From: Zunongwangia profunda SM-A87
GTDB lineage: Bacteria > Bacteroidota > Bacteroidia > Flavobacteriales > Flavobacteriaceae
Direction: 5' to 3'
Assembly (NCBI RefSeq): GCF_000023465.1
Contig: NC_014041.1
Coordinates: 372,001 to 436,000, forward strand
Length of the DNA: 64,000 nucleotides
Below the pieces are notes generated by a model, which was not told where the DNA came from, ran no database searches, and was given only the letters and a program-made list of their open reading frames with translations. The position numbers and the translations under genes were made by a program. This document shows positions 1-64,000 of the stretch, one piece after another (positions within the stretch are counted from its first letter, which is position 1; the number at the start of each line of letters is the position of its first letter).

Positions 1-2
1 GA

Positions 3-1112
3 ATTAATTTTCTGAATGCACAGGAGAAAGCTTTTAGTACAGAAGGATGGTGGGAACCTGAAGGTGAAAAATTTTCTCCTGTAGTGCACGAAGACAGGAG
101 TATAACATTTCGATTGAATGCTCCGCAAGCAGATAACGTTACCTTACTTTTTGGGGAGTGGGATATAGTCGAAAAAAAAATGAAGAAGGATGATTTAGGT
201 AATTGGAGTATTAATCTTAAGAATGTTGAATCAGGAATTTATCAATATAACTTTCTTATTAACAACTCGTTCAAAAAACTTGATCCTGTTAATCCAAATA
301 TAAAAGTCGGCACAAATATTTACGGAAGCATCGTTGAGGTTCCAGATACTCCTGCAAGATTTGATCAGTTACAAGAGGTTCCTCATGGGGAGGTACATAT
401 CATAACCTACAGATCTATTGTATTAGACAAGACCAGAAAAATGTATGTTTATGTTCCTAAAATTTATCAAGAGTTAAAAGATGTAAAGTTTCCAGTTTTG
501 TATTTGCGTCATGGGGGAGGAGATAACGAAGGAAGTTGGATTAACGATGGTCGTGCAAATATTATCTTAGATAATTTAATTTCTCAGGGTAAGTCAAAAC
601 CAATGCTCATCGTTATGTCAAATGGTTTGATTGATGGAAGTTGGTCTAGTGGAAGTACAATCGAGGGAATGAATACTTTAGAAGAAGAATTGATTAATGA
701 TATAATACCTTTAATTGAGAACAGGTATCATGTAAGTAAAAACAAAAAAGACAGAGCTATTGCTGGTCTCTCTATGGGTGGTGGTCAGTCTGTAGTGATT
801 GGTTTAAGAAACCCAAACTTGTTTTCATTTGTAGGCGATTTCAGTGCAGGTCTTTTGAGCGACCCAGATATAGATTTGAGTACTTATATACCTGATTTAT
901 TTAAAATGGCTGATTCAATAAACCAAAACATAGATTTACTTTGGATTTCTTGTGGAAGCAAAGATCCAAGATTTCTAGGACATAAGAAATTTCATTCTAT
1001 ATTAAATAAGCACGGAATTAAAAATGAATTTCATCAGGGTTCATATGGACATGAGTGGCAGTTTTGGAGGAGTCAATTAAAGGATTTCTCTAAGCAGATT
1101 TTTATAAAATAA
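3..1112 (+). CDS. Secreted esterase, 5' end outside window
   Basis: Putative esterase of the feruloyl-esterase/enterochelin-esterase (esterase D-like) fold. The reading frame is open from base 3, before the GTG at 84, and the upstream residues (INFLNAQEKAFS) look like the end of a signal peptide, so the real start lies before the window. An N-terminal beta-sandwich resembling an E-set/CBM48 module (FRLNAPQADNVTLLFGEW) precedes the alpha/beta hydrolase domain. The nucleophile motif is AGLSMGGG (Ser codon at 771-773), and the catalytic His is probably in YGHEWQFWR near the C terminus. The protein is probably periplasmic or secreted and acts on a carbohydrate ester. The substrate cannot be read from sequence. 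Fold confidence is high, specificity low. Confidence 0.85.
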   Translation: MNFLNAQEKAFSTEGWWEPEGEKFSPVVHEDRSITFRLNAPQADNVTLLFGEWDIVEKKMKKDDLGNWSINLKNVESGIYQYNFLINNSFKKLDPVNPNIKVGTNIYGSIVEVPDTPARFDQLQEVPHGEVHIITYRSIVLDKTRKMYVYVPKIYQELKDVKFPVLYLRHGGGDNEGSWINDGRANIILDNLISQGKSKPMLIVMSNGLIDGSWSSGSTIEGMNTLEEELINDIIPLIENRYHVSKNKKDRAIAGLSMGGGQSVVIGLRNPNLFSFVGDFSAGLLSDPDIDLSTYIPDLFKMADSINQNIDLLWISCGSKDPRFLGHKKFHSILNKHGIKNEFHQGSYGHEWQFWRSQLKDFSKQIFIK

Positions 1113-1534
1113 TATAGTAATGTGTTTTTCTACTAAATGCTGTCTAAGTTTTTCTTGTCATTAGGGTTAGGGCCAAAAAAAATTAGCAAGATTAAACAGG
1201 GATATTTCTTCTAATTGATACTTATTGTACGGCAAGGGTCGAATTTTGAATTCCGCGTAGGTTGTTAAAAACCCTGAAATTTCGAAAATCACCGGAGCAG
1301 TAACTGGAGGTTAAGTAATTAAGTTATGCTTTATTTTATAAAATGACTAAATTTACCTTAAAATTTGGTTATCAGGTGGTTACAAATTCACAGATCGTCA
1401 ACAGAAAATTGACGAAAGTGACAATCCCTTGTGAATACGGAGGTCTAGCCCTAGGGTTCGATTCCTGGCGAGGCTACTGGAGTAATAATAGATATTTTCT
1501 GTTATTTTTAAATTAGAGATACCTCTGTCTATAA
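1113..1534. other. Non-coding stretch with tRNA-like 3' remnant
   Basis: No convincing ORF is present. Bases 1452-1477 resemble the T-arm and 3' acceptor strand of a tRNA: the loop TTCGATT (1457-1463) is flanked by G and C, but the T stem is imperfect. No matching 5' acceptor, D-arm or anticodon arm can be drawn upstream. A decayed tRNA or an integration scar is possible. Nothing else is recognisable. Confidence 0.35.
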
Positions 1535-1756
1535 ATGCAAATTCCTCCGGGAATAGCCCCAGAGGAATTGAAAGGTCAAAAAGGGTTTAGTATATGGATC
1601 GGAGCATTTGATTTATATTTATTCTCTTTAAAGCGCAAATGGCTTAGCGAAAAAATAATATCTAGATCATTTAGACTGCACCCCGAAAAAAGAATTCTGG
1701 CAGGTTTATGGGCATCATTATTTTTACAGAGGCTGTTTAAACTATTTCATGGTTAA
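1535..1756 (+). CDS. Doubtful small hypothetical protein, 73 aa
   Basis: A basic 73-residue ORF with aromatic and Leu-rich patches (WASLFLQRLFKLF at the end). I recognise no family. There is no visible promoter or ribosome binding site, and it lies in a stretch that otherwise looks non-coding beside a tRNA-like remnant. It could be a chance ORF or the tail of a degraded gene. Confidence 0.2.
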   Translation: MQIPPGIAPEELKGQKGFSIWIGAFDLYLFSLKRKWLSEKIISRSFRLHPEKRILAGLWASLFLQRLFKLFHG

Positions 1757-1927
1757 TTCAATAAACCTAGTTTATAAACTATTTTGCCCTCAAAGATTAT
1801 AATTCTTTAAAATAAAGATCCAAAGTTTTAGCTACATCAAACATTAATCACTGCTAAATAAAACTTTATTTAAAAAAAGTATAGTAACAACTAATACTTA
1901 TAAGATTGCGATAAACTTTGCATTCCA

Positions 1928-3508
1928 TTAAAAATCAAAACGCTGAGGGCCTCCTCTTCGAATGTCTTCATTAGCGTAAGATTCAAATTTTTCAAAGTTT
2001 TCACGAAAAGCATTAGAAAGTTTAAATGCAGCCTTGTAGTAAGCGGAATCATTATCCCAGGTTTTACGAGGACTTAATACAGCATCCGGAACTCCGGGGC
2101 ATGTTCTTGGTTGTGCGACACCAAATACCGAATGAATATGATAATCTTTGTAGGTATAATCAGGATTTATGCTACCGTCAAGAATTGCATTTACCATGGC
2201 TCTAGTATATTTTAGTTTTATACGTGTACCTACCCCATAAGCACCACCGGTCCATCCGGTATTGATTAACCATACATTGGCTCCACTTTCTTTGATTTTT
2301 TTGTTTAACATTTCTGCATATTTAGTGGGGTGTAATGGCATAAAAGGCGCTCCAAAACACGCAGAAAATGAAGGCAAAGGTTCTACAATACCTGCTTCAG
2401 TACCAGCTATTTTTGAAGTATACCCTGAAATAAAATGATAGGCAGCCTGGCTTGCGGTCAATTTTGAAACCGGGGGTAATACACCAAAAGCATCAGCGGT
2501 GAGGAAAAAAATATTTTTTGGCGTGCTCCCTACAGAGGGAATCTGTATATTCTCAATATAGTGTATTGGATAGCTTACCCGTGTATTTTGAGTTATAGAG
2601 GAGTCGTTAAAATCTATTTCAGAGTTTTTTACGACCGTGTTTTCAACAAGCGCACCCGCTTTAATTGCATTGAAAATGTCGGGTTCTGATTTTTCATTCA
2701 GGTTGATCACTTTTGCATAGCAGCCTCCTTCAAAATTAAAAATAGTGTTATTAGGATCCCATCCGTGTTCATCATCTCCTATAAGTTCGCGTTCAGGGTC
2801 TGCAGAAAGCGTGGTCTTTCCTGTGCCTGATAACCCAAAGAATAGTGCGGTATCCTTATCTTTTCCAACATTGGCAGAACAATGCATAGGCAATACATCA
2901 TGATAAACCGGGAATAAAAAATTTAAAGCAGAGAATATTCCTTTTTTTATTTCTCCCGTGTAGCCTGTGCCACCTATTAATACCGTTTTTTCTTTAAAGC
3001 TGATTACCGTAAAGTTTGAGTTGTGGGTACCGTGTATTTCTGGATGCGCCTTAAAACCCGGAGCATTGATAACTGTCCATTCTTTGGTGAAGTTTTTAAG
3101 TTCAGATTCTTTCAAACGTAAAAACATATTGTGTATGAATAAATCTGACCATGCATATTCAGATATGAATTCTATATTTAGTCGGTATTTATCAAGTGCA
3201 CAAGCATAAGCAAAGCGTTTATAAATCTTTTTTCCTTCTAAATAATCGAGGATGTCTTTTTTAATGCGGGCAAAATTTTGAGGATTTATGGGTTGGTTGA
3301 TAGATCCCCAATCTACAGGTTCTTTAGTAATCTCATCTTTTACAATAAAGCGATCTTTCGGGGACCTTCCCGTAAAAGTTCCTGTTTGTATAGCAATACT
3401 GCCTGAGGAAGTTTTGACTCCCTCATTATTTTCAATAATAAGTTGACTTAGTTTTTCTGGATCCAACTGAAATGCTACTTGAGCATCATCTAAAACGTTA
3501 TCGTTCAT
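1928..3508 (-). CDS. pckA: Phosphoenolpyruvate carboxykinase (ATP)
   Basis: Cytosolic gluconeogenic enzyme converting oxaloacetate and ATP to PEP, CO2 and ADP. The 526-residue length is normal for the ATP-dependent family. Visible signatures are the kinase-1a P-loop GLSGTGKTTLS, the kinase-2 metal-binding motif GDDEHGW, the early FTGRSPKDRF substrate-binding loop and NTGWTGG. It starts at an ATG close after an AT-rich leader. That leader (3566-3582 on the plus strand) carries a 17-mer, AATAAAATTCATTAAAA read in gene direction, which recurs exactly upstream of the dicarboxylate transporter at 5534. Shared control of C4-acid uptake and gluconeogenesis is therefore plausible (inference). Identity is near certain. 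Confidence 0.97.
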   Translation of the reverse strand: MNDNVLDDAQVAFQLDPEKLSQLIIENNEGVKTSSGSIAIQTGTFTGRSPKDRFIVKDEITKEPVDWGSINQPINPQNFARIKKDILDYLEGKKIYKRFAYACALDKYRLNIEFISEYAWSDLFIHNMFLRLKESELKNFTKEWTVINAPGFKAHPEIHGTHNSNFTVISFKEKTVLIGGTGYTGEIKKGIFSALNFLFPVYHDVLPMHCSANVGKDKDTALFFGLSGTGKTTLSADPERELIGDDEHGWDPNNTIFNFEGGCYAKVINLNEKSEPDIFNAIKAGALVENTVVKNSEIDFNDSSITQNTRVSYPIHYIENIQIPSVGSTPKNIFFLTADAFGVLPPVSKLTASQAAYHFISGYTSKIAGTEAGIVEPLPSFSACFGAPFMPLHPTKYAEMLNKKIKESGANVWLINTGWTGGAYGVGTRIKLKYTRAMVNAILDGSINPDYTYKDYHIHSVFGVAQPRTCPGVPDAVLSPRKTWDNDSAYYKAAFKLSNAFRENFEKFESYANEDIRRGGPQRFDF

Positions 3509-3565
3509 AATGAGTGTTTTAAATATTTCATGGCAATTTGCTTAAAATATAAATGATAAGTTGTG

Positions 3566-3582
3566 TTTTAATGAATTTTATT
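3566..3582 (-). promoter_or_regulatory. 17-mer shared by pckA and transporter leaders
   Basis: Read on the minus strand this is AATAAAATTCATTAAAA, about 58-74 bases before the pckA ATG. The same 17 bases occur at 5365-5381 on the plus strand, 153-169 bases before the DASS transporter start. The pckA copy is preceded by another AATAAAAATT unit, giving a roughly 10-base period. It may be an operator or a curved-DNA UP element. The base composition makes partial AT-rich matches common, so only the full identity is notable. Confidence 0.4.
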
Positions 3583-3784
3583 AATTTTTATTAAATTTTA
3601 AGCGCGTATTTCATAAATGCATCGAAAAATGATGTGAAGTATAATTCATTATTAAAAGTAATGCCATTTGCGTAAGACTATATAATTTGATGCTGTTTAC
3701 GGTCTTTTAAGGCGCGCCAAATTTTATATGGGTGATATATAAGACTCAGCTTTTAGTTAAGGCATTTTTAGAAGAGGGCAGTAG

Positions 3785-4924
3785 TTATTCATCATCTAAT
3801 GATTGTCTACAGGTACTTTTGATAAACTGCCGGGTTAATTTAAAGGCTTTGGTATAAACTGAGGGAACTCTATTTGTGGTTAACTTGCAAGTAAACTTCA
3901 TTAAATCTCCTTCCTTAACATCATGAAAATCAATACCTGGTAGTGGACTTTCTGCGCAGTTTATAGGTCGGGAAAAATCTTCTAAACCATTTCTGGCGAT
4001 TAGATTCAGTTTTTTATTAATAAAAATTACTTTTTCCTCACTTAGTTTATCTTTTAATATATCCTGTGGCACAGGCACTAAATCCCTACCAATAACCTGG
4101 CCATCTCTGGAAATGGAATCACCAATGGTGAACCTATTTCTAAATAGTGTATGAACTGTCGCAACTTTTACAAACCGACTGTCCTTATTAAAGTCAAGTG
4201 TCTCATAATAGGAACCTTCGCCATTCCTCACATCATTATTGTTCATAAATGTTGATATATTCGATTCGGTCATGTCATACCAGATTTCATGCTTTTGGTA
4301 TTCATAACCTTCAAGCAAACTACCATCGGGTTCTATATTGATAGCACATCGTGTGTACATTTTTACAGAGGTTGCTTGATAATGAAAGCCATCTGTCTCT
4401 ATATAGAGTGGGATTTTGTATTTTTTATTTAGTTCCCATTGTCCCTGTAACTTATAACACGGAAAATTACAATCTGCCGGAAGCTCCTCCAATTTAGTGT
4501 ATGGATTTACGAATTCGGTTTCAAAAGCCCATCTTAACGTGTAATCTCTTGGGTAATCTTCAACATTTGTTTTGGTGGCTTGAAGATCTAAAATTAGTAA
4601 CGTTAAGGAAATCAATAGTAAAGCGGCCAATATGCCTATTAGCCAGTTCTTTTTTCTTGAAGTCTCAGGTTTGGGTAAATTACTTGTGGTAGCATTTTTC
4701 TCCAGTTCTTTAATTTTAAGTACGCGATCTACATTCTGCAAGGTTCTCTCATACTCCCCAGGAGTTGCCGTCCCATTTATTAAACGTGAAAACTGGGCAT
4801 CACTATAACCAAGGTCACGTGCAATTTTAGAATTACTGGAGTTTTTAAATCTTTTCTTATCAGATTCAAATGTGCCGTAAAGCTTCTCAAGTTTTTCTGT
4901 AATTCGTGCGTACAGTTCTTCCAT
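3785..4924 (-). CDS. Membrane-anchored HTH protein with periplasmic domain
   Basis: A 379-residue protein with three visible parts. Residues about 28-71 are helical and resemble an XRE-like helix-turn-helix (SKIARDLGYSDAQFSRLING). Residues about 93-114 form one strong transmembrane helix (NWLIGILAALLLISLTLLIL). The remaining ~260 residues are predicted outside the cytoplasm and contain several cysteines (NFPCYKL, TRCAIN, INCAES, KFTCKL). This is the topology of a ToxR-like one-component transmembrane regulator. It lies between pckA and the dicarboxylate transporter, whose leaders share a 17-mer, so it is a candidate regulator of both (inference). I do not recognise the periplasmic domain. Confidence 0.6.
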   Translation of the reverse strand: MEELYARITEKLEKLYGTFESDKKRFKNSSNSKIARDLGYSDAQFSRLINGTATPGEYERTLQNVDRVLKIKELEKNATTSNLPKPETSRKKNWLIGILAALLLISLTLLILDLQATKTNVEDYPRDYTLRWAFETEFVNPYTKLEELPADCNFPCYKLQGQWELNKKYKIPLYIETDGFHYQATSVKMYTRCAINIEPDGSLLEGYEYQKHEIWYDMTESNISTFMNNNDVRNGEGSYYETLDFNKDSRFVKVATVHTLFRNRFTIGDSISRDGQVIGRDLVPVPQDILKDKLSEEKVIFINKKLNLIARNGLEDFSRPINCAESPLPGIDFHDVKEGDLMKFTCKLTTNRVPSVYTKAFKLTRQFIKSTCRQSLDDE

Positions 4925-5533
4925 TTTCTGAAACCAATATTAAATTGAGTATCGTTAATATTATTGTACTAATATATGTAAATACCTTATTTTTTGAAGG
5001 ATATCATTTCTCATTTTTTAAGAAAATGTTAAAGTCTGGATCGCTTTACGATGTCTTTTAGAAAAAATATGGAAGCATATTTACATATTATGATATCTAC
5101 CAAAGGACTAAGAATTGATACTATTACATCGTAGTACAAATTAAGAGTTACTTTATTTAGATGGAAAATTAATAGATCGCACTTCTCAAATTCCATATAA
5201 TTTTTCTTTTAACTGAATGAATGGTTAGATGATAACATTTCTTTTCAAAATATGCGCGGCTAATTAAAACTGACGGAGACTGATTATAGGCCAATATGAA
5301 AATTGTAGTAAAATTTACATGTGATGATCAATTATAAATTTTACTAAATAATCAACAAATCATCAATAAAATTCATTAAAAATCAATAAAATTTACTGAA
5401 ATAACATAATACCTAAAAATTATCTATAAAATTGTAGACTCTATAAAAAATTTGCGCTCTTATTGCTTGATCAATAAAGCCGGTTTTTTAGCCTATAGAA
5501 AGAGAATGTTCAACAATTTTAAAGATCAAACCT
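4925..5533. promoter_or_regulatory. Long AT-rich divergent region with short repeats
   Basis: About 600 bases without a gene separate the divergent HTH protein and transporter. ATCAATAAAATT occurs twice (5362-5373 and 5382-5393), exactly 20 bases apart, and ATCAACAAAT precedes them at 5351-5360. AAATTTTACTAAATAA (from 5337) resembles AAAATTTACTGAAATAA (from 5388). The spacing suggests operator sites on one helix face. Bases 5365-5381 match the pckA leader exactly. A transporter promoter probably lies near 5434-5460 (TTG ... AAATTTG), but the boxes are imperfect. Confidence 0.4.
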
Positions 5534-7069
5534 ATGATTAATGATGTACAGAATATTTCGGGCAATAGAAATCCTGACAGAAAAGAACCGAAAAAGTGGA
5601 AAAATTTTGCGCTATTGTTGGGGCCTATAATGTTTTGTGTACTACAATTTGTAGAACCTCCGAAAACGTTATCGCCAGAAGCCTTCGAAATTTTGTCTGT
5701 TGCAATTTGGATGGCAATTTGGTGGGTTTCTGAAGCCGTTCCTATTGCTGTTACAGCCCTTCTCCCTATCGTGCTGTTTCCATTGACCGGAGCATTAACT
5801 TTAGAATCCACAACCCCATCCTATGGTCACAAATATGTATTTCTTTATATAGGAGGTTTCATTTTAGCCTTGGCGATAGAACGGTGGCAGCTTCATAGGC
5901 GTATAGCATTAAACATCCTGAATATTGTTGGTTCAAAAGTGAAATATATCATACTGGGCTTTATGGTATCCACTGCATTTTTATCAATGTGGATTTCCAA
6001 TACGGCAACAGCAGTAATGATGCTTCCCATAGGCGTCGCCATAATTAAACAGTTTGGAGCAAAGACAAGTAAAAAGCGTGAGAAGAAGTTAGGTCGTGCA
6101 CTCATGTTATCTATCGCTTACAGTGCATCTATTGGTGGATTTGCTTCTTTAATAGGAACACCGCCAAATCTGGTTTTAGCAGGAGTAATAGAAGAGCTTT
6201 ATGGTGTTAAGATCAGTTTTATGCAATGGATGCAATTTGCATTACCTGTCTCAATTTTACTGCTTTTTCTATGCTGGATCTATTTAACAAAGTTTGCCTT
6301 TAAGATTAGTGACGAAGTCTTTCCTGGAGGTCATAAAGAAATCAAAAGCATGCTTAAAGATCTGGGTAAGATTTCCTATGAAGAGAAAGCGGTATTAATT
6401 GTATTTATTTTGACTGCACTGGCCTGGGTCTTCCGGTCATTTATTCAAATTTTTATCCCCATTATTGATGATACGATCATAGCGACTATTGCTGCGATAA
6501 CCTTATTTATGATATCGGCCAAATCATCAAATAGGAGGCTATTACTTTGGTCAGAAGCTGTTAAACTACCCTGGGGAATCATTCTACTTTTTGGTGGAGG
6601 TATGGCCTTGGCAAAAGGATTTACAGATACAGGTCTTGCGGATTGGATTGCTGCGCAATTTTCCTATTTAAAAGGAATGGAACTTTTCTTTCTTATGCTC
6701 ATCCTGGTGGCAGCGGTTAATTTTCTTACCGAAATCACCTCTAATCTTGCGACTACTGCCATGTTACTTCCAGTATTAGCTCCTATTGCATTTTCTATGG
6801 GGATACATCCCTATATGATTATGGTAGCAGCCACTCTTGCGGCGTCATGCGCGTTTATGTTACCGGTAGCAACGCCACCTAATGCTGTGGTTTTTGGTTC
6901 TGGATATCTTAAAATATCTTCAATGGTAAAAGTTGGAGTAGTGATGAATATAGTTTCCATTCTAATCGTAACCCTAATAACCTATTTCCTTCTGCCTTAT
7001 TTATGGGATATAGATAAGTTTCATTTCCCCCAGGTTTTTAGACAATTTATGGACACCCCGAATCTATAG
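5534..7069 (+). CDS. DASS/SLC13-family anion:Na+ symporter
   Basis: Inner-membrane divalent-anion:sodium symporter, most likely for C4-dicarboxylates or related anions, 511 residues with about 11-12 membrane helices. The two pseudo-symmetric SNT sodium/substrate motifs are visible: SNTATAVMMLPIG (residues 155-167) followed by IGTPPN (207-212), and TSNLATTAMLLP followed by ATPPNAVVFGSG near the C terminus. The N terminus is a hydrophilic basic tail. The porin gene starts 34 bases downstream on the same strand, so the two probably form an outer plus inner membrane uptake route. The pckA gene, with a shared leader motif, supports a role in C4-acid metabolism. Sulfate or phosphate cannot be excluded. 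Confidence 0.9.
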   Translation: MINDVQNISGNRNPDRKEPKKWKNFALLLGPIMFCVLQFVEPPKTLSPEAFEILSVAIWMAIWWVSEAVPIAVTALLPIVLFPLTGALTLESTTPSYGHKYVFLYIGGFILALAIERWQLHRRIALNILNIVGSKVKYIILGFMVSTAFLSMWISNTATAVMMLPIGVAIIKQFGAKTSKKREKKLGRALMLSIAYSASIGGFASLIGTPPNLVLAGVIEELYGVKISFMQWMQFALPVSILLLFLCWIYLTKFAFKISDEVFPGGHKEIKSMLKDLGKISYEEKAVLIVFILTALAWVFRSFIQIFIPIIDDTIIATIAAITLFMISAKSSNRRLLLWSEAVKLPWGIILLFGGGMALAKGFTDTGLADWIAAQFSYLKGMELFFLMLILVAAVNFLTEITSNLATTAMLLPVLAPIAFSMGIHPYMIMVAATLAASCAFMLPVATPPNAVVFGSGYLKISSMVKVGVVMNIVSILIVTLITYFLLPYLWDIDKFHFPQVFRQFMDTPNL

Positions 7070-7103
7070 ACTTTCAATTTTAATTTCTTAAAACTGTAAA
7101 CTT

Positions 7104-8396
7104 ATGATTTTTAAAATTTCTAAAGATTTTAGGCAAGGATATGTCATAGCCAGTATAATTTACATTTTTGGCATCCATAATTTGGTTGCACAACCAAAAA
7201 CTCTTAATAAAGGAGAGAAAATACTTTCAAGCCTTTCCATAAATGGTTCTGGGCAGCTTTGGTTGCGTTACAGTGATTTAAATCCGGGCACCCAAATTAA
7301 TAACAACGAAGTACAGGATTTCTGGGATATATCGGTTAGAAGATACCGATTAGGATTCAAAGGAGAGGTTTCAGATAAAATAGATTTTGCTTTATTACTT
7401 GGAAACAATAATATAAATATAAAATCTCCTAATACGTCTCCAATATTATTGGAGCTTTATATGAGCTATAAGCTGAGTGATCATATTATAATCACCGCCG
7501 GGAAGAATCCCTGGACTGGCTTATCAAGGTATGCGGCACCTTCTTCATCTAATTCTTTGGGACTCGATGTAAATTTTGCTTCTGGACCGTTCCTCAATTT
7601 CCAAGATGACCTGTACCGTAAATTCTCAATAGCTGCACATGGTATTGCTGGAAAATTTGATTACCGTGCGGTATTATCAAAACCTATGAACAGGGTTAGT
7701 AGCTCATCATTATCAGAAGATGCTAAACTAACCTATAATCCAAATGCAGTGTATACCTCTGCTTATGTGAAGTACCAGTTTAGAGAGCTTGAACCTAGTA
7801 CTCCATTTAGTGGCGGCACTTATCACGGGACAAAAAATATTCTCAACATAGGTGCGGGGTTTACAAGTCAAACCAAGTCGTCTCAAAGCCTTACCTCACA
7901 AAATGATACTCTAACCCATGGGGCTAGATCATTTGCAATAGATGCCTATTATGAGCAGGCGCTTACCAATAATCATTCCTGGACTCTTTATGCAGCATAT
8001 ATAAATCACGATATTGGTCCCAACTATGTACGTAACCTGGCGGCTAATAATATAGCAGATGCAGGTACAGGTATTTCTTTTAATGGTGTTGGGAATGCGA
8101 TTCCTGTAAACGGTACCGGAGACATTTTGGTTTTTCAGGCTGGATATTTACAAAAGTTTCAAAAAGATATGTTTATAGAAGGAGTACAACCTTATTTTTT
8201 GACCCAATATTCAGATTTAGAGAAGCTTGAAGACCCGATTATGCTTTATGAAGGAGGGGTTAGTTTCTTAATGAATGGTCATAATTCAAAATTTGTTCTG
8301 GGGTATCAAAACTGGCCTGTAGTTATGAAAGACTCTTCAATAAAAAACTCAAGGAATTCCCTCGTGGTATTGATGTATCAATTTAAGTTCAAATAA
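7104..8396 (+). CDS. Outer-membrane porin (phosphate-selective-porin-like)
   Basis: A 430-residue beta-barrel protein with an N-terminal signal peptide (hydrophobic segment ending IHNLVAQ). The mature part begins with a short linker, then alternating hydrophobic/polar strands typical of the OprO/OprP-like porins of Bacteroidota (SGQLWLRYSDLNPG, RRYRLGFKGEV). It ends in MYQFKFK, with aromatic and basic terminal residues as expected for barrel insertion. It follows the DASS symporter closely and probably supplies the outer-membrane pore for the same anion. An IS3 element begins 36 bases after its stop and does not interrupt it. Confidence 0.8.
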   Translation: MIFKISKDFRQGYVIASIIYIFGIHNLVAQPKTLNKGEKILSSLSINGSGQLWLRYSDLNPGTQINNNEVQDFWDISVRRYRLGFKGEVSDKIDFALLLGNNNINIKSPNTSPILLELYMSYKLSDHIIITAGKNPWTGLSRYAAPSSSNSLGLDVNFASGPFLNFQDDLYRKFSIAAHGIAGKFDYRAVLSKPMNRVSSSSLSEDAKLTYNPNAVYTSAYVKYQFRELEPSTPFSGGTYHGTKNILNIGAGFTSQTKSSQSLTSQNDTLTHGARSFAIDAYYEQALTNNHSWTLYAAYINHDIGPNYVRNLAANNIADAGTGISFNGVGNAIPVNGTGDILVFQAGYLQKFQKDMFIEGVQPYFLTQYSDLEKLEDPIMLYEGGVSFLMNGHNSKFVLGYQNWPVVMKDSSIKNSRNSLVVLMYQFKFK

Positions 8397-8481
8397 CAAA
8401 TTATCTCTTATTGTGGAATTACTACATTAGATTGGACATAGAGTTGAATGAATATTATTGCAAGTTGTTAACTTAGCAATT

Positions 8482-8755
8482 ATGAGACGTAAAGCCAAAC
8501 ACTACACTTTAGAGTTTAAACAGAAAGCAGTAGAATTAAGTTATGCCAAAGGCAGTGTAGTACAGGTTTGTGAGGACTTGGATATATTACCTTCTGTTCT
8601 TTACCGTTGGCGTAAAGAGCAAAAGAATTATGGCAAGAATAGTTTTCCTGGTCGGGGCAATCCTAAAACAAAAAGAGATAGCTCGTTTAAAGAAACAGCT
8701 TAAAGAAGCCGAATTAGAACGTGATATCTTAAAAAAGGCGATTGGCATCTTTTAG
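8482..8755 (+). pseudogene. IS3 transposase orfA, frameshifted
   Basis: The N-terminal half (MRRKAKHYTLEFKQKAVEL ... VLYRWRKEQKNYG) is a normal IS3 OrfA helix-turn-helix read from the ATG at 8482, but that frame ends at 8703. The usual C-terminal leucine-zipper part (EIARLKKQLKEAELERDILKKAIGIF) lies in another frame up to 8755. The break is near 8660-8670, where a few bases seem to be missing compared with what I recall of related elements. The classical A6G slippage site is present at 8731-8737 but leads to a stop at 8773-8775, so no OrfAB fusion can be made. Confidence 0.75.
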
Positions 8756-8778
8756 CTCATTGTTTATTATTTTAGATT

Positions 8779-9702
8779 ATGGTATTCGTGAATGCTTCGC
8801 ATTTCCGCGAGCGACAAGAAAAATACAGGTTCATAAAACAGCATCGTATGAAATTTCCTGTTGAGAAGATGTGCATTATGTTAGCAGTAAGTAAAAGTGG
8901 TTATTACCACTGGTTAAAATCTGGTCCCAGCACCCTCTGGAAAGATAATCAGAAGCTCTCTTCATTAATCAAAGATATATTTGAAGATAGTCACCAAAGT
9001 TATGGAGCTCCTAGAATAAAAGCTGAATTGAAAGCTTTAGGCTTTAAGGTATCAAAGCCACGGGTAGCTCGTATAATGAAGGCAAACTATTTATACGCCA
9101 AGAGGAAGCGCAAGTTTAGAACCACCACCGATAGTAACCATAAATATCCCACAGCACCAAACTTGTTGAATCAATGCTTCAGTGTGGCCAGAGCTAATCA
9201 AGTATGGGTAAGCGATATTACCTATGTTGAGACCAATCAGGGTTGGAGTTACCTAACGGTGATCATTGATCTATTTAATAGAAAAGTTATAGGATGGGCT
9301 TTAAGTGATACCCTAAATACCAAAGATACTATTATAAAAGCTTGGCAGATGGCTATTACAAATACCACACTCACGCAACCTTTAATATTCCATTCAGACC
9401 AAGGTATTCAGTATGCCTACCAAAGATTTACTAATCTACTTAAAAGTTATAATGGCTTGGTAAAACAATCTATGAGTAGAAAAGGAAATTGCTGGGACAA
9501 TGCCGTAGCGGAATCCTTTTTTAAATCTCTGAAAGTAGAATGGGTATATTGGCATAAATATAAGCTTAGATCACAGGCAGAGTTATCTATCTTTCAGTGG
9601 ATAGAAACCTGGTACAATAACAGAAGAAGACATTCTTATTTAGGAAACAGAACCATTAAAGAATTTGAAATAGAGATGTATAACCAAAAACTAGCAGCAT
9701 AA
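8779..9702 (+). CDS. IS3 transposase orfB (DDE integrase core)
   Basis: A 307-residue rve-type transposase. It has the helix-turn-helix_21 region (SYGAPRIKAELKALGFKVSKPRVARIMK) and the catalytic triad: Asp in WVSDITYV, Asp in FHSDQGIQY and Glu in NAVAESFFKSLKVEW. The C-terminal WYNNRRRHSYLG motif is typical of the family and the gene is intact. The first ~12 codons (8779-8815) contain a perfect short palindrome, AATGCTTCGCATT at 8791-8803, and do not resemble family N termini. The family-like sequence starts at about ERQEKYRFIKQHR, so the present start may be a replacement after a small insertion. Confidence 0.9.
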   Translation: MVFVNASHFRERQEKYRFIKQHRMKFPVEKMCIMLAVSKSGYYHWLKSGPSTLWKDNQKLSSLIKDIFEDSHQSYGAPRIKAELKALGFKVSKPRVARIMKANYLYAKRKRKFRTTTDSNHKYPTAPNLLNQCFSVARANQVWVSDITYVETNQGWSYLTVIIDLFNRKVIGWALSDTLNTKDTIIKAWQMAITNTTLTQPLIFHSDQGIQYAYQRFTNLLKSYNGLVKQSMSRKGNCWDNAVAESFFKSLKVEWVYWHKYKLRSQAELSIFQWIETWYNNRRRHSYLGNRTIKEFEIEMYNQKLAA

Positions 9703-9771
9703 TCACTCAACTTAAAGTCCAGTTTTTTATTGCAAGTCCACTTGTCGGTTTAACCATTCTTCATCCAGTAG

Positions 9772-10380
9772 TTAGCATTTTTTAGTTGCGATTATAATTC
9801 CGGTGGACCAGTTCATTTTAGTGAGGTTAAAATCTTTTCGGTTTTCTAAATATCCAATTAATTGGTCCACAATCTCCTGATGTCCATCTGGCCAGTTTGG
9901 TTGCACCGACATATCATCAATAATATAAATTCCACCAGGCTTTATCAAATCAAGAGTTTCCTCAATTTCACTATATTTCCCAGGCCAGGCATCAGCAAAG
10001 ATTAAGTCGAATGCTTTTCCAGAATAGTTTTTTATCCACTCAGTCCCATCCATGCCTATTATTTTCACTCTTTTATCCTGTTCAAAATAGCTTTTAGCGA
10101 TGGCCACTAGTTTTGGATCATTATCAATACTTGTAATTTTGGATTCAGCATCCATTCCATCGACCATCCAGGAAAGCGATAGCCCAATACCAGTACCTAA
10201 TTCCAGAAAATGACCTTTCGGTTTTGACGAAACCAGGGTTTTTAAGAGCGTTCCAACATAAATGTCGGATGGCATTGTAAACCCTATTTCATTACTTTTT
10301 CTTTCAATTTCAGAATAGGTTTTTGGAATGCCAGTAATTTTTGAATCTTTCATTTTTAAGTAGCATAATGCTTTCAGCAT
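9772..10380 (-). CDS. Class I SAM-dependent methyltransferase
   Basis: Small cytosolic O-methyltransferase-like protein of about 200 residues. The SAM-binding motif I is FLELGTGIGLSLSW, motif II acidic SIDNDPKL, and motif IV FDLIFADAWPGKYSEI followed by LIKPGGIYIIDDM, as in catechol-OMT-like enzymes. The frame can also start at a GTG at 10413; I chose the ATG at 10380, and an ATG at 10353 is equally possible. The substrate is unknown. It is the first of four minus-strand single genes next to an IS element, a typical accessory-gene setting. Gene end and IS end are 50 bases apart, so the IS did not truncate it. Confidence 0.8.
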   Translation of the reverse strand: MLKALCYLKMKDSKITGIPKTYSEIERKSNEIGFTMPSDIYVGTLLKTLVSSKPKGHFLELGTGIGLSLSWMVDGMDAESKITSIDNDPKLVAIAKSYFEQDKRVKIIGMDGTEWIKNYSGKAFDLIFADAWPGKYSEIEETLDLIKPGGIYIIDDMSVQPNWPDGHQEIVDQLIGYLENRKDFNLTKMNWSTGIIIATKKC

Positions 10381-10485
10381 CCCCAGATTATTGGGCAGAG
10401 ACACTAAATTCACAAGTGCCTAAAAGACTTATTTAGATCTTGTTTCTTTGAAAGCATTTTTTAGGTTAATGTTAATATTGTTATT

Positions 10486-11034
10486 TTAATTCCAATCCCA
10501 CAACAAAATATTCCAGGTATCAGTCTGGTCGGTAAATGTATATATGGTTTTAAATCCTAATTTTTCGTGGGCAAGCATGGAAGGGAGGTTACTTGAGGAA
10601 ACCTCGGTTACACAATAGTCATAAAGTTTGGAATATTCTTCCTTATGTTTTTCATAGAGTTTTTTGAAAATTCCTTTTCTTTTAAAATGATCCTGTACAC
10701 AGATTTGACCCATTACATAATAGTTGAGTTGATCAAGTTTTTGGCCATTATACTCGATTTTTTTAAATGTTTCAAACATTGGGATAAGCACAGGGATTAA
10801 ATCTTCGAATTCTTTTAACATGACCAGGGCATATCCAATGACCTGATCGTCCATTTTAGCAATGACCTGTTTTGCCCTGGAATTCATTTTTTCAATCATT
10901 TCATAACTATGCGTTACGGTTACAAACCCATTTGTGTTTGCGGAGTCTATGGATAAATTGCTTGATTGATTTTCTTTTTGAATTCGGAGGATTTCGAGCA
11001 ATTCAGATTTTTTATCAGCAAGTTTAAGTTCCAT
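10486..11034 (-). CDS. GNAT-family N-acetyltransferase
   Basis: A 182-residue GCN5-related acetyltransferase. The acetyl-CoA pyrophosphate-binding motif is CVQDHFKRKGIFKKLY (Q/RxxGxG/A-like RKGIFKKL). It is preceded by the beta-4 segment YYVMGQI and followed by the beta-5 region YCVTEVSSSNLPSMLAHEKLGFKTIY, all canonical GNAT landmarks. The acceptor is unknown. It stands as an isolated gene on the minus strand, 72-105 bases from the methyltransferase depending on the start chosen there, and probably has its own promoter. Confidence 0.85.
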   Translation of the reverse strand: MELKLADKKSELLEILRIQKENQSSNLSIDSANTNGFVTVTHSYEMIEKMNSRAKQVIAKMDDQVIGYALVMLKEFEDLIPVLIPMFETFKKIEYNGQKLDQLNYYVMGQICVQDHFKRKGIFKKLYEKHKEEYSKLYDYCVTEVSSSNLPSMLAHEKLGFKTIYTFTDQTDTWNILLWDWN

Positions 11035-11361
11035 ATTTCAAAATTTTAGAAGATTTTATTTCGCCAGTTGGATTAGATACGCCGTCCCATCCAGAACATA
11101 TTTGGAAATTAAATTAGCCAATTTTTTGTAGATTTCTAAAATTAGAATTTTACTGATGAAGAATAAATTGTAATGAATTGCTGTAGTGTACTTGCTTTTT
11201 GTCTGGTATTATTTACAAGAATTAAAATTAATTTTCTTAACATTTTTACGCAATGATTCATAATAGGTTTATTAAAGGATTAAGTTATTGTTTTCATTAT
11301 TCATATTCACAAATTAGACCTGCCTGAAACAAAAAGGGGGCTGTATTCACAATTAAGCTTT
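11035..11361. other. Intergenic, no feature recognised
   Basis: An AT-rich gap of 327 bases between two minus-strand genes. It presumably holds the GNAT promoter at its left end. I found no ORF, repeat or clear terminator. Confidence 0.5.
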
Positions 11362-12084
11362 CTAGCGATCATTTTTTATTTTTTCCCAGGCCAATACTTT
11401 TACTCCTTTCGAGTAATGAATTTTGCTTGGTTGTTCGCTAATTAACTTTTTGAATCTTGGATAATTCAATTCCAATTTACTTAAGTTAATTTCGTTAATA
11501 GGCCATTCTAAATGATGGATTTCAAATTCATTTATTGATTTGTCAGTATCTTGGAAAAGAGCATATCTTTCTGTTAGCCAGTTGATCAATTTAGTCTTTT
11601 TTGTTATTTTATTCCCAATGGTGAATTGAATATCAAGCTTATCGTTAAAATATGAATTTTCAGATTGATATTTTTGATTAGCCCTCTTAATTTTAGAAAA
11701 TCTATATGGAAGCTCTGAAATACCTCTTGCGATTTTACAGGATAGCATTTTTCCACCTTCGATACTTAAAAAGTAAACTCCGGTTTTATTATTTGACTTC
11801 ACATAAGTACGGATATTGATCTCATCAAAGTTTGATATTGGAGGAAAATAGGGAAGGTTTTTAGGTCTAATCTTTTCCATTGTAAACGCAACAACCGAAA
11901 TCCAAGGTTTACCATCAAATAAGTCGATCTCTAATTCTTTAGGAACAAATTTTTCCAATTCGTTTAAGTCAACTTGATAATGTAGAAATAGTGCATTATT
12001 CCATTCTTGATAAAATTTCCAATTGTTATTCGGAATTTTCCAAGGTCTGTGTGCTGTGGTTGTTAATAGTTCTTGGATTGTCAT
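11362..12084 (-). CDS. DUF2071 (YqjF-like) family protein
   Basis: A 240-residue protein recognisable as the DUF2071/YqjF family, with the conserved opening RPWKIPNNNWKFYQEWNNALFLHYQV, the VPKELEIDLFDGKPWISVVAF strand pair, the NIRTYVK segment and GVYFLSIEGGKML. Members share an acetoacetate-decarboxylase-like beta fold and have no well-established general function. Length is typical. It stands alone on the minus strand among accessory genes. No signal peptide or membrane segment is seen, so it is probably cytosolic. Confidence 0.85.
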   Translation of the reverse strand: MTIQELLTTTAHRPWKIPNNNWKFYQEWNNALFLHYQVDLNELEKFVPKELEIDLFDGKPWISVVAFTMEKIRPKNLPYFPPISNFDEINIRTYVKSNNKTGVYFLSIEGGKMLSCKIARGISELPYRFSKIKRANQKYQSENSYFNDKLDIQFTIGNKITKKTKLINWLTERYALFQDTDKSINEFEIHHLEWPINEINLSKLELNYPRFKKLISEQPSKIHYSKGVKVLAWEKIKNDR

Positions 12085-12221
12085 TTTTGAAATTGGCTAA
12101 GGCCAGGGGAATAGACCTTGGCATGGTTTTGTAATAAATTTAGAGAAAATGAACCGAAGTCTATAAATATCCGGTTGGATTTTCCGAGGGGGCATCGCAA
12201 GGTTTCCCCAGCTATGCCAGC

Positions 12222-12234
12222 ATAGCGTTAGTTA
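12222..12234. repeat. Cassette-like direct repeat, copy 1
   Basis: ATAGCGTTAGTTA matches 11 of 13 bases of ATAACGTTGGTTA at 13281-13293. This copy contains the hydrolase stop codon (12228-12230) and follows a 6-bp hairpin, GCTATG-CCAG-CATAGC (12211-12226). The two copies bracket exactly one gene, spaced 1059 bases. Confidence 0.45.
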
Positions 12235-13247
12235 TGGGCGGTATCACCGTTTCTATTCAACTTTTCAATTATCCAATCCATTAATTCATTAGGTTCAGCA
12301 AGTGACCAGGAGTGTGGATGTCGCATTCCATTCAATCGATATCCTTTGCCTAAAGCATTAATAAATTCTGCATCTTTATTACCAGATATTCTCAACTCAT
12401 TAATCATTGCAGTTTGGTCCAAGGCGTTAATATCATACAAGTCGGTATGTCTCTCCTTTAAGTGCCAATCAATATCTGGATCAGAGTAGATTCTGATTGG
12501 AGTATCCATTAGGAATTTAGCATTGCCTCCACCTTTTTTCTTCTTTGAATACATCGAATTTTTAGAGTAAATATTTGGTACTTCTTTAGGTGAACCACCA
12601 AATTGTTTATTAAGTTTTGCTAAATAATCTTTTGCCTCATTCACGGCTACTTCCGAAAAGTTCAGTTCTTTAATTCGCTTAAATGAATAGTAAATTCTTG
12701 CCAAATCCAGTGGAGGATCTATTCCATAAACAGCAACAGGGTTGATTGATGTTGAATTGGGATTTTCTTTCGAAAGTTCTACATATCTAATCGCATTCAT
12801 CCCTCCCAAAGAAAAACCTCCGATTATGATTTTGTTTTTTGGTGCTTGATATTTCAAAATGGCATCTTTAAAAGCAGTATTCAAAAAATTTAGTGTGATG
12901 CTATCAAGGTAAAGGTTGTAGTTGATTGAAGGTATTATTAATAGAATGCCGTTCTTAAATGTTAGCTCTGATAATTCAATATTATTATTTATTACATTTT
13001 CAACTTTTTGTGCAGTAGGAGGTAATAATATAAGAGTACCTTTAATTTTCTCCTTAGGTTTTAGTGCATAGTAGAAAAGTTCATTTGAAGTTCCATCATT
13101 TATATACAAACGAGTTTCGTCAGCAATTTCAATTTCGTTTTTCTCAAGGTTTTCTGAAAGAGTTTTATTGAGGTTTATTTTGGATGTTATTTGTCCAAAA
13201 AAAGAGTAGGAAATTAACAATATCAATATGTTCGTTAGTGTTTTCAT
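12228..13247 (-). CDS. Secreted alpha/beta hydrolase
   Basis: A 339-residue protein with a signal peptide (MKTLTNILILLISYSFFGQI) and an alpha/beta hydrolase core. The nucleophile elbow is IIGGFSLGGMNAIRY (Ser146), preceded by the usual strand IPSINYNLYLDS region. The acid and His probably lie in RIYSDPDIDWH and GMRHPHSW. It is probably a periplasmic esterase or peptidase-like hydrolase of unknown substrate. Its stop codon sits inside a 13-bp repeat that recurs 34 bases upstream of its start, so the gene looks like a mobile single-gene cassette. No integrase gene is in the window. Confidence 0.75.
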   Translation of the reverse strand: MKTLTNILILLISYSFFGQITSKINLNKTLSENLEKNEIEIADETRLYINDGTSNELFYYALKPKEKIKGTLILLPPTAQKVENVINNNIELSELTFKNGILLIIPSINYNLYLDSITLNFLNTAFKDAILKYQAPKNKIIIGGFSLGGMNAIRYVELSKENPNSTSINPVAVYGIDPPLDLARIYYSFKRIKELNFSEVAVNEAKDYLAKLNKQFGGSPKEVPNIYSKNSMYSKKKKGGGNAKFLMDTPIRIYSDPDIDWHLKERHTDLYDINALDQTAMINELRISGNKDAEFINALGKGYRLNGMRHPHSWSLAEPNELMDWIIEKLNRNGDTAHN

Positions 13248-13879
13248 AGCTCTTCTAAAATGAGAGATAACGATATGTGTATAACGTTGGTTACGAATTG
13301 ATTAAAAGTAATATAACTAAATTTACCAAGCTTTATCTTTGCTGGTTTTCCGCGTAGAAATCAGAACATAAAACCACAATTGCTTGATTACAGTGTTTTA
13401 CCCAATTAATTTTACGAATATCAACATTTTAAAGTTATACAAATAGTATTGGTCGCTAAGGGTTAGGAAGAATAAAGTTGAAAGATTTTTAAATTTCTAT
13501 GAAAATTGCAGATACTGCCCCGGAATTTAAAATACTCTGAACACCTATTTTAATGGAATAAAAAATCTAATACGGCTTATACTGTTAGATTGCTAATTGC
13601 TTTTATTCTGGTCTAAATGATTTAATTATAATCGCTTGGATGATTCAAAAAGAAATAGAGGGATAATTACAGAATTTCTAAAAGTAAGCGGATTTAGGAT
13701 TTCAGCTTTCTAATTGAGTGAAAAGAAAGTAGGGCATAGGCTAAATATTTCTCTTATATTATGAGTCATGATGTGATAGCATGAAAAATAGGGAAACTCA
13801 TTCTTGAAGGATAATTAGATCAAATAGATTTTGAGAAAATAGAGTTACGGAAACAGAATGCTAAACTAAAATTATTGCA
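13248..13879. other. Long intergenic stretch, no gene recognised
   Basis: 632 bases between divergent genes. It contains the cassette-like repeat at 13281-13293 and otherwise only short broken reading frames. The promoter for the oxidoreductase at 13880 must lie near its right end, but no clear TANNTTTG box was identified. Confidence 0.5.
13281..13293. repeat. Cassette-like direct repeat, copy 2
   Basis: ATAACGTTGGTTA, partner of the repeat at 12222-12234. It is preceded by GATAACGATATGTGT. Further downstream, GGTTTTCCGCGTAG (about 13344-13357) resembles GGATTTTCCGAGG near copy 1 (about 12177-12189), so similarity may extend beyond the core. Confidence 0.45.
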
Positions 13880-15313
13880 ATGGGGAAATATGATTATGAC
13901 GTGGTAATTGTGGGCAGTGGGAGTAACGGACTTGCAGCGGCAATCTATTTACAATCCAAAGGATTGAAAACAATTGTTGTAGAAAAAGAAAGTATGCTTG
14001 GCGGAGCCACAAAAACAACCGAGTTAACATTACCGGGTTATAAGCATGATGTAGGAGCTGCGGTTCTTCCAATGGCTTACAGTTCTCCTTTTTTTCAGCA
14101 GTTACCACTTGAAGATTTTGGATTAGAATGGATTTATCCTGAAATTCCCTTTGCACAAACATTAGGCAACTCAAATAATTTTGGGGCTGTGGCCTGTTAT
14201 CAGGATATTGATAAGACGGCTGCCCAGCTGGGAGCCGATGAAAGTACTTATCGAAAATTTATGCGTACCCGAATAGAGGATTGGCCTTTGGTTTCAAATG
14301 ATATACTTGCTCCTATAAAAATACCGGAAAATCCTTTACAGTTTTTGGATTTTGGTCGCAGTGCCATATTATCTGCCCGTACTTTTACCAGGCTTAAATT
14401 CAAAACAGAAGAAAGTAAAGTTTTGTTTTACGGTGCTGCCGCACATTCTACATTACCCCTAAATAGTACCGCTTCTGCATCATTCGGACTTGTATTAATG
14501 ATAATGGCGCATCTAAATGGATGGCCTTTTCCAAAATCGGGAGCAGGACAGATTATTGAAGCACTCGCTAAATACTATATCCACGTTGGTGGTGAAGTTA
14601 AAGTAAACTCTGCTATTGAAGATTTTAATCAAATTCCAAATTCAAAAGTGCAGGTGTTTGATCTTACGCCAAAGCAATTATTAACTATTAAAAGTTTACC
14701 CTTAAGTGCACTATACCAAAAGCGCCTTTCAAATTTCAAGTATGGGGCCGGAATATTTAAAATGGATTGGGCACTAAGAGCTCCTGTGCCATTTAAAAAT
14801 AAAATATTAAGAAAAGCAGGTACGGTACATATAGGTTTTAGTTCCTCTGAAATTGAAAATTCTGAGAAAATCGTGAATCAGGGTAAACTTCCCGGGACCC
14901 CTTATGTATTGCTGGTACAACCAAGTGTGTTTGATCATTCCCGTACCCCCGATTCAGGTCATACTGTTTGGGCGTATTGCCATGTACCTAATGGTAATAC
15001 GCAAGATTGTACAAAAATTATAGAAAGTCAAATCGAGAGAGCCGCTCCGGGTTTTGGTAAATTGATTTTAAAAAGACATCTCATGAACACCCGGCAATTA
15101 GAGGAATTTGATGCGAATTTAGTAGGTGGTGATATCAATGGAGGGAAACAAGATATAACACAATTATTTACAAGGCCCGTAGCAAAGCTATCCCCTTATA
15201 AAACTTCCAATAACAATATTTATATATGCTCATCGTCTACTCCTCCTGGCGGTGGAGTCCATGGAATGGCGGGTTTTAATGCAGCCAAACAGGTTCTTAA
15301 GGATCACTTTTAG
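13880..15313 (+). CDS. FAD-dependent oxidoreductase, phytoene-desaturase-like
   Basis: A 477-residue flavoprotein of the phytoene desaturase / CrtI-like amine-oxidoreductase superfamily. The N terminus shows the Rossmann dinucleotide motif DVVIVGSGSNGLAAAIYL with the acidic end VVEKE, then LGGATKTTELTLPGYKHDVGAAVLPM, typical of the family. The C terminus has the second FAD-contact region IYICSSSTPPGGGVHGMAGFNAA. Reaction and substrate are unknown; no other carotenoid genes are nearby, so carotenoid synthesis is not implied. It lies 168 bases before a catalase on the same strand. Confidence 0.85.
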   Translation: MGKYDYDVVIVGSGSNGLAAAIYLQSKGLKTIVVEKESMLGGATKTTELTLPGYKHDVGAAVLPMAYSSPFFQQLPLEDFGLEWIYPEIPFAQTLGNSNNFGAVACYQDIDKTAAQLGADESTYRKFMRTRIEDWPLVSNDILAPIKIPENPLQFLDFGRSAILSARTFTRLKFKTEESKVLFYGAAAHSTLPLNSTASASFGLVLMIMAHLNGWPFPKSGAGQIIEALAKYYIHVGGEVKVNSAIEDFNQIPNSKVQVFDLTPKQLLTIKSLPLSALYQKRLSNFKYGAGIFKMDWALRAPVPFKNKILRKAGTVHIGFSSSEIENSEKIVNQGKLPGTPYVLLVQPSVFDHSRTPDSGHTVWAYCHVPNGNTQDCTKIIESQIERAAPGFGKLILKRHLMNTRQLEEFDANLVGGDINGGKQDITQLFTRPVAKLSPYKTSNNNIYICSSSTPPGGGVHGMAGFNAAKQVLKDHF

Positions 15314-15480
15314 TATGCCGGTGATGGTAGAGCTGTCTTAATATTCTCCCAATATTTTGTTAGCCTAATGCTATTGTTTTGTTAAACGTTGGATGTAGCA
15401 CTTATCATTCGAATAGAGCACTCTAGAGGGGGGTATATCCTTTATCTTGTTAAGACCTAAACCAATAACCAAAAAATATC

Positions 15481-17607
15481 ATGAGTACTAGTGAAGAGAA
15501 TAAAAAAAGTAAGGATTTAGCCTCTAATACCAAAGATGGGAAGGGAAAAACAATGACGACCAATCAAGGGGTTAAAGTTAATGATACTAATAATTCGCTA
15601 AAATCAGGAGAGCGAGGTGCCAGTTTACTGGAAGACTTTATTCTTAGGGAGAAAATAACACATTTTGATCATGAGCGAATTCCAGAACGAATAGTACATG
15701 CCCGCGGTAGTGGTGCTCATGGTGTGTTTGAATTATATGAAAGTCTGGAAGAATATACCAAAGCAGGAATTTTTACGGATATTAAACGTAAAACACCTGT
15801 TTTTGTAAGATTTTCTACCGTAGCCGGAAATAAAGGCTCTGCAGATCTTGCCAGGGATGTGAGAGGCTTTGCTACGAAGTTTTATACGGAAGAAGGTATT
15901 TTTGATCTGGTTGGGAATAATATGCCTGTCTTTTTTATTCAGGATGCCATGAAATTTCCGGACCTGATCCATGCTGTAAAGCCGGAACCAGACAGGGATA
16001 TTCCTCAAGCTGCATCTGCACACGATACGTTTTACGATTTTGTTTCACATACTACTGAAACCCTACATAATCATATTTGGGTAATGAGTGATCGGGCGAT
16101 TCCCAGAAGTTTCAGAATGATGGAAGGATTTGGGATCCATACTTTCCGCCTGATTAATGCTGAGGGGAAATCTCATTTTGTAAAATTCCATTGGAAACCG
16201 CTTTTAGGAACGCATTCCATTACCTGGGATGAAGCCGTTAAAATTCATGGGGCAGACAGCGATTTTCACCGTCGGGACCTTTGGGAAGCCATAGATTCAG
16301 GTCAATTCCCCGAATGGGAACTGGGATTGCAGATTATTCCTGAAGAAGATGAGCATAAATTTGATTTTGATATTCTGGATCCTACTAAATTGATACCAGA
16401 AGAAATGGTGCCGGTTCAACGAATAGGAAAAATGACTTTAAACCGTAATCCTGATAATTTCTTTGCAGAAACAGAGCAGGTGGCATTTCATCCTGGGCAT
16501 GTGGTACCGGGTATAGATTTTACCAATGATCCGTTATTACAGGGACGGTTATTTAGTTATACAGATACCCAATTATCCAGGTTAGGAAGTCCTAACTTTC
16601 ATGAAATTCCTATTAACAGGCCTATAAACGAAACCCATAATAATCAACGTGATGCCCAGATGCGTATGACGGTTGATAAAGGGAAATCAGCCTATTTCCC
16701 AAACTCTATAGGTGGAGGATGTCCTCATTTAGCTAAAATGGCCCAAGGAGGTTTTACCTCTTACGAAGAACGAATAGATGCGAAAAAAATAAGATCACGA
16801 AGTAGTAGTTTCAGTGATCATTATTCTCAGCCTGCACTTTTTTATCGCAGTCTTACTGATTGGGAACAGGAACATGTTGCTGATGCGTATACTTTTGAAT
16901 TGGGAAAATGTACCTATGATCATATTAAGGAACGTATGCTATATGTTATTAAACAGATAGATAAAGACCTTGCACTAAAAGTGGCTGATGGTTTAGGGAT
17001 GAAAATTCCGAGTAAAATTGATCAGCCTGTTAATCAGGCTATAGGAGCAGATGCGAATGTTGAAGAACATCAACCTACACCTAAAAAGAAATACTTGAAG
17101 AAGTCGGCTGCACTAAGCCTTACACATTTAAACTCCGATAGTATTGCCACCAGAAAGATTGCTTTTTTAGTGGGTGATGGTTTTAATGGTGCACAGGTAA
17201 AGAAAATTAAAGAAGCACTCGTATCCAAAAATGCGGTGGTACATCTTGTCGCTCCTCACGGAGGAACGGTAAAATGTGATCTGGGTAAGGAACATCCGGT
17301 AGATGTGGCCTTATTAACTACAGAAAGTGTTTTATACGATGCGCTTTATATTCCGGGCGGTGCCAAGAGTATAGAAGCCTTAGTGAAAGCGCCGAAATCT
17401 GTTAAGTTTGTCAATGAAACTTTGAAGCATTGTAAGGCTCTTGCTGCCGAAGAGGATACTTTTAAATTACTTGATAAGACTGCAATAAGCATGTTTGATA
17501 AAGATGCTGCTATATTAATTGGTAAAACTCCTAAAGATTTTATCAAACAAATCGCTGCCCACCGTAACTGGGATCGGCAGCCCACAGCAATGAACATCCC
17601 GGTATGA
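15481..17607 (+). CDS. katE: Large-subunit catalase with DJ-1-like C domain
   Basis: Heme catalase of the HPII (clade 2) type, 708 residues, dismutating H2O2. The active-site His is in IVHARGSGAHG (His73), the catalytic Asn lies in the GNNMPVFF stretch, and the heme-ligand Tyr is in RLFSYTDTQLSRLG. After the core (to about residue 500) a linker leads to a C-terminal flavodoxin/DJ-1-PfpI-like domain (KIAFLVGDGFNGAQV ... ALYIPGGAKSIEAL), as in HPII. The ~50-residue N-terminal extension is hydrophilic, with no signal peptide, so it is cytosolic. A strong terminator follows at 17637. It was probably induced by oxidative stress, but no regulator site was identified. Confidence 0.96.
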   Translation: MSTSEENKKSKDLASNTKDGKGKTMTTNQGVKVNDTNNSLKSGERGASLLEDFILREKITHFDHERIPERIVHARGSGAHGVFELYESLEEYTKAGIFTDIKRKTPVFVRFSTVAGNKGSADLARDVRGFATKFYTEEGIFDLVGNNMPVFFIQDAMKFPDLIHAVKPEPDRDIPQAASAHDTFYDFVSHTTETLHNHIWVMSDRAIPRSFRMMEGFGIHTFRLINAEGKSHFVKFHWKPLLGTHSITWDEAVKIHGADSDFHRRDLWEAIDSGQFPEWELGLQIIPEEDEHKFDFDILDPTKLIPEEMVPVQRIGKMTLNRNPDNFFAETEQVAFHPGHVVPGIDFTNDPLLQGRLFSYTDTQLSRLGSPNFHEIPINRPINETHNNQRDAQMRMTVDKGKSAYFPNSIGGGCPHLAKMAQGGFTSYEERIDAKKIRSRSSSFSDHYSQPALFYRSLTDWEQEHVADAYTFELGKCTYDHIKERMLYVIKQIDKDLALKVADGLGMKIPSKIDQPVNQAIGADANVEEHQPTPKKKYLKKSAALSLTHLNSDSIATRKIAFLVGDGFNGAQVKKIKEALVSKNAVVHLVAPHGGTVKCDLGKEHPVDVALLTTESVLYDALYIPGGAKSIEALVKAPKSVKFVNETLKHCKALAAEEDTFKLLDKTAISMFDKDAAILIGKTPKDFIKQIAAHRNWDRQPTAMNIPV

Positions 17608-17636
17608 TATAGTTTAGTTTCAATGGATGTTTAAGG

Positions 17637-17668
17637 AAAGGCCGTTCTCGAAAGAGACGGCCTTTTTT
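17637..17668 (+). terminator. Intrinsic terminator after catalase
   Basis: The hairpin AAAGGCCG(T)TCTC - GAAA - GAGACGGCCTTT, with a single bulged T and a GAAA tetraloop, is followed by TTT. It lies about 30 bases after the katE stop. Confidence 0.9.
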
Positions 17669-17787
17669 ATACTTGGAATTTAGAGGGCAAATTCGCACGG
17701 AATGAATCAGGTAATTTTTTTGATAAGCGCGGAAAATCTGGATACAGGGTGAGTTGTGGTTTCACCAATAATCAGATTGATGTACTA

Positions 17788-18504
17788 TTAATGCAGCAAT
17801 ACGGAGTTATGAATACTTTTTAATTCCTGCAAATGCTGAATTAGATTAGATTTAAATTTCAATAAAGTTTGTCTTTTATCATTTTTATTTACAGATTCCA
17901 GCATCTTTTCTATCTGTTCCAGTAATTTTTCTTCGAGTCGAATTGCTTTTTCCATTACATAAAATCTTCCTTTTTTTTGAAGTACAAAAATGGTATTGGA
18001 TAAAGCAACTTCATCAGTATCACGGTGATGATGCGATTTCTCAAATACAGAATTAAGATCTTTGATATAGCTTAAGCATAATATTTTATGGCGATTAAAT
18101 AATCTTTGAAAGAAAAGGCGCTTAGAGGCTCGCTGTGCTTTTTCAAAGAAACCTATACTTTTTTCAATGAGCTCGTAAAGTGTACTTGAAGCTTCTGGCA
18201 TGCCTTCATTAGTTGGTATTTTTTGAAGAGTCAAATATAAAGACTTGGCCTGATCGTTAAAGTATTGTATACATACCTTACCGTTACCTGGAATATTTTT
18301 GGAGGTATATTTTCCTGTTTTAGTATCAAATGAACCTTCTTCGGTCATAAATACCCTGGTAATATTAAACTGATCCAATTGATAAATTTTCCTTATTTCT
18401 TCGGGCTTCAGCTTAAACTTAGAGCTGATTCGGTGAATACAATCAGCGGTTGTAATGCCTGTGCTTTTATCGTTTTTTCTATCGTTCATGTGTCCTGCTT
18501 TCAT
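17788..18504 (-). CDS. Hypothetical cytosolic protein, helical
   Basis: A 238-residue protein of no family I recognise. The N-terminal ~100 residues are mixed (TTADCIHRISSKFKLKPEEIRKIY, possibly a small helical module). The C-terminal half is strongly helical and charged (LEEKLLEQIEKMLESVNKNDKRQTLLKFK), suggesting a coiled coil. There are His-rich residues in EKSHHHRDTDE. No signal peptide or membrane helix is seen. The start may be the ATG at 18489 (MNDRKN) rather than 18504. It is a single gene between stress-type genes; its function is unknown. Confidence 0.6.
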   Translation of the reverse strand: MKAGHMNDRKNDKSTGITTADCIHRISSKFKLKPEEIRKIYQLDQFNITRVFMTEEGSFDTKTGKYTSKNIPGNGKVCIQYFNDQAKSLYLTLQKIPTNEGMPEASSTLYELIEKSIGFFEKAQRASKRLFFQRLFNRHKILCLSYIKDLNSVFEKSHHHRDTDEVALSNTIFVLQKKGRFYVMEKAIRLEEKLLEQIEKMLESVNKNDKRQTLLKFKSNLIQHLQELKSIHNSVLLH

Positions 18505-18765
18505 CTTCTTTCTGATTTATGGCTTAAATTAAAAAGTAATTATCTTTTTCATTGCCAGAGCTTTGTGAAATTATAGCTAAAAATTATATAAACCTGAATC
18601 TAAATTTAATAAGTGTTATAGCCTTAGCGAAAACGATTGAACAAAATGATGGTTTTATTACATATCAAATGAACATTAACTTATTTCAAATAATCTGATA
18701 TACAGCTTTGTAGGTTTTGTAACTAATCCTTAAATTGTAATCGCCAACCCTTAAATCTACCAGCC

Positions 18766-18954
18766 ATGAGACTAATTAACAGTTTTCGGCCAAAAATACT
18801 AATCGTTTTGATTATAGTATGTTGTGCTCTGGCCCTGCTATCTCAACTTTATATACTCCCCGAATGGATGGGGTTGCCTTTTCTGATCTTAGGATGCGTT
18901 TTCATATGCTTATTGTTTATCAGTTTTTTAAAGCCATTTTATAAAAGCTCATAG
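18766..18954 (+). CDS. Small membrane protein, 62 aa, two helices
   Basis: A 62-residue protein with two hydrophobic helices (ILIVLIIVCCALALLSQLYI and LPFLILGCVFICLLFISFL) joined by a short PEWMG turn, with basic N- and C-terminal tails. The ATG follows a 260-base gene-free gap that must carry its promoter. No family is recognised. Hydrophobic pattern and clean borders make it more likely a real gene than chance, but function is unknown. Confidence 0.55.
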   Translation: MRLINSFRPKILIVLIIVCCALALLSQLYILPEWMGLPFLILGCVFICLLFISFLKPFYKSS

Positions 18955-18981
18955 ACTGTTTTATAGCTCATTAATTTTTAG

Positions 18982-19572
18982 TTACTCATTTTTTTGAGCA
19001 ATAATTTCGTAAGCAATTTCCTTAAAGCTGCCACCATTACTATCTTCTGCAGAACATGCGGTTAGGCCGACTATCAGGTCTTTTTGAGCTTCAAAAAGAA
19101 TATAATCCTGAGGGGTGTTAGTGGGGGGATCTACGCTTAATTTACCATCGGTATCAAATTGTACATTCATAAAGATATTAAAAGCTGTAGGAATGTCATC
19201 AGGAAAAATATCATAGGCTTCTAAATTGCGATACAGGTTTTCGAAGCAACTGGGATGATAACCTTTATGATGATACATAATTTCGAAAGTTTCCGGGCTG
19301 CATGGGGCTAGTAAAAAATCATTTCTTCCGTTTGTATCTTCAAGAATCATCATCATTTTTTCACTACGGTTGCTCCAAAGATAGTTTCCGCGTGAAATCA
19401 GGATAGATTCTTCGAAGTCGAGGGTTTTTCCACTCGAAATCTTTTCGCGGGTATCATTTAAATTAAATAATACCATATCACTAACCTGGTTTCCCTGGGG
19501 AGATTGTATTTTTAACTGTTCCCCTTTTTTTAAAATAAAAGCAGCTCCCGATTGTCTCGAAATTATATTCAT
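18982..19572 (-). CDS. DUF1989 / urea carboxylase-associated family protein
   Basis: A 196-residue protein of the DUF1989 family, known from genes beside urea or guanidine carboxylases. Conserved landmarks are GQ-like QGNQVSDMVLFN near the N terminus, SRGNYLWSN, the Cys/His stretch LLAPCSPETFE ... GYHPSCFENL, and FNIFMNV. No carboxylase is nearby. It lies 89 bases downstream of the YqcI/YcgG gene on the same strand, so the two are probably co-transcribed. A role in nitrogenous small-molecule (guanidine/amine) metabolism is possible but inferred from family only. It is probably cytosolic. Confidence 0.85.
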   Translation of the reverse strand: MNIISRQSGAAFILKKGEQLKIQSPQGNQVSDMVLFNLNDTREKISSGKTLDFEESILISRGNYLWSNRSEKMMMILEDTNGRNDFLLAPCSPETFEIMYHHKGYHPSCFENLYRNLEAYDIFPDDIPTAFNIFMNVQFDTDGKLSVDPPTNTPQDYILFEAQKDLIVGLTACSAEDSNGGSFKEIAYEIIAQKNE

Positions 19573-19661
19573 TGCTATACTTATTTTTTAATCTCCCAAT
19601 GATGGGAGTATCTTAAAATTATAAAAAGATTGTCCTATCTCTAGGTTTTGCTCCAGTTTCT

Positions 19662-20375
19662 TTATTTTTTGAAGGGACATTCCCACAGTTCTCCTACTTT
19701 TCGCCCACTGTACTGCCTGGCTTCGCTTTGCGATCCAAAATCTTTAAGCATAGGATTCGTACTTCCCGAAAATTGTTCATCACGCTCCCGTATGCTGGTT
19801 TTTACTCGATCGTAGGTTCCCATTTTCCGTAATTTCTCAAACTGCCAGTGCAGGTTAAAAGCGATCGCTGGGTAAGGACTACGACGTGCTTTTCTTGAAC
19901 TATTAGGATGTAATCCTACAATATAAAAGGATTTTCCGGCAATACTGAAACTAAAATTATCATCATTTGGATTATTACTCACACTGGGATCCCAATCATA
20001 TTCGTCTACAGCATTTAATTGATTCAGCTGAATCCATAGTTGCTCTTCAAACTGGATTTCGGTGAACTCCGGGCTGTTTGGGAATACCGCAATAAAAGTT
20101 TCGAACTGGTTAGATTCAAAATCATAATTTTTTATATAGGCTTTTAAATCCTTATATAATTCTTTAGTCTGATTTAAGTTTCCAAGGTTATTGTAGGTTC
20201 GTAAATTAACCAAATTCATGCTGAATACGGTTTTAGCCATAATGCAGGGATGATCATTGGTGATTATAAAATCCTGAAAGGAATTATAGACTTTTGTAGC
20301 CTTCTTGTCTGAAGTCATTGAGCGTGAAAAAATCGCTGGCCTTTCAGGTTTCTGTCTTAGGTTGGTAGATATCAT
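19662..20375 (-). CDS. YqcI/YcgG-family protein (heme oxygenase-like N-oxygenase)
   Basis: A 237-residue member of the YqcI/YcgG family, with PCIMAKTVFSMNL near the N terminus and the conserved segment FSIAGKSFYIVGLHPNSSRKARRSPYPAIAFNLHWQFEKL. That segment contains a His and Arg cluster. It closes with the SGRKVGELWECPFK signature. Relatives include GntA of guanitoxin biosynthesis, reported as a heme-dependent N-hydroxylase, so an N-oxygenation of an amine or guanidine is a reasonable guess, not shown here. It is followed by DUF1989 in a likely two-gene operon and is divergent from the SDR gene. Confidence 0.8.
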   Translation of the reverse strand: MISTNLRQKPERPAIFSRSMTSDKKATKVYNSFQDFIITNDHPCIMAKTVFSMNLVNLRTYNNLGNLNQTKELYKDLKAYIKNYDFESNQFETFIAVFPNSPEFTEIQFEEQLWIQLNQLNAVDEYDWDPSVSNNPNDDNFSFSIAGKSFYIVGLHPNSSRKARRSPYPAIAFNLHWQFEKLRKMGTYDRVKTSIRERDEQFSGSTNPMLKDFGSQSEARQYSGRKVGELWECPFKK

Positions 20376-20665
20376 TTTTCTTTTTCTTAAACCTCTAAAT
20401 TATGGCGGGATGCGGTTTCAGAATAATCGTTTAAGAAGAGTTTAGTTTGTTATTGTATGCTGTTTAACACAACTGTTTCAATTACGTCCAATTACATTCT
20501 AATAGCATCAAAATTCGTTTATTTTTTAAAGAAAATCAGAAGGTGATCAAAAGTCCTTTAATGAAATTTTGCAAATCACGACTTAGATTTTAAATAAATC
20601 TCAATTCAGAGTTTTTTAACCCTTATTAAAGTATTGCTGTTCTACCTTAGAATAAAAATTTAATT
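20376..20665. promoter_or_regulatory. Divergent promoter region, YcgG / SDR
   Basis: About 290 AT-rich bases between divergent starts. No ORF or clear repeat was found. Promoters for both genes must lie here, but I could not fix either one. Confidence 0.4.
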
Positions 20666-21535
20666 ATGAAGGACCCAAGAACAAAATATCCGCAACCTCC
20701 ATTTGACACTCCGCTTCAGAAAGAACCGGGGGATGAATATGAAATGAACCCATTGCCAGATTATGGAGAAGATTCATATAAAGGGAATAATAAACTTAAA
20801 GATAAAGTAGCCATAATTACCGGAGGGGACTCAGGTATTGGCAGGGCGGTTGCCTATGCTTTTGCCCTTGAAGGTGCAAGGGTAGTTATCTCTTATCTTA
20901 ATGAACATAAGGATGCTGAAAAAACCGCTGAGGTTATTAGGAATAAAAATGGAGAAGTGCTTTTGATTGATGGCGACATACAACAAGAAAAGCATTGTAA
21001 GCATATTATAGATAAAACTTTGGAGCATTTTGGGCAAATTGATATTATTGTGAATAATGCTGCTTTTCAGATGTCCAGAACGAGTCTTCAAGAAATTTCT
21101 GCTGAAGAATGGGATAAGACTTTCCGAACAAATATCCATGCCCCATTTTATCTTTGTAAGGCTGCAGAACCTCATCTTAAGCCGGGGAGTAGTATCGTTA
21201 ATACTACTTCTGTAAATGCTTATAGCCCTAGTGATAATCTGGTTCCTTATGCGGCGACTAAAGGTGCAATTAGAAACTTTACAGCAAGTATGGCTCAACT
21301 TTGGGCAGATAAAGGAATACGAGTAAATGCAGTGGCGCCTGGGCCGATATGGACACCATTGATTCCTGCTACCATGCCAAAGGAAAAAGTAGAGAACTTC
21401 GGAAAGCAAACTCCGCTGGGAAGACCCGGTCAACCTGCTGAATTAGCACCAGCTTATGTGATGTTGGCATCTGAAGACGGAAGTTATACCTCGGGAGCAA
21501 CAATCGAAATTACCGGTGGACGCTATACGCTATAA
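20666..21535 (+). CDS. SDR-family oxidoreductase (YghA/YdaD-like)
   Basis: A 289-residue short-chain dehydrogenase of the subgroup with an N-terminal proline-rich extension (PRTKYPQPPFDTPLQKEPGDE), seen in stress-associated proteins such as YghA and GsiB-neighbour YdaD. The cofactor motif is TGGDSGIGRAVAYAF, with NNAAFQ, and the catalytic residues are Ser in NTTSVNAYS and YAATK. The C terminus has DGSYTSGATIEITGG. It probably reduces aldehydes or sugars with NAD(P)H; the substrate is unknown. A strong terminator follows directly. Confidence 0.9.
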   Translation: MKDPRTKYPQPPFDTPLQKEPGDEYEMNPLPDYGEDSYKGNNKLKDKVAIITGGDSGIGRAVAYAFALEGARVVISYLNEHKDAEKTAEVIRNKNGEVLLIDGDIQQEKHCKHIIDKTLEHFGQIDIIVNNAAFQMSRTSLQEISAEEWDKTFRTNIHAPFYLCKAAEPHLKPGSSIVNTTSVNAYSPSDNLVPYAATKGAIRNFTASMAQLWADKGIRVNAVAPGPIWTPLIPATMPKEKVENFGKQTPLGRPGQPAELAPAYVMLASEDGSYTSGATIEITGGRYTL

Positions 21536-21556
21536 ACATTGATCAATAAATATCTT

Positions 21557-21603
21557 AAAAAAAAGAAAAAGCGAATTCTCAATTTCGCTTTTTCTTTTTT
21601 AAA
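21557..21603. terminator. Intrinsic terminator after SDR gene
   Basis: A long hairpin with arms AAAAAAGAAAAAGCGAA and TTCGCTTTTTCTTTTTT around TTCTCAA lies 22 bases after the stop. A- and T-tracts on both sides mean it could act in both directions. Confidence 0.85.
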
Positions 21604-21692
21604 AATGATTCGGCACATAAGAGGTGTGGACTCATAAAAATATCTAAGTCGGTTATTTTCTTACTTTTTGAAGTATATAATAGTACCACGTC

Positions 21693-22271
21693 TTATTTAA
21701 AGATAGGAGATTTTGCAGTGACTACCATCAAGTATAAGTCAGGTCTGTTTTTAAGTTCTTCCCGTAGGCGTGTATAGGCAATACGCAACTGGGCCTCTAC
21801 AGTTTTGGTAGATATTCGCAGCTGGTGAGCAATTTCCTTATGGGAATGCCCTTGCTTTTTATGCATGATGAAAATAAGTCGGCACCGTTCTGGCAGTGCT
21901 TCAACTGCTTTGGCAACCAGCTTCAGCTTATGTTCCAAAAGCTCATCTGGCTCTTCTGTAAGGCTTACAAGGGTTTCACTTTTAAGTTGGTCGAGATAGG
22001 TTTGCTGCTTTTTCTTTTTTCGATAGGTATCTATAAACATATTATAAGCCGTACTGTACATATAACTTTTGACCGATATATTGAGATCTAGATGGTCTTT
22101 TCTCTCCCAAAGTTTAATGAATGTATTCTGCGCAATATCCTCGGCGTCTGCGGCTTTATCAACATATTGCATCATGTAAGCTACCAGGGGTTGGTATAAT
22201 GCTTCAAAAATGAGGGTAAACGAATGCTCATCACCTTTTTTAAGCAATTCATTTAGGACCTTGTGATTCAT
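21693..22271 (-). CDS. ECF sigma factor, FecI-like (locus 1)
   Basis: RNA polymerase sigma-70 factor of the Bacteroidetes ECF expansion, 192 residues. Region 2 is visible at about residues 20-90 (YVDKAADAEDIAQNTFIKLWERK ... SYMYSTAYNMFIDTYRKKK). Region 4 is at 130-180 (LPERCRLIFIMHKKQGHSHKEIAHQLRISTKTVEAQLRIAYTRLRE). It is divergent from the FecR gene, 99 bases apart, instead of being upstream in the same operon. It probably activates the neighbouring SusCD operon once released by FecR. The same layout recurs at 37 kb. Confidence 0.93.
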   Translation of the reverse strand: MNHKVLNELLKKGDEHSFTLIFEALYQPLVAYMMQYVDKAADAEDIAQNTFIKLWERKDHLDLNISVKSYMYSTAYNMFIDTYRKKKKQQTYLDQLKSETLVSLTEEPDELLEHKLKLVAKAVEALPERCRLIFIMHKKQGHSHKEIAHQLRISTKTVEAQLRIAYTRLREELKNRPDLYLMVVTAKSPIFK

Positions 22272-22370
22272 AGGGATTACACATTATAAAGTAAAGGTTA
22301 AAAAAAATTAAATTTTTTTAAGGGATATGTGTTTTTTTTTCGTCACTAGGGTGATTTATGATTTGAAACC

Positions 22371-23492
22371 ATGGAAAACGTTGACGATTTAATACAAAAA
22401 TTTCAAAATCATTGCATAAGTGATGAGGAGTTAATGCAGCTTGAGCAATGGGTAAAAAGCAGCAAACGAAATACGTATTATTTTAAAAATGCAGTCGAGC
22501 AGGATTATCTGCTAACTGTTTATAGCCGTAAAGATGAAAAAAATCCAGGGTTTGACGATATTTTTCAGCAGCGAAAATCTTCGTCTCGAAGAATTATGCC
22601 AGTTACCCTCCTTAAGTATGCCGCTATTTTAGTATTAGGTCTTTTTGCGGCAGGGGTAGGTTATTTCTATTTAAATAATCAGGTAGAGGAGGAATACAAT
22701 CCGGGGCAGATTACCTTTACCTATGCTAATGGAGAAACCATTAGTCTTGATGAGAACGGAGAAGGCACATTAACCGATAAATCTGGGAATGCGCTGGGAG
22801 TCCAGAAGCAGGGAGAGTTAGATTTCAGAACTTCAGGTACCCAGTCTACTACCTATAATATCATAAAGGTACCCCGTGGAAAGCGATTTAACCTTTTGCT
22901 TTCAGACGGTAGCCGGGTTTATCTCAATTCAGAAAGTACGTTGCGTTTTCCGGCAAATTTCCCAAATACCGGCAATAGAGAAGTTCACCTTACCGGAGAA
23001 GGCTTTTTTGAAGTTTCTAAAGATACCGAACATCCTTTTCGTGTAAATGCTGAAAAACTGCAGGTTGAAGTATTAGGGACACGTTTTAATGTTAATGCTT
23101 ATAAAGGATCGCAACAAATTACAACTACTCTTGCCGAAGGATCGGTGAGACTACAGCAGGGGCAAAAACAAGCTACACTAGTGCCGGGGGAAGCCGGAAC
23201 CTGGAGCGGCGTTAAAGAGCCTATAAGGGTAGCTAAAGTAAAGGTAGCTAATAATATTGCCTGGATAGAAAACCGCCTGTTATTTATTGATGAGCCTTTT
23301 GTGACGATCCTTGAAAAAATAGAACGTAGTTATGGCGTAAAGATTATCAATAACAATCCATCTTTAGCAGCAACACGTTTTAATGGAGATTTTGATCTGA
23401 ATACAGAAAGCGTAGAAGATGTTATGAATGCCTTTACCACAATAGACTTTTTTGAATATTCCTACAAAAACAACATAATAACAATTAAATAA
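22371..23492 (+). CDS. FecR-family anti-sigma / sigma regulator (locus 1)
   Basis: Inner-membrane anti-sigma protein of 373 residues. The N-terminal cytoplasmic part (about 1-80) is the anti-sigma domain. A single membrane helix follows (LLKYAAILVLGLFAAGVGYFYL). The periplasmic FecR domain contains KVPRGKRFNLLLSDGSRVYLNSESTLRFP and LTGEGFFEVSKDTEHPFRV. The C-terminal DUF4974 domain (FVTILEKIERSYGVKI ... FNGDFD) contacts the STN domain of the receptor. It receives the signal from the SusC at 23599. A minus-oriented terminator hairpin lies between the two genes. Confidence 0.95.
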   Translation: MENVDDLIQKFQNHCISDEELMQLEQWVKSSKRNTYYFKNAVEQDYLLTVYSRKDEKNPGFDDIFQQRKSSSRRIMPVTLLKYAAILVLGLFAAGVGYFYLNNQVEEEYNPGQITFTYANGETISLDENGEGTLTDKSGNALGVQKQGELDFRTSGTQSTTYNIIKVPRGKRFNLLLSDGSRVYLNSESTLRFPANFPNTGNREVHLTGEGFFEVSKDTEHPFRVNAEKLQVEVLGTRFNVNAYKGSQQITTTLAEGSVRLQQGQKQATLVPGEAGTWSGVKEPIRVAKVKVANNIAWIENRLLFIDEPFVTILEKIERSYGVKIINNNPSLAATRFNGDFDLNTESVEDVMNAFTTIDFFEYSYKNNIITIK

Positions 23493-23520
23493 GTACTTAT
23501 GAATTAAAACTCTAACTCAC

Positions 23521-23549
23521 AAAAAAAAGAGGATGCGCCAACATCCTCT
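23521..23549 (-). terminator. Minus-strand intrinsic terminator in fecR-susC gap 1
   Basis: The 8-bp stem AGAGGATG / CATCCTCT has loop CGCCAA and is preceded by A8, so on the minus strand it reads hairpin then T8, a textbook intrinsic terminator. In the plus direction there is no T-tract. TCTAACTCACAA flanks it on both sides (23511-23522 and 23549-23560). No protein gene on the minus strand ends here. Confidence 0.75.
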
Positions 23550-23598
23550 CTAACTCACAATTAATTATTTCCTACAACAATTAATAGTTTTCAAAATT

Positions 23599-26500
23599 AT
23601 GAAAATAAAACATTTAAAGATGAAGGTTTCTGTCATTTTAACCTTGTTTTGTGCCTTACAGATGTTTGCGACGAAGGGTAGTGCCCAGAAATTCAATATT
23701 GATCTGGAAAGCGTTAAAGTCGCTACGGTAATTGAGCAAATTAAAAAGCAAAGCGATTATAAATTCTTCTATCGGGAAGATTTACTTCAGGATGATTGGA
23801 AAGTAAATATACAAACCAACAGTGCCTCTATTAAAGAAGTGCTACAACAGCTTTTTGATGATTTACCGGTTGATTATATCATCAAGAAGAAACAGGTAAT
23901 CCTTAAATCCAAAACCATTAGTAATACAAATGGTCAATCGGTGGATAATAAAGGTACCATAGATCAACAAGAAATTTACGGTAATGTTAGGGATCCAAAT
24001 GCTTATCCATTAATGGGGGTGACCGTGTGGCGTAAAGGTTCGCGTACGGGTGCAGTAACTAACGAAAAAGGTAATTATCGCATCCAGGCGGCAACAGGGG
24101 ATACTTTGGTATTTAGCTTTTTAGGATTTAAAAAGCAGGAGAAGCTGGTAGGAGATGAGAAGACTCTAAACGTAATATTACAAGAAGAGGTGAATAGTTT
24201 AGGAGAGGTAACATTATTGTCTACCGGTTACCAGAATATTCAAAAAGAACGCGCTACCGGTTCCTTTTCTGTAATTGAATCTGAAGAATTAGAAAAAGTG
24301 CCCGTAAATAATGTGATAAATCAGTTAGAGGGAAGAGTTGCAGGTTTACAGATAGACCTTCTTGCATCTGATAATACGTTTGTATACGGTAACCAATTTG
24401 GTGAAACGGAAGGAAATACTAGTTACAAATATAGAATTCGCGGGCAGTCAACATATCAGGCCAATGATAAACCGCTTTTAGTTATTGACGGCGTTCCTTC
24501 AGAACTGGATATCAAAAACCTAAACTCTAATGATATTGAGAAAATTACTTTCTTAAAAGACGCAGCTTCGGCTTCTATTTATGGTGCGAGAGCTGCTAAC
24601 GGGGTAATTGTTATAGATACTAAAAAAGGAAAAAAAGGAGCAACCCGTATCAACTTGTCTCAAAACTATACCTTTTCCAGTAAACCTTCGCTCTCCAGTT
24701 TGCCTCTAATGAATTCAGATCAGGTGCTGGATCTGGAGCAGGAGCTTTTGGAGAAGGGTGTTATTTATGACCCAATGGGTGCCGGTATATACAGTTCAGT
24801 GCCGGTAAGTTCCGGGGTAGAACTTATGCTGCAAAACCAGCGTGGTACACTAAGCGATGCCGAGCTTGCAGATAAACTCTCAGTATTACGCGGTCGCAAT
24901 AACTACAACCAGATTGAAGATTATCTGCTTCAGGCTGCTTCTTCAACAAATTATAACCTTTCCATAAGTGGAGGACAGGAGAACTATTCGTATTTCACTT
25001 CGGCTTCTTATGCCAAAGAAGAAACGCAAAGTAAAGGCGTAGATGGTAAACGTCTTACTTTAACCGCTAATCAGAATTTTGAGTTATTTGATTTTGCTAA
25101 AGTATCAACCAGTCTTAAAGGCTCGTTTTTTAACTTTAAACAAAACGGCTTAGGTGTAAGTCCTTTATCAGCATCTCGAACTACGTTTTTACCTTATGAT
25201 CAGATAGTAGATGAAGCCGGAAATTCGGTAGATTATTACCGGGCATTTTACAGTGCAGATATACAAAATTTTGAAGAGGCCGGTTATTTGCCCTGGAGCT
25301 ACAACTACCTGGATGAATTGGCTAATTCTAATAATGGTATTAAGGAGCAGAATTATTCGGCTAACATTAGTGTAACCCTGCCTCTTTTTGATGGTTTATC
25401 AGCCATGGGAACTTATTTTATTGAGCGTTCCAATACCAAACAAGATAATATTTATGGTGAAAACACGTATTACACCAGAGACCGAATCAATCAGGCTATG
25501 TATCTTAATCCTACTACTCAGCAATTAACACGAGGCATTCCTTTGGGGGCTATCTATCAGAGAAACGATTATACTGAAAGTAGTCAAACCATGCGCGGCC
25601 AGCTTAATTACAACAACACATTTGGCAAGCATGCGATAGATGCCATAGCAGGTATAGAATTACGTCAAATACGCACAGAAGTATCCGGTGGAAATCTTTA
25701 TGGATATAATGAGCAAACTCAGCGCTCTATAGATTTACCATCTGCGACCTATACCACTATTTACGGGTACAACGATAACATCAGTTACAATCAGGTAGCC
25801 ACCAATCAACGCCGTCGCTTTTTATCCTATTACGCCAATGCAGCATATACCTTTGATACCAAATATGTGGTATCAGGTAGTGTACGCCTGGATGATTACA
25901 ATAATTTTGGGGTAGACAAAAGCTATAGACGTACCCCTTTATGGTCTACCGGTTTAAAATGGAATATGAGCCGAGAGGACTTCTTAAAAGACGTGGAGAC
26001 GATTAATAACCTAAGCTTTAGAGCTACGTATGGTTTTAATGGAAACATCAGCCTTACTACGTTCCCCTTTACAAACATTTCTATTGCCGGTACAGATTAT
26101 AATTTATCCAGGCTACCCTATGCGTTTATTGCAGCACCTGCAAACCCTGCTTTACGTTGGGAAAAAACAGGTGTGCTCAACTTTGGTCTTGATTTCAATC
26201 TGTTTGACAAAAGACTTGGGGGAAGTGTGGAATATTATATAAAAAATAGTGATGACCTGATTCAGGATTTTCCGGTCTCTGAATTTTATGGACTACCTAA
26301 TAATAATACCCTAACCAGGAATACGGCAACCTTACGCGGAGAAGGGGTAGATATTAACCTAAACGGTGAGTGGTTAAGAACTCCCGAGTTTAGTATTAAT
26401 TCAACCTTTGTTTTATCGTATAATAAAAATGAGGTGACTGATTCGCGTTACGAGAATTATTCCACTTTCCTAAATGGTACCGCGAGTGCACCCCCAATTG

Positions 26501-27159
26501 TGGACTATCCGCTTAACAGCATTTTTGCTTTTAGATCAGCAGGCCTGGATGAGAACGGCTCTACCATTGTATACGACCGTAATGGAGACATCGTTGATGC
26601 CTTCACCCCTTTAACTGAAATTGAGGATATGCAATATATGGGTACGCAAACGCCCAAATACTATGGCAGCTTTGCCACGACATTCACCTATAAGAAATTG
26701 TCACTTTATGCTTTGGCGACCTATAAACTGGATTATGTTTTATTTAACCCCAGTTTTGGTAATTACGTGTCACGATACGGATCTTTTGAGGCATACGATT
26801 TGAACAGCGATATTGCAGATCGCTGGAGAGCCCCTGGGGATGAGGTCAATACCAATGTTCCCGGAGCTCAGGGACTTGGGGGGTATAGTTTAGGTCGGTA
26901 TCTGTATAGCACTGATAGGGTTATCGATGGAGATCATATACGACTGCGTGAGATTTCACTGAGTTATGATTTTTCTGATTTAGTCGCCAACAGCTTTTTA
27001 CGCAATGCCTCGTTATCGCTTACGGCTCGTAATTTAGGTTTAATCTGGAGAGCCAATGATGATGATATAGATCCGGATTTCTTGCCGTATACCAGTGGTA
27101 GTCTTATACGTATACCACCTACTGCGATGTATTCAGTGGGCGTAAACCTTAATTTTTAA
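23599..27159 (+). CDS. SusC/RagA-type TonB-linked receptor with STN domain
   Basis: Outer-membrane nutrient transporter of 1186 residues. Domain order is: signal peptide (to about residue 29), STN signalling domain (about 33-105, FNIDLESVKVATVIEQI), carboxypeptidase-regulatory-like domain (about 127-200, GNVRDPNAYPLMGVTV), plug (about 215-345, with GRVAGLQIDL, KPLLVIDGVPSEL and IYGARAANGVIVI), then the beta-barrel. The STN domain means it signals to the FecR upstream. The SusD partner starts 4 bases after the stop. The import substrate cannot be read; downstream protease and thioredoxin genes favour peptides over glycans (inference). No CAZyme gene is in the operon. Confidence 0.96.
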   Translation: MKIKHLKMKVSVILTLFCALQMFATKGSAQKFNIDLESVKVATVIEQIKKQSDYKFFYREDLLQDDWKVNIQTNSASIKEVLQQLFDDLPVDYIIKKKQVILKSKTISNTNGQSVDNKGTIDQQEIYGNVRDPNAYPLMGVTVWRKGSRTGAVTNEKGNYRIQAATGDTLVFSFLGFKKQEKLVGDEKTLNVILQEEVNSLGEVTLLSTGYQNIQKERATGSFSVIESEELEKVPVNNVINQLEGRVAGLQIDLLASDNTFVYGNQFGETEGNTSYKYRIRGQSTYQANDKPLLVIDGVPSELDIKNLNSNDIEKITFLKDAASASIYGARAANGVIVIDTKKGKKGATRINLSQNYTFSSKPSLSSLPLMNSDQVLDLEQELLEKGVIYDPMGAGIYSSVPVSSGVELMLQNQRGTLSDAELADKLSVLRGRNNYNQIEDYLLQAASSTNYNLSISGGQENYSYFTSASYAKEETQSKGVDGKRLTLTANQNFELFDFAKVSTSLKGSFFNFKQNGLGVSPLSASRTTFLPYDQIVDEAGNSVDYYRAFYSADIQNFEEAGYLPWSYNYLDELANSNNGIKEQNYSANISVTLPLFDGLSAMGTYFIERSNTKQDNIYGENTYYTRDRINQAMYLNPTTQQLTRGIPLGAIYQRNDYTESSQTMRGQLNYNNTFGKHAIDAIAGIELRQIRTEVSGGNLYGYNEQTQRSIDLPSATYTTIYGYNDNISYNQVATNQRRRFLSYYANAAYTFDTKYVVSGSVRLDDYNNFGVDKSYRRTPLWSTGLKWNMSREDFLKDVETINNLSFRATYGFNGNISLTTFPFTNISIAGTDYNLSRLPYAFIAAPANPALRWEKTGVLNFGLDFNLFDKRLGGSVEYYIKNSDDLIQDFPVSEFYGLPNNNTLTRNTATLRGEGVDINLNGEWLRTPEFSINSTFVLSYNKNEVTDSRYENYSTFLNGTASAPPIVDYPLNSIFAFRSAGLDENGSTIVYDRNGDIVDAFTPLTEIEDMQYMGTQTPKYYGSFATTFTYKKLSLYALATYKLDYVLFNPSFGNYVSRYGSFEAYDLNSDIADRWRAPGDEVNTNVPGAQGLGGYSLGRYLYSTDRVIDGDHIRLREISLSYDFSDLVANSFLRNASLSLTARNLGLIWRANDDDIDPDFLPYTSGSLIRIPPTAMYSVGVNLNF

Positions 27160-27163
27160 TTTA

Positions 27164-28585
27164 ATGATGATGAAAAAACATTCTTTATATATCCTGTTTC
27201 TCTTAATGAGTGTAGCTTTTGTAAGCTGCGATGATTATGTAGACATCAAGACCGAAGGCCGTCTCTATCCTGAGGAGACTGAGAATTACCGGTATCTTTT
27301 AAATCAGACTTCAATCTTTGATGCCTCGTACAGTTTAGTAGATGTAGCCTCTGACGATATCGAGATGAGAAAAAACTACGCGACCTATTTTGAGAACAAC
27401 TACGGTACATCAGATTATTACCGTCCTTTTAAGGAAACTTATAAATGGGCAGATTCCGTTTATTATGCGGGCGATACAGATAATGATCTTGGCGTAATGT
27501 ATCAAGGGCTTTATACCGCTAATGTAGTAATTACAGAAGTGATGACCAGCAATAATGGCACCGAAGCAGAAAAGGCCTCCCTACAGGCTGAAGCTTTGGT
27601 ACACAGGGCTTATATCTTTTTGGATTTGGTGAATATTTTTGGAAAAGCCTATGATGCCGAAACCTCGGAAACAGATTTGGGAATCCCCATGTTTACGGAG
27701 CCTACGGTGACCGAAGAGGTAACCCGCGCCAGCATTAAAGCAGTTTACGATCAGATTGTAAGTGACCTACAGCAGGCTATTAATGGCGGGCTGCCTGCTA
27801 CGCGCAGAGGAACCGAAGTAGGTTTCCCTTCACTAGCCAGTGCACATGCCTTGCTTGCCCGTACCTATTTGTATATGGGGCGTTATGCCGAAGCTCAGGC
27901 CGAGGCAGAAAACGCTTTGAGTTTGCAAAACAGCCTGCTGAATATGGAGGACTATATCGATACTCCAGATTCAGGATGGCCAAGACGTATTGAAAATCCG
28001 GAATTGATTTTATCTAAAATGAGCATCAGTTCCTATAAAGATGCCCCCGCTTTACTTACGTTAAATGATGAATTGCTAAACAGTTTTGAAGAAGAGGATT
28101 TACGCTATCAGTTATATACAAGACCTATAAGTGAAATGACTTATGATCAGGTTAGTGGAGGAAGAGCTTATTGCGAAGGGCTTCTTACTGGAGAGAAACG
28201 TAATGCAGGACCAACCGTACCAGAGATGTTACTCATTAAAGCAGAAGGAGAAGCCCGTGCCGGTGATACTGATGCGGCTATGACCTCGATAAATAAGCTT
28301 CGCATGGCACGATTTAAAGCTGAAGATTATGTACCGCTTACTGCGGCCGATGCCGAAGAGGCTTTGCTTAAAGTACTGGAAGAACGACGCAAGGAACTTA
28401 TGGCAAAAGGCGGTTTCCGCTGGTTTGACCTTAAACGGCTTAATAAAGATCCGCGTTTTGCGAAAACCATTACCCATCAATATATCGATGAGGTATACAC
28501 CCTTGAACCCGAAGGAGACCGCTATCAGTTTCCATTTGCTTCCAGTTTATTTCAATATGCACCTAACCTGGAACAAAACCCATAA
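27164..28585 (+). CDS. SusD/RagB-family lipoprotein (locus 1)
   Basis: Surface substrate-binding lipoprotein of 473 residues that caps the preceding SusC barrel. The lipobox is FVSC after a short hydrophobic signal (SLYILFLLMSVAFVSC), followed by DDYVDIKTEG. It has SusD TPR-like helices (ASAHALLARTYLYMGRYAEAQAEAENAL) and the conserved C-terminal RRKELMAKGGFRWFDLKRLNKDPRF motif. The gene is tightly coupled to susC. Ligand unknown. Confidence 0.95.
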   Translation: MMMKKHSLYILFLLMSVAFVSCDDYVDIKTEGRLYPEETENYRYLLNQTSIFDASYSLVDVASDDIEMRKNYATYFENNYGTSDYYRPFKETYKWADSVYYAGDTDNDLGVMYQGLYTANVVITEVMTSNNGTEAEKASLQAEALVHRAYIFLDLVNIFGKAYDAETSETDLGIPMFTEPTVTEEVTRASIKAVYDQIVSDLQQAINGGLPATRRGTEVGFPSLASAHALLARTYLYMGRYAEAQAEAENALSLQNSLLNMEDYIDTPDSGWPRRIENPELILSKMSISSYKDAPALLTLNDELLNSFEEEDLRYQLYTRPISEMTYDQVSGGRAYCEGLLTGEKRNAGPTVPEMLLIKAEGEARAGDTDAAMTSINKLRMARFKAEDYVPLTAADAEEALLKVLEERRKELMAKGGFRWFDLKRLNKDPRFAKTITHQYIDEVYTLEPEGDRYQFPFASSLFQYAPNLEQNP

Positions 28586-28594
28586 GCTATAGCT

Positions 28595-30604
28595 ATGAGA
28601 TTATTTAATGTATTAAAAATAATACCTGTTTTTACCCTGCTCGCCATCAGCATTGTTTTTACAGGTAACCTCTGGGGACAAGATCAAGAGGAAGTATTTA
28701 GTGTAGCGCCCAGATACCCCAAGGCGGGAGATCAGGTTACACTGAGCTACGATGCCTCGCAAACGCCACTTAAAAATCGAGATAGTCTTACGGCTGTCGT
28801 TTATACCTATGCTGATTTTCAGTGGAATGTGAAAGACTTAAAGCTTGAGCGTACCGAAGAAAATAAATGGCAGGGGCAACTAAAATTAGAGCCGGGCATC
28901 GCCCTTATCAATTGTGTGTTCTACGCAAAAGATACGCTTGATCGTGGTGGTGCCAATACCTATTCCTGGATGATTAATAATGCCCCCGGTTCTTATTCGG
29001 GCTGGGGCATTATGCGTAATCCAAATATTAATGAAGATTTTCCGCAACAGCTGGATTCCCTGTCTTTTATTGAAGATTCGGTGACTTTAATGTGGCTTAA
29101 TAATGAGATGCGGGATAATCCTTCCAGCAGATCGCATATTTTTTATTCGGGGTTACGTTTACTGCAACGTACTAATACCGAAGATCAAACTGGGCGGATC
29201 AAGGAAGAACTCAACTATATTTTGAGTTTTCCCGCGCTTGATTTAAAGCAACAGTATGATGTGCAACGTAGTCTTGAATTAATCACAGGAAATGAGACTT
29301 ATGTAGATTCTGTAGAAAACGCATTGCTTTCTAAATATCCCAATGGTGTTCTGGCCAGGGATCGGGCAATAAAGCAACTATTCCGTGAAGCAGATCCTGA
29401 TGAGCGTGTAAAGGCGTACAATGCTTTTGTAAATCAATTTCCAGAAGAAAAATTTGAAGGTATAACTACAACTACAGAGGAGCTCTACTACGATAAACTA
29501 TTTCGGAGTATAGCCTACACCTATATTTTAGAAAATAAGGATTACGGTTTTGTCTTTGATAATTTAACAAATGCTTCATATACAAACCTGGTAGATTATG
29601 CCTGGCATTTAGTGAGTATCCCTTATACCAATGAGAGTATGTCGCTAGATAGCTTGCAGGTATTTGCAGATCGTATCTTCCCGGAGATTGAAAGTCGGGA
29701 ACATGAAGTTCCTAAAGCCTATCGCGGAAAACTTTCACCCAATCAATGGAAAGCGATGGCTTTAAAAGCAGCAGCTTCAGAATACCTGACTTATGCTAAG
29801 ATTTTAAACGAGCAGCAAGATTATAAGCGTGAGGCTTATTATTTAAACAAAATAGCAGCCTTGTTGAAGTATGAGAATACTGAATATAATGCGTTGTATA
29901 CCCAGCAACTGGTGCGTCAGGACAAGATGGATGAAGCGGTAAGCTTTATTGCAGCTTGTTTGAGACACAACAATACATCTCCCGAAATGCTCCAGGTCTT
30001 AAAGGACGAATATTTAAAATCAGGAAAAGAGCTTTCTGATTTTAAAGATTATGTAGCGGGGCTTAAGACCGGTGCTGAAAATCAGAAAGAGAAAGAGGCG
30101 CTTTTAACAGAGTTGATCAAGAAACCAATCGAAGATTTTTCTTTGGAAAGTTCTTATGGAGGCATGGTTAATCTAAAAGATCAGCTGGGTAAAATCGTGG
30201 TTATCGATATGTGGGCAACATGGTGTGCACCTTGTAAAAAAGCAATGCCCGGTATGAAAATGGTCGTAGATCATTATGCAGATGACGCTAATGTGAAGTT
30301 TTATTTTCTGGATACGCAGGAATATGTAAAGGATTACAAAACCAAAACGGCTGCCTTTATCGAGGAAAAAGAATATCCCTTTGAGGTGCTGTACGATGCT
30401 GTTAATCCGGAAAATGGTAAGCCCGAAATGGTTTACACAAAGTATGCAAAAGCGTTTCAGTTTTCAGGAATTCCACAGAAAATGATCATAGATCAGAATG
30501 GTTATCTAAGATGGCGCTCTACCGGATATGAGGGTAGTCCCAGTGCTCTTGCAGATGAGATTAAAACCATAGTTGAATATTTAAAGGCTGAATCGAAATC
30601 CTAA
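28595..30604 (+). CDS. Periplasmic TlpA-like thioredoxin-domain protein
   Basis: A 669-residue exported protein with a signal peptide ending about residue 29 (NLWGQ). The N-terminal ~100 residues form a beta-sandwich (RYPKAGDQVTLSYDASQT). A large helical repeat region follows. The C-terminal ~150 residues are a TlpA/ResA thioredoxin domain with active site DMWATWCAPCKKAMPG (Cys at about 543 and 546) and the later cis-Pro region FSGIPQKMIID. Its stop overlaps the next start as TAATG, so translation is coupled. The DsbD gene two genes downstream is the likely electron donor. It probably reduces disulfides of an imported substrate or of operon partners. Confidence 0.88.
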   Translation: MRLFNVLKIIPVFTLLAISIVFTGNLWGQDQEEVFSVAPRYPKAGDQVTLSYDASQTPLKNRDSLTAVVYTYADFQWNVKDLKLERTEENKWQGQLKLEPGIALINCVFYAKDTLDRGGANTYSWMINNAPGSYSGWGIMRNPNINEDFPQQLDSLSFIEDSVTLMWLNNEMRDNPSSRSHIFYSGLRLLQRTNTEDQTGRIKEELNYILSFPALDLKQQYDVQRSLELITGNETYVDSVENALLSKYPNGVLARDRAIKQLFREADPDERVKAYNAFVNQFPEEKFEGITTTTEELYYDKLFRSIAYTYILENKDYGFVFDNLTNASYTNLVDYAWHLVSIPYTNESMSLDSLQVFADRIFPEIESREHEVPKAYRGKLSPNQWKAMALKAAASEYLTYAKILNEQQDYKREAYYLNKIAALLKYENTEYNALYTQQLVRQDKMDEAVSFIAACLRHNNTSPEMLQVLKDEYLKSGKELSDFKDYVAGLKTGAENQKEKEALLTELIKKPIEDFSLESSYGGMVNLKDQLGKIVVIDMWATWCAPCKKAMPGMKMVVDHYADDANVKFYFLDTQEYVKDYKTKTAAFIEEKEYPFEVLYDAVNPENGKPEMVYTKYAKAFQFSGIPQKMIIDQNGYLRWRSTGYEGSPSALADEIKTIVEYLKAESKS

Positions 30605-32007
30605 TGACTTTAAGAAGAATCTGCAGTATTCTGGTGCTATTTGCATTAAGTACAGGGCTTTCCCGGGGGCAAAGCTTATGGCAGGGGCAATACCATGCAA
30701 AACGTCTGCTCCTGGAGAAAACTCAGAATCAAAATGCTAAAGATTCATTCTTTTTAAGCAGTCCAGAATATTATTACAACCGCCTTCCGCTTCAGCGAAA
30801 CTACCTTAGCGATAGTCTGATCTTAAAAAACGAGGAGTTTAATTTAGTATTGAAGCTTAAGCCTCAATTAGACAGCACGTTTACGCTAGTATTTGCCAAT
30901 TATGAAGGAGAACATCCGATTCAATTTGATCAGGTAAATGCATTGCAACCGCACAGCTATCCCCAGCATCCTAAGGGAACCTTACCCTATACAAGTACCG
31001 AACTTGTATTTAGTGGGAAAAAAACCGGTATTGATTATGGAGGAACTTTGGTTATCCCAAATGATCATAAGCACTATCCATTGGCAATATTACTTAATGG
31101 TACCGGCCGGCAAGACCGCAATTATACGTATAGTGGGCACCAGTTTTTTACGGTTTTGGCAGATGCTTTAGCTCGTAACGGAATTGCCTCTTTTCGAATG
31201 GACGACCGCGGAACGGGTAGCACTACCGGAAATTTTGACAACGCCGGAATTAGTGATTTTACCGCTGATGCCCGGGAAGCACTCGAATATTTGAAAGCAC
31301 GTGAGCATATCGATAGCCGGTTTATTGGATTAATTGGTCATAGCGAAGGGGGTGTAGTGGCTTCCCGACTCACGGCACAGGATCCCGATGTAAAATTTAT
31401 GGTAAGCCTTTCGGGCGTAGGAGTTTCAGGACTACAAATCCTGGACTTGCAAAACACTGCTATTTTAAAAGCTTCTAAAATGCCTGACAGTCTGGTTAAT
31501 CTGCAAATGGAAGTATACCGCGAGTTGTTTAAAACCGTTTATAATAATCAGGAGACTGATAGTCTTAAAACAGAGTTGGAAGACAGGCTAGGGAAGTGGA
31601 TGAAAGGTAAAAGCCTTAAAACACTTGAAGCTTTGCAATTAGCGGATGATAGAGACAAGACCTTGATTTACCGCTTTTATAACAGTGCAAAAAGCAAGCT
31701 GTATAAAGAAATGATTCTATATAATCCTAAGCAGTATTTGCCTGATATAGAAGTGCCGGTACTTGTCCTAAATGGGGATGCAGATATTTTTGTACCGGCT
31801 TCTGAGAATGTAGCTTCCTTCAAAGAAAATCTGATTAATGCTCCCGTAGTGACAACCAAAATATACCCGGGCCTGAATCATATGTATCAACATTGTAAAA
31901 CCTGTACTTCCCAAGAAATAAGTATGCTAGATGAGGTGTTTGCACCAGAGGTTTTAGAAGATATTACGCAGTGGATTTGGGAGATATATAGGGATGATAA
32001 TAAGTAA
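30604..32007 (+). CDS. Secreted alpha/beta hydrolase in SusCD operon
   Basis: A 467-residue exported hydrolase with a signal peptide (RRICSILVLFALSTGLSRGQ). After an N-terminal ~125-residue region comes an alpha/beta hydrolase core. The oxyanion region is LLNGTGRQDRN, the nucleophile elbow LIGHSEGGVVASRL (Ser247), the acid NGDADIFVPA and the His PGLNHMYQHCKTC. It resembles acyl-aminoacyl-peptidase/esterase-type proteins. Its start is translationally coupled to the thioredoxin gene. It may cleave an ester or peptide after import by the adjacent SusCD pair; the substrate is unknown. Confidence 0.88.
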   Translation: MTLRRICSILVLFALSTGLSRGQSLWQGQYHAKRLLLEKTQNQNAKDSFFLSSPEYYYNRLPLQRNYLSDSLILKNEEFNLVLKLKPQLDSTFTLVFANYEGEHPIQFDQVNALQPHSYPQHPKGTLPYTSTELVFSGKKTGIDYGGTLVIPNDHKHYPLAILLNGTGRQDRNYTYSGHQFFTVLADALARNGIASFRMDDRGTGSTTGNFDNAGISDFTADAREALEYLKAREHIDSRFIGLIGHSEGGVVASRLTAQDPDVKFMVSLSGVGVSGLQILDLQNTAILKASKMPDSLVNLQMEVYRELFKTVYNNQETDSLKTELEDRLGKWMKGKSLKTLEALQLADDRDKTLIYRFYNSAKSKLYKEMILYNPKQYLPDIEVPVLVLNGDADIFVPASENVASFKENLINAPVVTTKIYPGLNHMYQHCKTCTSQEISMLDEVFAPEVLEDITQWIWEIYRDDNK

Positions 32008-32097
32008 TACAAAATAAAAACCAAAAATTTACAGGGGTTTTAGTTCTGGTTTACGTCTAAACTGTAGTCACCTTTTTTACTTAAAACTATTTTATCG

Positions 32098-34203
32098 ATG
32101 AGACTATTTATCACGGGTATCTTTTTTTTAATTGTTTCTCTTGCGCAGAGCCAAATCTATGATCCGGTTTCTTTTAAGCCCGATGTTCAAAAAATTGACG
32201 ATACCCATTATGCTTTAAGTATTCATGCGAGCATTGAACCTGGCTGGCATTTATACGCTCAAAACGTACCTGATGGAGGTCCTGTTCCTACTCAATTTGA
32301 GTTCACTACAAGTGATGCTTATGAGCTTAATGGATCTGTTTCTGAGCCACAGGGGCACGTGGTGGATGACCCTATTTTTGAAATGCGTATTAAATATTTC
32401 TCAGATTCGGCCGAATTTCAACAAGTTATAGAACGTAAAACAGCTGAAGCTTTTAGTGTGAAGGCTTCCGTAGAATTTATGGTGTGTAATGATGAAAGTT
32501 GTTTGCCACCAACTATAAAAGAGGTTGTTTTTGAGCTGGAAGCGACGGCGGCAACCCTTAACGAAGAAGCTACAAAACCCTTACAAAAAACGAACGAAGT
32601 CGAAGAACAGACTGTTCCTAAAAATGGCGATGCTACTAAATCAGAATCAACCGAAGTTGAAGTTGTTAATGCCGAAGAGCAGGATACGTTAACTCTAAAA
32701 GAAGGAGATCAGCCAATTAAAAAACCTAATTCAGATTTAGAGAATACTAAAGCAGAACAGGAAGAGGAAGCTGCGGATTCTCGTAATTTGATCTCTATTT
32801 TTATTTTGAGTTTTTTAGGTGGTTTTGCAGCGCTATTAACACCTTGTGTGTTCCCGATGATTCCGATGACGGTAAGCTTTTTTACCAAACAAAGTAAAAC
32901 CCGTGCCAGCGGTATTAAAAATGCTTTGCTATACGGACTTTTTATAATAGTGATTTACGTGGTACTGGGCTCTGTAGTGGTTGCCATTTTTGGTGCCGAT
33001 TCGCTCAATGCGCTCTCTACGAATGTTTGGTTCAACTTGATCTTTTTTGGATTACTTCTTGTTTTTGCTTTTTCGTTTTTGGGGGCTTTCGAGATTGTGC
33101 TTCCCAGTTCCTGGGTCACAAAGATCGATTCGCAGGCAGACCGCGGTGGTCTTATCGGTATCTTTTTTATGGCGCTTGCCCTGGCTATTGTGTCGTTTTC
33201 GTGTACCGGGCCCATTGTGGGCACTTTGCTGGTAGAATCTGCTTCGCAGGGCGGGGTAGCTCCCATTGTGGGAATGTTAGGGTTTTCAATGGCGATTGCG
33301 CTACCTTTTGCCTTATTTGCGGCTTTCCCCGGCTGGTTAAACTCGTTGCCCAAATCAGGTGGCTGGCTCAATACGGTTAAAGTGGTTTTAGGATTTTTAG
33401 AACTCGCTTTAGCCTTTAAATTCCTAAGCAATGCAGATTTAGTGCTTCAATTGCATTTATTAGAACGAGAAACCTTTTTAGCGATCTGGATTGCTGTTTT
33501 TGGAGGTTTGGCTTTGTATTTATTTGGTAAAATCACCCTCCCTCATGATAGTCCTTTAGCGCATATTTCTGTAGGAAGATTGAGTCTGGGGTTGTTTGTA
33601 TTGGCCTTTGTGGTTTATCTGATTCCCGGTCTTTGGGGCGCTCCTTTGCAGTGGATCAGTGGTTTTCCTCCTCCTGCACAGTATAGTGAGTCTCCTTATG
33701 GTGTAGGAAATACCAAAGGCGTTTCAGGCACTTCGATAGAGCTTCCTCCGCACGCAGAATTAGGACCTTTAGACCTTGTTACCTTTAAAGATTATGAGGC
33801 CGGGATGGCCTATGCAAAAAAGGTGAACAAACCTGTAATGCTTGATTTTACGGGATATGCCTGTGTTAATTGTCGTAAGATGGAAGAACGGGTTTGGCCT
33901 GAGCCTCAGGTTCAGCAAGTACTTCGGGATGAGCTGATACTAATATCGCTTTATGTTGATGATAAAAAAGAGCTTCCCGAAGCAGAGCAATATGTTTCAG
34001 AAACTACCGGCAAGAAGATAAAGACCATAGGGAACAAATGGAGCGATTTTCAGATCAAACACTATAAAGCAAATGCGCAGCCGTATTATGTGCTGATCGA
34101 TAACGAAGGTGAGAATTTAAATGATCCCCGAGCTTATGATCCCGATGTGGATTCGTATTTAAGTTGGTTACAAGAGGGAATTAAAAATTATAACAACAAA
34201 TAA
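32098..34203 (+). CDS. dsbD: DsbD-family thiol:disulfide interchange protein
   Basis: Inner-membrane electron conduit from cytosolic thioredoxin to periplasmic thiols, 701 residues. It has a signal peptide, an N-terminal DsbD-alpha-like domain (SIHASIEPGWHLYAQN, with CNDESC), a low-complexity acidic linker (about 155-230), and eight membrane helices with the conserved cysteines in LLTPCVFPMIPMTVSFF and VSFSCTGPIVGTLL. The C-terminal thioredoxin domain has active site GYACVNCRKMEERVW (Cys589/592). It follows a 90-base gap, so it may have its own promoter. Its place behind the TlpA-like gene suggests it recharges that protein. Confidence 0.95.
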   Translation: MRLFITGIFFLIVSLAQSQIYDPVSFKPDVQKIDDTHYALSIHASIEPGWHLYAQNVPDGGPVPTQFEFTTSDAYELNGSVSEPQGHVVDDPIFEMRIKYFSDSAEFQQVIERKTAEAFSVKASVEFMVCNDESCLPPTIKEVVFELEATAATLNEEATKPLQKTNEVEEQTVPKNGDATKSESTEVEVVNAEEQDTLTLKEGDQPIKKPNSDLENTKAEQEEEAADSRNLISIFILSFLGGFAALLTPCVFPMIPMTVSFFTKQSKTRASGIKNALLYGLFIIVIYVVLGSVVVAIFGADSLNALSTNVWFNLIFFGLLLVFAFSFLGAFEIVLPSSWVTKIDSQADRGGLIGIFFMALALAIVSFSCTGPIVGTLLVESASQGGVAPIVGMLGFSMAIALPFALFAAFPGWLNSLPKSGGWLNTVKVVLGFLELALAFKFLSNADLVLQLHLLERETFLAIWIAVFGGLALYLFGKITLPHDSPLAHISVGRLSLGLFVLAFVVYLIPGLWGAPLQWISGFPPPAQYSESPYGVGNTKGVSGTSIELPPHAELGPLDLVTFKDYEAGMAYAKKVNKPVMLDFTGYACVNCRKMEERVWPEPQVQQVLRDELILISLYVDDKKELPEAEQYVSETTGKKIKTIGNKWSDFQIKHYKANAQPYYVLIDNEGENLNDPRAYDPDVDSYLSWLQEGIKNYNNK

Positions 34204-34206
34204 TAT

Positions 34207-36999
34207 ATGATCTATAGAATAAAAAACGGCCTGGTTCTCTTAATTGCGTTGTTAAGCTTCAGCCTTAATGCGCAGCAGATTGATAGTCCTATACCACCTA
34301 AAAATTTCGCTTCGGGAGTTCTTGAAAATGGAATGCATTATTACGTGCTGCATAACGAGGAGCCTAAAGAACGAGCATCTTTTTATTTTGCACAGAATGT
34401 AGGTTCTGTTCTAGAAAACGACACCCAGCGGGGTCTTGCCCATTTCCTGGAGCATATGGCTTTTAACGGTACCCAGAATTTTAAGGACAAAGAAATGCTG
34501 GAGTACCTGGAGAAAAACGGAATGAAATTCGGTTCTGAAATTAATGCGTTTACCAGCTTTGATGAGACGGTTTACAACATCAATCAGGTTCCGGTTACTA
34601 ATGAAAAATTACTGGACTCGGTTTTATTAATCCTACACGACTGGTCGGGTTATTTATCCTTAACCGATGCAGAAATCGATAACGAGCGCGGTGTGATTAA
34701 CGAAGAATGGCGTTCACGCAATACGGCAGGTTTTAGGGCTAATTCTAAAGTTTGGCTCGATGGATTTTTAAAAGATTCTAAGTATAGTAAGAGAATGCCT
34801 ATTGGTCTAATGGATGTGGTCAATAATTTTGAATATGATGAACTTCGTGACTATTACAAACGCTGGTACCGTCCAGATCAGCAAGCTGTAGTCGTTGTTG
34901 GTGATGTTGATGTAAAAGGGCTGGAGGCTAAAATCAAGAAGGTGTTTTCGTCTATTCCATTAAAAAAAGATTTGCCGGAACGCCCTGTTTTTGATGTACC
35001 CATCGCAGCAGAATTTGTGTATATTAATTCTACCGACAAAGAACTTGGTGAACCTTCCCTTCAATATTTTGTGAAGCGTACCCCTTTAGATTTAAGTGTG
35101 GTTGAGAAAATTAAAGAAGATATTACGGGTAGCTTTGCTTCCTATATTTTAAACAACCGTTTTTCTGAATTGGTTTTAGAAAAAAACTGCCCGGTGTTGG
35201 GAGTAGGTTTTGGTGTTCAGGAATTTGTACGTCACTTAGAAATTCTTAGTCTGAATGCACGTCCTAAAAAAGACAGTTTACTTAGCGGGCTGAAATATAT
35301 AGTAAAAGAGTACACCCGTTTTGCTGAATTTGGTGCTACGCCGGAAGAATTAGCCAGAGCTAAAGCAGCTTTTAAAACCAGTCTTGAATCTTCAATAGCA
35401 AATATTGCTAAACGCAGCAACGATAGTTATGCAGGGGAGATTTATCAGGATTTCTTTGATAAGGAGTCGGTAACTGATTATGGCTGGACCTTATCGTATC
35501 AATTACGTCTTTTAGATCAGGTGACTAATGAATCTATTCTGGATTATCTGAAACGTTTTAAAGGTGATAATGGCAGAGGCGTAAGTATTGTAGGTTCTGA
35601 TACAAATACTTACCCGGATAAGGAAGACATTGAAAGCGCTCTTGCTGAAGTGGCGGCACAAAAGCTCACTCCTTTTAAAGAAACCAGCTCAGATAAGAAG
35701 CTTATCAATACAGATCTTAAAGGCAGCCCGGTTATAAAAACAGAAAACATTGAAGGTATAGATGCTAAGTCGTACACGCTGGCAAACGGATTAAAACTGG
35801 CACTTTATCCTACTGATTTTGATAAAGAACAGGTTTTTATGACGGCCTTTAGTCCTGGAGGTAGTTCGCTACTTTCCGTAGAAGAATTGCCAAATACGGT
35901 TGTGGCCTCTTATCTGGTAGGTCAATCAGGCCTTGGTGAGTTAAATAAAATTGAACTTCAAAAATTGCTTGCCGGGACCGAGACTTCTCTGGGTGTTTCT
36001 ATAAATGGTTATAGTGAGAGCCTCAGCGGAAGTAGTAAAACTAAAGACCTGGAAACTTTGTTTAAGCAAATTTACCTTCAGTTTACCGCCCCTCGATTTG
36101 ATGCACAGGCTTTTGAAATTATAAAACAAAATCTGGCGACTAATTTAATCGCTAAAGAAAAACAGGTGACCAGTGCTTTTCAAGATTCCCTTACACTCGC
36201 ATCTACCGGTCACAGCAAGCGATCCGTTCTTTTTGACCAGAAGCTCATAGATAATGTGACTTTAGAGGGAGCTTCTAAAGTTTATCGGGAGCGTATCTCT
36301 AATGCTAACGATTTTACTTTTGTTTTTGTAGGAGATTTCCAAGAGAGTGAATTGCTTGATCTCGCTACAAAATACTTAGGAAGTATCCCGTCTACGACTA
36401 AAACAGAAGAGGTGGTAAACCATAATATGCGCCCTGCTAAAGGGAAAACAACTGTGCATTTGGAGAAAGAAATGGAGACTCCTCAGACAACCATCAATGT
36501 TAGTTTTAATGGTGATATGGAGTATTCCAAGAAAAATAACCTTGAGCTTTATGTGTTATCTCAACTTCTTGATAAACGTTATATGGAGCGCATACGGGAG
36601 GAAGAAGGAGGTTCTTACGGTGTCCGAGTAGGCGGTTCTGTAAGCTGGGAACCTATAGGAAACTATAATTTAAGCGTAAGCTTTAACTGTAATCCGGATA
36701 AAACAGATGAGTTGTTAAAGATTGTATATGGCGAATTAAAAAAGATGGAAACAAGCATCGGTGCAGAGGAATTGGCTGAAATAAAAAGTAATTACAAGAA
36801 AGGTGTTTCAGAAAACCAACGTAATAATAACTATTGGTTGAGTAATATCGCTAATAACCTTCAAAAAGGAACGCCGGTTTCTGACGAAGCAGGTAGTATC
36901 GCATTAATTGAAAGTATCACGACAGATGATCTTATGGCTACGGCAAAATTGATCAATAGTGAACCAGATATTATCGAAGGTGTACTTATGCCTAAATAA
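34207..36999 (+). CDS. M16 (pitrilysin-type) zinc metallopeptidase
   Basis: Exported 930-residue peptidase with a signal peptide (LVLLIALLSFSLNAQQ). The inverted zinc motif HFLEH is at residues 79-83, with the third ligand Glu160 (DNERGVINEEW), the spacing expected for the M16 family. Two M16 halves are present, so it is a full-length single-chain enzyme that acts on short peptides within a closed chamber. It starts 3 bases after dsbD and a strong terminator follows, so it closes the locus 1 operon. It supports the idea of a peptide-handling SusCD system. Confidence 0.95.
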   Translation: MIYRIKNGLVLLIALLSFSLNAQQIDSPIPPKNFASGVLENGMHYYVLHNEEPKERASFYFAQNVGSVLENDTQRGLAHFLEHMAFNGTQNFKDKEMLEYLEKNGMKFGSEINAFTSFDETVYNINQVPVTNEKLLDSVLLILHDWSGYLSLTDAEIDNERGVINEEWRSRNTAGFRANSKVWLDGFLKDSKYSKRMPIGLMDVVNNFEYDELRDYYKRWYRPDQQAVVVVGDVDVKGLEAKIKKVFSSIPLKKDLPERPVFDVPIAAEFVYINSTDKELGEPSLQYFVKRTPLDLSVVEKIKEDITGSFASYILNNRFSELVLEKNCPVLGVGFGVQEFVRHLEILSLNARPKKDSLLSGLKYIVKEYTRFAEFGATPEELARAKAAFKTSLESSIANIAKRSNDSYAGEIYQDFFDKESVTDYGWTLSYQLRLLDQVTNESILDYLKRFKGDNGRGVSIVGSDTNTYPDKEDIESALAEVAAQKLTPFKETSSDKKLINTDLKGSPVIKTENIEGIDAKSYTLANGLKLALYPTDFDKEQVFMTAFSPGGSSLLSVEELPNTVVASYLVGQSGLGELNKIELQKLLAGTETSLGVSINGYSESLSGSSKTKDLETLFKQIYLQFTAPRFDAQAFEIIKQNLATNLIAKEKQVTSAFQDSLTLASTGHSKRSVLFDQKLIDNVTLEGASKVYRERISNANDFTFVFVGDFQESELLDLATKYLGSIPSTTKTEEVVNHNMRPAKGKTTVHLEKEMETPQTTINVSFNGDMEYSKKNNLELYVLSQLLDKRYMERIREEEGGSYGVRVGGSVSWEPIGNYNLSVSFNCNPDKTDELLKIVYGELKKMETSIGAEELAEIKSNYKKGVSENQRNNNYWLSNIANNLQKGTPVSDEAGSIALIESITTDDLMATAKLINSEPDIIEGVLMPK

Positions 37000-37083
37000 T
37001 AACGGCTATAAATTCAGAAAGAAATTAGAATTTATTTGAATTAGCCTTCTTCAAAATTTTGATTTTGCTTGAATTTACTTGGG

Positions 37084-37116
37084 AGAGCTTAAACTACAGG
37101 TTTAAGCTCTTTTTTA
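37084..37116 (+). terminator. Terminator of the locus 1 operon
   Basis: A perfect 11-bp stem, AGAGCTTAAAC / GTTTAAGCTCT, with loop TACAG is followed by T6. It lies 84 bases after the M16 stop and touches the end of the convergent sigma gene. Confidence 0.92.
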
Positions 37117-37692
37117 ATTGAAAAAATCGGAAAGAATTAAAATCAACCAGATCAGTACTTGCTTCCTGATTAGTCGTAGCGCCCGGGATATATGATCTTC
37201 AACTGTCTTTATAGAAATCCCCAGATATTCCGCAATTTCTTTATTTTTCAGATTGTGTTGACGTTTTAGTAAAAAGACTTCTTTGCACTTTTTGGGAAGG
37301 CTTTCAATAGCTTTATCTATTTGCTCCAAACGCGGTTTTAGATTTTCCTCGTTCAATTCTTCCGTTTCTAAAACAGTTTCTAGATATATCGTATCTGTTA
37401 AATAAACCTGTTTTTTTTCTTTTCGGTATATATCGATAAAGCGGTTATGGGCAATAGTAAATAAAAATGTTTTAAGGAAGGCTTGAGGATTCAGAGACGT
37501 TCTCTTTTCCCAAAGTTTCATAAAACTATGTTGCACAATATCTTCGGCCAACGCCTCATCCTGGGTGTACGTGTATATAAAAGCCGTTAAGGGTTCAACG
37601 AGTTCATTGAATATATACTGAAAACACTCGCTGTCTCCCGCTTGAAGGCGTTGTATAAGTTTTTCATTGTTTTTAAAAGAATACTGAGACAT
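37114..37692 (-). CDS. ECF sigma factor, FecI-like (locus 2)
   Basis: Sigma-70 ECF factor of about 192 residues. Region 2 appears as YTQDEALAEDIVQHSFMKLWEKR and FLFTIAHNRFIDIYRKEKK, region 4 as LPKKCKEVFLLKRQHNLKNKEIAEYLGISIKTVEDHISRALRL. The frame is open to an ATG at 37725, but MSQYSFKNNEKL (ATG at 37692) fits family N termini better. The C terminus is hydrophobic (VLIWLILILSDFF), which is unusual for a soluble factor and may reflect membrane attachment. It is divergent from its FecR partner, as in locus 1. Confidence 0.92.
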   Translation of the reverse strand: MSQYSFKNNEKLIQRLQAGDSECFQYIFNELVEPLTAFIYTYTQDEALAEDIVQHSFMKLWEKRTSLNPQAFLKTFLFTIAHNRFIDIYRKEKKQVYLTDTIYLETVLETEELNEENLKPRLEQIDKAIESLPKKCKEVFLLKRQHNLKNKEIAEYLGISIKTVEDHISRALRLIRKQVLIWLILILSDFFN

Positions 37693-37900
37693 AGATATGT
37701 AGGGATACTTTGATAAAGATAGCACAGATATGCTAAGTAAAAATTTTAAGTAGTGGCAAAGACAGAAAGTCTGTTTTAAAATCTCTACCTATAAAGAAAT
37801 TTATGACCTATAATTCCAAATGCTGATCGCAATGAAAAAAATGTAATAAAAAAGCCGGGGTGATTCATTTTATATACGTTTAATTAAAAAAAATTGCATA

Positions 37901-39034
37901 ATGGAGAGTAAATATACCGATTTTGAAAGATTAGTTGAAAAATTCATTCAAGGAGATCTTTCAGATGAAGAGCAAGAGAAACTTGACTCCTTATTAAATG
38001 ACAAAGACAATAAGAGTCATTTTAAAGAAATGCTAAGTCTGAATTACAGGCTAAATAAAAGATGGTTAAAGATTGAACAAGCTAAGAAGGATAAACTCTT
38101 CGCTAAAATTATGGAAGTACCCCCTGTAAAGAAACTAAATCCTTATCAAAACCTATTACGTATTGCAGCCATTTTTGCAATTCTTCTGGGTGGGGCAGTA
38201 CTTTATTATGCATCTTTTGAAATTCAACCTGTTCCAGAGCAGGTAGTGACATTAGATCTGGATACAGGTGTGCATAAACAACTTGAGAAAGGAGCTAAAG
38301 GCGTTATTGCTGAAACCAATGGCGTTCGTATTGAACAAAGGGGTGATACTTTAACTTATATAACTAAAAATCAGGATGATGTGATAATTAGTTTTGATGA
38401 AATTCACGTTCCTTACGGGAAGAGTAGTGTAGTGGCTTTAGCAGATGGTACATTGATAAACCTTAATGCTGGCAGTAGTCTTAGATATCCTAATGGCTTT
38501 AAAGCCGAAGGTAATCGGGAAGTATTTTTAACCGGGGAAGCTTACTTTCAGGTGAGTCATGATGCAAAAAGACCTTTTTTGGTGCATACTGATGATTTGG
38601 AAATTGAAGTGTTGGGGACACATTTTAATGTACAGGCCTATGCTGATGAGAAAAACTCTAATACGCTACTGGTTAATGGGGTTGTACAGGTAAAACAAAA
38701 ATCAAACCCTGAGGATGCAGTTGTATTAAAACCGGGGATGCAGGCCTCATACACTCAGGGATCAAAAACTCTGGAAATTGCATCTGTAAATACTGCACCA
38801 TACATTGCCTGGGTTAAAGGTCAGCTTTATTTTGATCAGGCTGATTTTCCCCAGATCGCCCGGATACTGGAACGCAAATTTGATGTTCAAATTCAGGTGA
38901 ATAATACCGCCTTAAAAAAAGAGAAGTTTACGGCAAAATTTAAAGCGGAAAGCCTTGAGCAGATTTTAAAATCTTTTAATGAAAGTTATCCTTTTAATTA
39001 TGATATAAAACAAAATACTGTTGTGATCAACTAA
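37901..39034 (+). CDS. FecR-family anti-sigma / sigma regulator (locus 2)
   Basis: A 377-residue inner-membrane regulator with the same plan as the one at 22371: cytoplasmic anti-sigma part (about 1-85), one helix (LLRIAAIFAILLGGAVLYYA), periplasmic FecR domain (HVPYGKSSVVALADGTLINLNAGSSLRYP, FLTGEAYFQVSHDAKRPFLV) and C-terminal DUF4974 (FPQIARILERKFDVQIQV). It probably controls the sigma factor at 37114 and is read out by the STN domain of the SusC at 39121. The minus-oriented hairpin begins 3 bases after the stop. Confidence 0.95.
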   Translation: MESKYTDFERLVEKFIQGDLSDEEQEKLDSLLNDKDNKSHFKEMLSLNYRLNKRWLKIEQAKKDKLFAKIMEVPPVKKLNPYQNLLRIAAIFAILLGGAVLYYASFEIQPVPEQVVTLDLDTGVHKQLEKGAKGVIAETNGVRIEQRGDTLTYITKNQDDVIISFDEIHVPYGKSSVVALADGTLINLNAGSSLRYPNGFKAEGNREVFLTGEAYFQVSHDAKRPFLVHTDDLEIEVLGTHFNVQAYADEKNSNTLLVNGVVQVKQKSNPEDAVVLKPGMQASYTQGSKTLEIASVNTAPYIAWVKGQLYFDQADFPQIARILERKFDVQIQVNNTALKKEKFTAKFKAESLEQILKSFNESYPFNYDIKQNTVVIN

Positions 39035-39062
39035 AAAAAGGGAATGCGGCAACATTCCCTTT
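39033..39062 (-). terminator. Minus-strand intrinsic terminator in fecR-susC gap 2
   Basis: The stem AAAGGGAATG / CATTCCCTTT (10 bp) has loop CGGCAA. Read on the minus strand, GGGAATG-TTGCCG-CATTCCC is followed by T7. The core ATGCGSCAACAT is identical to the hairpin at 23521. On the plus strand only three T residues follow. Confidence 0.75.
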
Positions 39063-39120
39063 AGTAAACATAACAGCGATTTAAAACTAAGTTAAACCAC
39101 TAATTCTACACTTTAAAAGT

Positions 39121-42100
39121 ATGAAAAAATGTATTACGCACAGGTGTCGTAGCTTGCTATGGCCAAAAATGAATCTTTCTATGCGGTTCAGTATTCTTTT
39201 TATTTTCGTTGCAATCTTTCAAATACAGGCTAATTCCTATTCTCAGGATGTGAAAATTACACTTCACGAGAAGCAAATAAGCATTCTGGACTTTTTTGAA
39301 AAAGTAGAGACTATTACCCCTTATTCGTTTTTGTACCGTGTAGGTGATATTGATCTTAATCGGAGGGTGAATGTATCTGTAGATCAAATTTCTCTGGAGA
39401 AGATTTTGAGTAGTTTGTTTACTACAGAAGGGATTATCTACAAGGTACTGGACAAGCAAATTGTTTTTAGTAAAAAAAACGAAACTCTTGTAGCGAAAGA
39501 GGTTGTGGAACAACAAACCGTCTCGGGGATAGTAAGTTCTCAAAAAGGGGAGCCATTATTTGGTGTTACTGTACTTATAGAAGGTACACGTCGCGGCGTT
39601 TCTACAGATATAGATGGTAAGTACACTATCGTAGCTGAACCCGGTGAAGTACTTGTTTTTAATATGTTGGGTTTTGAAAAAGCTTACCATACGGTAACCG
39701 ATCAACAGGTGGTAAATATCAGTCTTAAAGAACAAACTTCAGAGCTCGATGAAGTTATGGTGGTTGCCTACGGCGAGACTTCAAAACGTTTTAATACGGG
39801 AGCTGTTAATCAGATAAATGCAGAAACGATTGAAGAACAACCTGTAAACAACCCAATTTTAGCCTTACAAGGTGCTGCCCCTGGTCTTTTTATAACTCAG
39901 GAAGCAGGTCGCCCGGGCGGAAACGTGACCGTGCGCATCCGCGGAGAAAATTCTATAGGGAGCTCCAATCGTCCCTTATATGTGATTGATGGAATACCCT
40001 ATAGTGACGAGCCTATGAATCAATTCAGTTATATTGGTTTTCCTACTAAAGGAAACCAGAGCCCACTTAACAGTATCAATCCTGCAGATATTGAAAGTAT
40101 AAGTATACTTAAAGATGCAGATGCTACTGCGATTTATGGATCTCGTGGAGCAAATGGGGTGATATTGATTACTACCAAACACAATAAACTTTCTGGAAAA
40201 GGACTCAGCGTTAATGTAAATGTGCTTACCGGCGTGAAAGAAGTAGGCCATATGATGGATCTATTGAGTACTCCAGAATATCTTGCGCTTAGGAGACAAG
40301 CTTTTGAGAATGATGGTGTTGTGCCAGACAATAGTAATGCTCCTGATCTTACCTTATGGGATCAAAATCTGGATATGAATTGGCAGGAACACTTGTTTGG
40401 CGGGACGGCCAATTTTGTAAATGCCCAGGCCGGAATCAGCACCGGGACTGCCAGGAACTCATTTTCTTTAAACACATCGTATAACCAGGAGGGAACTATT
40501 TACCCGGGAGATTTTTCATATCAGCGCTTTAGTATTCGTTCCCGGTATAGCTATCAATCTCAAGACGATCGCTTTAGGTTGAACCTTCAGGCTAACTATA
40601 GTACAGATGATAATAATTCTTTTGGCGGAAATTTTGCCAGCGTTCTTTTAACACCACCCAACTTCAACCCCTATAATGAAGATGGTTCATTAAACTGGAC
40701 GATTACAAATCCCATAGCTCCCTTAAATGCTTCTTATGTTAATAAGACTAACACGCTTTTTGCGGATCTTAATCTGGCTTATGAAATTTCAGACTACATA
40801 ACGGCTAAGGTTTTAGTAGGCTATAACATCAATAATCTTGATCAGCAGAATAAAAACCCTTCAACTTCGCTTAACCCGGCTTATGCCAATTATTCCTGGG
40901 GAAGTCCTAATGTACAACAAGGAGATACCAAACGCCAGACGCTTAATATAGAACCACAACTTACTTATAAAAATCAAATAGGAAATGGTGTATTCTCTGC
41001 CCTATTGGGGGGCACGCTAATGAAACGTACCCAGGACAATCAAACCATTGATGCAAATAATTACTCGTCAGACTTGTTTTTAGATAATATAGGTGCAGCG
41101 GGTAGCTATTCGATATTTGTTTCCAATATAGATTACCGGTATTTATCCGGTTTTTTAAGGCTTAATTATAATTGGAATGATAAATACCTGTTCAATGCCT
41201 CTGTAAGACGAGATGGTTCCAGCCGTTTTGGACCTAACAATCAATATGGGAATTTTGCCGCTTTGGGTGCTGCATGGATTTTTTCTGAAGAGAAATTTTT
41301 TAAAGATCAGTCGGTGTTAAGTTTTGGTAAATTGAGGGCTAGCTATGGCTCCACCGGTAATGATGGGATAGGGGATTATGGTTATTACCAATTATGGACT
41401 GCAACCTCTTCGATAAATAATGAATCTTCAACTGTTTTAACACCTACTGCACTGGCAAACTTAGATTATAGCTGGGAGAAAGTATTGAAGTTTGACGTTG
41501 CTTTGGAATTAGGTTTTTTAAAGGATAGAATCCTGCTAAATGCTAATTACTACCGTAATTCAACAAAAGATCAGCTGGTAGGTTTACCGTTGCCCTCACA
41601 AACAGGATTTACTTCGGTAAATGCAAACCTTCCGGCATTGATACGTAACACGGGAGTTGAGCTGTCTTTGAATACCCGAAATATCAATTCTGAAACATTT
41701 AGTTGGAATACAGATTTTAACATCACTTTTCAAAAGAATGAATTAGTCTCTTTTGATGATCTGGAAGCTTCTACTTATGCCAATACTTATGAAGTTGGAT
41801 CTTCGATTTTGAGTCAGAAAGGTTATCTAGCTTCGGTTGATCCTGAAACAGGGACGTATACTATTCAAGATTTAAATAATGACGGTCAAATTACTTATGC
41901 CGATGACCGCAAGATTCTGGGAGATCGTTTACCTAAGTTTTATGGGGGACTGCAAAACAATTTTACCTATAAAAACTGGAACCTTGGCTTTCTGTTTCAA
42001 TTTGTAAAACAAGAAGATTACAATTATTTGAACACTGTTTATGATGCAGTAGGTAACAGGTCAAATTTTGAGGAATCGGTTCTTAATTACTGGAAGCAAC

Positions 42101-42399
42101 CGGGTGATCAGGTAAGCGTTCCAAAGCCTTCAACTGCTACCAGCAATGCCTTTTTTAATTCACTAAGCTCCAGCCTCCATTGGGATGATGCCTCTTACAT
42201 TAAATTACGTAATGTAAATCTATCTTATAATTTACCCGCAACCTGGGTGAATCAGGTAGGAATGCAGAATGCACGTGTTTATTTTCAGGGGCAAAATTTG
42301 CTTACTATAACCTCTTATAAAGGATTGGATCCTGAATCGAAATCGACTTTTGCACCGCCTTTACGTATAGTTTCATTAGGGGTACAGACCAATTTCTAA
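39121..42399 (+). CDS. SusC/RagA-type TonB-linked receptor with STN domain
   Basis: A 1092-residue outer-membrane importer. A long basic N-terminus leads to a signal peptide (MRFSILFIFVAIFQIQANSYSQ). Then come the STN domain (about 44-120, VKITLHEKQISILDFFEKV), the carboxypeptidase-regulatory-like domain (about 133-208, VSGIVSSQKGEPLFGVTVLI), the plug (LALQGAAPGLFITQEAGRPG, RPLYVIDGIPYSDEP, IYGSRGANGVILI) and the barrel. It may start at an internal Met nearer the signal peptide. SusD starts 17 bases downstream. Substrate unknown; the operon has no glycoside hydrolase. Confidence 0.96.
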   Translation: MKKCITHRCRSLLWPKMNLSMRFSILFIFVAIFQIQANSYSQDVKITLHEKQISILDFFEKVETITPYSFLYRVGDIDLNRRVNVSVDQISLEKILSSLFTTEGIIYKVLDKQIVFSKKNETLVAKEVVEQQTVSGIVSSQKGEPLFGVTVLIEGTRRGVSTDIDGKYTIVAEPGEVLVFNMLGFEKAYHTVTDQQVVNISLKEQTSELDEVMVVAYGETSKRFNTGAVNQINAETIEEQPVNNPILALQGAAPGLFITQEAGRPGGNVTVRIRGENSIGSSNRPLYVIDGIPYSDEPMNQFSYIGFPTKGNQSPLNSINPADIESISILKDADATAIYGSRGANGVILITTKHNKLSGKGLSVNVNVLTGVKEVGHMMDLLSTPEYLALRRQAFENDGVVPDNSNAPDLTLWDQNLDMNWQEHLFGGTANFVNAQAGISTGTARNSFSLNTSYNQEGTIYPGDFSYQRFSIRSRYSYQSQDDRFRLNLQANYSTDDNNSFGGNFASVLLTPPNFNPYNEDGSLNWTITNPIAPLNASYVNKTNTLFADLNLAYEISDYITAKVLVGYNINNLDQQNKNPSTSLNPAYANYSWGSPNVQQGDTKRQTLNIEPQLTYKNQIGNGVFSALLGGTLMKRTQDNQTIDANNYSSDLFLDNIGAAGSYSIFVSNIDYRYLSGFLRLNYNWNDKYLFNASVRRDGSSRFGPNNQYGNFAALGAAWIFSEEKFFKDQSVLSFGKLRASYGSTGNDGIGDYGYYQLWTATSSINNESSTVLTPTALANLDYSWEKVLKFDVALELGFLKDRILLNANYYRNSTKDQLVGLPLPSQTGFTSVNANLPALIRNTGVELSLNTRNINSETFSWNTDFNITFQKNELVSFDDLEASTYANTYEVGSSILSQKGYLASVDPETGTYTIQDLNNDGQITYADDRKILGDRLPKFYGGLQNNFTYKNWNLGFLFQFVKQEDYNYLNTVYDAVGNRSNFEESVLNYWKQPGDQVSVPKPSTATSNAFFNSLSSSLHWDDASYIKLRNVNLSYNLPATWVNQVGMQNARVYFQGQNLLTITSYKGLDPESKSTFAPPLRIVSLGVQTNF

Positions 42400-42415
42400 A
42401 TCATAAAAAATCATT

Positions 42416-43792
42416 ATGAAAAACAATATATATCTATCAAGTTGTTTTATGTTAGCCCTTTTAACACTTTTCAGTTGTGAGGCTTATTTAGAACCCGACC
42501 TTTCAGACAATCAATTAGCAACCTCAGATGTTTTTGCTTCTGATGCTACTGCTATATCCGCTATAAATGGTGTTTACGGAGACTTTATGTTACGAACTGA
42601 TCCTATTAATATTTCTAACGGGAGCCTAAGTGTGATGGGAGGACTTTGTGCAGACGAATTGTACGATTTTACACAGACGTATCAATCGTATAATATTAAT
42701 GAAGTTCCTTTTACTGCTTTTGGCCCGGATTATTATTACTGGTATGATACCTATAATATTATCTATTCGGCAAATGCTATCCTGGAAGGACTTGAAGATG
42801 CACCTAATGTTTCTGAAGATCTTAAAGTTCAATTACGCGGAGAGTCATATTTTGTAAGGGCTTTTCTACATTTTTACCTGGTTAATATGTATGGTGGGAT
42901 ACCCTTAATCACCTCTACTGATTATAAGGAGAATGCTTCTAAGGGTAGAGCCTCTGTTGCTGAGGTTTATGAACAGGTAATTACAGATCTTAAAAGTGCT
43001 GAGGATCTTTTGACAGATGAATATCCCAGTGATAAAAAATTGCGACCTAATAAATATGTGGTTCAGGCGATGTTGTCTCGCGTTTATTTGTATATGCAAG
43101 AATGGAAACTGGCAGAAGATTATACGACAAAGCTAATCAACGGTCCTTATGCCCTGGAAGATGATGTTGAGCAGGTTTTTGGAATTGATAATCAGGAAAC
43201 CATCTGGCAACTTATACCTTCAAATACAAATTCTACCGTGGTTAATGAAGGCCGGTGGTTTAATCCCGGGCAAACACCAACTTATGTGCTTACTGAAACT
43301 GCTTTGAACGCATTTGATGATGCAGATGCTCGTTTTGAGACCTGGGTAGATACCGTAAGTTATCAAAATGAGCTTTATTATTATCCTGCTAAATATGAAC
43401 CTTTAGGTGGGTCAATTAATCAATATAGCATTATGTTGCGCTTAGGCGAGCAATATTTGATACGTGCCGAGGCACGGGCAGAGCAGGATATGCCCAATGA
43501 GGCTCTGGAAGACCTTAATAAGGTTCGTACCCTCCACGGTAACCTGGATGCGTATGCAAGTGGCATGAACAAAGAAGAAGTACTTGATAAAGTATTTGAG
43601 GAGCGCCAGGTAGAGTTTATTGGCGAATGGGGACATCGCTGGTTAGACCTCAAACGAACAGGGAAGGCAGATGCCGTTTTAAGCGCTTTAAAACCGCAAA
43701 CCTGGGAGTCTACCGATGTACTTTGGCCTATAAACAATAGTGAATTACAATCTAACCCTAAACTAGAACAAAATCCAGGATATAATGATTAA
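42416..43792 (+). CDS. SusD/RagB-family lipoprotein (locus 2)
   Basis: A 458-residue surface lipoprotein partner of the SusC at 39121. The lipobox is LFSC after SCFMLALLTLFSC, followed by EAYLEPDLSDNQ. SusD signatures are the helical repeats (VVQAMLSRVYLYMQEWKLAEDYT) and the C-terminal EERQVEFIGEWGHRWLDLKRTGKAD. Its last codons overlap the start region of the following thioredoxin gene, showing coupling. Ligand unknown. Confidence 0.95.
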   Translation: MKNNIYLSSCFMLALLTLFSCEAYLEPDLSDNQLATSDVFASDATAISAINGVYGDFMLRTDPINISNGSLSVMGGLCADELYDFTQTYQSYNINEVPFTAFGPDYYYWYDTYNIIYSANAILEGLEDAPNVSEDLKVQLRGESYFVRAFLHFYLVNMYGGIPLITSTDYKENASKGRASVAEVYEQVITDLKSAEDLLTDEYPSDKKLRPNKYVVQAMLSRVYLYMQEWKLAEDYTTKLINGPYALEDDVEQVFGIDNQETIWQLIPSNTNSTVVNEGRWFNPGQTPTYVLTETALNAFDDADARFETWVDTVSYQNELYYYPAKYEPLGGSINQYSIMLRLGEQYLIRAEARAEQDMPNEALEDLNKVRTLHGNLDAYASGMNKEEVLDKVFEERQVEFIGEWGHRWLDLKRTGKADAVLSALKPQTWESTDVLWPINNSELQSNPKLEQNPGYND

Positions 43793-43796
43793 TATA

Positions 43797-44963
43797 ATGA
43801 AAAGCACGAATAGATTAAGTTTGGTTTGTATTTGTATCGCTGTCTTGACGGCGGTGCAATGTAAAAACTCAGATTCCAACGAAAATTCAGAAGAAAAAGA
43901 GCAATTCAAAATTTCAGGAAAGATTAAAAATCAACCAGATGGGATGATTTATCTTGAAGAATTGGATGTTCCCGAAGGAGCTTCATCACTGGTAGACTCT
44001 GTACAACTTCAGAATGATCAATTTACTTTTAGCGGGAAAGTTGATTTCCCAAAATGGTATGCTATTAAAACTTCAGATACAACAGAGTGGCCTTTACGTA
44101 TTGTTTTGTCTAACGAAGACATTACTATAAATGCGGTAAAAGATTCTTTGTACAAAGCAAAAGTAAACGGAGCCTCAGTTTATGCAGAGTATCAGGATTA
44201 TTATGACACCTATTTTGAAAAAATTCGAAGTAAAGCAAGGCCAATATACCAACTGCTTGATTCGCTTAATCAAGGAGGAAAGCGAGAATTAGCTAAGAAG
44301 GAGCGGTTGATGATGGATAAAAAGTGGGAAGAAATGAGCAGATTTAGCGATAGTATTACTAAGCTTTATGTATCTAATAACCCTGGTAGTCTGGCGGCTC
44401 CTATGATTATTTCAGAGCGTTATATTCAATATGCAGATCCAGATAGAGCCGATGAATTGTACCAGTTGCTTGATCCCAAAGCGCAGTCTTCCTTTTATGG
44501 TAAAAAACTTTCCAAAGCTCTAGAGGGGTATAAATCGGTTGCAGTAGGCAGTAGAGCACCTGCTATAAAAAATCAGGTAGACCTTGAAGGAAACAAAATA
44601 GGCCTTGAGGATTATAAGGGAAAGTTTGTACTCGTAGATTTTTGGGCAAGTTGGTGCGGTCCCTGTCGTAAAGAAAATCCTAATGTATTAAAGGCTTATA
44701 ATACCTATCACAGCAAAGGTCTTGAGATTTTAGCAATTTCATTAGATGAAAAGCGTGAACTGTGGGAAAAAGCTATTAAGAAAGATAAGCTTCCATGGAA
44801 ACATGTTTCTGATTTAAAAGGCTTTAAAAATCAGGCCGCTCAGGATTATATGGTTAGTGCGATACCCCAAAATTTCCTTATCAATCCAGAGGGAGAGATT
44901 ATTGCTACCAATCTTCGCGAAGAGGGACTTCATGAGAAACTGAAGGAAATATTTACTAATTAA
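43797..44963 (+). CDS. TlpA-family lipoprotein with DUF4369 domain
   Basis: A ~388-residue thioredoxin-like lipoprotein. The lipobox is AVQC (LVCICIAVLTAVQCKNSD). The N-terminal DUF4369 domain (FKISGKIKNQPDGMIYLEEL) is followed by a helical middle and a C-terminal TlpA/ResA domain with active site DFWASWCGPCRKENPN (Cys at about 291 and 294, counting from the upstream start) and the cis-Pro region VSAIPQNFLIN. An upstream ATG at 43785 in the same frame overlaps susD by 8 bases; I prefer the ATG at 43797 because it gives a normal lipoprotein signal. It is probably a periplasm-facing reductase of the imported substrate. Confidence 0.92.
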   Translation: MKSTNRLSLVCICIAVLTAVQCKNSDSNENSEEKEQFKISGKIKNQPDGMIYLEELDVPEGASSLVDSVQLQNDQFTFSGKVDFPKWYAIKTSDTTEWPLRIVLSNEDITINAVKDSLYKAKVNGASVYAEYQDYYDTYFEKIRSKARPIYQLLDSLNQGGKRELAKKERLMMDKKWEEMSRFSDSITKLYVSNNPGSLAAPMIISERYIQYADPDRADELYQLLDPKAQSSFYGKKLSKALEGYKSVAVGSRAPAIKNQVDLEGNKIGLEDYKGKFVLVDFWASWCGPCRKENPNVLKAYNTYHSKGLEILAISLDEKRELWEKAIKKDKLPWKHVSDLKGFKNQAAQDYMVSAIPQNFLINPEGEIIATNLREEGLHEKLKEIFTN

Positions 44964-45310
44964 GTCTAAAAATTCAAGCATTCTGAAAAAAATTAATCCT
45001 TACTAATTTAGATGATAGATCGGTTATGTACAGAAAATAGTTCTAGTATAAAACAGGTTGTTTTTAGAAATGGAACAAAGCAACCTGTAACCGTATTCCG
45101 TACTAATCAATACTGCAGGTGAGTATTTAAGCGGTGTTTAAACGATCCCAAAGCATATGAACCTGATTAGAGGGAGTTAGAAATTATATTCAGGAATTGA
45201 AAACAGATTAAAATTAATTTGATGAATATTGAAAGAGGGCTTATATGCTTGTTTAAGCTCTCTTTCTTTATAAAAGACCCGATATTTGTATTAGGTCAAT
45301 AATTAAAAGG
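44964..45310. other. Intergenic with hairpin, terminator and promoter
   Basis: 347 bases without an ORF. ACAGGTTG (45053-45060) pairs with CAACCTGT (about 45082-45089) across a 21-base loop. A terminator lies at 45231-45270, 268 bases after the TlpA stop, so the locus 2 transcript has a long 3' region or a separate short transcript exists. No riboswitch fold I know was recognised. Confidence 0.45.
45231..45270 (+). terminator. Intrinsic terminator at end of locus 2
   Basis: The stem GAAAGAGGGCTTA / TAAGCTCTCTTTC has one mismatch and loop TATGCTTGTT, and is followed by TTTA. It separates locus 2 from the PLP enzyme gene. Confidence 0.8.
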
Positions 45311-46804
45311 ATGAAGAAAAACATGCAAAAAACTACGATGTCAGAAAATCTGGAGACTTATTTTCAAAGCTTTAGGCGAAATACCATAGGTGTAAATCAT
45401 GAATTTAAATCGGTTTATGGAATCCAGAACCAATTATACGCTGATTGGATTGCGAGTGGAAGGTTGTATCAACCTATAGAAGAAGTGATTTGTAATAAGA
45501 TAGGCCCTTTAATGGCCAACACCCATTCTTTTTCGAGCGAGACAGGCAAAGCGTCTACCTACGCCTATCACGAAGCCAGAGCTATTATAAAGCAACATGT
45601 AAATGCAGGAACAGATGATGTCTTGGTTACCACCGGCACCGGAATGACGGGTGCTCTGGCCAGATTGCACCGCATTATGGGGCTTAAAGCTAAGCAGCAT
45701 TTGTCTGGATCTTTAGAGCGACCGGTTGTTTTTATCAGCCATATGGAGCATCACTCCAATCAGGTGCCATGGCAGGCTTTAGACGTAGATGTGGTACTTA
45801 TAGCACCTGATGAAAAATTGCAAATGTCTCTGGAAAACTTAGAGACTCAGCTTAAAAAATATGCGGACCGAAAGGTGAAAATAGGTTCGTTCACCGCATG
45901 TTCAAATGTTACCGGGGCTATTGCTCCTTTTTATCAATTAGCAGAAATGATGCACGCCTATAATGGGCTTTGCTTTGTTGACTTTGCAGCATCGGCACCT
46001 TATGAAGTTATTGATATGCACCCCGAAAATAAAAACCAAAAACTGGACGCTATTTTCTTTTCACCACATAAATTTTTAGGAGGTCCGGGCACCAGTGGTG
46101 TTTTGGTTTATGATAAAAAATTGCATCAAAACACACATCCGGATACGCCCGGTGGTGGGAATGTAAAATGGACGAATCCCTGGAGTGATTATGGGTATCA
46201 TACCGATCTGGAAACGCGTGAAGATGGAGGAACCCCCGGTATTCTTCAGGTAATTCGTACCGCTTTGTGCCTAAAACTCAAAGAGCTTATGGATCCTAAA
46301 ATGATGAAGTTGCGTGAAAAGGAATTACTTGATTTGTTTTATGAAGGTGTTGCTGAATTTCCAGAGATTGAAGTGCTGGGAAATCGTGAAGAGAATCATA
46401 TTGGTTGCGTCTCATTTAACGTAAGAGCAATGCATTACAATTTGGTGGTTAGACTACTTAATGATAGATTTGGGATACAGGTACGTGGCGGATGGTCTTG
46501 TGCCAGCAGCCTGGCACATTACCTGTTTAAGATTGATAGTGAGCAATCTGAAAAAATGATTCAGGATATTGAGAATCAAAATTTAACTGATAAGCCTGGC
46601 TGGGTAAGAGTGTCTTTACATCCCATTATGACCAATGCCGAGGTACAGAGCATTATTGAAGCCTTACGGGAAATTATACAGTATGGAAAAGAATGGGCAA
46701 CAGACTATCAATATAATCCCAAAACTAATGAATTTGATAGCCTACGGCAGGATGATACTGAACTAAAGAAAGGTATGAAAGCGATGTTCTTGGGCTTAGC
46801 GTAA
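45311..46804 (+). CDS. Class V aminotransferase fold, cysteine-desulfurase-like
   Basis: A 497-residue PLP enzyme of the aminotransferase class V fold. The PLP lysine is in FFSPHKFLGGPGTSGVLVY (Lys254). HMEHHSNQVPW matches the HHxN substrate loop of SufS-type desulfurases, and CVDF-like LCFVDFAAS carries the cofactor Asp. RGGWSCASSLAHYL (Cys397) aligns with the RxGxHC catalytic loop, so persulfide chemistry is plausible. There is no signal peptide, so it is cytosolic. The start could be the internal MSENLETYF. A terminator separates it from the TlpA gene, so co-regulation is uncertain. Substrate unknown. Confidence 0.85.
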   Translation: MKKNMQKTTMSENLETYFQSFRRNTIGVNHEFKSVYGIQNQLYADWIASGRLYQPIEEVICNKIGPLMANTHSFSSETGKASTYAYHEARAIIKQHVNAGTDDVLVTTGTGMTGALARLHRIMGLKAKQHLSGSLERPVVFISHMEHHSNQVPWQALDVDVVLIAPDEKLQMSLENLETQLKKYADRKVKIGSFTACSNVTGAIAPFYQLAEMMHAYNGLCFVDFAASAPYEVIDMHPENKNQKLDAIFFSPHKFLGGPGTSGVLVYDKKLHQNTHPDTPGGGNVKWTNPWSDYGYHTDLETREDGGTPGILQVIRTALCLKLKELMDPKMMKLREKELLDLFYEGVAEFPEIEVLGNREENHIGCVSFNVRAMHYNLVVRLLNDRFGIQVRGGWSCASSLAHYLFKIDSEQSEKMIQDIENQNLTDKPGWVRVSLHPIMTNAEVQSIIEALREIIQYGKEWATDYQYNPKTNEFDSLRQDDTELKKGMKAMFLGLA

Positions 46805-46943
46805 TGTAAAAAATGCTATATGGCTAAATTTTTTCAAATTATATGAAGGAGGAGCCTTCTATCGTTTTTGAAGAGATTGGTGAATAATAGTACACTTTCC
46901 TAATCGCCATCTACTCGCTTAAAAAAATAAACCTATTAGAATA

Positions 46944-47411
46944 TTAAAATCCCAGCGTTTCCGAGAGTAATTTTTTATATTCTTCTACATCATTCTTGTG
47001 TTTTTTCTGTAATCGAAACCACAATAATAGGACAATGGCGAAAGTAAGGGCGGCTAATAAATACATAGAATTTCCACTATTATTGCCTAAAACTATTGCC
47101 GCTATAAAACTTAATCCTAAAGAAAGATGTGCTAAAATCACAAATTTCCAAAGAATATTTTGGCCAAAAGAAATATGTACATCTGTTTCATCTTGATTAT
47201 CTGCTCTGGATAATTTTCCGTTAACCACTAAATTGTTGTGGTAGACTATGTACCATGCGTACAGTAATCGTTTACGAATTTTAAAGGTGATGCGGCTGCT
47301 ATTATCACTTTTGATATCTATAACAAACCCGTGAACCGATGCAAGGGAAGATTGTAAATTGTTCTTTATCTCAGCAGGGTTGTTTTTGACTTTAAAATTC
47401 CAGTTTTTCAT
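46944..47411 (-). CDS. Hypothetical membrane protein, two helices
   Basis: A 155-residue protein. The N-terminal ~85 residues are soluble beta-rich (FKVKNNPAEIKNNLQSSLASVHGFVIDIKSD, KIRKRLLYAWYIVYHNNLVVNGKL). Two membrane helices follow (FVILAHLSLGLSFIAAIVLG and MYLLAALTFAIVLLLWFRL), then a charged C-terminal tail. It is a single gene, convergent with the PLP enzyme. No family recognised. The composition and clean borders argue for a real gene. Confidence 0.65.
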   Translation of the reverse strand: MKNWNFKVKNNPAEIKNNLQSSLASVHGFVIDIKSDNSSRITFKIRKRLLYAWYIVYHNNLVVNGKLSRADNQDETDVHISFGQNILWKFVILAHLSLGLSFIAAIVLGNNSGNSMYLLAALTFAIVLLLWFRLQKKHKNDVEEYKKLLSETLGF

Positions 47412-47617
47412 AATATCAGTTTTAAAGAACCGGTATAATTATTTAATAAACCAATCTTAATTTATGCTTGAATATAATCATTATTTACCGATGATTTTAT
47501 TTTTAAAACAATGATGATGGAAATTAGTTATACTATCGTTTTTAGTTTTTTCCTGTAAAAATATTTTAGACAATTGCGGACTTGTTAGTCGTTATTGCGA
47601 GATAGTGTCTAAAGTTA

Positions 47618-48112
47618 TTATTTTGGATAAGCTTGCGAGTAGGGTTCTTCAAAATTTTCAAATAATCTTTTTAAAACCTTTGCGTTATTTGAGTAATAGC
47701 TTGTATGATTTTTTTCTAACAAGTCATAATATTTTTTTAACTCGTTTTTATTTTTTTGAAGAAAAGCTAATATGCCCTTGTAATACCACCAGAATTGTTC
47801 ATCATCATTTTCTGATTTACCTTTCATTGATTCTTTGATATAAAATACAGCCTTTTTATATTGATTATCAAAAGCATATACCTGACCAATATGCCAATAG
47901 TCCGCATGCTTATTTCTTGTAGAATCAGACATAGAAAGAAATATAAGTTCACTAGCAGCTTCAACGTGTTGACCATGTTTACTTAATTCTCTCCAATCTT
48001 CTTCTAAGTAATCATCTGTTTTTGTAGTCCCGGGATTATCTTTATTTATTTTTTGATTTTGACCATAAGTAAATGAGGTTACCAAAATGAATATTAAAAT
48101 AATCTTATTCAT
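47618..48112 (-). CDS. Secreted TPR-like hypothetical protein
   Basis: A 164-residue exported protein with a signal peptide (MNKIILIFILVTSFTYGQ). The mature part is helical, with a tetratricopeptide-like pattern (ADYWHIGQVYAFDNQYKKAVFYIKESM ... WWYYKGILAFLQKNKNELKKYYDLL). Such short secreted TPR proteins are common in Flavobacteriaceae and have no general function. An imperfect hairpin (TTTAGACA / TGTCTAAA, 47565-47613) lies just beyond the stop on the minus strand. Confidence 0.65.
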   Translation of the reverse strand: MNKIILIFILVTSFTYGQNQKINKDNPGTTKTDDYLEEDWRELSKHGQHVEAASELIFLSMSDSTRNKHADYWHIGQVYAFDNQYKKAVFYIKESMKGKSENDDEQFWWYYKGILAFLQKNKNELKKYYDLLEKNHTSYYSNNAKVLKRLFENFEEPYSQAYPK

Positions 48113-48314
48113 GATATTATATATTATGTTTTCTGATTAGAATTTTGCAAATATCTTTTTTCAAAATTCACAAATAGAGAATTTAAAGTTCACCACCAAT
48201 TCTTCTTTTTGGTGATTATCTATTGATTTGTTTGAATAAAATATTGCCTTTTGACAATCATTTAAATATCCATAGGTCTAGATACTTTTTTAATTTTGAA
48301 TGTTTTAGTTTTCA

Positions 48315-48719
48315 CTATTTCTTATCCAATAACTTCTCTAAATAAGTTACTTTTTCCTTTTCCGCCTGTAACAATCTCTCATAGAGCTTTTTATTTTCTT
48401 CAACTGATTCCATTAATTTATCTAGCGGATTGAAAGTACAGTGGTTATTAAAAGTCCCATTACTACTATCCTGAAAACTATTAAAAAAATTTATGGCTAA
48501 TTCTTCTGAAAAATTCTCAATTGCTTCCTTACTTACTCCTAAAACCTTAGCTACTTTTTCAAGTTTTTCATCTTCAATATGTTCACTTTGTTCTAAGCTG
48601 GAAACACTTTGCCGGCTTATTCCTAATTCGGCAGCAAGGGCTTCTTGCTTCATGCCCCGAAGTTCTCTTATTCGGCTAATTTTTCTACCGATATGACTTG
48701 TTTTTGTTGCTGTGCTCAT
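48315..48719 (-). CDS. XRE-family HTH transcriptional regulator
   Basis: A small cytosolic DNA-binding protein of about 134 residues. The helix-turn-helix is at about residues 10-65 (KISRIRELRGMKQEALAAELGISRQSVSSLEQSEHIEDEKLEKVAKVLGV in two parts). A C-terminal coiled coil, rich in Glu, Lys and Leu (KLYERLLQAEKEKVTYLEKLL), probably mediates dimerisation. The frame extends to an ATG at 48737; I chose the ATG at 48719 because MSTATKTSHIG is more typical. Targets are unknown. It is not obviously tied to the heme genes, which end at a terminator before it. Confidence 0.88.
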   Translation of the reverse strand: MSTATKTSHIGRKISRIRELRGMKQEALAAELGISRQSVSSLEQSEHIEDEKLEKVAKVLGVSKEAIENFSEELAINFFNSFQDSSNGTFNNHCTFNPLDKLMESVEENKKLYERLLQAEKEKVTYLEKLLDKK

Positions 48720-48950
48720 AATCTCAAAGATAAACATTCTTTTTAAAAGTTTCGTTTATCACCCTTTGGAGTAAAAATAACTTCTTTATTTTTTTTAGAT
48801 TACTTTGTTTGGTTGCAGTTGTTTTTTTAAAACTTGAAGTTTCGTAATATCACCATGTTTTCTTTTCTGAATATTAAGACCTAGAATTAGGATAAAAAGA
48901 GCGTGGATAATATTCTTTTTCACCATATACTCCTGGTGTGGCACAAACTA

Positions 48951-48987
48951 AAAAAGGGATTAAAAGTGAAACTTTAATCCCTTTTCC
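48951..48987 (-). terminator. Terminator of heme-uptake minus-strand operon
   Basis: The 13-bp perfect stem AAAAGGGATTAAA / TTTAATCCCTTTT has an 8-base loop. On the minus strand it is followed by a run of T. It lies just downstream of the microprotein ORF and hmuS. Confidence 0.9.
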
Positions 48988-48992
48988 TGACT

Positions 48993-49088
48993 TTAAAACT
49001 TACTAGAACATATCCCACCATCTTTATAAAGCAGCAGAATAATCAAAAAACAAATAACTGCCAGAACGATTAAAATGATTTCCAGCAT
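48993..49088 (-). CDS. 31-residue membrane microprotein in heme operon
   Basis: An ORF of 31 codons too short for most gene callers: Met, one charged residue, then a hydrophobic helix (IILIVLAVICFLIILLLYK) and a short tail with Cys (DGGICSSKF). It lies 119 bases downstream of hmuS on the same strand and 5 bases before the operon terminator, so it would be the last gene of the hmuTUVS transcript. It could also be a structured 3' UTR with a chance ORF. Single-pass microproteins of this type often bind transporters, but that is conjecture here. Confidence 0.45.
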   Translation of the reverse strand: MLEIILIVLAVICFLIILLLYKDGGICSSKF

Positions 49089-49207
49089 GACATAATTTTT
49101 ACTGGTATCGGCAATTGGTATAATACCCCGATACCGGTTACTATTGGGAAATTCAAAATATTAAAAAAAATTGGTTTTATTTATTGCGGTTTTTCTGGGT
49201 TTTTTAA

Positions 49208-50242
49208 TTACTGAAGTTGTGCTACAACTTCCTGCCATTCTTTAATTTCAGGTATGCCTGGTTTCCGTTTTCCAAAAAACTGAACAATTAATTCGTCATC
49301 TTTATCAAAACACTCAATAGAGGTAACAATTCCATCTTCGGTGGGCTTTCTAACCACCCAACAATTAGTGACGCCATCCATATTTAAATGAAGATTGAAA
49401 TCTGGATCCATAATATTAAACCATTGCTGGTGCCAAAGCGTTTTATTTATTTTTCCGGTATGAATCTGGATATTCCCAGGATTACCTACAAAAACCATAA
49501 TTGGCAATTCCTGCCTGGCAACCTTTTCTAACATGCTAACAATTTTTTCTTTTTCAATTTTATCAGCATAGTAGGCGCTGGGTGCTAATCTTAGCGCCTG
49601 GGAACGACTAATATTGTGCTTCTTTAATAATCCAAAAAAATGATGTGTATCTTTTAATTCTTCCCATGATTTTTGGAAACCGGCAAGATCAACTTCATTA
49701 TCGTTTTTATACCTTGGGGCTTCGGCAAAAACGCTAATCTCTAATTTGGTATTTTGCTCTTCAGACTTATATTTTTCTACCAAAGCTTTATAAGCTTCAA
49801 CATGACTTTGGGGCGTAAGGTAGATTTTATGAATAGCCATCCCATCTTCTGCAAAAAATTGCAAGCTAAGATGTTCTTTTCCGCGCGCCATTTCAGAAAC
49901 GGCAAAAGCAAAAGCCCAGTGCATAAAGAAAATCCGCAGGTCGATATCTTCTCCAACAAAAAGTCCGACGGGCGATTTACCTATCGACGGATTTAGATAT
50001 ATTCCTTTTCGTTCGTGTACGCAGCTTTCGTTGCGCGTTAGCGCCATAACCTTGCCCAAAGATTCAATTTCCGGTAAAATTTCTTTAGGTTTATTTACTA
50101 ATCGGGTAACCCCATTGTTGATTTTTGTCGCCAGTAATTCGGCTTCACTTACATTAAGCGCCTGGGCGGCGTTTCGTATTCTTAGTTGAGGTTGCTCTTC
50201 TTTAAGAGTTTCCCATCGCTGTTTTAAACTTGTTGTACTCAT
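49208..50242 (-). CDS. hmuS: Hemin-degrading / heme-handling factor HmuS
   Basis: Cytosolic HemS/ChuS-like protein of 344 residues with two tandem HemS repeats. The N-terminal half has LKQRWETLKEEQPQLRIRNAAQALNVSEAELLA and the typical ESLGKVMALTRNESCVHERKG. The C-terminal half has PIMVFVGNPGNIQIHTGKI and WFNIMDPDFNLHL, with the conserved family landmarks. It accepts heme after ABC import for degradation or transfer. Its start overlaps the stop of hmuV by 4 bases (ATGA), so translation is coupled. Confidence 0.94.
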   Translation of the reverse strand: MSTTSLKQRWETLKEEQPQLRIRNAAQALNVSEAELLATKINNGVTRLVNKPKEILPEIESLGKVMALTRNESCVHERKGIYLNPSIGKSPVGLFVGEDIDLRIFFMHWAFAFAVSEMARGKEHLSLQFFAEDGMAIHKIYLTPQSHVEAYKALVEKYKSEEQNTKLEISVFAEAPRYKNDNEVDLAGFQKSWEELKDTHHFFGLLKKHNISRSQALRLAPSAYYADKIEKEKIVSMLEKVARQELPIMVFVGNPGNIQIHTGKINKTLWHQQWFNIMDPDFNLHLNMDGVTNCWVVRKPTEDGIVTSIECFDKDDELIVQFFGKRKPGIPEIKEWQEVVAQLQ

Positions 50243-51048
50243 GGGTTTATATTTTGAATTATTGAAGCTGATTTTTCTTCACCAAAAACAATCATGGGTG
50301 TTTTTGCGAGCGGATGCGCCATGACCTTGCAGGGAAAATCGTAAACATCACAAATAGTTTTAGAGGTCAGCACCTCTTTGGGATTACCGTACTTTATCGT
50401 TTTACCATCTTTAAGTAATACAATACGATCTGCAAATTGGGCGGCAAGATTTAAATCATGCATTACGATGGCAGCCATATTTCCTTTCTTTACAAAGTCT
50501 TTTATCACTTCTAAAACTTTATGTTGATAATAAACATCCAGGTTATTTAGGGGCTCGTCCAGTAACATTAATTTCTTTTGAAAATTATTAGTGAGCTGGG
50601 CAAATATTCTGGAAAGATGAATGCGTTGCTTTTCCCCTCCCGAAAGTTGATTGTATGATTTGTCCTTAAAATGACTCATTTCTGTAAGCTTTAAACTTTC
50701 CGCAACCACTTTTAGATCGGTAATACCCGGCCTACTGACAAAATAAGGATAGCGCCCCATCATGACCACTTCGTTTACCGGTAACGGAATATCCTGTTGA
50801 TGATGTTGGCTAAATTTAGCCCTTGTTTTTGCCAATCTTGCCGTTGTCCATTTTTTTATGGATTCTTGTTGAAAACGGATTTCTCCGGAATACTTAATTT
50901 CTTCGGTTAAGGCTTTAAGCAAAGTACTTTTACCCGCACCATTGGGACCGATAATAGCAAAAAGCTCTCCCGGTTGAATACTAAAGTTAATATCTTCAAG
51001 CAGCTTTCTGTTTTTGATGTGGATGTTTAACTGATTTACGGCTAACAT
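50239..51048 (-). CDS. hmuV: Heme ABC transporter ATPase HmuV
   Basis: A 269-residue ABC ATPase. The Walker A is IIGPNGAGKSTLLKAL, the Q-loop SQHHQQDIPL, the signature QLSGGEKQRIHLSRIFAQL, the Walker B KLMLLDEPLNNLD and the switch His VMHDLNLA. The sequence after the Walker A (ARLAKTRAKFSQH) is typical of the HmuV clade. The C terminus has CKVMAHPLAKTPMIV. It sits at the membrane with HmuU. It overlaps hmuS by 4 bases and hmuU by one. Confidence 0.96.
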   Translation of the reverse strand: MLAVNQLNIHIKNRKLLEDINFSIQPGELFAIIGPNGAGKSTLLKALTEEIKYSGEIRFQQESIKKWTTARLAKTRAKFSQHHQQDIPLPVNEVVMMGRYPYFVSRPGITDLKVVAESLKLTEMSHFKDKSYNQLSGGEKQRIHLSRIFAQLTNNFQKKLMLLDEPLNNLDVYYQHKVLEVIKDFVKKGNMAAIVMHDLNLAAQFADRIVLLKDGKTIKYGNPKEVLTSKTICDVYDFPCKVMAHPLAKTPMIVFGEEKSASIIQNINP

Positions 51049-52082
51049 TACAATGCTTTTTTAAATTGCAGAAGAATTAAAATAAATACCGGGGCGCCCA
51101 TAAAAGCAGTAATGATACCTATTGGGATTTCGATGGGCGCTAAAGTGGTTCGGCTAATAATATCTGCTGTTAGCAGTAATACACTGCCAAAAAGTGCTGA
51201 GAGTGGTAAAATTAGTCGGTAATCAGATCCTAAAAGCAATCGTAAAATATAAGGAACAATAAGTCCTACAAAGGCAATAGTTCCAGCAAAAGCTACTGAG
51301 GTACCAACAACTAATGCCGATAGCCAGATAATTTTAGCATGGTATTGTTTTACGTTAATGCCTAAATGCCTTGCATTTTCTTCTCCTAGCATCATGGCGT
51401 TTAAGGCTTTGCCATTACCTAACAGGAGACTCAGGCAAATAAGATTAATGGTAAAAAGGATCATCACTTTAGACCAGTTGGCGGCACCTAGGCTCCCAAG
51501 TCGCCAAAACGTAAGATCACGTAATTCGTCGTCTTTAGAGATAAAGGTCAAGAATCCCGTCGTAGCTTCGGCCAGGGCTGCAATGGCAACGCCGGCTAAA
51601 AGCATAATCACTACGTGTGTTTTTCCATTTTTAAAGGAGATGCTGTATACCAGTATCATGACTAAGAGCGCACCGATAAAAGCAGCAATAGAAATTAAGG
51701 AATAATGTAAAATTTCAGGAAGAAAACTTTTAATGGTACTCCCTAACACAATGGCTACAGCGGCAAAGAGAGCAGATCCCGCGGTAATTCCTATAATTCC
51801 CGGGGTGGCAAGAGGATTTTTAAACATACCCTGTAATGACGTTCCGGTAACAGCAAGACCTGCGCCCATAATGATTGCTAAAATAGTTCGTGGCATACGT
51901 ACATCAAAAAATATATAGGCATCGGTGGGGTTTACTGCTACCGTGTCATCAAAAATGCTTTTAAATAAAAGCAGAAAATCATTCCAGTTTAACTGGTATA
52001 CGCCCAAGAGGCTGGAAGCGATGAAAGCGACAACCAACAGGGTAAGACCTAAAGACATATACCATTTAAACTTAGTTTGCAT
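51048..52082 (-). CDS. hmuU: Heme ABC transporter permease HmuU (FecCD family)
   Basis: A FecCD/BtuC-type permease of about 344 residues with ~10 membrane helices. It has family motifs such as RMPRTILAIIMGAGLAVTGTSLQGMFKNPLATPGIIGITAGS, split over helices 2-3, and GTIAFVGLIVPYILRLLLGSDYR near the C terminus, the coupling-helix region. The frame is open to an ATG at 52136, but MQTKFKWYMSLG at 52082 is the better start and overlaps the hmuT stop by 11 bases, as expected in a coupled operon. It forms the channel with HmuV. Confidence 0.95.
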   Translation of the reverse strand: MQTKFKWYMSLGLTLLVVAFIASSLLGVYQLNWNDFLLLFKSIFDDTVAVNPTDAYIFFDVRMPRTILAIIMGAGLAVTGTSLQGMFKNPLATPGIIGITAGSALFAAVAIVLGSTIKSFLPEILHYSLISIAAFIGALLVMILVYSISFKNGKTHVVIMLLAGVAIAALAEATTGFLTFISKDDELRDLTFWRLGSLGAANWSKVMILFTINLICLSLLLGNGKALNAMMLGEENARHLGINVKQYHAKIIWLSALVVGTSVAFAGTIAFVGLIVPYILRLLLGSDYRLILPLSALFGSVLLLTADIISRTTLAPIEIPIGIITAFMGAPVFILILLQFKKAL

Positions 52083-52947
52083 ATTGGCTAAGCTCTTTGT
52101 TAAGTTGGACTGCGGCTTCTCCTGTTCTGGGGCCAAAGCCTGTTAATAATAAACCATCCATGCTAACTACCTGTCCTTTTTTTACTGCGGTAGAATTGGC
52201 TAAACCCGATATTCCTTTTAAACCTTCTATCCCGTTTACACTTTGTAAGCCGCTATCAAAAAATAAGAGTACATCGGGATTGGCCTGTGCAACAGCCTCT
52301 GTAGTAAGCGGGCGATAATCATCATACGTATTCATAGCGTTTTCACCACCGGCAAGCTCGATCATTTTTGCCACTGGAGTCTCTTTCCCGGCCACAAGCA
52401 AGGTGCCGGCCCCACGCGCATAGACAAACATTACCCTTGGTTTGCTTTTAAATTCCTCTAGAACATCAAGCTTATTTTCGATGTTGTGGGTTATTTTTTC
52501 CGGAGCTTCAGTATTAAGATCTTTGGCTACCAAGTTTATCAGGTTTTTAGCATCTTCTACTGAATATTCAGGTTCGTAATAATGAACAGGAACTTCTAAA
52601 GTATTAAGCTGGGAAATAATATCTGCAGATAATTCCTTTTTTACCGCAAATATTTGTGTTGGTTTTTGCTGAAGCAGGGCTTCCACATTTAAATTCATCA
52701 CATGGCCAAGGTCGGTAGCCTTTTCTTTTAAGTTTTCCGGGTAAATGCTGGTCACATCTACAGCTACCAGTTGATCCTGATACCCTAATTCACTAATAAT
52801 TTCGCTTAGTGTTCCATTAAGGCTAATAATACGTTCCTGTGATTTTTCTGACTCAGATTCTTGTGATGATTTCATATCAGATTCTGTGTTTTTACAGCCA
52901 ACGATGGCGATAACACATAGAAGGATGGACAGTTTAAATAGTTTCAT
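52072..52947 (-). CDS. hmuT: Heme ABC transporter substrate-binding protein HmuT
   Basis: Lipoprotein of 291 residues: signal LSILLCVIAIVGC with lipobox Cys, then a Ser/Glu-rich linker. The two-lobe cluster A-III binding protein follows (RIISLNGTLSEIISELGYQDQLVAVDVTSIYPENLKE, then PRVMFVYARGAGTLLVAGKETPVAKMIELAGGENA). The GAG.LVAGK region is typical of heme binders. It is the first gene of the minus-strand operon and divergent from the receptor at 53127. Confidence 0.94.
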   Translation of the reverse strand: MKLFKLSILLCVIAIVGCKNTESDMKSSQESESEKSQERIISLNGTLSEIISELGYQDQLVAVDVTSIYPENLKEKATDLGHVMNLNVEALLQQKPTQIFAVKKELSADIISQLNTLEVPVHYYEPEYSVEDAKNLINLVAKDLNTEAPEKITHNIENKLDVLEEFKSKPRVMFVYARGAGTLLVAGKETPVAKMIELAGGENAMNTYDDYRPLTTEAVAQANPDVLLFFDSGLQSVNGIEGLKGISGLANSTAVKKGQVVSMDGLLLTGFGPRTGEAAVQLNKELSQYAN

Positions 52948-53126
52948 TTATAATTTTTATTAAATCTAAATAAATCAAATGTAAAATTCATTTTGAAAGA
53001 ATTCCATTTTCAAATGTTAAATTTATTTTTATTTAGATTGTTTAAAAATAAAAACAATTTTTACTTGTAGTTTTCAATTTCAGCCTTTAAGTTTGCGACT
53101 AAATTTATTTAAACTAAATCTAAATA
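52948..53126. promoter_or_regulatory. Divergent heme promoter with ATTTAGATT boxes
   Basis: AAATCTAAATA occurs at 52962-52972 and again at 53116-53126, directly abutting the receptor ATG; the reverse form ATTTAGATT is at 53031-53039. The third copy lies in an imperfect palindrome, TATTTA...TAAATA (53106-53126). Three copies in 180 bases between iron-acquisition genes suggest binding sites for an iron regulator of the Fur or DtxR type (inference). Overlap with the start codon would block both transcription and translation. Confidence 0.55.
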
Positions 53127-55244
53127 ATGAGATTTTCAGTTTTTATTTGTTTCAGCCTAATTGTTGGGAGCCTTTATTCACAAAGGGATTCGGTAAGGGT
53201 TAATACATTAGATGAAGTGCTGTTATTTGGAAACCAGTATACCATTTCCAGTATCGATAAGGAATTATTCACTGTAAATACTATAAGTGCCCAGCAGATT
53301 AACCAGGTTGGAGCAAACAATCTTGCCGATATTTTAAATCAGCAATTAAACATCAGCATTACGCCCAATGCCGCAGACGGCCGTTCTACCATAAGTATGT
53401 TTGGATTGTCCGGCGATTACGTGAAAATTTTGGTCGATAATGTACCGCTGGTAAGTGATAATGGCTACGGCAATAATATAGACATTACGCAGATCAATCT
53501 GGAAGATATTGCCCGTATAGAAATCGCCGAAGGCGCTATGGGAGTTCTTTATGGTGATAACGCTGTTGCAGGAGTTATTAATATTATCACCAAAAAATCT
53601 ACTGCTTCTAAATGGAATATTAGGGTAAGCTTACAGGAGGAAACGGTTGGTGAAGAATATAATTTTGAGGATGAAGGAAGGCATATCCAAAACTTAGCTA
53701 TTGCACATAATATTTCAGATCACTGGTATGCTTCGGCTAATTTTTCGAGAAACGATTTTAATGGATTCAAAAATAATTACTTCGGGAGGGACTATTTTGG
53801 TTTATCGGGAAACAGTGTAGTTAATGACGGTCTTCGAGGTTACGAGTGGAATCCAAAGTTGCAGCATAGTTTAAATGCCATGCTGAAATATGGTAAAATG
53901 AACTTCAATTTTTTCTACAAGTTCAATTATTATAACGAAACCCTGGATATTTATAATCATTCGATTAATCCAAGAATTCAGAATGGAGAATACGATATCA
54001 TAGCTAACGACGAGCAATTCGTAAGCAACCGATTTAGGCATGAAGCCCAGGCTTTTGGACGTATAAATCAGATAGATTATAATCTTTCACTATCGTATCA
54101 AACCCAAACCAGAGACTATGAGAATTATGTGTATGATCTTAGGCAGCAAGGTAAACGGAGTACCACTAAAAATACCACTAATCAGGAAAGTGATCTTTGG
54201 TTTTCTAAGGGAACGTTTACCAACTTATTGTCTAAATCGGCCGATTTTAGCCTAACCGCAGGTTACGAAATCACCTATCAGGAGGGATATGATGCCGTGG
54301 CCAGCGGAGCCTATTCCAATGATATTGCCCAGCAGGATTTGGGGAATTACGATGTGTTTTCTCAGCTTTCTTTTACCAAAAAGAACTGGTCTTTTTATCC
54401 AGGCGTTCGCTTAAACAATAATTCTAATTACGGTAGTAAACTTATTTGGTCTACCAGTGCTAATTACAAGCCGGCAAAGAATATAAAACTCCAGGCGGTT
54501 ATAGGGTCGGCTTATAAAACACCAACTTTCACTAATTTATACTACTATTTTGTAGATGCTAATCATGATGTTCGTGGTAATCCCGATTTGACCCCGGAAG
54601 ACGGAATTTCTTATCTGATCTCTGCGGAAAAAACTTCAGTCTTCAATAAGCAATTTCAGCTTCAGAATAATCTGAAATTCTTCCATTTTGATATTCAGGA
54701 TAAAATAGACCTGGCGGTAGTGGGGGATAATTCACAGATGCAATATTTAAATATCAGCGAATATAAAATCCTGGGAGTGTCTACTGAAAACAACTTGAGC
54801 TATAAAAATTTTCAAACCAATATCGGATTAAGTTATACCGGGATTTCACAAAGCCTGAAAACCGAAACATCTAATCCAGATGATTATCTGTTCAGTTTAA
54901 ATGCTACGGCGGCGCTTCGATATTACTGGCCAAAAGCAGAAACACGTTTTTCAGTATTATTAAAATATAACGGCGAGTTACAGCAATATTTTAGAGATAA
55001 CGATACCAACGAATTTGTAAAGGGAACGCAGGAAGATTACTCGTTAATGGACGCCAGTATCAATAAATATTTTTTTAAGAAACGTTTTGAAGTTACCCTG
55101 GGTGCCAGAAATCTATTTAATGTCGTTCGTGTAAACAATGCGGCTATTACCGCTATGGGCGGTCATGCTGCGCCAGCAACTTCACTATTGTTTGGGTATG
55201 GCCGCTCTTATTTTTTAAAACTTTTATATAACCTTAATATGTAA
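53127..55244 (+). CDS. hmuR: TonB-dependent heme receptor
   Basis: A 705-residue outer-membrane receptor. It has a signal peptide ending around SLYSQ, a TonB-box-like region (RVNTLDEVLLFGNQ) and the plug (VGANNLADILNQQLNISITP, KILVDNVPLVSD, VLYGDNAVAGVINIITKK). The barrel includes the heme-receptor-type YKTPTFTNLYYYFVDANHDVRGNPDLTPEDG. It has no STN domain, unlike the two SusC proteins. The adjacent HmuY gene and divergent hmuTUVS support heme as ligand. It ends in a hydrophobic strand suitable for insertion (KLLYNLNM). Confidence 0.93.
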   Translation: MRFSVFICFSLIVGSLYSQRDSVRVNTLDEVLLFGNQYTISSIDKELFTVNTISAQQINQVGANNLADILNQQLNISITPNAADGRSTISMFGLSGDYVKILVDNVPLVSDNGYGNNIDITQINLEDIARIEIAEGAMGVLYGDNAVAGVINIITKKSTASKWNIRVSLQEETVGEEYNFEDEGRHIQNLAIAHNISDHWYASANFSRNDFNGFKNNYFGRDYFGLSGNSVVNDGLRGYEWNPKLQHSLNAMLKYGKMNFNFFYKFNYYNETLDIYNHSINPRIQNGEYDIIANDEQFVSNRFRHEAQAFGRINQIDYNLSLSYQTQTRDYENYVYDLRQQGKRSTTKNTTNQESDLWFSKGTFTNLLSKSADFSLTAGYEITYQEGYDAVASGAYSNDIAQQDLGNYDVFSQLSFTKKNWSFYPGVRLNNNSNYGSKLIWSTSANYKPAKNIKLQAVIGSAYKTPTFTNLYYYFVDANHDVRGNPDLTPEDGISYLISAEKTSVFNKQFQLQNNLKFFHFDIQDKIDLAVVGDNSQMQYLNISEYKILGVSTENNLSYKNFQTNIGLSYTGISQSLKTETSNPDDYLFSLNATAALRYYWPKAETRFSVLLKYNGELQQYFRDNDTNEFVKGTQEDYSLMDASINKYFFKKRFEVTLGARNLFNVVRVNNAAITAMGGHAAPATSLLFGYGRSYFLKLLYNLNM

Positions 55245-55261
55245 TCCTAATTAATATACCA

Positions 55262-56458
55262 ATGAAAAAGAATATTTTACTTCAATTATTTTGCCTCTCT
55301 TTTGTCGTGTTTAGCTGTAGTAGCGATGATGATAATGTGAGTGTTATCGAAATTCCCGCAGTAGAAAGTGCGGTGCTAGATATAGAATCTGGAGGTTCGA
55401 ATGAACCTAATCAGGTATATATCGATCTAAGTACAGAAAAGACAACTGTAGTTCGTCGTGATAGCTGGGAACTTGGTTTTATAAGTACTGAAAACCGGGT
55501 GGTTTTAAATTCGTCGATTTTAGTTTCAGCAGTAAAACTTGATGGCATTAATGATATCGATGCGGTTAGTGAGGATACTTCGTTAGTAACTCCAATGAAT
55601 TTAAAATCACTTAATCTTGCGACGTTTCAATCAGTAGATGTGAGCGTAACAACAGTAGAAGAGTTACTTGTTGGTTTACCAATAGGATATTCTATGTATG
55701 GAGATCCAGAAAACAATATATCCTTTACAGATAGCAGCATTGGAGATTTGGATGATACAGCCATAGGAGATATTGCAAACTCTGAAACTGATGCTGAGGT
55801 TTATGTGGTTTCTCTTGGAAGTGAAATCCCAAATGATCCAGCCGAACCAGGATCTGTAAATCATACTGGTGATCACCGTGGCTTTTATAAGATTAAAGTG
55901 TTTATGGATAACAATGATTATGTATTGCAGTATGCTCCCCTAGGCGAAAATTCACATTCACAAGTTGTGATCAATAAAAATGAAACGTACAATTTTACTG
56001 GTTTTAGCTTAGCAAACGGTACTGAAGTTGATGTAGAGCCAAACAAGGGAAACTGGGATATAAACTATACCAGTGTATATTCTTACTACGGAAGTATGGG
56101 GGGGATGAATGCCGGTTTAACGTATTCAGATTATGTAGTGCATAATACTTTAAACGGAGTAGGGGTTTATATGGTACTTACGGAAGAACCTGGTGAAGGA
56201 GAAGATGCAGATCCTGTAGCCACCGGAGCACCATCTTACGAAGATTTTACCTTAGACGATATAAACGAAAATAAACTTGTATTCAACGATCGCGCACTAA
56301 TCGCTAGTGGATGGCGCTCTACCAGTAATGGTGCAAAATCAGATCGTTACTATATTATAAAGGATACCGATGGTAACTTTTACAAGCTAAAATTTACCGC
56401 GTTGCTCAATGAACAAGGGGAACGCGGTTATCCTCAGATCGTCTACGATCTTTTATAA
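55262..56458 (+). CDS. hmuY: HmuY-family heme-binding lipoprotein
   Basis: A 398-residue surface lipoprotein. The lipobox is FSC (CLSFVVFSCSSDDD). It has the HmuY-type opening VYIDLSTEKTTVVRRDSWELGFISTENRVVLNSS, with the Y.DL....SW.L.F pattern, and a C-terminal half with NWDINYTSVYSYYGSMGGMNAGLTYSDYVV and ALIASGWRSTSNG, in line with the all-beta HmuY fold. It is longer than the ~216-residue Porphyromonas protein. It probably captures heme and hands it to the receptor encoded 17 bases upstream. A terminator follows. Confidence 0.9.
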   Translation: MKKNILLQLFCLSFVVFSCSSDDDNVSVIEIPAVESAVLDIESGGSNEPNQVYIDLSTEKTTVVRRDSWELGFISTENRVVLNSSILVSAVKLDGINDIDAVSEDTSLVTPMNLKSLNLATFQSVDVSVTTVEELLVGLPIGYSMYGDPENNISFTDSSIGDLDDTAIGDIANSETDAEVYVVSLGSEIPNDPAEPGSVNHTGDHRGFYKIKVFMDNNDYVLQYAPLGENSHSQVVINKNETYNFTGFSLANGTEVDVEPNKGNWDINYTSVYSYYGSMGGMNAGLTYSDYVVHNTLNGVGVYMVLTEEPGEGEDADPVATGAPSYEDFTLDDINENKLVFNDRALIASGWRSTSNGAKSDRYYIIKDTDGNFYKLKFTALLNEQGERGYPQIVYDLL

Positions 56459-56481
56459 GGAGTATTGTTTTAATTAGTCTT

Positions 56482-56512
56482 AATCCCTGTTTTTTTTAAG
56501 CAGGGATTTTCT
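56482..56512 (+). terminator. Terminator after hmuR-hmuY
   Basis: The stem AATCCCTG / CAGGGATT has an 11-base loop and is followed by TTCT, 24 bases after the hmuY stop. Confidence 0.75.
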
Positions 56513-56581
56513 ATTCGATTATCGAGCCATGTGCATTCCTAATCGCAGGATTTTATTTATTTTAATAGTACAATTTTTAGT

Positions 56582-57454
56582 ATGAAAAACTTTTTTACCA
56601 CCGTATTAATACTTTTTATTATTTGCAATCTTAAAGCACAGCAATTAAAAGCCTATGCGATTTATGATGCTGAAGGAAATGAAGTTTCCTTTCAAAAAAT
56701 GAGCGATAGTTTATCGAATTATGAGGTGGTGCTTTTTGGGGAATTTCATGATCACCCCGTGGTCCATTGGCTTCAGAAGAAACTTACTGAAAAATTATAT
56801 GCCAAAAACGCGAATCTAGTGTTAGGGGCAGAGATGTTTGAAGCCGACAATCAATTGATTCTCGATGAATACCTTCAGGATAAGATTCCGCAGAACCGTT
56901 TTGAAGAAGAAATGCGACTGTGGAATAACTATAAAACTGATTATAAGCCTTTAATTGAATTTGCCAAAACCAACAATTTACAGTTTGTGGCTACCAATGT
57001 GCCCAGGCGTTATGCATCGGTAGTTTCAAAATATGGACTGGATACCTTAAAAACCTATGCAAAAGAAGCACAATCTTACTTTGCAAAACTCCCCATAACA
57101 GTAGATACGATTACTCCCGGTTATGCTGAAATGTTTGGAATGATGAGCGCTCACGGAATGGAGGCTGACGCGATGAAGTTCGTAGAAGCACAAGCGATTA
57201 AAGATGCTACTATGGCTGAAAAGATCATTGATTATTTACCCAAAAATGGTATTTTTTTACATTACAATGGCGATTATCATAGCAAAAGTTTTGGCGGTAT
57301 TTACTGGTATTTAAAAGCAATGCAACCCGATTTAAAAATCGCGGTAATTCGTGTAGCGCAAAGCAAAAATGAATCTTTAGAGTTTATAGAAGACAAAACC
57401 GGTACCGGTAATTTTATACTTTTTATTCCAGAAGATTTTACGCGTACTTACTAA
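56582..57454 (+). CDS. chaN: ChaN-family iron/heme-regulated lipoprotein-like protein
   Basis: A 290-residue exported protein of the ChaN family (signal TTVLILFIICNLKAQQ, without a clear lipobox). Conserved landmarks are VLFGEFHDHPVVHWLQKKL, VLGAEMFEADNQLILDEYL, VATNVPRRYASVV, the metal/heme region GMMSAHGM, and HYNGDYHSKSFGG. ChaN proteins bind heme pairs and have a fold related to the erythromycin esterase group. It has its own promoter after the hmuY terminator. It is probably part of the same iron-responsive regulon. Confidence 0.9.
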   Translation: MKNFFTTVLILFIICNLKAQQLKAYAIYDAEGNEVSFQKMSDSLSNYEVVLFGEFHDHPVVHWLQKKLTEKLYAKNANLVLGAEMFEADNQLILDEYLQDKIPQNRFEEEMRLWNNYKTDYKPLIEFAKTNNLQFVATNVPRRYASVVSKYGLDTLKTYAKEAQSYFAKLPITVDTITPGYAEMFGMMSAHGMEADAMKFVEAQAIKDATMAEKIIDYLPKNGIFLHYNGDYHSKSFGGIYWYLKAMQPDLKIAVIRVAQSKNESLEFIEDKTGTGNFILFIPEDFTRTY

Positions 57455-57542
57455 GTTGGGAAATTCCCTATTTGCATAAATAATTTATCGATTTTTAAAT
57501 TTTGGAGTTATTCTTGTTTTGAAAAACTTCAAAAATACTCTT

Positions 57543-57941
57543 ATGAAATTTTTCAAACTACTCTCGTTTTTAGCTTTTTTCGGATTTTCTTTACTTGCCA
57601 GCGCTCAGGAAACGGATTCTTTAGCAATTTCATCTGAAATTTCGAACCATAGGGCTATTCATAAAGATTATCTAAGCATAGTTTATGGTCCGTACAGCCT
57701 AAAGTCTAATATGGCTTATGTTTCTTTAAACGGAGAAGATTACCAGAAAATCAAACTAAAGCGATCAAAACTTTTTAATCGGTATGATTATAATGGATTA
57801 TTAAAACTCCTCAAGAAATATAATTCGCAGGGATGGGAACTTGTTGGCAAGGATTTTGAATTTGAAGAGGAAAGCGGAGCTCGTGTCTTTATAATGATGA
57901 CAAGGGATAGTGAAGAAAAAAAACTGTCAAAAAATGATTAA
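57543..57941 (+). CDS. Small secreted hypothetical protein
   Basis: About 132 residues with a signal peptide (MKFFKLLSFLAFFGFSLLASAQ). The mature part contains NGEDYQKIKLKRSKLFNRYDYNGLLKLLKKYNSQGWELVGKDFEF, reminiscent of the DUF4177 LN.lG..GWELV pattern. The frame also starts at a TTG at 57519, but the ATG at 57543 gives the better signal. Function unknown. A candidate ncRNA promoter follows its stop. Confidence 0.65.
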   Translation: MKFFKLLSFLAFFGFSLLASAQETDSLAISSEISNHRAIHKDYLSIVYGPYSLKSNMAYVSLNGEDYQKIKLKRSKLFNRYDYNGLLKLLKKYNSQGWELVGKDFEFEEESGARVFIMMTRDSEEKKLSKND

Positions 57942-57954
57942 AGCTTAAAATTAA

Positions 57955-58005
57955 GTGAAATAACAAGCTGTTAACAAAATTAGTGATACACGATGTATAT
58001 TTTTG
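57955..58005 (+). promoter_or_regulatory. Promoter module GTGAAATAACA-N5-TTAACA-N21-TATTTTTG
   Basis: GTGAAATAACA and TTAACA (57955-57976) are followed after exactly 21 bases by TATTTTTG (57998-58005), which matches the Bacteroidetes -7 consensus TANNTTTG. An 18 of 22 match with the same 21-base gap lies at 58209-58258. There is no gene directly downstream, so this promoter may drive a non-coding RNA. Confidence 0.5.
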
Positions 58006-58012
58006 AATCATC

Positions 58013-58180
58013 TATTTGTATTAAAACTAAACAGTTACAAAAAATTCCGGGAAGTCTATCCCAAATCTGATTTTCCGGATATTAATTTCTGAATACACAC
58101 AGAAATTTATAATTGATTTTAAGTGAGAGAGAGTGAGAAAAGGGCTGATCAACGCTGGTTGACGGCCTTTTCTTTTTTAT
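58013..58180 (+). ncRNA. Candidate small RNA, ~165 nt
   Basis: A stretch between a good promoter match (TATTTTTG at 57998-58005) and an intrinsic terminator (58136-58180), with no coding potential beyond a possible 25-codon ORF from the ATG at 57994. Ends are estimated from the promoter and terminator only. Confidence 0.35.
58136..58180 (+). terminator. Intrinsic terminator of candidate sRNA
   Basis: The outer stem GAAAAGG / CCTTTTC and inner stem TCAAC / GTTGA are followed by TTTTTT. It lies 195 bases after the previous gene stop, too far to be its simple terminator. Confidence 0.85.
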
Positions 58181-58208
58181 ACTAATTTAAGTTTTCCTTT
58201 AAAATTGC

Positions 58209-58258
58209 GTGAAATAACAGCCCATTAACACCCCTTCCGGTAGTGGCTTCCTAATTTG
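58209..58258 (+). promoter_or_regulatory. Second copy of the promoter module
   Basis: GTGAAATAACAGCCCATTAACA (58209-58230) is split from TAATTTG (58252-58258) by 21 bases, parallel to the copy at 57955. It is 22 bases before the SYLF pseudogene start codon. The -7 box is one base shorter than TANNTTTG. Confidence 0.45.
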
Positions 58259-58279
58259 TTAAAACCAAAAAATAAAATT

Positions 58280-58736
58280 ATGAAGACGAAAAAGAAATTA
58301 AACTTTGGTTTCCTGACGCTATTAACACTATTTGTTTTTAGCACAGTTCACCTGAACGCACAGACCGAAAAGCAAAAGGATTTAATCGACGATGCTACAG
58401 CATCTAAAGCTATTTTTGTTAAAGAAGAACCCGAAATGAGCGCGCTTTTTGAAAAAGCAGCTGGCTATGTGATTTTTCCAAATGTTGGGGAAGGGGCTTA
58501 TATTTTGGGTGGAGCCGCAGGAAACGGAGTACTTTTTGAAAATGGGCAGGTAGCTGGTTTTTCAGAGTTAAAACAATTAGATATCGGTTTGCAGATAGGA
58601 GGGCAGGCCTATAGACAGGCTATTTTATTTCAAACAGCATCTGAATAGAGCTATTGTAACTATGCCTAAAGCCGGTGCAATGATCGATATTGCTGTAGGC
58701 GGACAAAAGTTTGAATATCAGGATTGGATTAAATAA
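58280..58736 (+). pseudogene. SYLF/YSC84-domain secreted protein, internal deletion
   Basis: It starts normally with a signal peptide (GFLTLLTLFVFSTVHLNAQ) and SYLF-domain sequence (ATASKAIFVKEEPEMSALFEKAAGYVIFPNVGEGAYILGGAAGNGVLF). The frame then stops at 58648 right after QAILFQTASE. The expected C-terminal end (IVTMPKAGAMIDIAVGGQKFEYQDWIK) follows at once in the +1 frame and ends at 58736. From memory of the family, ~30 residues between these parts are missing, so an out-of-frame deletion at about 58640 explains the break. SYLF proteins bind lipids or phosphoinositides; this copy is probably inactive unless the 123-residue fragment has a function. Confidence 0.7.
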
Positions 58737-58760
58737 TCCAGATAAAATATATTCATCTTT

Positions 58761-58800
58761 TTTAAGGTCGGTTAAATTTATTACCGACCTTTTCTTTTTT
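58761..58800 (+). terminator. Terminator after SYLF pseudogene
   Basis: The stem AAGGTCGGT / ACCGACCTT has loop TAAATTTATT and is followed by TTCTTTTTT. It lies 27 bases after the decayed reading frame, so the transcription unit is still bounded. Confidence 0.9.
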
Positions 58801-58950
58801 AGAAAATTTAAAAAGATAAAATGCGTATGATGATTTGTAATGATAAGCCTAATGCCTGTGTACGTGATAATAATCAGGATTGGGTCTATAAATAAAAAAT
58901 AAACTTCTAATTAAAACCTCATGGAATTGTCTTGGGGTAGTTTTACTGGT

Positions 58951-59607
58951 ATGAAAATAAAAGCAATCATTTTTGATGTAAACGAAACCCTGTTGGATAT
59001 GCAAAAGCTAGAAGATGAGATCAACGCGGGGTTAGGAAATTCCCTTGGATTTCAGATTTGGTTTAGTAAACTGCTACATTATTCTCTGGTTGAGAACGAG
59101 ATAGGTTCTCATCATGATTTCTCTAAGGTGGCCTTCGCGACATTGAAAATGGCTGCCAGTTATTTTGGAAAAGAATTTTCTGAAAAAGAGATACAATCCC
59201 TATTGCGGCTGGTAAAAGAATTACCGGCCTACCCGGAGGTAGGGATGGTACTGAAAGCATTAAAAGAGGATTATCATTTAATTGCGTTAACCAACGGAAA
59301 TCAGGAGACTGCTGAAGCGCAACTGAAATATGCTAAAATTGACGAATATTTTAATGGTATATATTCGGTAGATGTAGTGGGTAAATTTAAACCCCATCCA
59401 AGTACTTATCAAAAAGTCTTAAAGGACTATAAGCTTAAGGCTCATGAAGCGATAATGGTCGCTGCTCACGGTTGGGATATTGCTGGTGCCCAGAATGCAG
59501 GTTTAAAAACGGTCTTTGTAGCAAGAAAAGGAAAAAGTTTATATCCTTTGGTAAACACGGCAGATGGTCTTGTAAAAGATTTAAAAGGTCTAATGGAAAC
59601 GCTCTAA
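58951..59607 (+). CDS. Haloacid-dehalogenase type II-like hydrolase
   Basis: Cytosolic HAD-superfamily protein of about 218 residues, closest to (S)-2-haloacid dehalogenases. Motif I is AIIFDVNETLLDM (nucleophile Asp), motif II LTNGNQETAE, motif III Lys in GKFKPHPSTYQKVLK, and motif IV MVAAHGWDIAGAQNAGL. The helical cap includes FSKLLHYSLVEN. The frame begins at 58921, but MKIKAIIFDVNE at 58951 is the usual HAD start. Actual substrate may be a phosphate ester or haloacid; sequence alone does not decide. A bidirectional terminator follows. Confidence 0.9.
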   Translation: MKIKAIIFDVNETLLDMQKLEDEINAGLGNSLGFQIWFSKLLHYSLVENEIGSHHDFSKVAFATLKMAASYFGKEFSEKEIQSLLRLVKELPAYPEVGMVLKALKEDYHLIALTNGNQETAEAQLKYAKIDEYFNGIYSVDVVGKFKPHPSTYQKVLKDYKLKAHEAIMVAAHGWDIAGAQNAGLKTVFVARKGKSLYPLVNTADGLVKDLKGLMETL

Positions 59608-59642
59608 AAAAAATGCCTGAAATTGTACAATTTCAGGCAAAA
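59606..59642. terminator. Bidirectional terminator
   Basis: The perfect 11-bp stem TGCCTGAAATT / AATTTCAGGCA has loop GTAC and A/T tracts on both sides. It ends the convergent HAD and thioredoxin-like genes. Confidence 0.92.
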
Positions 59643-59644
59643 TT

Positions 59645-60235
59645 CTAATTTTTTAAAGCACTCAGCAGATGCAGAAATTCTTTTTGAAGGGTTTGTGTTT
59701 TATCTTTAGCATACCAGGTGTGCAATTCTTTTTCAAGGGCTTCAAAATCTCTTCCTGCTGGGTTTTCTTTCCAGTCGAGTACCAGGTCATGTGCCGGTTT
59801 AGGTCTTGGTCCCCAGGTAAACAGCTCCACTCCTTTTTCAGAAAAAGCGATAAGTTTTGGTATCGATTTGCTTCCGTTAGTATGGTATTTCTCGATTAAT
59901 TCAGGATTTTCATCTCTAAGGACGATCCTTAATTCAATTTTGTCTCCGGCAGTAGCAATTTCGCCAATTACCGGTAAATTTTGTGCGCTATCTCCACACC
60001 ATGCTTCGGTAATGACATACCAAACCTGTGGCTTTTTAAGGCCGGTTACCAGGTTTTCCAATTCAGGAATCAGTTTTGTTGTTTTATTAAGCCTTTTCAT
60101 TCGGCTTAAATTCAGCTCGGTAAATTGGATAAGATTTTCGGTTTGTTTTTCACCGGAAGTCTGCTTATTATTTACCAGCTGTACCATCCATTCGTAAAAT
60201 TCGATATAACTAAATACCGGCTTTTTTACATTCAT
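59645..60235 (-). CDS. Thioredoxin-family protein with CGDS active site
   Basis: A cytosolic thioredoxin-fold protein of 196 residues. The strand/active-site region is VWYVITEAWCGDSAQNLPVI, where the usual CxxC is CGDS: the second Cys is Ser, so it is not a classical dithiol reductase. The later cis-Pro region is GSKSIPKLIAF. This CGDS subtype is common in Bacteroidota. The gene starts 11 bases after the stop of the large outer-membrane protein gene and was probably transcribed with it. Its role is unknown. Confidence 0.88.
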   Translation of the reverse strand: MNVKKPVFSYIEFYEWMVQLVNNKQTSGEKQTENLIQFTELNLSRMKRLNKTTKLIPELENLVTGLKKPQVWYVITEAWCGDSAQNLPVIGEIATAGDKIELRIVLRDENPELIEKYHTNGSKSIPKLIAFSEKGVELFTWGPRPKPAHDLVLDWKENPAGRDFEALEKELHTWYAKDKTQTLQKEFLHLLSALKN

Positions 60236-60246
60236 TTAAAAAGTTT

Positions 60247-63200
60247 TTAGAAGTTAAATCCTAGTGAGAACATTACTCTATTCCCATCTTCACTATGATA
60301 TAGCCCTAAATTTCCAGAAAGTGCATTAAATCCGTTTATAAAGATGGAACCCCCAAAGTCATTATGCCAAATATCAGAATTGTCGTCTTCCTCCCAAACG
60401 CGACCGTAATCAAAACCTAAAGTCACACCCATTCTTACAGGGATAAAATTAGTTCTGAATTTAGCGAGACCTACTCTTAAATCTGTACTTTGATAAAAAG
60501 AGGTTTTACCATTAAAACGTTCATTTCTATATCCTCTTAAGCTATGGTTACCACCTAAAGTTGCTCCATGATAAAATTCGTAATTATCGCCAAAAATCAT
60601 GTGGCTTCCAATCTTAGTGGCAAGCACGGCAATTCCACTTTCGTGTAAAGGATAATCTATAGATACAGATGGTTTCAAATACACAAATTCGTTGTTGAAT
60701 TCGTCGATGTTTGTTTTATAACCTGTCGCCAGATCAAACTGAAGTCCCCGTCTTGGGAACGCAAGCTCGTTTCCTTTGTTTTTATACTGAAAAGCTAATT
60801 CACCACCAGCATAGATCTGGTTTTCGAAAATATCATCATTACTATTAAAAAATTCACCGGTAGCTTCGTTGGCTTTGTAATCTACTTCATGAGATTCAAT
60901 CATAGGTTTGATTTCAAAATTAATTCCGCTTCCATTTCGATAGATTAAAGAAGGAGCAAAGTTCCACTGGGCAATCCCCACACGGTTATAATCTCTGTCT
61001 ACCGCATCGTCATCATAAGAGGTTTCGTTACCAAAACCAAAGAAGTTAATAGCATAATTAGGACTAGTAAAACCGGCTTCTATCCCAAAATTCCAGTTAT
61101 GAAAAATATGGGCAAACTCTCCAGAATACGTAAACTCGAATCCATTAGTTGCCGAAAAGTAAGCTGCACCAAATTTGTGTTGCGATTGAAAAGGATTATT
61201 CGCAAGGCCATAAGTGGTATAAGTATCGGAAATACCCACCTTAAATCCGGCATCCGGATCCCATCCAATGGCGGGGAATATGGTGTTGGTACTGTATTTG
61301 CGTTTATCCGGATTGTAGTTATTGATGTCGTAATCATCAACCAACCATTTACTACTATTCCCTTTTATAGTATTGTTTTTATTCTTGTAATCGTAAAGTT
61401 TTGCATTCCGGTTATTTTCAAAATCATAAGTGTCGTTATTTTCTCCCCCTATAATTTTAAGTTTAATGTAATGATCGCCTTCTCCTTCGATTTTAAAATC
61501 GTCTTTACCGTCTAGCCCATAAATCCAGATCTCTTTGGTAAGTTTTTTATCGTAAGTATGTTCGTAGACCACTTCCCCTTCAGTTTCGATAGAAAGGCTT
61601 GTTTTACCATCCGGTTTTCTGGTGATCAGGAATTTATCATCCTCCTCGGTTCCGGTGATGACCTGAAATCGATTTACATATTCATAATAAGCTTTTGCAG
61701 GTTCTAAAAGATTATCCCTGCGCTCTTTTAATGCTTTTTTAATATCGTCTATCGACTGATCCTGTACTTCTTTCGGTAAGGTTTTGAAAGCATCTTCAAT
61801 GACCTGATCTGTAAGTTGATTTTGTATAAACTTCACCTGTTTTTCCCATTCTTCCCAGGTAATATCTTTTAAAAATGCCTGATCTAAGGAATAGCCGTCA
61901 AAATTTAGCCACTTTACGTTTTTAACCCCACCTTCGAAATCCTGCATTTTTCTAAAATCTGTAATCGCCAGTCTCAGTAACTTGATAATTAAACCATCAT
62001 ATCTTGGGAATGCCTGGTCGCGGTCACGTCTTATAGGCTTATAAAGTTTAGAGCCATCTTCCTGTTCAAATTCAGAGAAACGCCATTGATCGTTATGGCG
62101 ATCCCAATCACCAATAAGCATATCGGTAAGACGTGCCTTTACCCAAGCCGATTGATCTACCTGGTACTCTTTAGAATCTCTCATATCCAGCAATAAATCG
62201 GTACTGGAAATGATATCATCTGGATTTCCGAACTTAGGATTGTCTTTGTTTTCATCGCCAGCATGAACTTCTAGCATATAAAGTTTATCCCCGTAATCTT
62301 CGTTAAAGATATTCAGATTTTTTTGCTTGGGCAGGTAATAAATTTTTGGCTCGGCATTATAGATGTTAAGGGTGTCGAGTATGGTATTTAACGCAAAAGG
62401 AGCATATGGATGTGCAGTAGTATAAAAATCCTGTACTATTCTTTCTGCAACGGTATTTTGCATATAATCTTCTACGTAGTGATTTTTTATGGCCGATTGG
62501 ATAAATCTAACCGCACTTTTTCTTAGTTCCCTTAAGGTGTATTCGTGATCCTTATCATCTTTTATACGGATAGACCTGGATTGATGCCCACCGCCTTCAG
62601 AGATGGCTACGGGATTTCCTTCTAATTTGGTTAAATCAAGTACCGGAGCTTCGATCTCTTTACTGTAGACATCGCGGTAATGTGTTCCCCAAAAGAAATT
62701 ATATAAACCGCTTTTAGATGTTTCCTCATCGGTATAAATAGAGGCCTTTTTTGTTGCCGGCCAGTTGCTGATATCGTGGTAAGAAACTTCGTCTAAGGTT
62801 GTTTGCTGTCTTTTAATCGTTGTGCTGAATAATTTTTCAGGAGTTCCGTTTTCAACTGAATAAAATTCAACTTCAGAGCTGTTATCGTCATACACCGTAA
62901 GTCTGGCGAAACCATGATCACTGGACGCAAACTGTCCGTCTTCTTCATCTGCTCTGGCTTTTTTGGTTTTTTTACCTGCAGTTCCACTAATAATTTGTGG
63001 AATTCCGTCATCTGATAAATATTGCAAATTTTGATCACTGGCAGAAACAAAAATCACATCTGGGAACATACTGGCCAGGGTTTCTAAAGTACCTCTTAAT
63101 TGCTTGCGTTGCTGGCTATAGTAATCTTCTTTTTTAAAGCCACCTGTTTTTTCAAAAAATCCTTGTTTTGTATTACTCAATACGGGATGGTGTATCGCAA

Positions 63201-63855
63201 CGATCACCGTTTTATTCTGCTCATCCTTAAGATCGTCTTTAAACTTGGTAAAAAAATCGTCACGAGTTTTAAGATCACATTTATTGTTAATATATAAATG
63301 ATTATCCCAATCCTCTAAAAACCATTGAGAATCTACCATTAGCAATTCGATATTCTCTGTGTCCAGATCTTCAATCTCTCGCACGCAACCATCATTTGGC
63401 CAAAATTCCGCTTTACTATTATCCTGGATAAACGATTCCATATCGTCTATATTCTCATGTCCGTTCTTATTCCACTCATTTTTACCTGGGGTGTAGATCA
63501 CACGTCCATTAAAATTCTCCATGGGTTCCATAAGGCTTTTTCGAAGTAATGCTTCTGCCTTTTCTCGATCTTTCTTTTTTGGAGGAAAGCCTTGTTTAGA
63601 GGTAATATTCCCTATGGCCACGAAGGTGGCTTTTTCATCCTTCTGGGACATTTCGTTTATAGCTGAAAGTACCTTTTTGGTGTAATCAGATTCATCAACC
63701 CCGGTATTTCCTGTAAAATAAAAAGTTTGTGATACTTTTCTACCAGATTGCTGCCCGTAAAAATGCGTAGTGCTTATAGCTAGTATAAAGCAAAAAGCGA
63801 AGAATATTTTTTTAAAGCTATATGCAGATTGTTGAAGTAGAAATATATTTATCAT
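60247..63855 (-). CDS. Outer-membrane fusion: MPE-like, kinase-like, barrel
   Basis: A 1202-residue exported protein with a signal peptide (KKIFFAFCFILAISTTHFYGQ). Residues about 40-340 resemble metallophosphoesterases, but the metal motifs are changed: GNTG (49-52) for GDAG, GNI (82-84) for GDN, GKNEW (124-128) for GNHDW, ASDQ (272-275) for GHEH. Only HH (222-223) persists. Residues about 415-700 contain GGGHQSRSIRI, IGDWDRHNDQW (581-591) and RRDRDQAF (609-616), arranged like the catalytic loop and metal-binding DxD of HipA/CotH/Fam20-type kinases. Residues from about 870 are a BamA-like beta-barrel ending SLGFNF. It is co-transcribed with the thioredoxin-like gene. Function unknown. Confidence 0.75.
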   Translation of the reverse strand: MINIFLLQQSAYSFKKIFFAFCFILAISTTHFYGQQSGRKVSQTFYFTGNTGVDESDYTKKVLSAINEMSQKDEKATFVAIGNITSKQGFPPKKKDREKAEALLRKSLMEPMENFNGRVIYTPGKNEWNKNGHENIDDMESFIQDNSKAEFWPNDGCVREIEDLDTENIELLMVDSQWFLEDWDNHLYINNKCDLKTRDDFFTKFKDDLKDEQNKTVIVAIHHPVLSNTKQGFFEKTGGFKKEDYYSQQRKQLRGTLETLASMFPDVIFVSASDQNLQYLSDDGIPQIISGTAGKKTKKARADEEDGQFASSDHGFARLTVYDDNSSEVEFYSVENGTPEKLFSTTIKRQQTTLDEVSYHDISNWPATKKASIYTDEETSKSGLYNFFWGTHYRDVYSKEIEAPVLDLTKLEGNPVAISEGGGHQSRSIRIKDDKDHEYTLRELRKSAVRFIQSAIKNHYVEDYMQNTVAERIVQDFYTTAHPYAPFALNTILDTLNIYNAEPKIYYLPKQKNLNIFNEDYGDKLYMLEVHAGDENKDNPKFGNPDDIISSTDLLLDMRDSKEYQVDQSAWVKARLTDMLIGDWDRHNDQWRFSEFEQEDGSKLYKPIRRDRDQAFPRYDGLIIKLLRLAITDFRKMQDFEGGVKNVKWLNFDGYSLDQAFLKDITWEEWEKQVKFIQNQLTDQVIEDAFKTLPKEVQDQSIDDIKKALKERRDNLLEPAKAYYEYVNRFQVITGTEEDDKFLITRKPDGKTSLSIETEGEVVYEHTYDKKLTKEIWIYGLDGKDDFKIEGEGDHYIKLKIIGGENNDTYDFENNRNAKLYDYKNKNNTIKGNSSKWLVDDYDINNYNPDKRKYSTNTIFPAIGWDPDAGFKVGISDTYTTYGLANNPFQSQHKFGAAYFSATNGFEFTYSGEFAHIFHNWNFGIEAGFTSPNYAINFFGFGNETSYDDDAVDRDYNRVGIAQWNFAPSLIYRNGSGINFEIKPMIESHEVDYKANEATGEFFNSNDDIFENQIYAGGELAFQYKNKGNELAFPRRGLQFDLATGYKTNIDEFNNEFVYLKPSVSIDYPLHESGIAVLATKIGSHMIFGDNYEFYHGATLGGNHSLRGYRNERFNGKTSFYQSTDLRVGLAKFRTNFIPVRMGVTLGFDYGRVWEEDDNSDIWHNDFGGSIFINGFNALSGNLGLYHSEDGNRVMFSLGFNF

Positions 63856-64000
63856 GTATTTTCTGTTATGTTGAAATGACCAAATACGCTTGGGCGATGT
63901 GAAATTTCAAAAAAAATCAGAGATGTAAATAAATTTTAACTATCTATAACACTTTTATTTGAACAAGCCTAAAAATTTTCATAAAAACCAATCTACATTA
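63856..64000. other. Upstream region of outer-membrane protein gene
   Basis: AT-rich non-coding sequence that must hold the promoter of the gene at 60247-63855. No box could be assigned with confidence; the window ends here. Confidence 0.4.

Follow-up and report, generated by a model that had tools for sequence, protein, structure and literature searches.

The intact open reading frame (ORF) at 60247..63855 of the window (the whole stretch of 64,000 nucleotides of Zunongwangia profunda SM-A87 that was analysed) encodes what is here called the window protein, in which a signal peptide, a pseudo-metallophosphoesterase (pseudo-MPE) domain, a kinase-like domain, a beta-rich segment and a 16-stranded barrel follow one another. 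With slightly more confidence than doubt, we read it as an outer-membrane-anchored, periplasm-facing member of a Bacteroidota family of bifunctional kinase/phosphatase type, which serves as the kinase arm beside a paralogue encoded in the same genome. The reading builds on the ORF itself, the predicted folds, the conservation of motifs, the separate loss of the two sites across the family and the coexistence of different copies in one genome, all of which were computed.

Layout, barrel and export

The host genome consists of one contig of 5.13 Mb and, among the matches listed, the nearest named match of the window protein comes from Zunongwangia sp. HRR-M8 (84% identity). All seven motifs quoted in a first-pass annotation of this DNA, as well as D585, H587, D611 and D613, were found at the residues given there (Table 1).

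Table 1. Features of the ORF encoding the window protein (positions are those of the window)
Feature	Position	Strand	Remarks
Full ORF	60247..63855	(-)	ATG start, 1202 aa, intact
N-terminal hydrophobic export signal, residues 1-35	63751..63855	(-)	hydropathy and lipobox scan; segment end approximate
Pseudo-metallophosphoesterase domain, residues 38-353	62797..63744	(-)	purple-acid-phosphatase-like fold
Degenerate MPE motif I GNTG, residues 49-52	63700..63711	(-)	
Degenerate MPE motif II GNI, residues 82-84	63604..63612	(-)	
Degenerate MPE motif III GKNEW, residues 124-128	63472..63486	(-)	
Retained MPE motif IV HHP, residues 222-224	63184..63192	(-)	
Degenerate MPE motif V ASDQ, residues 272-275	63031..63042	(-)	
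Kinase-like domain, residues 402-728	61672..62652	(-)	
Glycine-loop-like motif GGGHQSRSIRI, residues 421-431	62563..62595	(-)	
Catalytic-loop-like motif GDWDRHNDQW, residues 582-591	62083..62112	(-)	
DxD metal-site-like motif RDRDQAF, residues 610-616	62008..62028	(-)	
Beta-rich segment joining kinase-like domain to barrel, residues 729-852	61300..61671	(-)	DSSP of model
Omp85-type barrel, 16 strands, residues 853-1202	60250..61299	(-)	

The outer-membrane barrel proposed in that annotation is supported by a match to the NCBIfam model Omp85_fam (E 5e-16, 59 bits, below the model cut-off of 200), by the predicted model, which has the 16 strands of an Omp85 barrel, and by fold comparison, where the barrel is TamA/BamA-like. 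This barrel would anchor the protein in the outer membrane. Residues 730-838, taken within the whole-protein model, are nearly all strands, and no POTRA-like helix/strand alternation was seen by eye directly before the barrel in this model. The barrel also speaks for a different, improbable reading, in which the protein is a non-catalytic factor of outer-membrane assembly or homeostasis whose MPE-like and kinase-like domains took the place of POTRA domains and act as binding platforms. The conservation of the pseudo-MPE domain itself, with a mean pairwise identity of 56% in the group of the window protein versus 60% for the barrel, points the same way; the evidence against a mere platform comes from the kinase-like site, the joint scoring of the two sites and the smallest frames of the family, all described below.

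A hydrophobic N-terminal stretch is present in 114/116 scanned proteins of the pseudo-MPE group and in 115/115 of the intact group, to which the paralogue belongs, and was recognized by eye in 18/24 distant relatives, the other six having an internal or unclear start. As this feature runs through close and distant relatives, the kinase-like domain seems to work outside the cytoplasm. The signal of the window protein has no lipobox Cys; the lipobox pattern occurs in 7 of the 116 pseudo-group proteins versus 84 of the 115 intact-group ones. The N-terminal domains of Omp85 proteins are, as far as is known, periplasmic, and those of the window protein probably face the periplasm too. Both this usual location and the lipobox of many MPE-intact relatives argue against a type Vd-like autotransporter, a reading that we consider very improbable, in which the N-terminal domains are passengers that the Omp85-type barrel brings to the cell surface. 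What such a reading has in its favour is that nucleotide could come from outside the cell and that the type Vd patatin-Omp85 fusion PlpD is reported to join an enzyme domain to an Omp85 barrel (PMC11116518).

The two enzyme-type sites

The full-length paralogue (G000:C1 1610308-1614030 = L012:6315-10034; 38% identity to the window protein) has a lipobox-like N-terminus and retains the kinase motifs as well as the full set of five MPE motifs. Its GDGG, GDNI, GNHDW and GHEH align with GNTG, GNI, GKNEW and ASDQ of the window protein, which retains one of the five metal-binding motifs (HHP) and thus lacks the set expected of an active MPE, on a domain that nonetheless has the metallophosphoesterase/purple acid phosphatase fold. 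The replacement of four out of five motifs, already claimed in the first-pass annotation, is therefore confirmed by this alignment and by conservation among close rows. The latter were taken as two groups of 121, each made of a query and its best matches (the best 120 of 1034 for the window protein and the best 120 of 4092 for the paralogue; one of the 240 listed matches is the window protein itself). At residue 50 the rows nearest the window protein have N in 118 cases, H in one and a gap in two, and at the same position, the first MPE Asp, the paralogue rows have D in 117 cases and a gap in four. This pattern across both groups indicates that the loss of the MPE site has become fixed in a branch. 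In fact, the term pseudo-phosphoesterase holds for the branch of the window protein, on the basis of conservation, structure prediction and fold comparison, but not for the whole family, since the MPE site is kept in 117/175 scored full-length proteins; the window protein stands for one stable branch within a large family.

Conservation, structure prediction and fold comparison also support a kinase-like fold of the middle region, which is predicted to be bilobal and carries, in the close rows, the glycine-rich loop, the catalytic Asp and the metal-binding Asp. D585, R586, H587, D611 and D613, together with G422 and G423, are invariant in 242/242 close rows (the window protein, the paralogue and the 240 listed matches of both, hence the best-scoring members and not the whole family), and G421 in 121/121 and 111/121 rows of the two groups. 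The invariance of the five catalytic-loop and DxD residues in both groups implies constraint on the kinase-like site in each of them, stronger than a non-catalytic scaffold would need. The annotation had made its reading depend on a kinase-like predicted fold of the middle region, which was obtained, and on the invariance of D585, H587, D611 and D613. These residues are invariant in the close rows, but the kinase-like site is degenerate in 14/175 scored proteins, in 5/24 distant frames and in the frame L229 described below. Its interpretation as a whole is partly supported, kinase activity being predicted from sequence and model.

The best fold matches are ATP-using kinases, with low Foldseek TM-scores (0.18-0.23 by query length and rmsd 10.8-18.0 for the five matches under E 0.001; 0.13-0.26 over 50 rows). 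No match to the CotH, PI3/PI4 kinase, HipA_C or Fam20C Pfam models was found in the window protein (E up to 1) or in 17 middle domains, in searches whose HMMER filters can drop weak matches; other Pfam matches of the middle domains are scattered and weak. A PDB sequence search with the window protein gave nothing at E up to 1. A profile of the 17 middle domains gave three histone deacetylase rows in the PDB at E about 2, which were taken as chance. Q590 stands five residues after the catalytic Asp, where kinases usually have Asn, and Arg (R442) seems to occupy the place of the beta3 Lys, K446 following four residues later; R442 and K446 are unchanged in the close rows, and E471 or D476 are candidates for the alphaC Glu of the beta3 ion pair.

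Kinases generally need ATP, and the space beyond the inner membrane, the bacterial periplasm, is not known to contain it. The domain might be a real enzyme other than an ATP phosphotransferase, using a donor present beyond the inner membrane (polyphosphate, pyrophosphate, a nucleotide sugar or a lipid-linked donor) or transferring AMP. We regard this as unlikely: the apparent export of the family is in its favour, as are Q590 and R442, which are unusual for ATP kinases, and kinase folds with other chemistry are known (SelO performs AMP transfer), but the G-loop, the catalytic Asp and the DxD motif resemble those of the ATP-using kinases that are the best fold matches.

Separate loss of the two sites

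Matches occur in 143/199 genomes of the host's bacterial family, with roughly one genome taken per genus, and in 113/296 genomes across the phylum. Flavobacterium johnsoniae, a laboratory species, has a full-length homologue with both sites (strain CI04, L080). Most of the open frames measure about 1200-1300, 855-950 or 430-590 aa; others have different lengths. Those of 855-950 aa are probably kinase-barrel proteins, judging by length and C-terminal sequence; those of 430-590 aa are too short to include the barrel, which argues against the non-catalytic reading. The MPE motif set is absent in 24/24 frames of the two shorter classes (one chance-like GDSI), and DRH is kept in 19 of the 24 distant frames and lost in five, three of which (L132, L133, L142) have lost the DxD motif as well.

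Among 175 scored full-length proteins, both sites are present in 103, the kinase-like site only in 58, the MPE site only in 14 and neither in any. Frames for this scoring were picked by profile or length from six locus sets, two of which cover the best-scoring copies, with loci for at most 30, and four rows too short for scoring were left out. Frames picked by a kinase-motif pattern were not used as evidence that the kinase-like site is kept; another of the six sets consists of 80 loci fetched by DNA patterns for WDRHxD[QN]W and RDRDQ, where all but the neighbouring genes necessarily have an intact kinase-like site. A copy was called MPE-dead with at most 2/5 motifs (13 rows with none, 32 with one, 13 with two), and one row with 4/5 was counted intact. 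Two of three motifs, GGH being allowed, sufficed for a kinase-intact call; this rule was loosened from three of three, so that L201 (KSGGHQ; DRH and RDRD kept) counts as intact. Independent losses between rows would predict about 4.6 double losses, but the rows are related by descent and the counts are not independent events, so that the result is a pattern and not a test. The absence of double loss among these proteins again counts against the non-catalytic reading.

A tree built on residues 622-1202, which include neither the MPE domain nor any of the three kinase motifs, requires four changes of MPE state and two of kinase state; by this quick tree method, the starred branches force at least two changes for the MPE-dead proteins and two for the kinase-degenerate group. 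The window protein falls inside a pseudo-MPE branch with support 100 (32 rows in one tree, 31 in another), and the main kinase-degenerate branch comprises 13 rows, also with support 100. Across 161 kinase-intact rows, 36 columns of the kinase domain are at least 97% unchanged; of these, the 13-row branch keeps 24, is mixed at 4 and has lost 8 (R394, G421, G423, Q425, H587, Q590, D611 and D620). Six of the eight fall in the three kinase motifs, up to 190 residues apart, and such joint decay of distant residues supports one functional site; the retention of D585, D613, R442 and K446 counts against this single-site reading. That the kinase-like site of the branch is dead is suggested by the loss of the G-loop, H587, Q590 and D611.

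Every one of the 14 kinase-degenerate copies shares its genome with an MPE-dead, kinase-intact copy, 13 of them in the same gene cluster (L059, L096, L107 and L112, from Marixanthomonas and Aequorivita, and nine other genomes). The fourteenth, L205 of genome G080, represents a separate loss (D585N, H587R, R610T, G421M), and its MPE-dead, kinase-intact companion, L023, lies elsewhere in that genome. Pseudo-MPE copies of the window branch likewise coexist with MPE-intact ones: a second copy with both sites intact is present in 15/16 genomes with a window-branch copy, if L201, whose loop reads SGG, is included, the sixteenth being G080. The distribution hints at a bifunctional ancestor whose copies later split the work.

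As a counter-check, 20 additional genomes, most of them low-scoring or previously unread, were searched with the paralogue as query. They yielded 15 readable frames, kept apart from the 175-row count, the remaining frames being partial. Thirteen have both sites (one is cut before motif I and one has its barrel in another frame), one is MPE-dead and kinase-intact (L231) and one has neither site (L229). The latter is an 840-aa frame from a 2.3-Mb genome in the host's own bacterial family; its alignment begins at residue 453, it has neither MPE domain nor N-lobe, and its C-lobe motifs are degenerate. Together with L132, L133 and L142 it indicates that loss of both sites can occur in the family taken as a whole, and it slightly lowered our confidence in a bifunctional split. 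That either site can go, and that L229 and the three distant barrel-sized relatives have neither, favours the non-catalytic reading; the lack of double loss holds for the full MPE-kinase-barrel proteins scored.

Under the bifunctional reading, the middle domain, with its kinase-like fold and a site that probably binds nucleotide and metal (GGG loop, R442/K446, D585, Q590, D611, D613), would most likely modify a substrate in the envelope by transferring phosphate or a nucleotide to it, and the ancestral purple-acid-phosphatase-like domain would remove the transferred group. With its phosphatase site decayed, the window protein would serve as kinase arm next to the paralogue that keeps both sites. 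We infer from the computed results a periplasmic side, catalysis, opposing reactions and cooperation between copies. A more specific version, which we put forward tentatively and with more doubt than confidence, is that both activities act on the same periplasmic envelope substrate and were repeatedly divided between duplicates, often neighbours, the window protein being a dedicated kinase arm.

The paralogue and 49/92 scored both-site copies that have room upstream are accompanied, in head-to-head orientation, by a gene for an HD-domain protein that carries a PycTM membrane domain; this neighbour may bear on the question of the phosphate or nucleotide donor. No common neighbourhood of the pseudo-MPE clade was found among loci many of which have only about 1.5 kb of flank: tadA and dxs recur as neighbours only in Zunongwangia and Salegentibacter loci, plus one Maribacter locus in which the tadA match is weaker.

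Known systems and significance

The window protein differs from the type II phosphatidylinositol 4-kinases PI4KIIalpha and beta (14% identity) in being an exported bacterial protein with an MPE domain and a barrel and in having no PI3/PI4-kinase Pfam match. It shares 12% identity with the CotH family kinases of the Bacillus spore coat, has no CotH Pfam match, and we know of no CotH kinase with an outer-membrane barrel. HipA/HipT and CtkA are soluble proteins, and the window protein has no HipA_C Pfam match. Purple acid phosphatases and GAP50 of Plasmodium differ from the window copy, which has lost 4/5 metal motifs. Compared with TamA/TamL and BamA of the Omp85 superfamily, it carries MPE-like and kinase-like domains, and no POTRA-like alternation was recognized by eye directly before the barrel in the predicted model. 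PlpD has a different enzyme fold, and the window protein carries two enzyme-type domains.

The Lani_1194 family (Legionella, with Flavobacteriales homologues) was considered and rejected, as its members are reported to be kinase-methyltransferase proteins (PMC9758233). The main text of an Omp85 survey, as far as available, does not mention phosphoesterase, metallophos, phosphatase or kinase (PMC4104836), and the accessible portions of papers on TamL and BAM of F. johnsoniae mention no phosphoesterase or kinase (PMC12045153, PMC12611786). No description of the MPE-kinase-barrel architecture was recognized in the mainly openly licensed literature searched, and the family is, within that scope, provisionally regarded as undescribed.

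The family adds enzyme-type domains to the parts known to be fused to Omp85 barrels. Envelope phosphorylation becomes directly testable with a widespread kinase-fold family that has an outer-membrane anchor and conserved catalytic residues, and the clusters in which neighbouring copies hold one site each are natural separation-of-function mutants. If true, the action of both activities on one periplasmic substrate would imply a periplasmic phosphate donor.

Distribution of the two sites among family members

Clusters of three consecutive genes encoding MPE (metallophosphoesterase)-kinase-barrel proteins were found in three genomes (L181 in G101, L182 in G078 and L185 in G012). By motif scoring, the outer two genes of each cluster are MPE-dead and kinase-intact, while the middle gene is MPE-intact and kinase-degenerate. 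Degenerate kinase-like sites are also present in three barrel-sized proteins of the wider family (L132, L133 and L142), in whose frames, read for motifs, no MPE motif set was found; judging from their sequences, these proteins may be pseudokinases. Finally, the frame at L229, which was both read and aligned, has neither the MPE domain nor the N-lobe, and it lies in a small genome from the bacterial family to which Zunongwangia profunda belongs.

Features in the window and at the compared loci
Feature	Position	Strand	Remarks
Short frames, L134-L137	G154, G157, G160, G125		about 430 aa
Clustered 530-590 aa versions	L138:5436-8775; L139:5129-10148		
Barrel-sized wider-family proteins	L132:4898-7522; L133:4730-7312; L142:4549-7128		glycine loop, DRH and DxD all degenerate
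L229	G060:C9:61661-63610		840-aa frame; degenerate kinase C-lobe and barrel only
Thioredoxin-like gene (Thioredoxin_9)	window 59648-60235	-	profile match
Two exported-looking ORFs	window 55262-56458; 56582-57454		ORF reading
HD-domain protein with PycTM (Pycsar effector) membrane domain	L012:5073-6257	-	adjoins paralogue, divergent

Short and split copies

Kinase-like domain frames of 426-449 aa, with the DRH and DRDN motifs, occur at L134-L137, where a hydrophobic N-terminal segment is seen, and at L236-L238; the genomes concerned carry full-length copies too. In two of the clustered 530-590 aa versions GDWSRREDQW replaces GDWDRH, with RDRD retained. Two further copies appear to be divided between two frames, one in G190 (L219/L233; one TAA within the match) and one in G059 (L225/L235; match in two pieces).

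Neighbouring genes

The Thioredoxin_9 gene starts 11 bases past the stop of the ORF at 60247-63855, on the same strand. Among the compared loci, many with about 1.5 kb of flank, only L014 and L043 have a thioredoxin-like neighbour. The two exported-looking ORFs are, we presume, reminiscent of haem-related HmuY-like and ChaN-like proteins.

The divergent HD-PycTM gene lies beside 49 of the 92 both-sites-intact copies that were scored and had room upstream, 10 of the 56 MPE-dead copies and 3 of the 13 kinase-degenerate ones. Many of the loci retrieved by kinase-motif patterns carry it. The HD-PycTM protein is a possible functional partner.
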